Positions 1 through 34,704 of a stretch of 34,704 nucleotides of DNA are shown here, piece by piece. Each line of letters opens with the position of its first letter. The stretch's first letter is position 1. Both the position numbers and the translations under genes were made by a program. The DNA comes from an uncultured Sphingomonas sp. (GTDB lineage: Bacteria; Pseudomonadota; Alphaproteobacteria; Sphingomonadales; Sphingomonadaceae), in assembly GCA_913777325.1 (NCBI GenBank), contig CAJYSA010000081.1, positions 1 to 34,704 on the forward strand. The letters are read 5' to 3'. A model generated the notes under the pieces. The model saw nothing but the letters and a program-made list of their open reading frames with translations, was not told the DNA's origin and did no database searches.

Positions 1-12
1 CGACAGCATCCG

Positions 13-1257
13 TTACATGACGCGCGCGTCACTCCGGCGTGGCAGCAGGCGGCGCCACACCGGCCTCGCGCTGCCGGACTGCAGAACCCCACGGCGGAAC
101 AGGCGCGCTCCGACGGTGATGAAGATCGCGACCCACAGTAATTGCCACGCCAGCAAGGCCAGGTGCGGCCACAGGGCCGTGCCGGCAGCGGCCCGACCCG
201 CCATCGCGAACGGGGAGGAGAGGGGGAACAGCTCCGCCGCGATTGCCAGCCAGCTTCCGGGATGCGACACAGCCGCCGATGCCAGCCCGAACATCGCCAC
301 CTGCGCGATCGTGATCGGCAGCGACAGCATCTGCACTTCCCGCATCGTCGATGCCTGTGCCCCAACGCCCAGAAACACCGAACCGAGCAGCAGATAGGCA
401 GTCGTGAAATAGGCCGCGAAGAGCAAGGCGAAGGGGATTATCCCGATCGCGGGGTGGAACTGCGCCATGTCGCCGCCCATGTCGCCAGGCAACAGCATGC
501 CGATCTGGCTCAGCACCGTCGCCCAGAAAGCGATGAACAGTACCGCAACACCATACATGCCGAGCAACTTGCCCAGGAAAACGCTTTCGAGCGGCACGGC
601 GGCGGCAAGGATCTCGATGACCTTGTTGTTGCGCTCCTCGGCCATCGTCCCGACCACCTGGCCCGACAGGAACAACGTGAGGAAGAAGATGCCGAAGACG
701 GCAGCGAACGACGCCGCACCACGCCCGCCCAGCGTCGGTGTGTCGATCACGACGCGCTCCAGCCTTGGCGCTGGCGGAACGCTACCCGCCCGCTCGATCA
801 GCGCTGCCTGTCGTGCCACGGTGGCCAGATAACGCGCGTCCTGCCGGCGTCCGGCGGCATATACAATCGCGGGTCGATCCAGCGAACCGTACAGCACGGC
901 AGTCACATCGCTGCTGGTCGCCTTGAGTGCGGCATGGGCGGCATGGGCGGCATCCGAGGCGGGCGCGCGCCACATCAGGGCAGGCGGTCGCGCCTCGCCA
1001 TCGAACAACGGACGCAATTGCTCATCGGCACCATGCAATGCGGGCACCGCGCTGGTCGGCAGCATCGCCACCAGTCGCGCCTTGTCGGTCGCGCCTTGCG
1101 ATACAGACGCCGCGCCAAGCCCGCCGATCGCCCCGAACGACGCCATGACGACCGGTGCGAACAGGAAAAGCAGGAAGATCGGCGTGAATACCGTCGCGGT
1201 GAAATCGCGGCGCGCGATCGTCAGCGTTTGGCGGATCTGTCGACGCAGCGCGGTCAT
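13..1257 (-). CDS. ABC-2 type transporter permease (NatB-like)
   Basis: Predicted membrane subunit of an ABC exporter, 414 residues. One hydrophobic segment lies near the N-terminus (after the MTALRRQIRQTLTIARRDF start), followed by a long soluble, probably extracytoplasmic, region. A C-terminal block of about five membrane segments begins at a stretch rich in Phe and Leu and contains the motif MAEERNNKVIEIL, typical of NatB/ABC-2 permeases. The reading frame is open further upstream, but ATG at 1257 is preferred because it overlaps the stop of the ATPase gene by 4 bp (ATGA), the usual sign of coupling. The partner is the ATPase encoded at 1254-2186. The substrate cannot be told: NatAB of Bacillus exports Na+, but many relatives export other compounds. 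The class is well supported, the substrate is not. Confidence 0.9.
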   Translation of the reverse strand: MTALRRQIRQTLTIARRDFTATVFTPIFLLFLFAPVVMASFGAIGGLGAASVSQGATDKARLVAMLPTSAVPALHGADEQLRPLFDGEARPPALMWRAPASDAAHAAHAALKATSSDVTAVLYGSLDRPAIVYAAGRRQDARYLATVARQAALIERAGSVPPAPRLERVVIDTPTLGGRGAASFAAVFGIFFLTLFLSGQVVGTMAEERNNKVIEILAAAVPLESVFLGKLLGMYGVAVLFIAFWATVLSQIGMLLPGDMGGDMAQFHPAIGIIPFALLFAAYFTTAYLLLGSVFLGVGAQASTMREVQMLSLPITIAQVAMFGLASAAVSHPGSWLAIAAELFPLSSPFAMAGRAAAGTALWPHLALLAWQLLWVAIFITVGARLFRRGVLQSGSARPVWRRLLPRRSDARVM

Positions 1258-2186
1258 GCGATTTGTTCCGCCGGGGTGTCGCTGCCGGTCTGCCCCACGA
1301 TCCGCACGAAGGCGTCGTGCAAGCCGGGGCGCTCGATTGACAGTCCCTTGATCCCATGCCCGGCCTCGATCAATCGGCGGAGCAGCCCCTCGATCCCCTC
1401 GCGCGGCAGTTCGAAACGCCAACCCTCGCCGGACCGCACTGCCGTGGGAGGCAGCATGTCGGCCACCTCGCTCGCCGGATCGTTCGGCACGTAATGCACC
1501 TGCTGCGGGAGCGTCGCGCGGGCTTCATCGACGGTGCCTTCGAAGCGCCGCCGCCCGCCCGCGATGATCGCCAGCCGGTCGCATAGCCGTTGCGCATGCT
1601 GCATCACGTGCGTCGAAAACAGGATCGTCGCGCCACGATCGCGCTCTGCGAGGATCAGCGCCTCCAGCCGTTCCTGGTTGACCGGGTCGAGGCCGGAAAA
1701 GGGTTCGTCGAGCACCAGCAGCTCCGGCCGATGCACCACGGCCCCCAGCAGTTGCACCAGTTGCGCCATGCCCTTGGATAACTTGCGGATCTTCTGATCG
1801 ACTGCATGCCCGAGCCCGGCACCCTCCAGCATCTCCGCCGCGCGTGCGCGCCCGGTGCGCCAGTCGAGCCCGCGCAACGCGCCCATGAAGGCTACGGCGT
1901 CGCGCGCGCTCATCGAGGGATAGAGACCACGCTCCTCGGGAAGGTAACCGGTCCGGTCACCCGCCTCTCGCGGGTGGGACGTTCCCAGCACCCTGCGTGT
2001 CCCTGCGTCCGGCTCGATGATGCCCAGGGTCATGCGCAAGGTCGTCGTCTTCCCCGCGCCGTTGGGGCCGAGCACGCCGTAGATCGCGCCGGTCGGTACG
2101 GCGAGGTCGACGCCGTCCACGACGTGCCGTTGGCCGTACCGCTTCACCAGCCCGTCGGCGACGACCGCATATTCACCCGATGCCAC
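1254..2186 (-). CDS. ABC transporter ATP-binding protein (NatA-like)
   Basis: Cytoplasmic ATPase of 310 residues that would power the permease encoded directly downstream. Walker A is GPNGAGKTT (residues 40-48), the signature is LSKGM (136-140, a variant of LSGGQ), and Walker B with the catalytic Glu is LLVLDEP (156-162), followed by the D-loop SGLD and a switch His in FSTHV. The C-terminal ~90 residues form the DUF4162-like tail common in this ABC-2 class. The start is GTG at 2186 with an AGGGGG-type ribosome site about nine bases upstream. It lies 72 bp downstream of the type I secretion adaptor gene on the same strand, so it could be read through from that operon or use its own promoter in the gap. 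Confidence 0.92.
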   Translation of the reverse strand: MASGEYAVVADGLVKRYGQRHVVDGVDLAVPTGAIYGVLGPNGAGKTTTLRMTLGIIEPDAGTRRVLGTSHPREAGDRTGYLPEERGLYPSMSARDAVAFMGALRGLDWRTGRARAAEMLEGAGLGHAVDQKIRKLSKGMAQLVQLLGAVVHRPELLVLDEPFSGLDPVNQERLEALILAERDRGATILFSTHVMQHAQRLCDRLAIIAGGRRRFEGTVDEARATLPQQVHYVPNDPASEVADMLPPTAVRSGEGWRFELPREGIEGLLRRLIEAGHGIKGLSIERPGLHDAFVRIVGQTGSDTPAEQIA

Positions 2187-2258
2187 GCCCGATATCCCCC
2201 TGATCGCGGGTGACGCTAGCGGGCGGCGCTCTCATCGCCAAACGCAATCGATCGCGGC

Positions 2259-3620
2259 TCAATGTTCGCGGAAGGAGGCCCAGAAGCTGCCGACCAACGG
2301 CTCCAGCGCGTAATCCAAAGCGGTGCGCTTGCGCAGGGGGATCAGCACCTGCGCCGGCATACCGGGGCGCAGCTTGAACTGCTCGCCGCGGAACTTGGCG
2401 AGCACGTGCAACTCCTGCGGCGGCACCGTCACCTCGCCCGTGAAATAGCTGATGCCGGTCTTCTCGTCGGTGAAGCTGTCGGCGGACAGCCGCGTCAGCG
2501 TGCCGTTGAGCGACGGAATGTCACGTTCGTGCAGGCTGGGGAACTTCACCCGCGTCAATTGCCCGACCTTTAAGTCGTCGGCGTCATCGGGGGAAATACG
2601 TGCCTGGATGCGCAGCGGCGCTTCTTCGGGCACGATGTCCATCAACTTCTGCCCGGGCTGGATGACCCCACCGGGCGTGAATACGGTCAGGCCGACGACG
2701 GCGCCGGTCGCTGGGGCGCGGATCTCGGTGCGGGCCAATTGCTCGCGCGCGGCCCCCAATTTGGGCAGCAGCTCACCCAGTCGAACCTCGACATCGCGCA
2801 GATCGGCGGCGGTGCGTTCGGAGAAGGTGCGTTCCGCCTCCAGCCGCTGGATCTGGCTCTCGCGCGCGGCCTCGCGCGTCTGCGCCACGCTGGCGGCATA
2901 TTGACCGCGCTGACCCTGCAACTCGGCGCGCATCCGTTCCAGCTCGCGAAGGCGGGTCTGCGATACGAAGCCCTTTGCGGCGACGGGGCGCAGTGCATCG
3001 AGTTGAGCGTCCAGGAGCTTCAACTGTTCCTGCGCAGACACGACCTGCTCACCGTAACCGCGCCCCTGTTCGTTCGACTGCGCGCCGCGCTGCCCCAGTG
3101 CATCGCGCTGTGCGGTCAGCGTCGCGTTGCGGGCGTTCAACTCGGTCTGTTGCAGGCGCATCGCGAGCCGTGCCTCCGCGCGATCCTCGTCGCTCAGCGT
3201 CGCGAACTCCTTCGGCTCGGGCACGCGCGCCTCATGCAACTGCTCGGCCTGGAGCCGCGCGCGCTGCGCCAGCAGCCGGATCGCCTGCGATTGCAGGGCG
3301 CGCTCGCTGGCCAGCACTTCCGGCGAGCCGAGCCGGATCAGCAATTGACCCTGTTTCACGCGTTGCCCGTCGCGCACGAAGATCTTCTCGACCACCCCGC
3401 CGTCGCGATGCTGCACAGCCTGCCGCTGCCCGGACACCGCCAGGACACCCTCGGCGTAGGAGGCCGCATCGAGCCGCGCGAACGCCGCCCAACCCATGAA
3501 CCCGAGGAAGAACAGCGCTGCGACGATCAGGCCGTTGCGAATGTCCCGGCGCGGGTCGGCGGGCAGGTGAACCTTGTCGTCGGAGACATCGACGATGGTG
3601 GGAAAGGGCAGGGTGGCCAT
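2259..3620 (-). CDS. HlyD family type I secretion periplasmic adaptor (PrtE-like)
   Basis: Membrane-fusion protein of 453 residues that would bridge the inner-membrane ABC transporter and an outer-membrane TolC-type channel. A short cytoplasmic N-terminus precedes one transmembrane helix (IVAALFFLGFMGWAAFARL). Next come the lipoyl-like half motif with VLAVSGQRQAVQHRDGGVV, a long heptad-rich helical hairpin (about residues 100-270, many Gln, Arg, Glu and Ala), the second half motif IRAPATGAVVGL, and a beta-domain ending near PLRKRTALDYALEPL. That ending is characteristic of HlyD/PrtE adaptors. The gene begins 3 bp after the stop of the transporter gene, so the two form an operon. No TolC homologue follows. 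Confidence 0.92.
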   Translation of the reverse strand: MATLPFPTIVDVSDDKVHLPADPRRDIRNGLIVAALFFLGFMGWAAFARLDAASYAEGVLAVSGQRQAVQHRDGGVVEKIFVRDGQRVKQGQLLIRLGSPEVLASERALQSQAIRLLAQRARLQAEQLHEARVPEPKEFATLSDEDRAEARLAMRLQQTELNARNATLTAQRDALGQRGAQSNEQGRGYGEQVVSAQEQLKLLDAQLDALRPVAAKGFVSQTRLRELERMRAELQGQRGQYAASVAQTREAARESQIQRLEAERTFSERTAADLRDVEVRLGELLPKLGAAREQLARTEIRAPATGAVVGLTVFTPGGVIQPGQKLMDIVPEEAPLRIQARISPDDADDLKVGQLTRVKFPSLHERDIPSLNGTLTRLSADSFTDEKTGISYFTGEVTVPPQELHVLAKFRGEQFKLRPGMPAQVLIPLRKRTALDYALEPLVGSFWASFREH

Positions 3621-3623
3621 GGC

Positions 3624-5405
3624 TCAGGCGCTCGCGCTGGGGGCGGTGATCGTGGTGGCGGGATTGGGGACGGCACGGGGCCGCTGCGGCGCGATCTTGG
3701 GCAGCACCTCATCGCGCGGTCCGTACATCTCGACGCGGCCGCCGCGCATCACCAGCAACTTGTCGACCACCGGCAGGATACCCAACTTGTGGCTGACCAC
3801 CAGGATCGTATGGCCCGCCTTCTTGTAGTGATCGATCGCGGCAAGCAGCGCGCTGTCGCCTTCGGCGTCCAGATGCGCGTTGGGCTCGTCGAGGATCAGC
3901 ACCGCCGGGTCACCGAACATGGCGCGCGCCAGGGCGACGCGCTGTGCCTGGCCCGCCGACAAACCGCGGCCGCCTGGCTTCAGCTCATGATCGAACCCAC
4001 CGGGCAGCCGCTGGATCAGCTCGCGCGCCCGTGCGCGCTCGGCGGCCTTGATCGCGGCCTCGTCGATCGCGGTGGTGTCGCCGTCCAGCTCGGTGCGGAA
4101 GCGTGCGATATTCTCCTTCACCGTTCCTGCGAACAGCGACGGATCCTGTGGCAGATAGCCGATATGCTCGGCCAGCCGCTCCGGATCCCAATCGGCGGCG
4201 TCCGCGCCGTCGATGCGCACGCGTCCCCGATCGGGGCGAATCGCCCCGGCGATGACACGCGCGAGCGTCGACTTGCCCGCGCCGCTCGGCCCGACGATCG
4301 CGATGACCTCGCCCGCCGCGATCGGCAGCGACACGTCGTTCACGATCGCGCCATCGCGCGTATCGTTGAGGATCGTGACATGCTCCAGCACCAGCGTACC
4401 CTTCGGCGCCGGCAATTGCGTCACCGGTCCGACGGACTGCGTTTCCGCGAGCAGCTTGTCGAGGCGCAGGTAACTGCCGTGCGCCTGGGCGATGCCCTTC
4501 CAGCTACCGATCAGCAGCTCGATCGGCGCCAGCGCGCGCGCGATCAGGAACGAGGCGGCGAAGATCGCCCCACCCGAGATCTGATTGTCGATCGCCAGCA
4601 GCGCACCGAGCCCCAGCGCCAGGCTTTGCAGCGCCAGCCGCACGAATTTGGTGGCGGTCATGTAATTGCCGCCGGTGAAGCCAGCGCGCGTCTGCAACGC
4701 CAGCATCGCCTCGCGATACCGCAACTGTCGCGTCACCATCGCGCGCCGCATGCCAAGCGCACGGACCGCTTCGGCGCCGCCGAGCATCGCCTCCTGACTG
4801 GCGTAGCTGGTCGCGGCGGCGACCTGCGCGCGTTCCATCGCACCGCGTGTCGCTTTTTCGTTACGCCACGCCAGGAACGGCAGGATCGATCCGCCGAGCA
4901 GCGCGACGATCCCCAGCGCTGGATGGACCAGGAAGCAGACCGCTACATAGATCGGCGTCCATGGCGCGTCGAACAGCGCCAGGACGCCCGGTCCGCTGAG
5001 CGTCTGGCGCATGATATCGAACTCGCGCAGCGCCTGGCGCGCCACGGGCTGGTCCGGACGTCCGATCGTGGCATCCAGCAAGACCGGCGCCAGCGCGGCG
5101 TCCAGGCCCACGCCGGCGCGTACCAGCAACCGCGTCCGCACCCGGTCGAGAAGCGACAGCGTGACGAGCGCGAACAGCAGCACCGCGGTCAGGAACCACA
5201 GCGTCAATCGTCCGTGCGTCGGCACGACCCGGTCATAGACCTGCAACATGTACAAGGTCGGTGCGATGTAGAGAATGTTCACGAGGGCGCTGAACCCGAA
5301 CGCCGCCAGAACGTGACGTCTGCACAATGACAAGGCGGTCCGCATCGGGCCTTCGGCGGCAGGGTTCGCGTTCTTGGTCATGGAACGAATGCCTAGCATC
5401 TTCAT
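3624..5405 (-). CDS. Type I secretion system permease/ATPase (PrtD-like)
   Basis: Inner-membrane ABC exporter half-transporter, 593 residues, the family's usual length. The N-terminal membrane domain opens with the conserved block NILYIAPTLYMLQVYDRV seen in PrtD/LapB-type exporters and has about six membrane segments. The C-terminal ATPase has Walker A GPSGAGKST (about residue 372), signature LSAGQAQRVALARA, Walker B VLILDEP and switch His in VVSHK. There is no N-terminal C39 peptidase or CLD domain, which fits exporters of RTX-type substrates with C-terminal signals. In-frame Met codons at residues 1, 3 and 9 leave the exact start open; none has an outstanding ribosome site. Co-transcribed with the adaptor. 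No RTX (GGxGxDxxx) substrate is encoded nearby. Confidence 0.93.
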   Translation of the reverse strand: MKMLGIRSMTKNANPAAEGPMRTALSLCRRHVLAAFGFSALVNILYIAPTLYMLQVYDRVVPTHGRLTLWFLTAVLLFALVTLSLLDRVRTRLLVRAGVGLDAALAPVLLDATIGRPDQPVARQALREFDIMRQTLSGPGVLALFDAPWTPIYVAVCFLVHPALGIVALLGGSILPFLAWRNEKATRGAMERAQVAAATSYASQEAMLGGAEAVRALGMRRAMVTRQLRYREAMLALQTRAGFTGGNYMTATKFVRLALQSLALGLGALLAIDNQISGGAIFAASFLIARALAPIELLIGSWKGIAQAHGSYLRLDKLLAETQSVGPVTQLPAPKGTLVLEHVTILNDTRDGAIVNDVSLPIAAGEVIAIVGPSGAGKSTLARVIAGAIRPDRGRVRIDGADAADWDPERLAEHIGYLPQDPSLFAGTVKENIARFRTELDGDTTAIDEAAIKAAERARARELIQRLPGGFDHELKPGGRGLSAGQAQRVALARAMFGDPAVLILDEPNAHLDAEGDSALLAAIDHYKKAGHTILVVSHKLGILPVVDKLLVMRGGRVEMYGPRDEVLPKIAPQRPRAVPNPATTITAPSASA

Positions 5406-5757
5406 TTCACGTTTGCGACACGTCTAATCTCGCTCTTCGCGTTGATCACGGGCACAAGTCCGCCTACCTAGCGGGTCAAACGGACCGCTAACATCACGAT
5501 AGCACTGCATATTCCGTATTTACGTTGATGGGCTGCTCGCTGACCCGCCCCTGCTGCGACGTCAGCTCTCCGGTGCAGGCGGCGCTTCCAACCCAGCGAT
5601 TCGGCGAGACGGTCACATTCCTTTTGTTCTCGGCAGAGTGTCCGATCCAGGACGACGGCTCACCAAATAGGTCAACTCGTCTCTCTACGTGCCTATTGCT
5701 AGTCACTCGCATTTGCTGCTATTGCCCCGCCATGGTTGCGCAACGTGAAGGCGGTCG
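5406..5757. other. Gene-free 352-bp intergenic region between divergent operons
   Basis: This stretch separates the secretion operon (minus) from the iron-related module (plus). It is visibly less GC-rich than its flanks. Open frames of about 70-80 codons exist on both strands but lack recognisable domains and a convincing ribosome site, so I do not call them. Promoters for both operons must lie here. The only structured element I can point to is the palindrome at 5697-5711. Confidence 0.6.
5697..5711. promoter_or_regulatory. Fur-like 7-1-7 palindrome upstream of the DUF3649/PepSY operon
   Basis: TGCTAGTCACTCGCA has the 7-1-7 symmetry of a Fur box, with 6 of 7 half-site pairs symmetric, and matches the TGATAATnATTATCA consensus at 9 of 14 fixed positions. 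It ends 46 bp before the first start codon of a module usually linked to iron-siderophore uptake. The position and symmetry fit an operator; the sequence match is only moderate. Confidence 0.45.
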
Positions 5758-6087
5758 ATGCTGATGCAACGGGTGGGATGGTCGCGAGCCCCGTCGCATC
5801 CGCGACGCCACATGCGTCGCGCAGCCGCGGTGATGACGGGACGTTGCCTCACCGCCTTGGTTGGCGGCTATGGGCTTAGCGCCGCCCTCTCGACATTGGT
5901 CGCTCGACTGCTTCCGCTCACGCGCGTCGAGGCGACAGTGTGGGCGATGATACCCGCGTTCCTCCTCTACGCCGGCGTCGCCTTGTGGTGTTTCCATGAA
6001 CCACGGCTATCGCGCGTCGTCGGCGGGGTTTGGGGAGGGGCGATCGCCGCGGTCCTCATGGTCTGGTGGCTGGGCGTGCGTCCGTGA
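5758..6087 (+). CDS. DUF3649 family membrane protein
   Basis: Small inner-membrane protein of 109 residues. About three hydrophobic helices follow a basic N-terminus: CLTALVGGYGLSAALSTLVARLL, MIPAFLLYAGVALWCF and VVGGVWGGAIAAVLMVWWLGV. The first, with its ALVGGYGL core, is typical of DUF3649 proteins that sit beside PepSY-TM and DUF3325 genes in iron-uptake clusters. ATG at 5758 is preferred because GAAGG lies six bases upstream; ATG at 5764 and 5812 are alternatives. Its stop overlaps the GTG of the next gene by 4 bp. Biochemical role unknown; assisting the neighbouring PepSY protein in ferric-siderophore handling is inferred from gene order. Confidence 0.8.
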   Translation: MLMQRVGWSRAPSHPRRHMRRAAAVMTGRCLTALVGGYGLSAALSTLVARLLPLTRVEATVWAMIPAFLLYAGVALWCFHEPRLSRVVGGVWGGAIAAVLMVWWLGVRP

Positions 6088-7640
6088 CCCGCTCGCTGCG
6101 GCAGTCGATGGCGTGGATCCACAGTTGGCTGGGGCTGCTCGCCGGCTGGATCCTGTTCGCGATGTTCCTGACGGGAACCGCCAGCTATTTTCGTCCCGAG
6201 ATCACGCAATGGATGCAGCCCGAGCAGCCGCCGAACCGCACGACCGCCGCCGCTGCCGCGCAGTCGGCGGTGAAGGAACTGACGCGTAGCAACGGCAGCG
6301 ATCTGCAATGGTACATACAACTGCCCGATGATCGCTCAGCGGTCACCCGCGTGTTTGCCGTCGCCAATCCGGAGGCTCCGAAGGTTGCCGGGGCGGCTTT
6401 GAGACGGGCGGATGAACTCGATCTCGATCCCGCCACTGGGTCGCCTGTCCGTGCCCGGCAGACGCTTGGCGGTGAGCATTTCTACAGGTTCCATTTCCAG
6501 CTTCAGCTGCCGTATCCATGGGGCCGGTGGCTGGCGGGCGTCTGTGCGATGTTCATGCTCGCGGCGATCGTGTCGGGGGTAGTGACGCACAAGCGCATCT
6601 TCGCCGACTTCTTCACGCTGCGCTGGAACAAGGGGCAGCGCAGCTGGCTGGATGCGCACAATGTCTCCGCAGTGCTCGCACTGCCGTATCACGCGGTCAT
6701 CACCTATACCGGTTTGATGACGCTCGTGCTGATGTACCTGCCGTATCCGATCGCGATCAACTACAAGCAACCGCTCGATTTCGGGCGTGATGCTTACGGC
6801 CTGCCAGCCGACCCGGTGGCAAGTGGCCGCCCGGCGCCGTTGATCGCCATCGCACCGTTGGTTCGTGACGCGGAGGCGCGGTTGAGCGCGCCGGCGGCCC
6901 GGCTGGTCGTCAGCCATCCGGGCGACGCCGCGGCGACGGTGGCGGTCAGCGCGGCAGGCACCAACAGCCTCAATGCGCGGGGCCGTACCGTCGTATATTC
7001 GGGCGTAACGGGGGCGGTCCTCCAGCCACCTGTCGCAGCCGGTGCCGGAGTGTCGACGATGGGCGTCATGTTCGGGTTGCACATGGCGCAATATGCCGCG
7101 CCGACGCTACGCTGGGTGCTGTTCCTGCTCGGGCTGACGGGTGCGGCGATGGTGGGAACGGGGTTGCTGCTCTGGACCACGTCGCGGCGCCGCCCCAACG
7201 CCCCCCCGTTTTTTGGTCTGCGGCTGGTGGAGCGTCTCAATATCGCAACGATCGCCGGGCTACCCATCGGCATGGGCGCATTCCTGCTGGCCAATCGCGT
7301 CATCCCCGTCGGCGTCGCCGGGCGCGCCGATGCGGAGGTGGCGGCGATGTTCTACGTCTGGGGCGCCGTTGGCCTGCTGCAATGCCTGCTGCCGGCCCGG
7401 CGCGCGTGGACGCTGCTCTTCGCGGTAGGCGCGCTTCTTTATACCGCGATCCCGGTCGCCAACGCGCTGACCACCACCCGCGGACTCCTGGCATCGTTGC
7501 GGGCCGGAGACTGGCTGTTCGTTGGCTTCGACATGGCGATGCTGGCGATCGCGGCGCTGCTGGCGGTGGCGGCATGGCGGAGCGGGCGTCCGCAGGCGGT
7601 GCGTGTACCGCGTGGGCAAAAGGAGATGGTGCATGTTTGA
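6084..7640 (+). CDS. PepSY-TM domain protein, putative ferric-siderophore reductase
   Basis: Inner-membrane protein of 518 residues. It opens with SLRQSMAWIHSWLGLLAGWILF, the first PepSY-associated helix with its conserved His, followed by a periplasmic domain, the block HFYRFHFQLQLP, and further helices with conserved His residues (LDAHNVSAVLALPYHAVITYTGL; MFGLHMAQYA). The C-terminus carries several more helices. Relatives include FpvG of Pseudomonas aeruginosa and FoxB/PiuB-type proteins, which reduce or help release siderophore-bound iron at the inner membrane. The start is taken as GTG at 6084, which overlaps the preceding stop (GTGA); the frame is open upstream but would run through the DUF3649 gene. 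No TonB-dependent receptor is present in the window to name the substrate. Confidence 0.88.
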   Translation: MTRSLRQSMAWIHSWLGLLAGWILFAMFLTGTASYFRPEITQWMQPEQPPNRTTAAAAAQSAVKELTRSNGSDLQWYIQLPDDRSAVTRVFAVANPEAPKVAGAALRRADELDLDPATGSPVRARQTLGGEHFYRFHFQLQLPYPWGRWLAGVCAMFMLAAIVSGVVTHKRIFADFFTLRWNKGQRSWLDAHNVSAVLALPYHAVITYTGLMTLVLMYLPYPIAINYKQPLDFGRDAYGLPADPVASGRPAPLIAIAPLVRDAEARLSAPAARLVVSHPGDAAATVAVSAAGTNSLNARGRTVVYSGVTGAVLQPPVAAGAGVSTMGVMFGLHMAQYAAPTLRWVLFLLGLTGAAMVGTGLLLWTTSRRRPNAPPFFGLRLVERLNIATIAGLPIGMGAFLLANRVIPVGVAGRADAEVAAMFYVWGAVGLLQCLLPARRAWTLLFAVGALLYTAIPVANALTTTRGLLASLRAGDWLFVGFDMAMLAIAALLAVAAWRSGRPQAVRVPRGQKEMVHV

Positions 7641-7926
7641 GGGCGTGTTGCTGTGTGTCCTGGCGTTCCTGCTGCTCGCGGCGGCCTCCTACAAGTTCCG
7701 TCGCGAGGCAGGGGTGACCGGCGACCGGGCGGCGCGCCGGCTGCGCAGCGCGGCGGCGGTGCTGATCGCGCTGGCGCTGGTGCGCGTGGGGACGCCGATG
7801 GATGGCGAGCGCTGGGTGCGGCTGTTCACCTGCGCATCGATTGCGGCGGTGGCCGTCGTGCTGGCGCTTTCGATCGCGCCGGGCGCGGTCTTCTATCCCG
7901 TCCGGTGCGCGCTGCGCCGCCGCTGA
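7633..7926 (+). CDS. DUF3325 family small membrane protein
   Basis: Protein of 97 residues with about three membrane helices (GVLLCVLAFLLLAAASY; SAAAVLIALALVRV; IAAVAVVLALSIAPGAVF) and a basic C-terminus. Size, helix layout and position as third gene after DUF3649 and PepSY-TM match DUF3325. ATG at 7633 overlaps the end of the PepSY gene by 8 bp and follows an AAGGAGA ribosome site about eight bases upstream. It would act with its two neighbours in iron-siderophore processing; there is no direct functional evidence. It ends only 4 bp from the convergent antiporter gene. Confidence 0.75.
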   Translation: MFEGVLLCVLAFLLLAAASYKFRREAGVTGDRAARRLRSAAAVLIALALVRVGTPMDGERWVRLFTCASIAAVAVVLALSIAPGAVFYPVRCALRRR

Positions 7927-7930
7927 AAGC

Positions 7931-9232
7931 TCATCCCGCAGCGCGCTCGAGCCGCGCCGCGCCGTCATCGTGGTCGATCGTGCCCAGCTCGCCGCGCGCC
8001 CGCGCCCTGCGCCCATAGGCGAGTTCGAACAGCGGCGATGCCATCAGCGTGGTCGCGATCGCCATGAGGACCAGCATCGAGAACAGCGCCGGGCCGATGA
8101 TGCCGCGTGCCAGCCCGATGTTGATGATGATGAGCTCCATCAACCCGCGCGCGTTCATCAGCGCTCCGACGCCCATGGCAGTCGCATTATCCTGCCCGGT
8201 CAACCGCGCCGCCGCCCAGCAGGCGCCGCCCTTGGCCAGCATCGATGCGGCCAGCACCACCAGCGTCACCCCCAGCAGTGCCGGATCGGCGACGAGGCCG
8301 AGCTGCGTGTTCAATCCGGAGAAGGTGAAGAAGCACGGCAGCAGCAGCAGCACCGTCAGTGGCTCGAGCTGGCGCTTCAACCCCTCCGCCAGCACGCCGC
8401 GCGGCATCACCGCGCCCAGCAGGAAGCCGCCGAACACCGCGTGCATGCCCACCGCATCCATCGCGAACGCGGCCAGCAGGAACAGCATGAGCGCGATGCC
8501 GGTCTCGTTTTGCCCGATCCGTCCGGCGCGATCGGCACGTTCCCCCAGTGGACGCAACAGCCGTGGTCCAAGCCCGAGCACGACGAGCGCGAAGACGGTG
8601 GCACCGCCGATCGCCCGGATGGCCACGCCCGCCCCGTCGCCGAAGGTGGCGAGCACGACGGCCAGCACCGTCCACGCCCCCGCGTCATCGATCGCGCCCG
8701 ACGACAGCGACAGCGTGCCCAGCGGGGTGTTCGACAGTCCACGTTCGTGGATGATTCGCGCCAGCATCGGAAACGCGGTGATGGCGATGCAGGCGCCGGT
8801 GAACAGGATCGCCTGGGTGGCGGTGACCGTCGGGCCGAACAAGCCCGGGATCGATCGCAGCCATGGCGCGATCCCGATCGCCAGCACGAACGGCGCGATC
8901 ATGCCCGACAGCGACACAGCGGAGGCGCTACGCGCGTTGCTACGAAAATGATCCGCGCGGAAGCCGAGGCCCACGATGAACATGTACAGCCCGACGCCAA
9001 GTTGGGCGACCGCATAGAGCAGACCGCGCGTTTCCTTCGGAAACAGCATCGCCTGCCATTCCGGCGCGAGAAGCCCCAGCAGCGACGGGCCCAGCAGGAC
9101 ACCCGCGATCATCTCGCCAACGACGGGCGGCTGACCCAGGAACCGCTTCGCGAGCCAGCCGACGATGCGCGACACCGCGACGATCGCGAAGAGCTGCATA
9201 AAGAAAATGACGCTCAGCTGCGCCGGTGCCAT
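7931..9232 (-). CDS. CPA2-type cation/proton antiporter
   Basis: Polytopic inner-membrane protein of 433 residues. It begins with a helix leading into GQPPVVGEMIAGVLLGPSLLG, the hallmark of the KefB/NapA (CPA2, Na_H_Exchanger) family, and has about 12 hydrophobic segments through IIGPALFSMLVLMAIATTLM. It lacks the C-terminal TrkA-N/RCK nucleotide-binding domain of KefB/KefC, so it is a bare transport domain. ATG at 9232 is chosen because GGAGGGGG lies just upstream; the frame extends further but without a better start. It would exchange K+ or Na+ for H+; the ion is not readable. The gene is preceded on the same strand by an unrelated lipoprotein gene. Confidence 0.9.
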   Translation of the reverse strand: MAPAQLSVIFFMQLFAIVAVSRIVGWLAKRFLGQPPVVGEMIAGVLLGPSLLGLLAPEWQAMLFPKETRGLLYAVAQLGVGLYMFIVGLGFRADHFRSNARSASAVSLSGMIAPFVLAIGIAPWLRSIPGLFGPTVTATQAILFTGACIAITAFPMLARIIHERGLSNTPLGTLSLSSGAIDDAGAWTVLAVVLATFGDGAGVAIRAIGGATVFALVVLGLGPRLLRPLGERADRAGRIGQNETGIALMLFLLAAFAMDAVGMHAVFGGFLLGAVMPRGVLAEGLKRQLEPLTVLLLLPCFFTFSGLNTQLGLVADPALLGVTLVVLAASMLAKGGACWAAARLTGQDNATAMGVGALMNARGLMELIIINIGLARGIIGPALFSMLVLMAIATTLMASPLFELAYGRRARARGELGTIDHDDGAARLERAAG

Positions 9233-9300
9233 CGCGATTCCCCCTCCGTTTTCCGCACGATATCGTCGTGGGCAACCCGGCTCAACGTCGATATGGCGAC

Positions 9301-9678
9301 CTATCGACCGCCGCTGCGACGATTGAGCGCCGCGACGCAACTGGCGCGGTCGATGCTGCTGCCATCGCGCTGTCGGGCATCGACCCAGGTCACACGCGGT
9401 TCGGCGGACGAGCCGGCCGACGGATAGAGATAGGCGTCCAGGATGCAGATCGCGCTGGAGAATTGCAGCTTCCGCGCGGTGCCTTCACGCACATCGGCGT
9501 CGGGCGTGCCGAAGGTGCGGGTCAGATGCGCGGCATCCTGCCCCATGACCGCTTCCAGCCCCAGCGTCGGGAGGGCCACGGGAATCGCGCGCGATACGGC
9601 GGGGCGCTGGGCCGTGGTCGTCGCGCAGCCCGCCAGCAGCGGGGCGAGCAACAGGAACAGGGGGGCAAGCGGCTTCAT
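9301..9678 (-). CDS. Small putative lipoprotein
   Basis: Protein of 125 residues with a lipoprotein signal peptide: MKPLAPLFLLLAPLLAGC gives a lipobox LLAG-Cys, so Cys18 should be lipidated. The mature part is short, with a motif GLEAVMGQDAAHLTRTFGTPDADVREG that resembles a small outer-membrane-assembly (SmpA-like) fold, though too weakly to assign. Two later Cys residues (in SSAICILDAYLYP and RASCVAAL) could pair. The start overlaps the stop of the EI24-domain gene by 4 bp, so the two are co-translated. I do not recognise a function. Confidence 0.8.
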   Translation of the reverse strand: MKPLAPLFLLLAPLLAGCATTTAQRPAVSRAIPVALPTLGLEAVMGQDAAHLTRTFGTPDADVREGTARKLQFSSAICILDAYLYPSAGSSAEPRVTWVDARQRDGSSIDRASCVAALNRRSGGR

Positions 9679-10343
9679 CGGCGGGTTCCGTGGAAGAGAT
9701 GCGTCGCCATCGCCGCGCCGATTACCGGCGCAAGGATGTTGAGCAGCGGAACCACGAACAGCCCCGTCGCGGCAAGCCCGAGCACGAACCTTCGGCCCGT
9801 CGTGGCCGCACGCCAGTCTCGCATCGCCGCAACGGGCAGGTGGCGCGCGGCCACCATGTCGCCCAGGTCACGTCCCAGCAGCCAGCCGTTGACGACGAAG
9901 AACGCCGCCGCCGTGCCGATCCCCGTGATCAGCAGCGCGAGGTAGAGCGGGGCGCACAGCGCATTGACCACCACGACCCGCGTCGCCGATGCCGCGCCCA
10001 TCCGCAAGCCCCGCGCCGTCGACACCGCGCGGGCAGTCGCCAGCGCCGCCGGGTAGTGCCGCCGTTCGACCGCCGCGACGATCGTGTCGGCGAACAATCC
10101 GACCACCAGCATCGCGACCGCCCGGAACAGCAGCCAGGCGCCCAGCGCGACCGCAATGGTCGCGGCGACGCCGGCCAACGAGGCGTGCCATGCCCAGCCT
10201 GCCAGCGCGACGTCGATCGTCCACCACAATCCGATGCCGACGATCACGAAGATCGCCAGCGTGATCGCCATGGAGGCGAGCAGCACCCGCAGGATCGCCG
10301 GATCGCCAAGCTGTCGAACCGAGAGGAGAAAGGCGCGCGCCAT
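9675..10343 (-). CDS. EI24 domain (CysZ-like) membrane protein
   Basis: Inner-membrane protein of 222 residues. It starts MARAFLLSVRQLGDPAILRVLLASM and contains long hydrophobic hairpins (AITLAIFVIVGIGLWWTI; SLAGVAATIAVALGAWLLFRAVAMLVVGLFADTI) and the C-terminal block VVNGWLLGRDLGDMVAARHL typical of EI24/CysZ-family proteins. CysZ is a sulfate channel in enterobacteria; whether this distant relative carries sulfate is unknown. ATG at 10343 was chosen because it starts just before the first predicted helix. The frame runs open far upstream, but only across the opposite-strand kinase gene. First gene of a pair with the lipoprotein; divergent from the kinase gene 88 bp away. Confidence 0.82.
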   Translation of the reverse strand: MARAFLLSVRQLGDPAILRVLLASMAITLAIFVIVGIGLWWTIDVALAGWAWHASLAGVAATIAVALGAWLLFRAVAMLVVGLFADTIVAAVERRHYPAALATARAVSTARGLRMGAASATRVVVVNALCAPLYLALLITGIGTAAAFFVVNGWLLGRDLGDMVAARHLPVAAMRDWRAATTGRRFVLGLAATGLFVVPLLNILAPVIGAAMATHLFHGTRR

Positions 10344-10430
10344 GACCGCCGCGATGCGCCACGCTTGACCGTTGCGCAACCCGCTGTCGCGCTCTAGGCG
10401 AGCGCTTTCCGCGCATCCAGGAAACAGCTC

Positions 10431-11423
10431 TTGACCGAACCCCGCTACGACGTGGTCGCGATCGGCAATGCCATCGTCGACATCCTTTCTCCCGCCACCG
10501 ACGATTTCATCGCGGGCAACGGCATGACCAAGGGCGCCATGGCGCTGGTCTTCTCGCCCGAGGAAGCTGATGCGCTCTATGCGAAGATGGGGCCTGGGCA
10601 GGAAGTGTCGGGCGGGTCGGCGGCGAACACGATCGCAGGCATGGCCGCTCTCGGCAGCCAGTGCGCGTTCATCGGGCAGGTCGCCGACGATCAACTCGGC
10701 GAGGTCTTCGCGCACGATATCCGGGCGGCTGGCATTCGCTTCGACACGCCGTCGCGCGCGGGCGCGCCGACCACGGGTCGCTGCCTTATCTTCGTGACGC
10801 CCGATGGGCAGCGCACGATGAACACCTTCCTTGGCGCGTCGCACTATCTGCCCGCCGACGCGCTCGACGCATCGCTGATCGCCGATGCGCGCTACCTGTA
10901 TCTCGAAGGCTATCTCTGGGATCCCGAGGAACCGCGTGCGGCGATGCGCGCGGCGATTGATATCGCGCGGGGCGCGGGGCGCAAGATCGCGTTCACCCTG
11001 TCCGCCGAGTTCGTGATCGACCGTCATCGCGCGGCGTTCCTCGAGCTGGTCGCGGCCGGGCTGATCGACGTGCTGTTCGCCAACGAGGCGGAAATCATGT
11101 TCCTGACCGAAACCTCGTCGGTCGATGCGGCGGTCGCCTCGGTGAAGGACAAGGTGCCGCTGGTCGTCGTGACCCTGGCCGAGCGGGGGGCGATGGCGGT
11201 GGCCGGCGACGAGCGCGTGACGGTGCCCGCACAGCCGATCGACAAGGTGGTCGACACGACCGGCGCGGGCGACCTGTTCGCGGCGGGCTTCCTCCATGGG
11301 CAATCCCGCGGCAAGTCGCTCGAGGCGTCGTTGACGCTGGGTGCGATTTGCGCGGCGGAGGTGATCCAGCACTTCGGCGCCCGTCCGATCGTCGACCTCA
11401 AGGCGATCACCGCGCAGGTTTGA
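10431..11423 (+). CDS. PfkB-family carbohydrate/adenosine kinase
   Basis: Cytoplasmic sugar or nucleoside kinase of 330 residues. The N-terminus reads YDVVAIGNAIVDIL, followed by the conserved GGSAANT (residues 61-67) and the C-terminal PfkB signature DTTGAGDLFAAGF (275-287) with the predicted catalytic base Asp281 and anion hole GAGD. The overall pattern matches the adenosine-kinase-like branch common in alphaproteobacteria, so phosphorylation of adenosine (or another ribonucleoside) is the likeliest activity; a sugar substrate cannot be excluded. The start is TTG at 10431, behind AGGAAAC about six bases upstream. The helicase gene follows closely downstream on the same strand. Confidence 0.87.
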   Translation: MTEPRYDVVAIGNAIVDILSPATDDFIAGNGMTKGAMALVFSPEEADALYAKMGPGQEVSGGSAANTIAGMAALGSQCAFIGQVADDQLGEVFAHDIRAAGIRFDTPSRAGAPTTGRCLIFVTPDGQRTMNTFLGASHYLPADALDASLIADARYLYLEGYLWDPEEPRAAMRAAIDIARGAGRKIAFTLSAEFVIDRHRAAFLELVAAGLIDVLFANEAEIMFLTETSSVDAAVASVKDKVPLVVVTLAERGAMAVAGDERVTVPAQPIDKVVDTTGAGDLFAAGFLHGQSRGKSLEASLTLGAICAAEVIQHFGARPIVDLKAITAQV

Positions 11424-11481
11424 GGGTGATGTGGCAAGCGGGGCGGTTCTCGATCGCCCCGCGATCTGCCAAAGGTTTCGC

Positions 11482-13902
11482 GTGAATACGCTGCCGATCC
11501 ACGCCGTCCTCCCCGATCTGCTCCGGGTACTTGGCGAGCGGAACGCGGCGGTGCTGGTGGCACCGCCTGGAGCGGGGAAGACGACCGTGGTCGCCCCGGC
11601 GCTGCTCGACCAGCCGTGGTGCAAAGGCGAGGTGCTGATGACCAGCCCGCGCCGTCTGGCCGCGCGGGCTGCGGCGGAGCGGATGGCGGCGCAGGCGGGC
11701 GAACCGGTGGGTCAGACGTACGGCTATGCCACGCGCCTGGACACCAGGCGCTCCGCCGCCACGCGCGTCACCGTGTTGACCGAGGGTATCCTGACCGCGC
11801 GACTGCAGGACGATCCCGAACTGGACGGCGTCGCCGCGATCATCTTCGACGAGGTGCACGAACGCAGCCTGGATGGCGACTTCGGGTTGGCGCTGGCGCT
11901 TGATGCACAAGGGGCGTTGCGTCCCGACCTGCGTGTGCTGGCGATGTCCGCTACCCTCGACGGCGCACGCTTCGCTGCACTGATGGGCGATGCCCCGGTC
12001 CTCGAAAGCGAGGGTCGCAGCCATCCCCTCGACCTCCGGTACGTCGGACGCGCAGCCGAGGCGCGCATCGAGGACTCCATGGCTGCGACGATCCGCCGCG
12101 CCCTTGCGGAGGCGGAAGGGGGCCTGCTTGCTTTCCTGCCCGGCGTCGCGGAAATCGAGCGCATCGCGGAGCGCATCGGTGATGTGCCGGGCGTACGGCT
12201 ACATCGTCTCCACGGCAGCCTCGACCCGGCGCAGCAGCGTGCCGCGATCCGACCCGAGCCCGATGGCGCGCGGAAGCTGGTGCTGGCGACGTCGATCGCG
12301 GAGACCAGCCTGACACTCGACGGCATCCGCATCGTCGTCGACAGCGGCCTTGCGCGTCGCCCGCGCTACGATCGCGCGGCGGGGATGACGCGGCTGGCGA
12401 CGGAGCGCGTGTCGCAAGCGGCGGCGACGCAACGTGCGGGGCGAGCGGCGCGGCAGGGGCCCGGCGTCGCCTATCGGTTGTGGGAGGCGGCGGCGACGGC
12501 GGGTATGCCCCGCTTCGATCAGCCCGAGATCCTTGAGGCGGATCTGTCGTCGTTGGTGCTGGCATGCGGATTGTGGGGTGTCGCCGATCCCCGCGCCTTG
12601 CCGTGGATCGATCCGCCGCCCGAGGCGGCCATCGTGGAGGCGCGCGCGCGATTGCGGGCGTTAAGCGCGATCGATGCGGATGGACGCCCGACCGCACATG
12701 GGCGCCGAATCGCTACGCTGCCGATGTCGCCGCGACTGGCTCACATGCTGCTGGCGGCGAGTGACAAGCGCCTCGCCGCCGAGGTGGCGGTACTGTTGCA
12801 GGAGCGTGGGCTTGGTGGGTCGGACGCGGACCTCGAAGCGCGATTGCGGCGTTGGCGTGCGGATCGTTCCGCGAAGGCGGAAAGCGCGCGGGGACTGGCG
12901 AAACGCTGGGCCGGCATGGCGGGCCGAACCGGTGAGCGCGCGACGGTCGCGGCGTGCGTTGCGCTCGCCTTCCCCGATCGGATTGCGCGGCGGCGCGATG
13001 CCAGCGGGGAACGCTGGGTTTCCGCGGGCGGGCGCGGGTTCAGGCTGGACGCATTCTCGCCGCTGGCGCGTGCGGAGTGGCTGGCGGTCGCCGAGACGCA
13101 GGGTATGGCTGCCGGCGCGCGTATCCTTTCCGCTGCGACGATCGAGGCAGGCGATGTCGAGGCGATGTTCGCCGACCGGATCGAGACGCGTCGCACCGCC
13201 GACTTCGATCCTGCGACCGGCACTGTACAGCCCCTGCGCGAGCGGCGCCTGGGCGCGATCCGGTTGTCGAGCGGACCAGACACGCAGGCCGATCCGGCGG
13301 TGCTGGCGGCGGCACTGGTCGACGGGGTGCGAACGCATGGTGTGGCGCTGTTGCCGTGGTCGGACGGGGCGATGGCGCTGCGAACCCGCGCCGGGTTCGC
13401 CGGGGTGCCGCTCGACGATGCGACCTTGCTGGAGCGGCTTGACGACTGGTTGCCGCCGCTGGTGGCCGGACGGCGGCGGCTGGATGCGATCGCACCGGGA
13501 GCGTTGACCGAGGCGCTACGACACCTGCTCGGCTGGGACGCGATGCGTCAGATCGATCGACTGGCGCCAGCCGATTTCACCAGCCCGGCCGGGTCAACCC
13601 ACGCCATCGATTACGGGGCGGAAGCAGGGCCGACCGTCGAACTGCGGGTGCAGACATTGTTCGGGCTTTCCGACCATCCGGTCGTGGGCGAGCGGCGCGT
13701 TCCGCTGGTGCTGTCGCTGACCTCGCCCGCCGGTCGCCCGATCCAGACGACACGCGATCTGCCCGGGTTCTGGCAGGGAAGCTGGAAGGACGTCGCGCGT
13801 GAGATGCGCGGCCGCTATCCTCGCCACCCGTGGCCCGAGGATCCCGCGGGTGCCGCGCCGACGCTCCGGACGAAGAATGCCGATGCGCGTCGTCGGTCGT
13901 AG
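11482..13902 (+). CDS. hrpB: ATP-dependent helicase HrpB
   Basis: DExH-box helicase of 806 residues, close to E. coli HrpB (about 809). Motif I is APPGAGKTT, motif II DEVH (in IIFDEVHERS), motif III SAT, with later motifs TSIAETSLT and QRAGRAAR. It continues through the helicase-associated region to the HrpB-specific C-terminal domain, which ends near WPEDPAGAAPT. The frame opens with GTG at 11431, but GTG at 11482 is preferred: AAAGG lies six bases before it and NTLPIHAVLPDLL then aligns with the start of known HrpB proteins. HrpB is thought to act on RNA; its exact role in most bacteria is unclear. It follows the kinase gene without a terminator. Confidence 0.93.
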   Translation: MNTLPIHAVLPDLLRVLGERNAAVLVAPPGAGKTTVVAPALLDQPWCKGEVLMTSPRRLAARAAAERMAAQAGEPVGQTYGYATRLDTRRSAATRVTVLTEGILTARLQDDPELDGVAAIIFDEVHERSLDGDFGLALALDAQGALRPDLRVLAMSATLDGARFAALMGDAPVLESEGRSHPLDLRYVGRAAEARIEDSMAATIRRALAEAEGGLLAFLPGVAEIERIAERIGDVPGVRLHRLHGSLDPAQQRAAIRPEPDGARKLVLATSIAETSLTLDGIRIVVDSGLARRPRYDRAAGMTRLATERVSQAAATQRAGRAARQGPGVAYRLWEAAATAGMPRFDQPEILEADLSSLVLACGLWGVADPRALPWIDPPPEAAIVEARARLRALSAIDADGRPTAHGRRIATLPMSPRLAHMLLAASDKRLAAEVAVLLQERGLGGSDADLEARLRRWRADRSAKAESARGLAKRWAGMAGRTGERATVAACVALAFPDRIARRRDASGERWVSAGGRGFRLDAFSPLARAEWLAVAETQGMAAGARILSAATIEAGDVEAMFADRIETRRTADFDPATGTVQPLRERRLGAIRLSSGPDTQADPAVLAAALVDGVRTHGVALLPWSDGAMALRTRAGFAGVPLDDATLLERLDDWLPPLVAGRRRLDAIAPGALTEALRHLLGWDAMRQIDRLAPADFTSPAGSTHAIDYGAEAGPTVELRVQTLFGLSDHPVVGERRVPLVLSLTSPAGRPIQTTRDLPGFWQGSWKDVAREMRGRYPRHPWPEDPAGAAPTLRTKNADARRRS

Positions 13903-13973
13903 CGGGGTGCCCGGAGTGGGTTGTCGGAACGGGGCGCCCCACGTACACCCGGTGCCATCATGAGGGAGATGTG

Positions 13974-14414
13974 ATGCAAGTCCGCTGGACGATCGCCCCG
14001 CTGCTGCTGGTCGCGGCATGCTCATCTCCCACGTCCACGCCGGTGGTCGACAAGGCCTATGTTCGGTTGGCGGCGGTACCCGGGCGTCCGGCGGCGGCCT
14101 ATTTCGTGCTGCATGGCGGCCCCCGGGATATGACATTGACCCAGGTCGCGGTACCGGGCGTGTCGCGCGCGGAGTTGCACAACAGCCGTACCACCGGCAA
14201 CGGCATGGTGACGATGGACTCCTTGGCGACGGTGCCGGTGAAGGCACACGGCCAGGCCGTCTTCGCGCCGGGTGCGCGCCACGTAATGCTGTTCGACGTG
14301 CCCGATAGCGTTCGGGCGGGTAGCACGCTGCCGATGACCTTGCGCTTCGCCGACGGTGAAGCGGTGACCGCCAACGCCAGCGTGATCGCGGCGGGCGATG
14401 TCGCACCGGAGTGA
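13974..14414 (+). CDS. PCu(A)C family copper chaperone lipoprotein
   Basis: Periplasmic copper-binding protein of 146 residues. The N-terminus has a lipobox-like LVAA-Cys16, so it is probably membrane-anchored rather than freely soluble. The copper motif is His69, Met81, His103, Met105. The spacing M-x21-H-x-M is canonical, but the first gap is x11 rather than the usual x10, a one-residue insertion. PCu(A)C proteins bind Cu(I) and help load the CuA centre of cytochrome c oxidase. ATG at 13974 follows GAGGGAGA by about five bases. It heads a run of overlapping genes (small membrane protein, HExxH protein, hotdog thioesterase); none of these has an obvious copper role. Confidence 0.88.
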   Translation: MQVRWTIAPLLLVAACSSPTSTPVVDKAYVRLAAVPGRPAAAYFVLHGGPRDMTLTQVAVPGVSRAELHNSRTTGNGMVTMDSLATVPVKAHGQAVFAPGARHVMLFDVPDSVRAGSTLPMTLRFADGEAVTANASVIAAGDVAPE

Positions 14415-14691
14415 TCCGGCTTCTCGAAGGGCCAGCGACGAACTCGGCGGGGCGGCGGGTTGCATCGCATTCGGCGTGTTCCTCGTCATCGAGCTTGCCG
14501 TCGCGGTGCTCGCCGGCTTCATCTGCTATGGTCTCGCGCGAGCGGAGCCGATCGATGTCGGCCACGAGATCGGGATCATTCTGGCGATCATCGTCGCGCT
14601 CGGCGTGTTGGCGTGGATTGATTGGCATTGCCGTCGCGTGACGGGTCATAGCGCCGGCGAGCTCGTGCTGGAGGCATTGGCTTGGTGGTGA
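14398..14691 (+). CDS. Small two-helix membrane protein, unknown function
   Basis: Protein of 97 residues with two strongly hydrophobic helices, about residues 20-46 (GCIAFGVFLVIELAVAVLAG) and 58-76 (IGIILAIIVALGVLAWIDW), and a polar, His/Arg-containing C-terminus. It overlaps the PCu(A)C gene by 17 bp at its start, and its stop overlaps the next gene, so it sits in a translationally coupled series. I do not recognise a family. The long hydrophobic segments and tight packing support it as a real gene. Confidence 0.65.
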   Translation: MSHRSDPASRRASDELGGAAGCIAFGVFLVIELAVAVLAGFICYGLARAEPIDVGHEIGIILAIIVALGVLAWIDWHCRRVTGHSAGELVLEALAWW

Positions 14692-15146
14692 TCCGGCGGC
14701 TGACCGAGGGCGAGGTGGCGCTGGCGGAGTCGGCCTACGGCACGTCCATCGATTATGCGCGCGTGACGATCGCGCGGCGCAAATGGGCGTTCTTCCAGCC
14801 GCGGGACACGGTGATGGCGCCCCGCGGGTGCATCCATTTCCATCCGCGCGGTGAGCTGTGGCGCGATGATTTCGCGACCGCGTCGCTGGACGACCAAGGC
14901 CTTTTCATCCACGAGATGTGTCACATCTGGCAGCATCAACGTGGGATATTCCTGCCGCTGAAGCGTCACCCGTTCTGCCGGTATCATTACACGATCCGAC
15001 CCGGCTGGCCGCTCGCCCGCTATGGGATCGAGCAACAGGCCGAGATCGTCCGCCATGCATTCCTGCTCCGGCGCGGTGGCATCGTGCCGGGCGCGCCGCC
15101 GCTCGCACAATATGAGACGATCCTGCCATTCGGAGACTCCCTTTGA
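14682..15146 (+). CDS. 'Vgr-related' family protein with HExxH metal motif
   Basis: Soluble protein of 154 residues from a family I recall only from sphingomonads, often annotated 'vgr related'. It carries HEMCH (residues 77-81) in LFIHEMCHIWQHQRG, a zincin-type metal site, and about 40 residues later IEQQAEIVRH, whose Glu117 or Glu121 could be a third ligand. The HExxHxxQ pattern recalls DUF4157 (eCIS core) domains. No signal peptide is seen. TTG at 14682 has GGAGG seven bases upstream; GTG at 14685 or 14688 (overlapping the previous stop as GTGA) are equally possible starts. Function unproven: a small metallopeptidase or an inactive zinc-binding fold. Confidence 0.75.
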   Translation: MVVIRRLTEGEVALAESAYGTSIDYARVTIARRKWAFFQPRDTVMAPRGCIHFHPRGELWRDDFATASLDDQGLFIHEMCHIWQHQRGIFLPLKRHPFCRYHYTIRPGWPLARYGIEQQAEIVRHAFLLRRGGIVPGAPPLAQYETILPFGDSL

Positions 15147-15583
15147 CCATCTGGCACCGCGCGCTCGACCTCGACGCTCTCACCGCCGCCTGCGCCGGAT
15201 CGATGCCGGGCTTTATGGGCATCGCATTCGTCGCGTCGGGCGACGACTGGATCCGTGCGCAAATGCCCGTCGATCAGCGGACGCGACAGCCATACGGGCG
15301 GCTGCATGGTGGCGCGTCGGTAGCGCTGGCAGAGACGGTCGCTTCGGTCGGGGCGATGGCAACCGTCGATCCCGCGCAGTTCGCAGCCGTCGGCATGGAG
15401 ATCAACGCCAACCACCTGCGCCCGGTGGCTGAAGGCTTCGTGTTCGCTACCGCGACGTGCGAGTCGAGAGGACGCACGTCGCAGGTGTGGACGATCCGCA
15501 TCACCGACGAGGCGGAGCGGCTGGTGTGCCTCGCGCGGATGACGGCGGCGGTGATCCCGGCGGTGCGGGGCGGGGTGGGCTGA
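15143..15583 (+). CDS. PaaI/YdiI-type hotdog-fold acyl-CoA thioesterase
   Basis: Hotdog-fold protein of 146 residues. The motif GRLHGGASVALAETVASVGA contains the conserved HGG and the catalytic acidic residue position (Glu in LAE) of the YdiI/MenI-PaaI thioesterase family, which hydrolyses acyl- or aroyl-CoA esters in the cytoplasm. The physiological substrate is not readable; in enterobacteria relatives act on 1,4-dihydroxy-2-naphthoyl-CoA or enterobactin intermediates. The start is TTG at 15143, overlapping the preceding stop by 4 bp (TTGA), with GGAGA six bases upstream. Last gene of the 13974-15583 run, followed by an inverted-repeat element. Confidence 0.87.
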   Translation: MTIWHRALDLDALTAACAGSMPGFMGIAFVASGDDWIRAQMPVDQRTRQPYGRLHGGASVALAETVASVGAMATVDPAQFAAVGMEINANHLRPVAEGFVFATATCESRGRTSQVWTIRITDEAERLVCLARMTAAVIPAVRGGVG

Positions 15584-15603
15584 AGTCCCCGCGCCGTTCG
15601 CGG

Positions 15604-15674
15604 CATTGCGAGCGTAGCGCAGCAATCCAGCGCCGGACCAGGACGCCCTGGATTGCTTCGCTGCGCTCGCAATG
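15604..15674. repeat. Imperfect inverted-repeat (REP-like) element
   Basis: Two 27-nt arms, 15604-15630 and 15648-15674, are reverse complements at 25 of 27 positions around a 17-nt loop. The arm core ATTGCGAGCG...AGCAATCCAG resembles a dispersed repeat I recall from many alphaproteobacterial genomes, always in intergenic DNA. Here it lies between convergent genes (thioesterase and gor) and could also act as a bidirectional transcription terminator or 3'-end stabiliser. Only one copy was noticed in this window. Confidence 0.75.
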
Positions 15675-15687
15675 ACGAAGGGGAGGG

Positions 15688-17037
15688 TTACTTCAGCAGC
15701 ACCAGTTCCTCGGCCATCGTCGGGTGGAGAGCGACGGTGGCGTCGAATTGCGCCTTGGTCAGCCCGGCCTTCACCGCGACCGCGGCGGCCTGGATGATCT
15801 CCGGCACGTCGGGGCCGATCATGTGGATGCCCACGACCCGATCGGTCTCTCCGTCGCACACCATCTTGTAGAGCGCACGTTCGTCGCGGCCCGCCAGCAC
15901 GTTCTTCATCGGCCGGAAATCGGACGAATAGACCTTCACCGAGCCCAGCTTCTGCCGGGCCTGCGCCTCGGTCAGCCCGACGCCGGCGAGCGGCGGATGG
16001 CTGAAGACGGCGGAGGGAACGCAATCATAGTCGACCTTCGTATCCTTGCCGCCGAACATGTTGTCGGCGAACGCCTGCCCCTCGCGGATCGCGATCGGCG
16101 TCAGTTGGATACGATTGGTGACGTCACCGACCGCATAGATCGACGCGCAGGTGGAGCGGTTGTCGTCGTCGACCTTGATCGCGCCGTGATCGTCGAGTTC
16201 GACGCCCGCCGTCTCCAGCCCCAGCCCGAAGGTATTCGGCTTCCGCCCGGTGGCGAACATCACCAGATCGACCGTGACCGGATCGTGGTTCGACATGCTG
16301 ACAGTCAGGCAGCCGTCGTCCTGCTTCTCGATCCCCTGGAAAGCAGCGTCGAAGCGGAATTCCAGCCCCTTCATCATGCTGATCTGCAACAGGCGATCGC
16401 GTATCTGGAGGTCGTACCCGCGCAGGATCTCCTTCGTGCGGTTCATCAGGATCACATGGGCGCCGAGCTGATGGAAGATGCCCGCGAATTCGTTGGCGAT
16501 GTAGCCGGCGCCGGCGATCAGGATGCGCTTGGGCACGCTATCCAGATGAAAGGCCTCGTTCGAGGTGATGCCATGTTCATGGCCGGGGCATTCGGGCACC
16601 GCCGGATGCGCGCCGACCGCGACCAGGATCGTCTTCGCGGTCTTTTTCGTGCCGTCGGCCAGTGTCACTTCGTTCGGGCCGGAGACGGTGGCGCGTTGGT
16701 GGATGATCTCCGCCCCGGAGCTTTCGATGGTGGTGGTATAGGCCGTGTTGATCCGGTCCACCTCCTTCATCACGTTGTCGCGCAGGCGCGGCCAGCTGAA
16801 CGCGCAATCGTCCGGCACGTCCCACCCGAAGTGGCGCGCGTCGCGCAGATCCTCGGCGAAATGCGCGCCGTAGACGAGCAGCTTCTTGGGCACGCAGCCG
16901 CGGATGACGCAGGTGCCGCCCACGCGATATTCCTCGGCCACCGCCACCTTCGCGCCATGCGCCGCCGACACCCGCGCTGCGCGTGTGCCGCCGGACCCGG
17001 CGCCGATGACGAAAAGGTCGTAGTCGAAGTCGGACAT
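15688..17037 (-). CDS. gor: Glutathione-disulfide reductase
   Basis: FAD-dependent, NADPH-linked reductase of oxidised glutathione, 449 residues, cytoplasmic homodimer. FAD-binding GAGSGG (residues 12-17), redox-active disulfide Cys43-Cys48 in GGTCVIRGCVPKKL, NAD(P)-binding IAGAGYIANEFAGIF, second FAD motif YAVGDVTNRIQLTPIA, and the C-terminal catalytic HPTMAEEL. The CVIRGC form, rather than CVNVGC, is typical of the plant/alphaproteobacterial glutathione reductase branch. A GGAG site lies eight bases before the ATG. A tandem 9-bp repeat (17055-17072) sits just upstream. Convergent with the thioesterase gene. Confidence 0.95.
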   Translation of the reverse strand: MSDFDYDLFVIGAGSGGTRAARVSAAHGAKVAVAEEYRVGGTCVIRGCVPKKLLVYGAHFAEDLRDARHFGWDVPDDCAFSWPRLRDNVMKEVDRINTAYTTTIESSGAEIIHQRATVSGPNEVTLADGTKKTAKTILVAVGAHPAVPECPGHEHGITSNEAFHLDSVPKRILIAGAGYIANEFAGIFHQLGAHVILMNRTKEILRGYDLQIRDRLLQISMMKGLEFRFDAAFQGIEKQDDGCLTVSMSNHDPVTVDLVMFATGRKPNTFGLGLETAGVELDDHGAIKVDDDNRSTCASIYAVGDVTNRIQLTPIAIREGQAFADNMFGGKDTKVDYDCVPSAVFSHPPLAGVGLTEAQARQKLGSVKVYSSDFRPMKNVLAGRDERALYKMVCDGETDRVVGIHMIGPDVPEIIQAAAVAVKAGLTKAQFDATVALHPTMAEELVLLK

Positions 17038-17054
17038 CGAAAGGCTCCGGAGTA

Positions 17055-17072
17055 GCGAATGTTGCGAATGTT
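17055..17072. repeat. Tandem 9-bp repeat upstream of gor
   Basis: GCGAATGTT occurs twice without a gap, 18-35 bases upstream of the gor start. It may be part of the promoter or a regulator half-site array, or chance; no known operator is matched. Confidence 0.4.
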
Positions 17073-17165
17073 GAGACGATCGCGCGTTGGATGTTGAACC
17101 GGTGGCGGGCCGGATGGTGCCGGTCAGCGCGCGTTATCAGGAGCGAGGACTGTAGGACAGGCTGC

Positions 17166-17573
17166 TCAGTGCGTCGGCGCCTGCATGGCGGGGCGCAACC
17201 CCAGATGGCGCACGAACGGATCGAAGTCGCGATCGCCGTACAGCAGCGGCACGTCGGCGAGGATGCAGCGGGTGGCGATCAGCGTATCGATGGTCTTGCG
17301 AATCGTGATGCCGAGCGCGCGAAGCGTGCGGTAGTTGCGCGCAGCGGCCAGCGGGACGTCACGATCGATGATCGCGAACTGCCGAAAATTCTCCAACGCC
17401 GCATGGAGCGTGGCGAATTGCCGGTCGGTGCGACACCCCTGCAATACCTCCAGCAAGACGAGGTCGCCGACGAGGAAGCGGCGCGAGGACAAGTGACTAT
17501 CCAGCCAGTCGCTCTGCGGTGTTCGATTGCCGCCGAAGTAATCGATCCACACGCCCGTATCGACGAGGATCAT
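17166..17573 (-). CDS. vapC: VapC-type PIN-domain ribonuclease toxin
   Basis: PIN-domain endoribonuclease of 135 residues, the toxin of a type II pair. It starts MILVDTGVWIDYF with the first acidic metal ligand Asp5. The second acidic residue is Glu in LVLLEVLQG, the third lies in the block TIRKTIDTLIATRCI, and the last in YGDRDFDPF. All four expected acidic positions seem present, so the toxin is probably active. VapC toxins cleave tRNA or rRNA when not bound by VapB. Its ATG overlaps the vapB stop by 4 bp, ensuring coupled synthesis. The pair lies just after pgi on the same strand. Confidence 0.92.
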   Translation of the reverse strand: MILVDTGVWIDYFGGNRTPQSDWLDSHLSSRRFLVGDLVLLEVLQGCRTDRQFATLHAALENFRQFAIIDRDVPLAAARNYRTLRALGITIRKTIDTLIATRCILADVPLLYGDRDFDPFVRHLGLRPAMQAPTH

Positions 17574-17782
17574 AGGTCAACGGGAACGTATTTGCTGGTC
17601 CGCATATCGTCGAGATCGCCGTCCCATTCGATCGCGCCACGCAATTCACGGATGGCGGTCTGCTGATCGAGTTCAACCAGTCGCGCCATGGCCTCGTGGA
17701 TGGCGTCTCGCTTGGTGCGCTTGCCGGTGATTCGCATGACCTTTGCCATCAGATCATCGTCGATGTCGATATTGGTCCGCAT
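17570..17782 (-). CDS. vapB: VapB-type antitoxin (DUF2191/VapB family)
   Basis: Antitoxin of 70 residues. The N-terminal ribbon-helix-helix-like DNA-binding part reads MRTNIDIDDDLMAKVMRITGKR. The C-terminal tail WDGDLDDMRTSKYVPVDL matches the WEGDLDxMR peptide by which this antitoxin family plugs the VapC active site. The N-terminus should bind its own promoter, and a perfect inverted repeat covers the start codon (17781-17810). The ribosome site GGAG lies eight bases upstream, inside that repeat. The gene starts 44 bp after pgi. Confidence 0.92.
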   Translation of the reverse strand: MRTNIDIDDDLMAKVMRITGKRTKRDAIHEAMARLVELDQQTAIRELRGAIEWDGDLDDMRTSKYVPVDL

Positions 17783-17810
17783 GTGTATGGCTCCGCAGAG
17801 CCATACACAT
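17781..17810. promoter_or_regulatory. Perfect 13-bp inverted repeat covering the vapB start: likely operator and mRNA hairpin
   Basis: Arms 17781-17793 and 17798-17810 are exact reverse complements around a 4-nt loop. The A and T of the vapB start codon fall in one arm, and its GGAG lies at the loop and stem. It fits an autoregulatory VapBC operator. If transcribed from upstream (for example by read-through from pgi), it would fold and hide the vapB start. There is no T tract, so a role as a simple pgi terminator is less likely. Confidence 0.75.
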
Positions 17811-17826
17811 AGTCGGTCGACCGTGC

Positions 17827-19317
17827 TTACGCCAGTCCGGCGCGCGCGATCAGGTCGTTGGTCGAGGGGTCGAAGTCGCCGCCGCCTTTCGCCGCCGCCT
17901 TGGCCATTTCCTTGCCCAGCTCGACGCCGAACTGATCGAAGGAATTGATGCCGAGCAGCACGCCGTTCACGAACACGCGGTGTTCGTAGAAGGCGATCAG
18001 CGCGCCGAGCGTGCGCGCGTCGAGCCGGTCGAGCAGCAACGTCGAGGACGGGCGATCACCCGGATAGCTGCGCGCGGGATCATCGGCCTGCTTGCCCTTC
18101 ATCAGCGCCGCGCCCTGTGCGAAGGCATTGAGCAGCAACTGCCGATGATGCTCCGCGGGCAGCGTGTCGCCGGCCTCGATCACCGCGAGGAACTCGACGG
18201 GAACAAGGTGCGTGCCCTGATGCAGCAACTGGAACACCGCGTGTTGCGCATCGGTGCCGACGCCGCCCCAGGTGATCGGCGAGGTGGGACGACCGACCGG
18301 CTGGCCGTCGACCGTCACGCCCTTGCCGTTCGATTCCATCTCCAACTGCTGGAGATAGCTCGGCAGCAAGCGCAGGCGTTCGTCATAGGCGAACGGCGCG
18401 CGCGTTTCGCAGCGGCGGACCTGCGTGTAGTAAAGGTCCGCGAAGGCCGCGAGGGCGGGGGCGTTTTCATGGAGCGCGGTCAGGCGGAAGTGCCGGTCCA
18501 TCTCGGCCGCGCCCTCCAGCAGTTCCTGGAACTGCTCCCAGCCGAGCTTGATCGCGGCAGGAAAGCCGATCGACGACCATAGCGAGTAGCGCCCGCCGAC
18601 CCCCTCCGAAAAGGGCAGGATGCGGGTTTCGTCGACGCCCCATTCGATCGCCTTTTCGGGCGAGGCGGTCAGCGCGATCACGCGGCCATAGGGATCCTCG
18701 ACCCCCGCGCCGGTCATCCACGCGATGACGCTGTCGGCGTTCATCATCGTCTCGGTCGTGGTGAAGGTCTTCGACGCGACGACCAGCAACGTAGTGGCGG
18801 GATCGAAGCGGTCGAACACGTCGTTCAGCGCCATGCCGTCGACGTTGGAGACGATCGCGACGTCATACCGGTCGCTGTCGCGGCCCAGCGCGTCGACCAG
18901 CAGATGCGGCCCGAGTGCAGAGCCGCCGATCCCGACGTGCAGGACGTGGCGGATCGGCCCGAACGCATCGCTTTCGATCGCGTCGATCACCGCGCGCATC
19001 CGCGCGTGATAGGAGGCGGCACGCGACACGCTTTCCGCCTTGCCCTCGCCACGCTCGGCGGTGTGCTCGACCGGGCGGTCCTCGGTGACGTTCACGTGCT
19101 GACCGCCGAACATCGCCTCGCGCTTGCCGGCCAGATCGGTATCCTTCGCCAGCGCCTCGAACGCGGCGACCGCATCGGGGGTGAGATGCGTCTTCGACCA
19201 GTCGAAGTGGATGCCGGCGACGTCGAGCGACAGTGTCGCCAGCCGATCCGGGTCATTCGCGAACAGCGTCTCCAATCGCTCCTGGGGGAGCGCTTCGATC
19301 CTCGACCAATCCGCCAT
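17827..19317 (-). CDS. pgi: Glucose-6-phosphate isomerase
   Basis: Cytoplasmic enzyme of 496 residues interconverting glucose 6-phosphate and fructose 6-phosphate. Recognisable blocks are LLVVASKTFTTTETMMNA (phosphate binding), the family signature GVGGRYSLWSSIGFP, HQGTHLVPVEF with the catalytic His, and the C-terminal NSFDQFGVELGKEMA with the catalytic Lys; the usual Trp of FDQWGVELGK is Phe here. The length is at the short end of the 500-550 range. ATG at 19317 has GGAAGGAA seven bases upstream and is preferred to the longer open frame. Sphingomonads often use Entner-Doudoroff glycolysis, where this enzyme mainly feeds fructose 6-phosphate back. Confidence 0.95.
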   Translation of the reverse strand: MADWSRIEALPQERLETLFANDPDRLATLSLDVAGIHFDWSKTHLTPDAVAAFEALAKDTDLAGKREAMFGGQHVNVTEDRPVEHTAERGEGKAESVSRAASYHARMRAVIDAIESDAFGPIRHVLHVGIGGSALGPHLLVDALGRDSDRYDVAIVSNVDGMALNDVFDRFDPATTLLVVASKTFTTTETMMNADSVIAWMTGAGVEDPYGRVIALTASPEKAIEWGVDETRILPFSEGVGGRYSLWSSIGFPAAIKLGWEQFQELLEGAAEMDRHFRLTALHENAPALAAFADLYYTQVRRCETRAPFAYDERLRLLPSYLQQLEMESNGKGVTVDGQPVGRPTSPITWGGVGTDAQHAVFQLLHQGTHLVPVEFLAVIEAGDTLPAEHHRQLLLNAFAQGAALMKGKQADDPARSYPGDRPSSTLLLDRLDARTLGALIAFYEHRVFVNGVLLGINSFDQFGVELGKEMAKAAAKGGGDFDPSTNDLIARAGLA

Positions 19318-19412
19318 CTGCACATTCCTTCCGACCAATTGCGGGGCACAACCGTCCGCGCAGGCCAAGGCTCCGCTTGACGAAGCGCGGCGGTTGCGCG
19401 ACGCGGTGCTTC

Positions 19413-20228
19413 ATGGCCACCCCTGTTGCCCCCGGCAAGCCCGCGCGTTCGGAAACCAGTGAGACGATCCGCTTCCTGCTGAAGCTGGCGCTGTTCGTCT
19501 TCATCCTGCGCAGCTTCATCTTCTCGCCTTTTTCGATCCCATCCGAATCGATGCTGCCGCGGCTGCTGATCGGCGACTATCTGTTCGTGTCGAAGTGGAA
19601 CTACGGTTATTCGCGCTGGTCGCTGCCGTGGGGCATTCCGCTGATCCCCGGGCGGATCTTCGCCAGCACGCCGACGCGCGGCGATACGGTGGTCTTTCGT
19701 TCGATGGGGCCGGACGATCATGACGTCATCAAGCGCGTGATCGGCCTGCCCGGCGATACGATCCAGATGCGCGATGGCCAGCTGTTTCTCAACGGCAAGG
19801 CGATCCCGAAGCAGCGGGTCGCCGATTTCATCGTGCCGCTGACCCCCAACTTCCCCGCGGAAAAGTGCGGCGCGCCGTTCCAGGACGTGGACGCGACCGG
19901 CAAGCCGATCTGCCGCTACCCGCGCTTCCGCGAGACATTGCCGGGCGGGCGCAGCTACGACGTGCTCGATCAGGGCAACCTGCCGATCGCCGACGACACC
20001 GATCTCTACACGGTGCCCGCGGGCGACGTGTTCCTGATGGGTGACAATCGCGACGACAGCGCGGACAGCCGTTTCGCCCCGCCCGAGGGCATGGGGTACA
20101 TCCCGATGGATCGGATCGAGGGCAAGGCGCTGGTCACCTTCTGGTCGACCGATGGCTCGGCGGAGTGGCTGAAGCCCTGGACCTGGGTGTCGGCGGCGCG
20201 CTTCAGCCGGATCGGACACGGCTTCTGA
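19413..20228 (+). CDS. lepB: Signal peptidase I
   Basis: Inner-membrane serine protease of 271 residues that removes signal peptides from exported proteins. A single N-terminal helix (FLLKLALFVFILRSFIF) is followed by box B SIPSESMLP with catalytic Ser46, box D DVIKRVIGLPGD with general base Lys107, and box E GDNRDDSADSR. The insert FRETLPGGRSYDVL is usual for alphaproteobacterial LepB. ATG at 19413 was chosen because the hydrophobic helix begins about 20 residues later and the open frame upstream is only the antisense of pgi. rnc starts 2 bp after its stop. Confidence 0.95.
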   Translation: MATPVAPGKPARSETSETIRFLLKLALFVFILRSFIFSPFSIPSESMLPRLLIGDYLFVSKWNYGYSRWSLPWGIPLIPGRIFASTPTRGDTVVFRSMGPDDHDVIKRVIGLPGDTIQMRDGQLFLNGKAIPKQRVADFIVPLTPNFPAEKCGAPFQDVDATGKPICRYPRFRETLPGGRSYDVLDQGNLPIADDTDLYTVPAGDVFLMGDNRDDSADSRFAPPEGMGYIPMDRIEGKALVTFWSTDGSAEWLKPWTWVSAARFSRIGHGF

Positions 20229-20230
20229 GC

Positions 20231-20938
20231 GTGAGTGATGACGTGACGGCGTGGGTGGGCGAGGTGCTCGGCGTCCGCCCGAGCGATCCGGCACCGTTCG
20301 TCCGCGCGCTGACCCATGGCAGCCATGCGGCGGGGCAGGCCGGCGAAAGCTACGAGCGGCTGGAGTTCCTGGGCGATCGCGTGTTGGGGCTGGTGATGGC
20401 CGAGTGGCTGTGGGAGTTGTTCCCCGACGAGCCGGAGGGGCAATTGTCGCGCCGCTTCAACGCGCTGGTCACCGGTGCTGTGTGCGCCGAGGTGGCGCGC
20501 GGGATCGGGGCGCAGGCGCATGTGCGGCTGGGCAAGCAGGCGCGCGACGACGGGGCGCAGCATGGCGACAATTTGCTGGGCGACGTGATGGAGGCGTTGC
20601 TCGGCGCGCTGTATCGCGCCGCCGGGCTCGACGCGGCGCGCGCGGCGGTGCGCCGGCTGTGGGCGGACCGTATCCACACCGACGACAAGGCGCCGCAACA
20701 CCCGAAATCGGCGCTGCAGGAATGGGCGGCGGCGAACCGGCGCGCCGTGCCGACCTATGCGATCGTCGATCGTGCCGGCCCCGGCCATGCGCCGCGCTTC
20801 ACCGTGCGCGTGGCGGTCGGCAAGGACGAGGTGAGTGCGGAGGGCGCCAGCAAGCAGGAGGCGGAGACGGCGGCGGCAAGCGCGTTGCTGGCGACGCTGA
20901 TCGCGAACACTCCGATACGCCGCGGACGCCGCCGCTAA
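20231..20938 (+). CDS. rnc: Ribonuclease III
   Basis: Double-strand-specific endoribonuclease of 235 residues that matures rRNA and some mRNAs. The signature ERLEFLGDRVL (residues 42-52) carries Glu45 and Asp49, and DNLLGDVMEALLGALY carries Asp118 and Glu121, the four metal-binding acids. A double-stranded RNA-binding domain spans about 158-223 (PKSALQEWAAANRR...GASKQEAETAAASALL). The start is GTG at 20231, right after the lepB stop. In many proteobacteria era follows rnc; here the operon ends with a terminator instead. Confidence 0.95.
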   Translation: MSDDVTAWVGEVLGVRPSDPAPFVRALTHGSHAAGQAGESYERLEFLGDRVLGLVMAEWLWELFPDEPEGQLSRRFNALVTGAVCAEVARGIGAQAHVRLGKQARDDGAQHGDNLLGDVMEALLGALYRAAGLDAARAAVRRLWADRIHTDDKAPQHPKSALQEWAAANRRAVPTYAIVDRAGPGHAPRFTVRVAVGKDEVSAEGASKQEAETAAASALLATLIANTPIRRGRRR

Positions 20939-21016
20939 GCCATCGGCTTGCCGATCGGGGCGCGTGATCCGCCCTGACGAACCGGGCGACGGGCGCAACG
21001 CATCCCGTAAGATGTG

Positions 21017-21050
21017 GAAAAGGGCGAGACCTTGCGGCCCCGCCCTTTTC
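21017..21050. terminator. Bidirectional intrinsic terminator after rnc and the beta-barrel gene
   Basis: A perfect 10-bp stem (GAAAAGGGCG pairing with CGCCCTTTTC) encloses a 14-nt loop. The A- and T-rich stem ends give a T run after the hairpin on either strand. It lies between the convergent ends of rnc (20938) and the outer-membrane protein gene (21126), the expected place for a shared terminator. Confidence 0.8.
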
Positions 21051-21125
21051 TCCCCGCACGAAACGCAACTGGTGCGGCCGGTCGCCTGGTAGCTCCCTTG
21101 GCGACCGAAACCCGTCGTCAGCGCC

Positions 21126-21725
21126 TTAGAAGTGCGCGACGATACCCAGCGTCGGGCGGAAGCTGTTGGTCCAGCCGAAGCTCGACACTTCGCCGCGCAG
21201 ACGGATGCCCGAGTTGCTGGTGATCCCGCCCAGGCCGATGTCCTTCGGGCCGACCTCGAAGCCGATGCCGTAGGTGACGTCGTGGAAGTCGCGGCTGGTG
21301 TCGACGCGCTTGTCGAAGTTCACCCACTGATAGCCGACCTTGCCGTAGATCAGGCCGCTGTCGCCGGCGCGGAAGCCGAAGCGGCCCGCGGCGCCATACT
21401 GCCAGTCGATGTCACCCGACACGCCCTTGGCGACATTGCCTTCGGCACCGACGAACACCGGACCGAGCGGAATGTTGACGCCGGCCAGACCTTCGACCAG
21501 CGAACCGTTCAGCTTGTTCTGACGCGGCGCACCCGGAACGCTGTCGCTCTGGAACTCTTCCCAGCCGCCACGGACCGCCACGTAGGGCTCGATGCCGAAC
21601 GCGCGGGTGCCGTCCGGCGCCGTCGCGGTCGTCGTGTCGGTGGTCGTCATGGCGTCCTGCGCCAGCGACGGGGTGGCGACAAACGCGGCGGAAGCGGCAA
21701 CGGCCGCAAGAACGAGCTTACGCAT
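21126..21725 (-). CDS. Outer-membrane beta-barrel protein
   Basis: Protein of 199 residues with a clear Sec signal peptide (MRKLVLAAVAASAAFVATPSLA, cleavage after Ala22) and a mature part of alternating amphipathic strands. It includes GIEPYVAVRGGWEEF, AAGRFGFRAGDSGLIYGKVGYQWVNF and GIRLRGEVSSFGWTNSFRPTLGIVAHF. The C-terminal Phe and alternating pattern are the BamA recognition signature, and the size fits an eight-stranded OmpA/OmpW- or Omp25-like barrel. Role unknown (structural porin-like or adhesin). ATG at 21725 is preceded by GAGG six bases away. Its long upstream region has paired repeats (21816-21868). Confidence 0.85.
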   Translation of the reverse strand: MRKLVLAAVAASAAFVATPSLAQDAMTTTDTTTATAPDGTRAFGIEPYVAVRGGWEEFQSDSVPGAPRQNKLNGSLVEGLAGVNIPLGPVFVGAEGNVAKGVSGDIDWQYGAAGRFGFRAGDSGLIYGKVGYQWVNFDKRVDTSRDFHDVTYGIGFEVGPKDIGLGGITSNSGIRLRGEVSSFGWTNSFRPTLGIVAHF

Positions 21726-21815
21726 AATAAACCTCAATATCGTTTCGTAGCCCGGGTTATCGCAGGTTAGGTGCGACCGGGCCGGGGACTGCTCTAACCA
21801 CGCCTCGCGCGCTTG

Positions 21816-21868
21816 GTTGCGCGAAAAAGTCACGTAATCGCATCGAGTAAATTTACTGTTGCGCGAAA
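21816..21868. promoter_or_regulatory. Paired 11-bp direct repeats around a 12-bp palindrome upstream of the beta-barrel gene
   Basis: GTTGCGCGAAA occurs exactly at 21816-21826 and 21858-21868, 42 bp apart, about four helical turns. Between them lies the perfect palindrome AGTAAATTTACT (21846-21857). The block sits about 90-145 bp upstream of the start codon at 21725, where an activator or repressor of an outer-membrane protein gene would bind. No known regulator is matched. Confidence 0.45.
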
Positions 21869-21945
21869 GCCACGCTTCCTGTCACCGCGATGAACAATGC
21901 TGCCGCATCGCGGCCACAGTCAGGGTTTCGCGCCGTAAACCGGCC

Positions 21946-22289
21946 TTAATGTCGATCGCGGAGGCGGCGGGTCGGCGCGTGGAAGTCGGCGGGCTTGTCC
22001 GCGATCCAGCGCAGGAATCGGGCGAGCGGTGGAAGATCGCGGATCGCGTCGAGCGTTCCGGCACGCGTTAGCGCGGCGTTGTCGGCGGCGGCATGGATCG
22101 CGCGGTGACAGATCGGATGGAGCGGCACGGTGTCGGTGCCGCCTTCGCTACGCGGCACGACATGATGCCATTCGGTGCGTCCCCTAACGGACGGTCGCAC
22201 AGCGCGCATCGCACTGGTGCGGCGTCGCGATGCCCGGCCAGCGCCTCGGCCGCCGCGAGCCCGGCTTTCCGCCTGACCCGTCCGACCAT
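21946..22289 (-). pseudogene. HNH endonuclease family gene, frameshifted
   Basis: From ATG at 22289 the frame encodes [36 protein letters not shown] with a zinc-type CxxC. Near 22183 the family pattern jumps frame: RTEWHHVVPRSEGGTDTVPLHPICHRAIHA, with the HH and CH..H metal and catalytic residues, continues in another frame to the stop at 21946. One base appears missing in the short G run (TTAGGGGACGC); one extra base there would restore a continuous HNH protein of about 114 residues. The start overlaps the DUF454 stop by 1 bp (TGATG). It is either a recent pseudogene or a sequencing error. Confidence 0.7.
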
Positions 22290-22702
22290 CAGCGGGCGGT
22301 GGGGCGCGACAGGATGAACGCCGCGCAGCTCAGCATCACGAGCGCAACGCCCGACGCCAGCGGCCAGTGCGGTTCGGCGGTGACGACGAAGATCACGTAG
22401 CCGGCGGCGATCCCGGTGCAGGCGAGTTGCTTCGCGCGGCGCGGTATCGCGCGATCGCGTCGCCAGGCGCGCAACGCCGGGCCGCAGCGCGGATGATCGA
22501 GCAGTCGTGCCTCCAGTCGTGGCGACGAACGCGCGAAACAGCCGGCGGCCAGGATCAGGAAGATCGTGGTCGGCATCAGCGGCAGCAGCGCACCGATGAC
22601 GCCGAGCGCGACGAACAGGCAGCCGAGCGTCAGCCAGCCGAGCCGCCACACGGTGCGCCAACGCCCCGGCGGCGCCGGGTCAGCGGAAAGGTCGGTCGCC
22701 AT
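22289..22702 (-). CDS. DUF454 (YbaN) family inner-membrane protein
   Basis: Membrane protein of 137 residues. The family hallmark [54 protein letters not shown] follows a first helix ([20 protein letters not shown]); two more helices close the protein ([28 protein letters not shown]). YbaN-type proteins are widespread but have no settled function. ATG at 22702 starts a short polar N-terminus before the first helix. The HNH gene is translationally coupled downstream. Confidence 0.88.
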
Positions 22703-22777
22703 CCTTTCGGTCCCCTGCAGCGGACACGTAACGTATCGCGGCGGTGACGGGTGCCATGCAAGGGGGATGGCCGGTCA

Positions 22778-22813
22778 GCGGCGGAGCGACACGTTGGCCG
22801 GTCGCTCCGCCGC
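22778..22813. terminator. Perfect 13-bp hairpin just downstream of the beta-galactosidase gene
   Basis: Arms 22778-22790 and 22801-22813 are exact reverse complements (GCGGCGGAGCGAC) around a 10-nt loop, seven bases past the lacZ-like stop. There is no T tract on the minus strand, so it is either a weak or Rho-assisted terminator or a 3'-end stabiliser. Confidence 0.6.
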
Positions 22814-22820
22814 GTGGGCC

Positions 22821-26114
<3,294 letters not shown>

Positions 26115-26235
26115 TCAGGCGCTTTGCCAAGCCGCCAGCCGGGCGTGTGAGCGGCTTGACGGCGGGCGCGCTTTCCGGTCCCCTCCGCCGATCCGGCCTG
26201 ACGGGGGTGCGGAACGGCGGGCGGAGCGACGATCC

Positions 26236-27546
26236 TTGAACACCACCTTGTTGCGCGGCGTGCTGGTCGGCGGACTGGCCGGATTGCTCTTCGGGTTCGA
26301 TACCGCGGTGATCGCGGGCACCACCGAGGGGATCCGCGCCGCCTTCGCGCTGGATGCCAGCGGCGTCGGCATCACCGTGTCGGCGGCCTTGTGGGGCACG
26401 CTGGCCGGGGCGTTGCTGGCCGGGCTGCCGGGCGACCGTTATGGCGCGCGCAATGCGTTGAAGGGGATCGCGCTTCTCTATTGCCTGTCGGGGCTGGGCT
26501 GTCTGGTGGCGTGGAGCTGGCCGGTGCTGATCGGCTTTCGGGTGATGGCCGGGCTGGCGGTGGGCGCGTCGTCGGTGCTGGCGCCGGTCTATCTCGCGGA
26601 GATCGCGCCCGCCGAGCGACGCGGGTTGATGGTGGGCACGTTCCAGCTCAACATCGTGCTCGGCATCCTCGCGGCCTATCTCAGCAACGCGATCGTCGGC
26701 GGCCTGGGGCTGGGCGCGGGCGACTGGCAGGTGAAACTGGGGATCAGCGCGGTGCCGGCGCTGCTGCTGCTCGCGATGATGTTCACGATACCCGACAGCC
26801 CGCGCTGGCTGGCGGCGAAGGGGCGCGAGGCGGAGGCGGACACGGTGCTGCGCCGGCTGGGGGTCGCCGATCCGCAGGACGAGCTGGACCGCTACGCGCG
26901 CGCCGCCGCCGCCGTCGCGGTGGGCCGCGCCCCACGTCTGTCCTGGGCGCGGCATCGCAAGCCGATCCTGCTGGCGTTCGCGGTCGCGGCGTTCAACCAG
27001 CTGTCGGGCATCAACGCCATCCTCTACTATCTCAACGATATCTTCGCGGCGGCGGGCTATGATGCGGTGTCGGCGGATCGGCAGGCGGTGACGATCGGGC
27101 TGTGCAACTTCGTGTTCACCGCGCTGGCGTTGCTGGTGATCGACCGGCTGGGGCGGCGCACGTTGCTGCTGATCGGATCGGTGGGGCTGACGCTCGCGTT
27201 GGGCGGGACCGCGGCGGTGTTCCTGACCGGGCAGGGACAGCAATATCTGCTCGCGCTGCTCATCGCGTTCATCGCCTTCTTCGCGTTCAGCCAGGGCGCG
27301 GTGATCTGGGTGTATATCAGCGAGATCTTTCCCACCGACGTGCGCGCGCGCGGGCAGGCGTTGGGATCGTCGACGCACTGGGCGATGGACGCGGTGATCG
27401 CGATGGCGTTCCCGGTGATCGCGGCGCACACGCGCGGGCTGCCGTTCGCGGTCTTCGCGGCGATGATGGCGCTGCAGTTCGTGATCGTGTGGATGTTCTT
27501 CCCCGAGACCAAGCGTCGCTCACTCGAGGCGATCGGGACGCAATGA
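26236..27546 (+). CDS. MFS sugar porter
   Basis: Inner-membrane sugar:H+ symporter of 436 residues with 12 predicted helices. Family signatures: GLLFGFDTAVIAGT in helix 1, the PDSPRWLAAKGR motif after helix 6, FNQLSGINAILYYLNDIF in helix 7, and the C-terminal FPETKRRSLEAI (PETKG-like). This is the XylE/GalP/glucose-porter family; the exact sugar cannot be read, though galactose or glucose released by the divergent beta-galactosidase would be sensible. The start is TTG at 26236 because it begins the first helix and follows GGAG by about ten bases; the open frame runs further upstream. A Fur box follows six bases after its stop. Confidence 0.92.
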   Translation: MNTTLLRGVLVGGLAGLLFGFDTAVIAGTTEGIRAAFALDASGVGITVSAALWGTLAGALLAGLPGDRYGARNALKGIALLYCLSGLGCLVAWSWPVLIGFRVMAGLAVGASSVLAPVYLAEIAPAERRGLMVGTFQLNIVLGILAAYLSNAIVGGLGLGAGDWQVKLGISAVPALLLLAMMFTIPDSPRWLAAKGREAEADTVLRRLGVADPQDELDRYARAAAAVAVGRAPRLSWARHRKPILLAFAVAAFNQLSGINAILYYLNDIFAAAGYDAVSADRQAVTIGLCNFVFTALALLVIDRLGRRTLLLIGSVGLTLALGGTAAVFLTGQGQQYLLALLIAFIAFFAFSQGAVIWVYISEIFPTDVRARGQALGSSTHWAMDAVIAMAFPVIAAHTRGLPFAVFAAMMALQFVIVWMFFPETKRRSLEAIGTQ

Positions 27547-27551
27547 TCAGT

Positions 27552-27566
27552 TGAGAATGATTATCA
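27552..27566. promoter_or_regulatory. Fur box
   Basis: TGAGAATGATTATCA matches the 7-1-7 Fur consensus TGATAATnATTATCA at all but one fixed position. It lies 41 bp before the ATG of the Cys-rich small protein and after the porter stop, so it should place that small gene under iron control. Confidence 0.8.
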
Positions 27567-27607
27567 ATTGAATTATGCTCCTCTCGCAGGGCGGGCAGGA
27601 GGATCGC

Positions 27608-27982
27608 ATGGATAATCGATTACCGGCGCCCCTGTCGGCGGGGCGGATCGGGCGGATGATGCCGGCATTGGCGCGCGGATGGCGGGCGGCGCGCGATCGT
27701 CACGCCTGCACACAGCAGCAACTCCACCGCCTGCTCGCCCCGCATGGCGCCGGGATCCTGGCGCCGGTGGTCGACAGCCTGATGACGTTGTGCGAGGCGG
27801 CGCTGGGACGGCGGTTCGCGGTCGGCGCGGCGCAGCGCCTGTCGGCGGACGAGCGGATGCTCCTCGACCTGCTCGATGGCGCGCGGCCGCAGCGCGACTG
27901 CATCCACTGCCCCGAGGGCGCAGCGCGCGCGCTGCATTGCTCGTTATGCTCCACCCGCATCATGCTGGCGCTGGCGGGATAG
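27608..27982 (+). CDS. Small Cys-rich protein, probably iron-regulated, unknown function
   Basis: Soluble protein of 124 residues, mainly helical by composition, with no signal peptide. The C-terminal quarter has a cluster of four Cys in CIHC and CSLC (with a fifth in LMTLCEA), which could bind a metal or an Fe-S cluster. The N-terminal half has the block GRIGRMMPALARGWRAARDRH. I recall similar uncharacterised proteins in sphingomonads but no assigned family. ATG at 27608 is preferred to ATG at 27575 because it follows AGGAGGAT by about four bases. The Fur box just upstream is the best clue: expression under iron limitation. Convergent with the IclR gene 8 bp away. Confidence 0.72.
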   Translation: MDNRLPAPLSAGRIGRMMPALARGWRAARDRHACTQQQLHRLLAPHGAGILAPVVDSLMTLCEAALGRRFAVGAAQRLSADERMLLDLLDGARPQRDCIHCPEGAARALHCSLCSTRIMLALAG

Positions 27983-27990
27983 CGGCAGGG

Positions 27991-28743
27991 TCAGTCGAGT
28001 GTCGGTTGCAGCTGGCGACTGATCGCGCGCACCGCGTCGCGCAGCAAGGCGCGGCATTCCGGCAGTGTCACCCGCGCCGCGCGCCCCGCGACATACGGCA
28101 CCGTCAGCGCGGCGCGCGCGGCATCGTGCTCCAGCACCGGGGCGGACAGATCGGTGATCCCGTCGAGCATCGGGCTGGGCGTGACCGCATCGCCCTCCAC
28201 TTTCAGCGCGTCGAGCGTCTGGATCAGTGCGGCGTCGGGATCGCCGCCGCCGGCACGCACGTCCTCAATCATCGCGGCGCGCACCGCGGCCGTCTGGAAG
28301 GCGAGGAGCACGCGCCCGGAATTCGACCGGTGCAGCGGGCGACGATAACCGACGCGCACCGCAAAGCCCGACAGGCCGGGTGCCTCCACCCCGGCGATCA
28401 CCACCATCTCCGCGCCGGAGGCGACCGCCAGGTGGCAGCTTTGTCCGGTCGCGCGCGCCAGCCCCTGCATCACCGGCAGCGCGGTGACGGTGAGGTCACG
28501 GACCGGGGGACGGCCCATGCCCAGCGCGAAGAGCCGGTTGGTCAGCCGATACCCGTCGTCATCGCGGGCGATATAGCGATGCTCCTCCAGCACCTGCAGC
28601 ATGCGGAAGATCTCGCCGACCGATCGGCCCAGCGCAAGCGAGATATCGGACATCGTCAGCGCGTGATCGGCGCTGGCCAGTAATTCGAGGATTTCCAGAC
28701 CCTTCTTGAGCGCAGGTGCCTGGTAGCGGGGGGCAGTCGTCAT
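27991..28743 (-). CDS. IclR family transcriptional regulator
   Basis: DNA-binding regulator of 250 residues. The N-terminal winged helix is ALKKGLEILELLASADHALTMSDISLALGRSVGEIFRMLQVLEEHRYI, followed by a ligand-binding domain with GQSCHLAVASGAEMVVIAGVE and VGYRRPLHRSNSGRVLLAF, as in IclR/KdgR proteins. Family members commonly sense sugar acids or aromatic acids and usually repress, sometimes activate, neighbouring genes. It is divergent from the sugar-oxidation operon with a 150-bp gap that carries a pair of direct repeats, so it is the obvious controller. Its effector is probably an intermediate of that pathway, such as a keto-deoxy sugar acid (inference). Confidence 0.92.
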   Translation of the reverse strand: MTTAPRYQAPALKKGLEILELLASADHALTMSDISLALGRSVGEIFRMLQVLEEHRYIARDDDGYRLTNRLFALGMGRPPVRDLTVTALPVMQGLARATGQSCHLAVASGAEMVVIAGVEAPGLSGFAVRVGYRRPLHRSNSGRVLLAFQTAAVRAAMIEDVRAGGGDPDAALIQTLDALKVEGDAVTPSPMLDGITDLSAPVLEHDAARAALTVPYVAGRAARVTLPECRALLRDAVRAISRQLQPTLD

Positions 28744-28822
28744 ATCTTGGTCTACTAACTATATGGGCTTCGCGGAGCCAGCGTGGAGCGTACCCGCGGA
28801 TAAAAGTCCTTTTCATATTTCA

Positions 28823-28852
28823 ATTGTCCGACCATTCGCCTAGATTGTGCGA
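28823..28852. promoter_or_regulatory. Direct repeats in the IclR/sugar operon divergent region, possible IclR sites
   Basis: ATTGTCCGA (28823-28831) and ATTGTGCGA (28844-28852) are 8 of 9 identical and spaced exactly 21 bp, two helical turns, on the same face of DNA. They lie 43-72 bp before the first operon gene, where a divergent IclR regulator would be expected to bind. Confidence 0.4.
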
Positions 28853-28894
28853 ACGACGACCGCGGATTAGGTGGCGTCGAGACAGGAAGGATGC

Positions 28895-30199
28895 ATGATG
28901 GAGCATGTGGGCGCCGACGCGCGGGCACGATCCGGCCGCGACGCGGCGCGATTGCCACCGTTCGGCATGGGCACCGCCGCGATCGGCAACCTGTACCGCG
29001 CGATCGATGACGCCACCGCCGAGGCGACCGTCACCGCCGCGATCGATGCCGGGCTACGCTATTTCGACACGGCGCCGCATTACGGCTTCGGGCTGGCGGA
29101 GCGACGGCTGGGCGCGGCGTTGGCGCGGCTCGACCCGGCGGGCGAGTGCGCGATATCGACCAAGGTGGGGCGGCTGCTGGAGCCGACCGAGGCGACGGGC
29201 GAGCGGCACGGGTTCGTCGACGCCGATCCGTTCGAACCGGTGTTCGATTACAGCGCGGACGGCATTCGTCGCTCGTTCGATGCCAGCCTGACGCGATTGC
29301 GGCGTGACCGTGTCGAGGTGCTGCTGGCCCACGATCTGGGAACGCTGACGCATGGCGAGGACCATGCGCGCCACCTGCGCGACTTCCTGGACGGCGGCTA
29401 TGCCGCCATGGTCGCGTTGCGCGAAGCCGGCGCGGTCGGCGCGATCGGGATCGGCGTGAACGAGATCGCGGTGTGCGAGGAACTGCTCGACCACGTCGCA
29501 CTCGACGTGATCCTGCTGGCGGGGCGCTATACGTTGCTCGATCGCAGCGCGGTGGCGCTGCTCGATCGCTGCGCCGAACAGGGCGTTCGCGTCATCATCG
29601 GTGGCGCGTACAACAGCGGCATCCTGGCGCGCGATCCGGCGGAGGCCGATCCGGCGCAATCGCACTACGATTACGCCGCGCCGTCGCCCGCGCTGGTCGC
29701 GCGGACGCGTTCGCTGGCGAAGACCTGCGCGACGGCTGGCGTGCCCTTGCCGGCGGCGGCGCTGCACTTCCCGTTGCGGCATCCGGCGGTGGCATGCGTG
29801 CTGGCCGGGCTGGGTGATCCGGGCGAGGTCGCGGACATGCGTACCCGGATCGACACCCCCATTCCCGCCGCGCTGTGGGAGACGCTGGAGCGGCCCGCAC
29901 CGCAGCAGCTGATCCTGCTTCACCCCGAGGACAATGTGCTGATCTGCGTCGCGCCGATCCAGGCGGGCGATATCCTGACCGTCTCCGGCGGGACGATCCC
30001 GGCGCGCGAGGGCGTGACGGTGGGGCACAAGATCGCGCGCTATCCGCTGGCGGCGGGCGAGAAGGTCATCAAATATGGCGCGCCGATCGGATCGATGACC
30101 GATGCGGCGGTCGCCGGGCAATGGGTCCATATGCACAACATGAAGAGCGATTACATCGCCAGCCACACGCGCAGCACCGTGACGGAGCAGCGCGCATGA
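28895..30199 (+). CDS. Fusion: aldo/keto reductase (sugar 1-dehydrogenase) + UxaA-type SAF domain
   Basis: Single 434-residue protein of two parts. Residues about 20-330 form a complete aldo/keto reductase with the catalytic tetrad Asp58, Tyr63, Lys90 and His146, in the branch of L-fucose / D-threo-aldose 1-dehydrogenases that oxidise the sugar C1 with NAD(P)+. Residues about 338-420 are a SAF domain as in altronate-dehydratase small subunits (LHPEDNVLI, VGHKIA, IKYGAPIGSM, GQWVHMHN). No in-frame ATG or GTG lies at the joint that could start the SAF part alone. ATG at 28895 or 28898 follows AGGAAGG; GTG at 28871 is less likely. The stop overlaps the UxaA catalytic gene by 4 bp. The sugar (L-fucose, D-arabinose or L-galactose) is inferred from context. 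Confidence 0.88.
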   Translation: MMEHVGADARARSGRDAARLPPFGMGTAAIGNLYRAIDDATAEATVTAAIDAGLRYFDTAPHYGFGLAERRLGAALARLDPAGECAISTKVGRLLEPTEATGERHGFVDADPFEPVFDYSADGIRRSFDASLTRLRRDRVEVLLAHDLGTLTHGEDHARHLRDFLDGGYAAMVALREAGAVGAIGIGVNEIAVCEELLDHVALDVILLAGRYTLLDRSAVALLDRCAEQGVRVIIGGAYNSGILARDPAEADPAQSHYDYAAPSPALVARTRSLAKTCATAGVPLPAAALHFPLRHPAVACVLAGLGDPGEVADMRTRIDTPIPAALWETLERPAPQQLILLHPEDNVLICVAPIQAGDILTVSGGTIPAREGVTVGHKIARYPLAAGEKVIKYGAPIGSMTDAAVAGQWVHMHNMKSDYIASHTRSTVTEQRA

Positions 30200-31401
30200 T
30201 CCAGGCATGGCAGCGCGCCGACGGGCGCAAAGGCATCCGCAACACCGTCGCGGTCGCCTATCTGGTCGAATGCGCGCATCATGTGGCGCGCAAGATCGTC
30301 GACAAGGCCGACGACGCCGACGTCCATCTGATCGGCTTTCCCGGCTGCTATCCCAACGCCTATGCCGCGCGCGTGATGGAGGCGGTGACGACGCATCCGA
30401 ACGTCGGCGGCGTGGTGATCGTGTCGCTGGGCTGCGAGAGCTTCGACCGGGAGCGCTTACAGCAGGTGATCCGCGACAGCGGCCGCCCGGTCGAACTCTA
30501 CGTCATCCAGCAGACCGGCGGGACCGCGGCGACGATCGCGGCGGGGCTGGCGGCGGTCGAGCGCGTGAAGGCGCAGATCGCCGACGTGCCGCGCGTGCCG
30601 ATGGCGGTCGACGAACTGATCGTCGGCACGATCTGCGGCGGGTCGGACGGGACCAGCGGGATCACCGCCAATCCGGCGGTGGGCCGCGCGTTCGACCGGC
30701 TGGTGGCCGAGGGCGCGACCTGCATCTTCGAGGAGACCGGCGAGCTGGTCGGGTGCGAAGGGATCATGGCGGATCGCGCGCTGACGCCGGAACTGGGCGA
30801 GGAGATCATGGCCTGCGTCCGCAAGGCGGAGGAATATTACACGATCATGGGCTTCGGCAGCTTCGCACCCGGCAATGCCGAGGGCGGGCTGACGACGCAG
30901 GAAGAGAAGTCGATGGGCGCCTATTCCAAATCGGGATCGTCGCTGATCAGCGGGATCATCAAGCCCGGCGACGTGCCGCCGGCGGGCGGGCTGTACCTGC
31001 TGGACGTGGTGCCCGACGGCGAGCCGCGCTTCGGCTTCCCCAACATCTCCGACAATGCCGAGATCGTCGAGATGATCGCGTGCGGATGCCACCTGACGCT
31101 GTTCACCACCGGACGCGGATCGGTGGTCGGCTCGGCGATCGCGCCGGTCATCAAGATCTGCGCGAACCCGGAGACGGCAAAGCGGCTGGCGGCGGACATG
31201 GACATCAACGCGGGCCGCATCCTGGAAGGCGAAGCGACGCTGGACGAGGTCGGCACCGAGATCGTCGACACGATCATGGCGGTCGCCAGCGGACGGCCGA
31301 GCGTCTCCGAAGCGCTGGGGCATCGTGAATTCATCCTGACCTACAAGGCGTTCGACCCGGTGGGGCCGGCGTGCCTGCCGGTCGCTGCACGTAATCGTTG
31401 A
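30196..31401 (+). CDS. UxaA-family sugar acid dehydratase, large/catalytic part
   Basis: Cytoplasmic lyase of 401 residues matching the C-terminal catalytic region of altronate/galactarate dehydratases (UxaA, GarD) and SuyB. It starts MIQAWQRADGRKGIRNTV and holds conserved Cys-containing blocks GFPGCYPN, VSLGCES, GTICGGSDGTSGITANPAVG and MIACGCHLTLFTTGRGSVVG. The SAF domain normally at the N-terminus is absent here and sits instead at the end of the upstream reductase, whose stop overlaps this start (ATGA). Such enzymes use a divalent metal, often Fe2+, to dehydrate sugar acids to 2-keto-3-deoxy acids; in this operon the substrate is probably L-fuconate or a stereochemical relative (inference). 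Confidence 0.9.
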   Translation: MIQAWQRADGRKGIRNTVAVAYLVECAHHVARKIVDKADDADVHLIGFPGCYPNAYAARVMEAVTTHPNVGGVVIVSLGCESFDRERLQQVIRDSGRPVELYVIQQTGGTAATIAAGLAAVERVKAQIADVPRVPMAVDELIVGTICGGSDGTSGITANPAVGRAFDRLVAEGATCIFEETGELVGCEGIMADRALTPELGEEIMACVRKAEEYYTIMGFGSFAPGNAEGGLTTQEEKSMGAYSKSGSSLISGIIKPGDVPPAGGLYLLDVVPDGEPRFGFPNISDNAEIVEMIACGCHLTLFTTGRGSVVGSAIAPVIKICANPETAKRLAADMDINAGRILEGEATLDEVGTEIVDTIMAVASGRPSVSEALGHREFILTYKAFDPVGPACLPVAARNR

Positions 31402-31416
31402 ATGAGGGGTCTATAA

Positions 31417-32148
31417 ATGGAAGGCCGGTTGAAGGGGAAGGTCGCGCTGGTCACGGCGGCGGCCAACGGCATCGGGCGCGCAACCGCGCAGCGCTACCTC
31501 GCCGAGGGCGCGCGCGTGATCGCGACCGATATCGATGCGGCTGCACTGGCCGGACTCGAGGGCTGCGAGCATCATGCACTGGACGTCACCGACGCCGAGC
31601 AGGCCCGCGCGCTGGTGGCCGAGATCGGGCGCGTCGACGTGCTGGCGAACATCGCGGGCATCGTCCATGCGGGCACGATCCTGGACCTGACCGATAAGGA
31701 ATGGGAGCAGGCGGTCGCGATCAACATGACGGGCATGATCCGCACGATCCGCGCGGTGCTGCCGGGGATGCTGGCGGCGGGCGGCGGTGCGATCGTCAAC
31801 ATGTCGTCGATCGCAAGCTCGGTGAAGGGCATCCCCAATCGCTTCGCCTATACCGCCACCAAGGCCGGGGTGATCGGCATCACCAAATCGGTGGCGGCCG
31901 ATTTCGTCGGGCAGGGCATCCGCTGCAACGCGATCTGCCCGGGGACGGTCGACACGCCGTCGCTGCAGCAGCGGCTGCGCGATACCGGCGACTATGAGGC
32001 GGCGCAGCAGGCGTTCGTCGCCCGACAGCCGATGGGGCGGCTGGGCCGTGCGGAAGAGATTGCGGCGCTGGCCACCTATCTGGCCAGCGACGAGGCGGCG
32101 TTCACGACCGGCGCGGTGCATGTCATCGACGGCGGCTGGGTCAATTGA
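31417..32148 (+). CDS. SDR family dehydrogenase, probable 2-keto-3-deoxy-L-fuconate dehydrogenase
   Basis: Classical short-chain dehydrogenase of 243 residues. Cofactor loop TAAANGIG (residues 13-20), acidic residues in ATDID at the end of the second strand (Asp38) pointing to NAD+ rather than NADP+, NIAG (78-81), and the active site with Ser about 134, Tyr145 and Lys149 (YTATK). The C-terminus VIDGGWVN is usual. In the Xanthomonas/Burkholderia-type L-fucose route an SDR oxidises C4 of 2-keto-3-deoxy-L-fuconate; gene order supports that role. GAGGGG lies seven bases before the ATG; 15 bp separate it from the dehydratase gene. Confidence 0.9.
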   Translation: MEGRLKGKVALVTAAANGIGRATAQRYLAEGARVIATDIDAAALAGLEGCEHHALDVTDAEQARALVAEIGRVDVLANIAGIVHAGTILDLTDKEWEQAVAINMTGMIRTIRAVLPGMLAAGGGAIVNMSSIASSVKGIPNRFAYTATKAGVIGITKSVAADFVGQGIRCNAICPGTVDTPSLQQRLRDTGDYEAAQQAFVARQPMGRLGRAEEIAALATYLASDEAAFTTGAVHVIDGGWVN

Positions 32149-32158
32149 GGGAAAGCGC

Positions 32159-33004
32159 ATGAAGCTGGTACGATACGGGGCGCGCGGCGCCGAGAAGCCG
32201 GGGATGGTCGATGCGGACGGCAACGTGCGCGACCTGTCGGCGCATGTGGCGGATATCGCGGGCACGACGCTGGGCGACGCCGAACTGGCCAAGCTGGCGA
32301 CGATCGATCCGGCGACGCTGCCGGTGGTGCAGGTCGATCGCTATGGCCCGTGCGTCGGCGCGGTCGGCAAGTTCCTGTGCATCGGCCTGAACTATTCGGA
32401 TCACGCCGCCGAGACCGGCGCGACCGTGCCGAGCGAGCCGGTGATCTTCACCAAGGCGACCAGCGCGATCGTCGGCCCCGACGACCATGTCGAAATCCCC
32501 AAGGGGTCGACCAAGACCGACTGGGAAGTCGAGCTGGGCATCGTGATCGGCAAGGAGGCGCGTTACGTCGATGAGACCGACGCGGCGGACCATATCGCGG
32601 GCTATTGCGTCATCAACGACGTGTCCGAGCGCGCCTTCCAGCTCGAGCGGCAGGGGACGTGGGACAAGGGCAAGGGATGCGACACGTTCGGCCCGATCGG
32701 CCCGTGGCTGGTGACGCGCGACGAGATCGCCGATCCGACCGCCTTGTCGATGTGGCTGGAGGTGAACGGCCACCGCTATCAGGACGGGTCGACCTCGACG
32801 ATGGTCTACAAGCCGGCGTTCCTGGTCAGCTATGTCAGCCAGTTCATGTCGCTCCAGCCCGGCGACGTCATCTCCACCGGCACCCCGCCGGGCGTCGGCA
32901 TGGGGCAGAAGCCGCCGGTGTTCCTGAAGGCGGGCGACGTGATGGAACTGGGCATCGAAGGGCTGGGGCAGCAGCGCCAGACCGTGACGGCCTACGGCCA
33001 ATGA
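32159..33004 (+). CDS. Fumarylacetoacetate hydrolase-family enzyme, probable diketo-deoxy acid hydrolase
   Basis: Metal-dependent hydrolase of 281 residues. The FAH core starts at FLCIGLNYSDHAAETG and has the metal ligands Glu123 and Glu125 in DWEVELGIVIG and Asp154 in NDVSERAFQ, then GKGCDTFGPIGPW and the C-terminal STGTPPGVGMG. In non-phosphorylative L-fucose or L-rhamnose pathways this family cleaves 2,4-diketo-3-deoxy acids to pyruvate and lactate, which suits its place after the SDR. ATG at 32159 has GAGGGAAA just upstream. Its stop overlaps the mutarotase start by 4 bp. Confidence 0.9.
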   Translation: MKLVRYGARGAEKPGMVDADGNVRDLSAHVADIAGTTLGDAELAKLATIDPATLPVVQVDRYGPCVGAVGKFLCIGLNYSDHAAETGATVPSEPVIFTKATSAIVGPDDHVEIPKGSTKTDWEVELGIVIGKEARYVDETDAADHIAGYCVINDVSERAFQLERQGTWDKGKGCDTFGPIGPWLVTRDEIADPTALSMWLEVNGHRYQDGSTSTMVYKPAFLVSYVSQFMSLQPGDVISTGTPPGVGMGQKPPVFLKAGDVMELGIEGLGQQRQTVTAYGQ

Positions 33005-33351
33005 CCGAGCGCCACGTCCTGCTGGTCGATATCGCCGACGAGGCGGAGGCGACCGCGGCCTATGAGGCGTGGCACGCGGCGGGCGCGGTGCCCGCGCCGG
33101 TCGTCGCCAGCATCCGCGCCGCCGGGATCACCGCGATGGATATCTATCGCACCGGCGGGCGGCTGGTGATGGTGATGGAGACCGATGCCAGCTTCGACGC
33201 GGCAGCGAAGGCCGCCGCGGATGCCGCTGACCCCGACGTGCAGGCGTGGGAGGCGAAGATGGATGCCGTCCAGCGCCGCCTGCCCTGGGCGGAGCCGGGC
33301 GTGAAGTGGGTCGCGGCGCGGCGGATCTTCTCGCTGAGCGAGCAGCCGTAA
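33001..33351 (+). CDS. L-rhamnose/L-fucose mutarotase family (RhaM-like)
   Basis: Small protein of 116 residues of the RhaM ferredoxin-like fold. Hallmarks are YEAWHAAG near residue 20 with the catalytic-type His, GITAMDIYRTGGRLVMVMETD, and a C-terminal Trp-rich part (WEAKMDAVQRRLPWAEPGVKW). These enzymes equilibrate sugar anomers, which speeds the C1 oxidation by the first operon enzyme. Its presence is one of the stronger hints that a 6-deoxyhexose such as L-fucose is the pathway's sugar. ATG overlaps the hydrolase stop; last gene of the operon, ended by a hairpin at 33364-33394. Confidence 0.87.
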   Translation: MTERHVLLVDIADEAEATAAYEAWHAAGAVPAPVVASIRAAGITAMDIYRTGGRLVMVMETDASFDAAAKAAADAADPDVQAWEAKMDAVQRRLPWAEPGVKWVAARRIFSLSEQP

Positions 33352-33363
33352 GCCCGCGCCGGG

Positions 33364-33394
33364 GCGGACGGAGGCGCGGTGCGCCTACGTCCGC
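33364..33394. terminator. Hairpin between convergent mutarotase and antiporter genes
   Basis: Two 14-nt arms (33364-33377 and 33381-33394) pair at 13 of 14 positions around a 3-nt loop. The stem starts 13 bp after the mutarotase stop and covers the stop codon of the convergent antiporter gene (33385-33387). It has no strong T tract. Confidence 0.55.
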
Positions 33395-34704
33395 AACCGT
33401 CCCTCCAGCATATCGAGTTCGCGGGTGAGTTTGCGCCCGGTCTCGCTGCCGATCGCGCGGCTGCGCTGCATCCGGAACACCTCCTCGCGCTCGGCCCGGA
33501 TCGCGGCGAGTCGCAACAGTCGATCGATCCGCTCATTCTGCTGGATCACCGCCAGTTCCGGTTCGCCATCGACGCGGACGCGGATCCGCTCGCGGTACAG
33601 GTCCATGATCCGCGTCGCGGCCTCGGCATAGACATCGACATCGTCGCGCCCCTTGGCGAGGTCGTACTGAGCGCCATCGACCGCGCGGATCGCGGCGCGG
33701 GCCGCGGCCACGCGCGCGCGATTTTCCTCGCCCTGCTTCGACGGTTCCGGCGGCAGCGCCAGGCCACGCAGCACCAGCGGCAGGCCGATGCTCGCGGCGA
33801 CCAGCGAGACGATGATGACCCCGGCGGCCAGCGCGATCGCCAGATCGCGCGCGGGGAAGGGCGTGCCGTCCGCCAGCGTCAGCGGCAGGGTCAACACGCC
33901 GGCCAGCGTGATGACCCCGCGCACCCCGGCCAGCGACATCGCGGCGAACACCCGCCAGTCGGGGCTGCGCAGCGGCGAATCGTCCACCCCGCGCCGCAGC
34001 ACGGTGAGCCGGAACGACAGCCACACCCACAGGAACCGCAGCCCCGCCAGCACCGCGACGATCGCGAGCACGTAGAGCGCCAGCCACCAGGGGCTGTCGT
34101 GATTGGTTAGCTTCACCGTCCGTCGCGCGCCCGCCAGGATCACGGGCAATTGCTCGCCCAGCAGCACGAAGATGATGCCGTTCAGCGCGAATTGGATCGT
34201 GTCCCACACCGAGTTGCGGCGCATCCGCGTGGCGGGCAGCGCCTGGCGCGACAGCTCGGCGAAGGTCATCGTCACCCCCGCGGCGACCACCGCGAGGATG
34301 CCGGAGGCATGGACGTGTTCGGCGGCGATATAGGCGATGAACGGGATCAGCAGGCTGACCAGCACCTGCGAGCCGATGTCCTCGCCGAAGCGCCGCGACA
34401 CCCACGCCTTGGCACGCGTCACCGCCAGCGTGACGGTGATCCCGATCGCGATCCCGGCCGCCGCCAGCCACACGAAATTGCCCGCCGCCTGCGCCAGCGA
34501 AAAGGTGCCGGTCAGCGCGGCGGCGATCGCGAAGCGCAGGCAGACGAGGCCGGAGGCGTCGTTGAGCAGCGCCTCTCCCTCCAGGATGTGCATCATGCGG
34601 CGCGGGATCGGCACGCGCGCGGCGATCGCCGACACCGCGATCGGATCGGTCGGGGAGACGACGGCGGCGAGCGCGAAGCATACCGCCAGCGGCATCGCGG
34701 GGAT
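33385..34704 (-). CDS. Na+/H+ antiporter, CPA1 (NhaP/YjcE-like), N-terminus beyond the window
   Basis: At least 439 residues of an inner-membrane cation/proton exchanger. The visible part begins within helix blocks AVCFALAAVVSPTDPIAVSAIA and ILEGEALLNDASGLV, whose Asp and Glu/Asn residues are the CPA1 transport site, and continues through SLAGVRGVITLAGVLTLPL. A cytoplasmic C-terminal helical tail of about 110 residues (after LRGLALPPEPSKQ) is rich in Arg and Glu. An in-frame Met at 34695 is not taken as the start because CPA1 proteins have several helices before this block; the gene must continue past 34704. It would exchange Na+ or K+ for H+. Confidence 0.9.
   Translation of the reverse strand: MPAMPLAVCFALAAVVSPTDPIAVSAIAARVPIPRRMMHILEGEALLNDASGLVCLRFAIAAALTGTFSLAQAAGNFVWLAAAGIAIGITVTLAVTRAKAWVSRRFGEDIGSQVLVSLLIPFIAYIAAEHVHASGILAVVAAGVTMTFAELSRQALPATRMRRNSVWDTIQFALNGIIFVLLGEQLPVILAGARRTVKLTNHDSPWWLALYVLAIVAVLAGLRFLWVWLSFRLTVLRRGVDDSPLRSPDWRVFAAMSLAGVRGVITLAGVLTLPLTLADGTPFPARDLAIALAAGVIIVSLVAASIGLPLVLRGLALPPEPSKQGEENRARVAAARAAIRAVDGAQYDLAKGRDDVDVYAEAATRIMDLYRERIRVRVDGEPELAVIQQNERIDRLLRLAAIRAEREEVFRMQRSRAIGSETGRKLTRELDMLEGRLRT

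Follow-up and report, generated by a model that had tools for sequence, protein, structure and literature searches.

An aldo/keto reductase fused in frame to the SAF small subunit of a UxaA-type dehydratase in Sphingomonas and Sphingobium

In the genome of an uncultured Sphingomonas sp. (contig CAJYSA010000081.1 of assembly GCA_913777325.1; the whole stretch of 34,704 nucleotides analysed is called the window here), we found one gene encoding an aldo/keto reductase (AKR) that runs on, in the same reading frame, into the SAF small subunit of a UxaA-type sugar-acid dehydratase. The fusion is real and conserved: there is one open frame, both frame and sequence are conserved among relatives, the fused genes are nearly monophyletic, and no other SAF domain of the family was found in the genome. 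We think it likely that this single polypeptide joins an L-sugar 1-dehydrogenase, acting most probably on L-fucose, to a SAF small subunit paired with the separately encoded large part (UxaA-large), which would tether both enzymes to each other, and that it arose from overlapping genes brought into register; the substrate, the pathway and the association of SAF with UxaA-large are read from neighbouring genes and protein families. The enzyme families and the type of pathway are known, the arrangement is new. It provides a natural case in which the complete enzyme of a first step carries a piece of the enzyme of a later step, the rest of which is encoded separately. Should the pieces associate as predicted, both activities would be physically linked, and the question of a sugar-acid metabolon would become testable with two genes.

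The fused frame and its partner gene

The frame at 28895-30199 on the forward strand (Table 1) comprises 434 codons and a stop, with no internal stop in its translation. A preliminary description, made from the sequence alone, had proposed an in-frame fusion of AKR to SAF, and both halves find their match. Residues 24-329 reach 120.4 bits against Pfam Aldo_ket_red (cut-off 24), and the C-terminal 100 residues, searched alone, score above the Pfam SAF cut-off of 21 bits, at 23.1. This C-terminal piece also matches an altronate hydrolase N-terminal domain (3k3s, E 2.6e-13) and, weakly, GarD (6u7l, E 0.019). The Asp-Tyr-Lys-His tetrad defines the aldo/keto reductase superfamily, and its residues are all present where they had been reported (D58, Y63, K90 and H146), each being nearly invariant (at least 90%) in an alignment of 31 rows. 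According to Foldseek, L-galactose dehydrogenases are the closest solved structures to the model of the AKR part. In the AlphaFold prediction of the fusion this part has a mean pLDDT of 77, the SAF part lies mostly below 55 and has no confident placement; the model of UxaA-large is poor (46 pLDDT). When the whole fusion protein was searched in Pfam at E 1e-3, Aldo_ket_red was the sole domain listed and SAF was not. An annotation reading 'aldo/keto reductase' would conceal the subunit missing from the dehydratase.

Table 1. Features of the fusion gene and its surroundings (window coordinates)
Feature	Position	Strand	Remarks
Sugar porter (MFS)	26044..27546	+	start possibly further in
IclR-family regulator, divergent	27991..28743	-	
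AKR-SAF fusion protein	28895..30199	+	434 aa; upstream, frame open to GTG 28871; ATG at 28895 and 28898
Aldo/keto reductase domain	28964..29881	+	Pfam residues 24-329; phmmer PDB 7lh6, 9w6y; Foldseek 9w6y E 8.4e-22
Joint	29876..29926	+	Trp328 codon to Pro codon of LHPEDN, 48 nt apart; no in-frame ATG/GTG/TTG
SAF domain, small-subunit part of UxaA-type dehydratase	29906..30148	+	3k3s match; Pfam SAF 23.1 bits
UxaA large part	30196..31401	+	GD_AH_second and GD_AH_C, without SAF; C26, C51, C80, C147 align with Cys of GarD 6u7l
ATGA overlap, UxaA-large start / fusion stop	30196..30199	+	
SDR dehydrogenase, candidate 2-keto-3-deoxy sugar acid 4-dehydrogenase by context	31417..32148	+	
FAH-family hydrolase	32159..33004	+	best NCBIfam model 2,4-didehydro-3-deoxy-L-rhamnonate hydrolase
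RhaM-family sugar mutarotase	33001..33351	+	

The SAF frame holds no ATG, GTG or TTG from 29840 to 29935, in line with the claim that neither an ATG nor a GTG at the joint would allow separate translation. The last ATG upstream of the joint in this frame (29837) lies within the reductase, the first ATG, GTG or TTG beyond it is a GTG at 29936 within the first SAF strand, and CTG codons near the joint stand at 29909 and 29915. The joint was also re-read for a stop or a frameshift, and it is open in the window as well as in relatives. A search of the window's genome at E 1e-8 gave one SAF match, the fusion itself, and no further SAF of the family appeared in a whole-protein search at E 1e-3, the two additional places both being AKR only. 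If UxaA-large needs SAF, the fusion is its sole known source in this genome.

The catalytic part of the dehydratase is indeed a coupled gene of its own, as had been described, and aligns with GarD 6u7l at E 5.4e-44. The UxaA/GarD domain set of SAF, GD_AH_second and GD_AH_C is complete, but split over two polypeptides: SAF does not share a chain with the large part as in GarD 6u7l, sitting on the dehydrogenase chain, and at the gene level small and large parts have separate chains, as in a heteromeric L-fuconate dehydratase. Neither protein reaches the cut-off of 730.85 bits for galactarate dehydratase (NCBIfam TIGR03248), the large part scoring 188.9 bits and the fusion 28 bits. Four conserved Cys residues have been proposed as iron ligands in the UxaA/GarD dehydratase superfamily (PMC6336799); C26, C51, C80 and C147 of UxaA-large, each aligned with a Cys of GarD, may correspond to Cys134, Cys173, Cys208 and Cys276 of that work. 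By analogy to the single-chain relatives, SAF would pair with UxaA-large, and the context suggests putative dehydratase activity on L-fuconate.

Spread, origin and retention of the fusion

Relatives were surveyed by searching 110 loci plus the window, 111 sequences in all, with the individual domains, and 109 of them exceeded the AKR limit of 150 bits (L002 and L003 fell below it). SAF is fused to AKR in 32 of these rows, forms a separate adjacent gene in 20 and is not found nearby in 57. As some genomes are present in two collections, the 32 fused rows amount to 21 distinct sequences, to which two more can be added (L170, on a plasmid of Sphingobium sp. V4, and L192, in genome G783), so that the database search for the Aldo_ket_red-SAF architecture, advised in the preliminary description, returned 23 distinct fused sequences in total. 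Relatives with the two parts always in separate genes, which would have counted against the fusion, were looked for, and fused and unfused relatives both exist. All fused records bearing names belong to Sphingomonas or Sphingobium. Matches to AKR and SAF in one piece occurred in 3 of 61 genomes of relatives, at least 13 of 295 of the genus, 3 of 397 of the family and 3 of 396 of the order, these samples overlapping and each including the window's genome. The class (385 genomes) and the phylum (398) were searched with the SAF piece alone as query; among the 56 loci obtained, SAF and the large part share one frame in 31, SAF stands alone in 18, one is the window and six have a long upstream run. 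One of these six is the lactonase-SAF frame described below; the remaining five, together with five more frames from L196-L199 and L202, showed no partner domain in Pfam, where SAF was the only match and two of the ten gave nothing at all.

Several observations from this survey stand by themselves. Sphingomonas sp. BAUL-RG-20F-R05-02 contains the fused gene in two copies (L014 and L017). Four close AKR relatives (L020, L021, L068, L069) have neither UxaA nor SAF in the fetched stretch, and in L020 and L021 the AKR is adjoined by SDR, mutarotase, lactonase-type and FucP-like genes. In the AKR tree, the AKR of a record entitled Bacillus sp. 2B10 (L023) is placed with that of Sphingomonas hankookensis, pointing to an assembly that is mislabelled or contaminated. 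In a related AKR stretch (G008:C2:3152316-3153259) the match crosses two TGA codons, and this stretch may represent a gene that has decayed.

In the unfused relatives dehydrogenase, SAF and large part are separate genes, and in the ten unfused joints anchored by our joint-distance script the SAF start overlaps the AKR stop. An annotated plasmid carries the unfused homologues in the order fucP, SDR, amidohydrolase, AKR, UxaA small, UxaA large, with overlaps of 4 bases each between the last three. The fusion would have originated from such adjacent, overlapping dehydrogenase and SAF genes, the frames of which were brought into register, and the start codon of SAF would have decayed afterwards in some lineages. 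Relatives keep the stages of such a series (overlapping genes, fused genes with a start, fused genes without one) and could be useful for studies on the fixation of gene fusions.

In the 41-row tree of concatenated AKR, SAF and UxaA-large, one clade (91/94) consists of the 21 fused rows and a single unfused one, L022 from Sphingobium scionense; likewise, the AKR tree (98 rows) unites the fused rows and one unfused row (SH-aLRT 91). Within the Sphingobium part of the concatenated tree L022 is basal (part 100/100, its six fused Sphingobium rows 90/90), and two changes are needed: either a single fusion that was later reversed, or two separate ones. Three changes are required by the UxaA-large tree: the fused rows fall into two clades, making two origins possible, an unfused group stands beside the Sphingomonas fused rows (82/82) and L022 is nested among the fused Sphingobium rows (97/78). 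In L022 itself (8902-9273 of the locus) AKR and SAF lie in different frames within an otherwise fused clade; either the fusion was reversed there, or it arose twice, or the sequence is in error, and the locus shows the fusion to be dispensable or reversible.

The length of the joint between its two anchors varies from 48 to 93 nt. All 21 fused rows and 10 of the 20 separate rows could be anchored, three of the latter (L081, L090, L094) on Phe instead of Trp, for which the frame is valid but the distance is not. Mapped on the concatenated tree (21 fused rows and L022), the joint underwent at least eight length changes and one change of frame, the one in L022; zero or one frame changes in eight has a p of 0.0026, assuming that by chance one indel in three keeps the frame. 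Simple pairwise counting in eight sequences of the window's clade gave dN/dS values of 0.05 for the first SAF strand, 0.16 for the whole SAF, 0.29 for the joint (16 codons) and 0.17 for the AKR core; purifying selection on the first SAF strand past the joint is strong. No ATG, GTG or TTG occurs between the anchors in 9 of the 21 fused sequences, the window included; within the window's nine-row clade this applies to seven, the other two (L006, L058) having a GTG. Given a conserved SAF strand and the lack of an own start in seven of the eight sequences, translation from the AKR start is the simplest explanation.

To a neutral history of the fusion we give about the same weight as to its opposite: SAF would simply be carried on the C-terminus of the dehydrogenase, both parts working and nothing being channelled, in a gene that arose by overlap and was kept by drift. 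Such a history is compatible with the proposed architecture and opposed to any benefit. It accords with AKR, SAF, UxaA-large, SDR and mutarotase recurring in fused and unfused loci alike, with the unfused Sphingobium member (L022) and with one other genome, in which SAF is joined to a different, lactonase-like upstream gene; against it stand the loss of the SAF start in several lineages and a frame that was disturbed by just one of at least eight length changes. These two observations show that the fused form is used, but not that it is beneficial.

In that other genome (G253), a lactonase-like Amidohydro_2 enzyme and SAF share one open frame (L195:7298-8398, that is, G253:C2:362297-363397), with scores of 142.5 bits for Amidohydro_2 and 30.5 bits for SAF. 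The best NCBIfam model of the enzyme is L-fucono-1,5-lactonase (212 bits, below the cut-off of 400), and UxaA-large, SDR, mutarotase and a FucP-like gene follow downstream. Among the 56 genomes searched with this protein only G253 has such a frame, and a Met kept directly before SAF makes separate translation possible. It is an independent fusion of a like small subunit to another enzyme, suggesting that being joined to the enzyme encoded directly upstream is either tolerated by SAF or of advantage to it. A bolder reading, which we consider rather unlikely, would see in SAF a transferable docking handle, whose fusion makes the upstream enzyme (the dehydrogenase or, elsewhere, the lactonase-like one) an obligatory dehydratase subunit in a sugar-oxidising metabolon that passes lactone or acid on directly.

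Pathway, substrate and products of the fused gene

The window's operon runs AKR-SAF, UxaA-large, SDR, FAH hydrolase and RhaM-type mutarotase, the FAH protein scoring 426.7 bits against NF053535 (below the cut-off of 500). A FAH gene is nearby in only 6 of 19 fused loci, all of them in the window's subclade, and both of these FAH findings count against the L-fucose reading. A fucP-like gene lies near all 21 unfused loci and 11 of 19 fused ones (32 of 40 altogether), from which we conclude that the pathway is probably non-phosphorylating L-fucose degradation, as the neighbouring genes and their families suggest. Fused loci with no fucP-like gene in the fetched stretch are those of the window's subclade (the window, L004-L007 and L018), L009 and L012; the subclade has a sugar porter instead, although none was seen in L006, where there is little upstream sequence. 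Two FucP-like genes were tested, one from a fused Sphingobium locus and one from the unfused plasmid locus, and passed the cut-off of 280.4 bits for fucP (TIGR00885) with 352.2 and 369.7 bits; the pair of this origin did not pass the stricter NF007524. In the window the sugar porter is adjoined by a glycoside hydrolase family 2 enzyme, beta-galactosidase-like (22821-26069, reverse strand), and Pfam found no fucosidase among the 25 ORFs of the window that were scanned.

L-fucose is 6-deoxy-L-galactose. The operon's fit to route 3 of L-fucose degradation (see below), its FucP-like neighbours in other loci and the L-galactose dehydrogenase fold make L-fucose the likeliest substrate of the AKR. 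Sugar oxidation as the first step of the pathway, as claimed at the outset, is likely too, in view of the AKR family, this fold and the operon context. The AKR would use NAD(P) to oxidise C1 of an L-sugar, most likely L-fucose, and the resulting lactone would open spontaneously or through a lactonase encoded elsewhere. UxaA-large and the fusion's SAF, as a heteromeric L-fuconate dehydratase of the UxaA type, would then dehydrate the acid, and SAF, by pairing with the separately made large part, would tether dehydrogenase to dehydratase.

The window's operon contains no lactonase gene. Two Amidohydro_2 genes were found elsewhere in the genome, one of them beside an IclR-type and a FucP-like gene; a second sugar cluster of this genome (L193, G000:C25) comprises a FucP-like gene, an IclR regulator, a lactonase-like amidohydrolase and a mannitol-type dehydrogenase. 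A lactonase-type amidohydrolase is present in the fetched stretch of 5 of the 19 fused loci and of 12 of the 21 unfused ones (Fisher p 0.06), in a count whose rows share ancestry and differ in flank length and in which one of the 12 (L184) has the gene about 5 kb from the AKR. A role of the fusion as a replacement of the lactonase is not established by this difference.

The same architecture could serve another sugar, such as L-galactose, D-arabinose or an L-rhamnose-like acid, a possibility to which we attach distinctly less weight than to L-fucose. It would suit the L-galactose dehydrogenases as structural neighbours of the AKR, the L-rhamnonate-pathway hydrolase as best model of the FAH gene, the sugar porter as the window's transporter in a subclade with no fucP nearby, and the membership of D-arabinonate and (unpublished) L-galactonate dehydratases in the UxaA/GarD superfamily (PMC6336799); the fucP-like genes near the large majority of loci, with both tested ones recognised by TIGR00885, speak for L-fucose.

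Two products of the gene, the fusion by read-through and a free SAF by internal initiation at the joint, seem improbable to us, even though several members have an in-frame start there and may therefore make free SAF as well. An ATG is found at the joint of L008, L011, L012, L013, L015, L016 and L170, and directly past the Trp in L019, and a GTG in L006, L010, L014, L058 and L065; the Met at the position of the SAF start of L022 is kept in six of the seven fused Sphingobium loci (L011, L012, L013, L015, L016 and L170, not L009). Ribosome-site pairing was calculated for 21 start-like codons in 18 loci (L058, L060, L063 and L065 were left out); the scan began a little farther upstream, which brought in a TTG preceding the Trp in L005 and L018. 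Strong pairing precedes only two of the 21, the GTG of L006 (-9.3 kcal/mol) and the ATG of L016 (-9.2 kcal/mol), these alone passing the 5th percentile of the background (-6.4, mean -3.1 kcal/mol; the starts of UxaA-large have a mean of -7.0 kcal/mol), and the nine sequences with no start-like codon between the anchors argue against a second product in general. Nothing was found in favour of an error in sequencing or assembly, or of a frame open by chance; both are ruled out for practical purposes by the 23 distinct fused sequences, the codon-level selection across the joint seen in dN/dS and the retention of its frame.

Comparison with known systems

The preliminary description knew of no enzyme with this architecture, and we, too, found no fusion of a dehydrogenase to a dehydratase small subunit in the open-access literature, though an earlier description is possible in work on members of the altronate dehydratase family that serve L-fucose pathways. 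The preliminary description held up as regards the fused architecture, the lack of a start codon at the joint and a likely step of sugar oxidation, but the split UxaA is not new in itself, as split dehydratases of this type are already in print as statements on gene context or annotation (PMC6336799, PMC12566272). A heteromeric L-fuconate dehydratase of COG2721 has been named for Paraburkholderia mimosarum (A19U_RS0100650/0655) on the basis of gene context and unpublished data, along with heteromeric SuyAB (PMC6336799). Like the enzyme proposed here it is a UxaA-type sugar-acid dehydratase said to be heteromeric, acting on L-fuconate, and unlike it, no fused dehydrogenase is reported in the accessible part of that source; the likeness is one of description, not of sequence (PMC6336799). 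The L-fucose locus of Campylobacter jejuni also has an altronate hydrolase split into N-terminal and C-terminal genes (cj0482-cj0483), whereas its fucose dehydrogenase is the short-chain Cj0485 (gene cj0485), with no fusion reported in the part of the source available, and here, too, the enzymes are likened by description, not by sequence (PMC12566272).

Route 3 of non-phosphorylating L-fucose degradation comprises FucM, FucA, FucB, FucC, FucF and FucG (PMC11199699). The window's operon offers candidate equivalents of its mutarotase, dehydrogenase, dehydratase, SDR and FAH hydrolase; the operon differs in having no lactonase gene and in a dehydrogenase that is an AKR bearing the small subunit of the dehydratase (PMC11199699). 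GarD 6u7l has SAF and the large part on one chain, whereas here SAF is found on another enzyme. The L-galactose dehydrogenases 9w6y, 7ezl and 7lh6 share the AKR fold with the window's protein at 23-28% identity, but their aligned chains of 286-327 residues have no reported SAF, which the fusion possesses. In the lactonase-SAF frame of G253 a SAF small subunit likewise follows an upstream enzyme in frame with UxaA-large next door, the differences being the Amidohydro_2 partner and the Met left at its joint.
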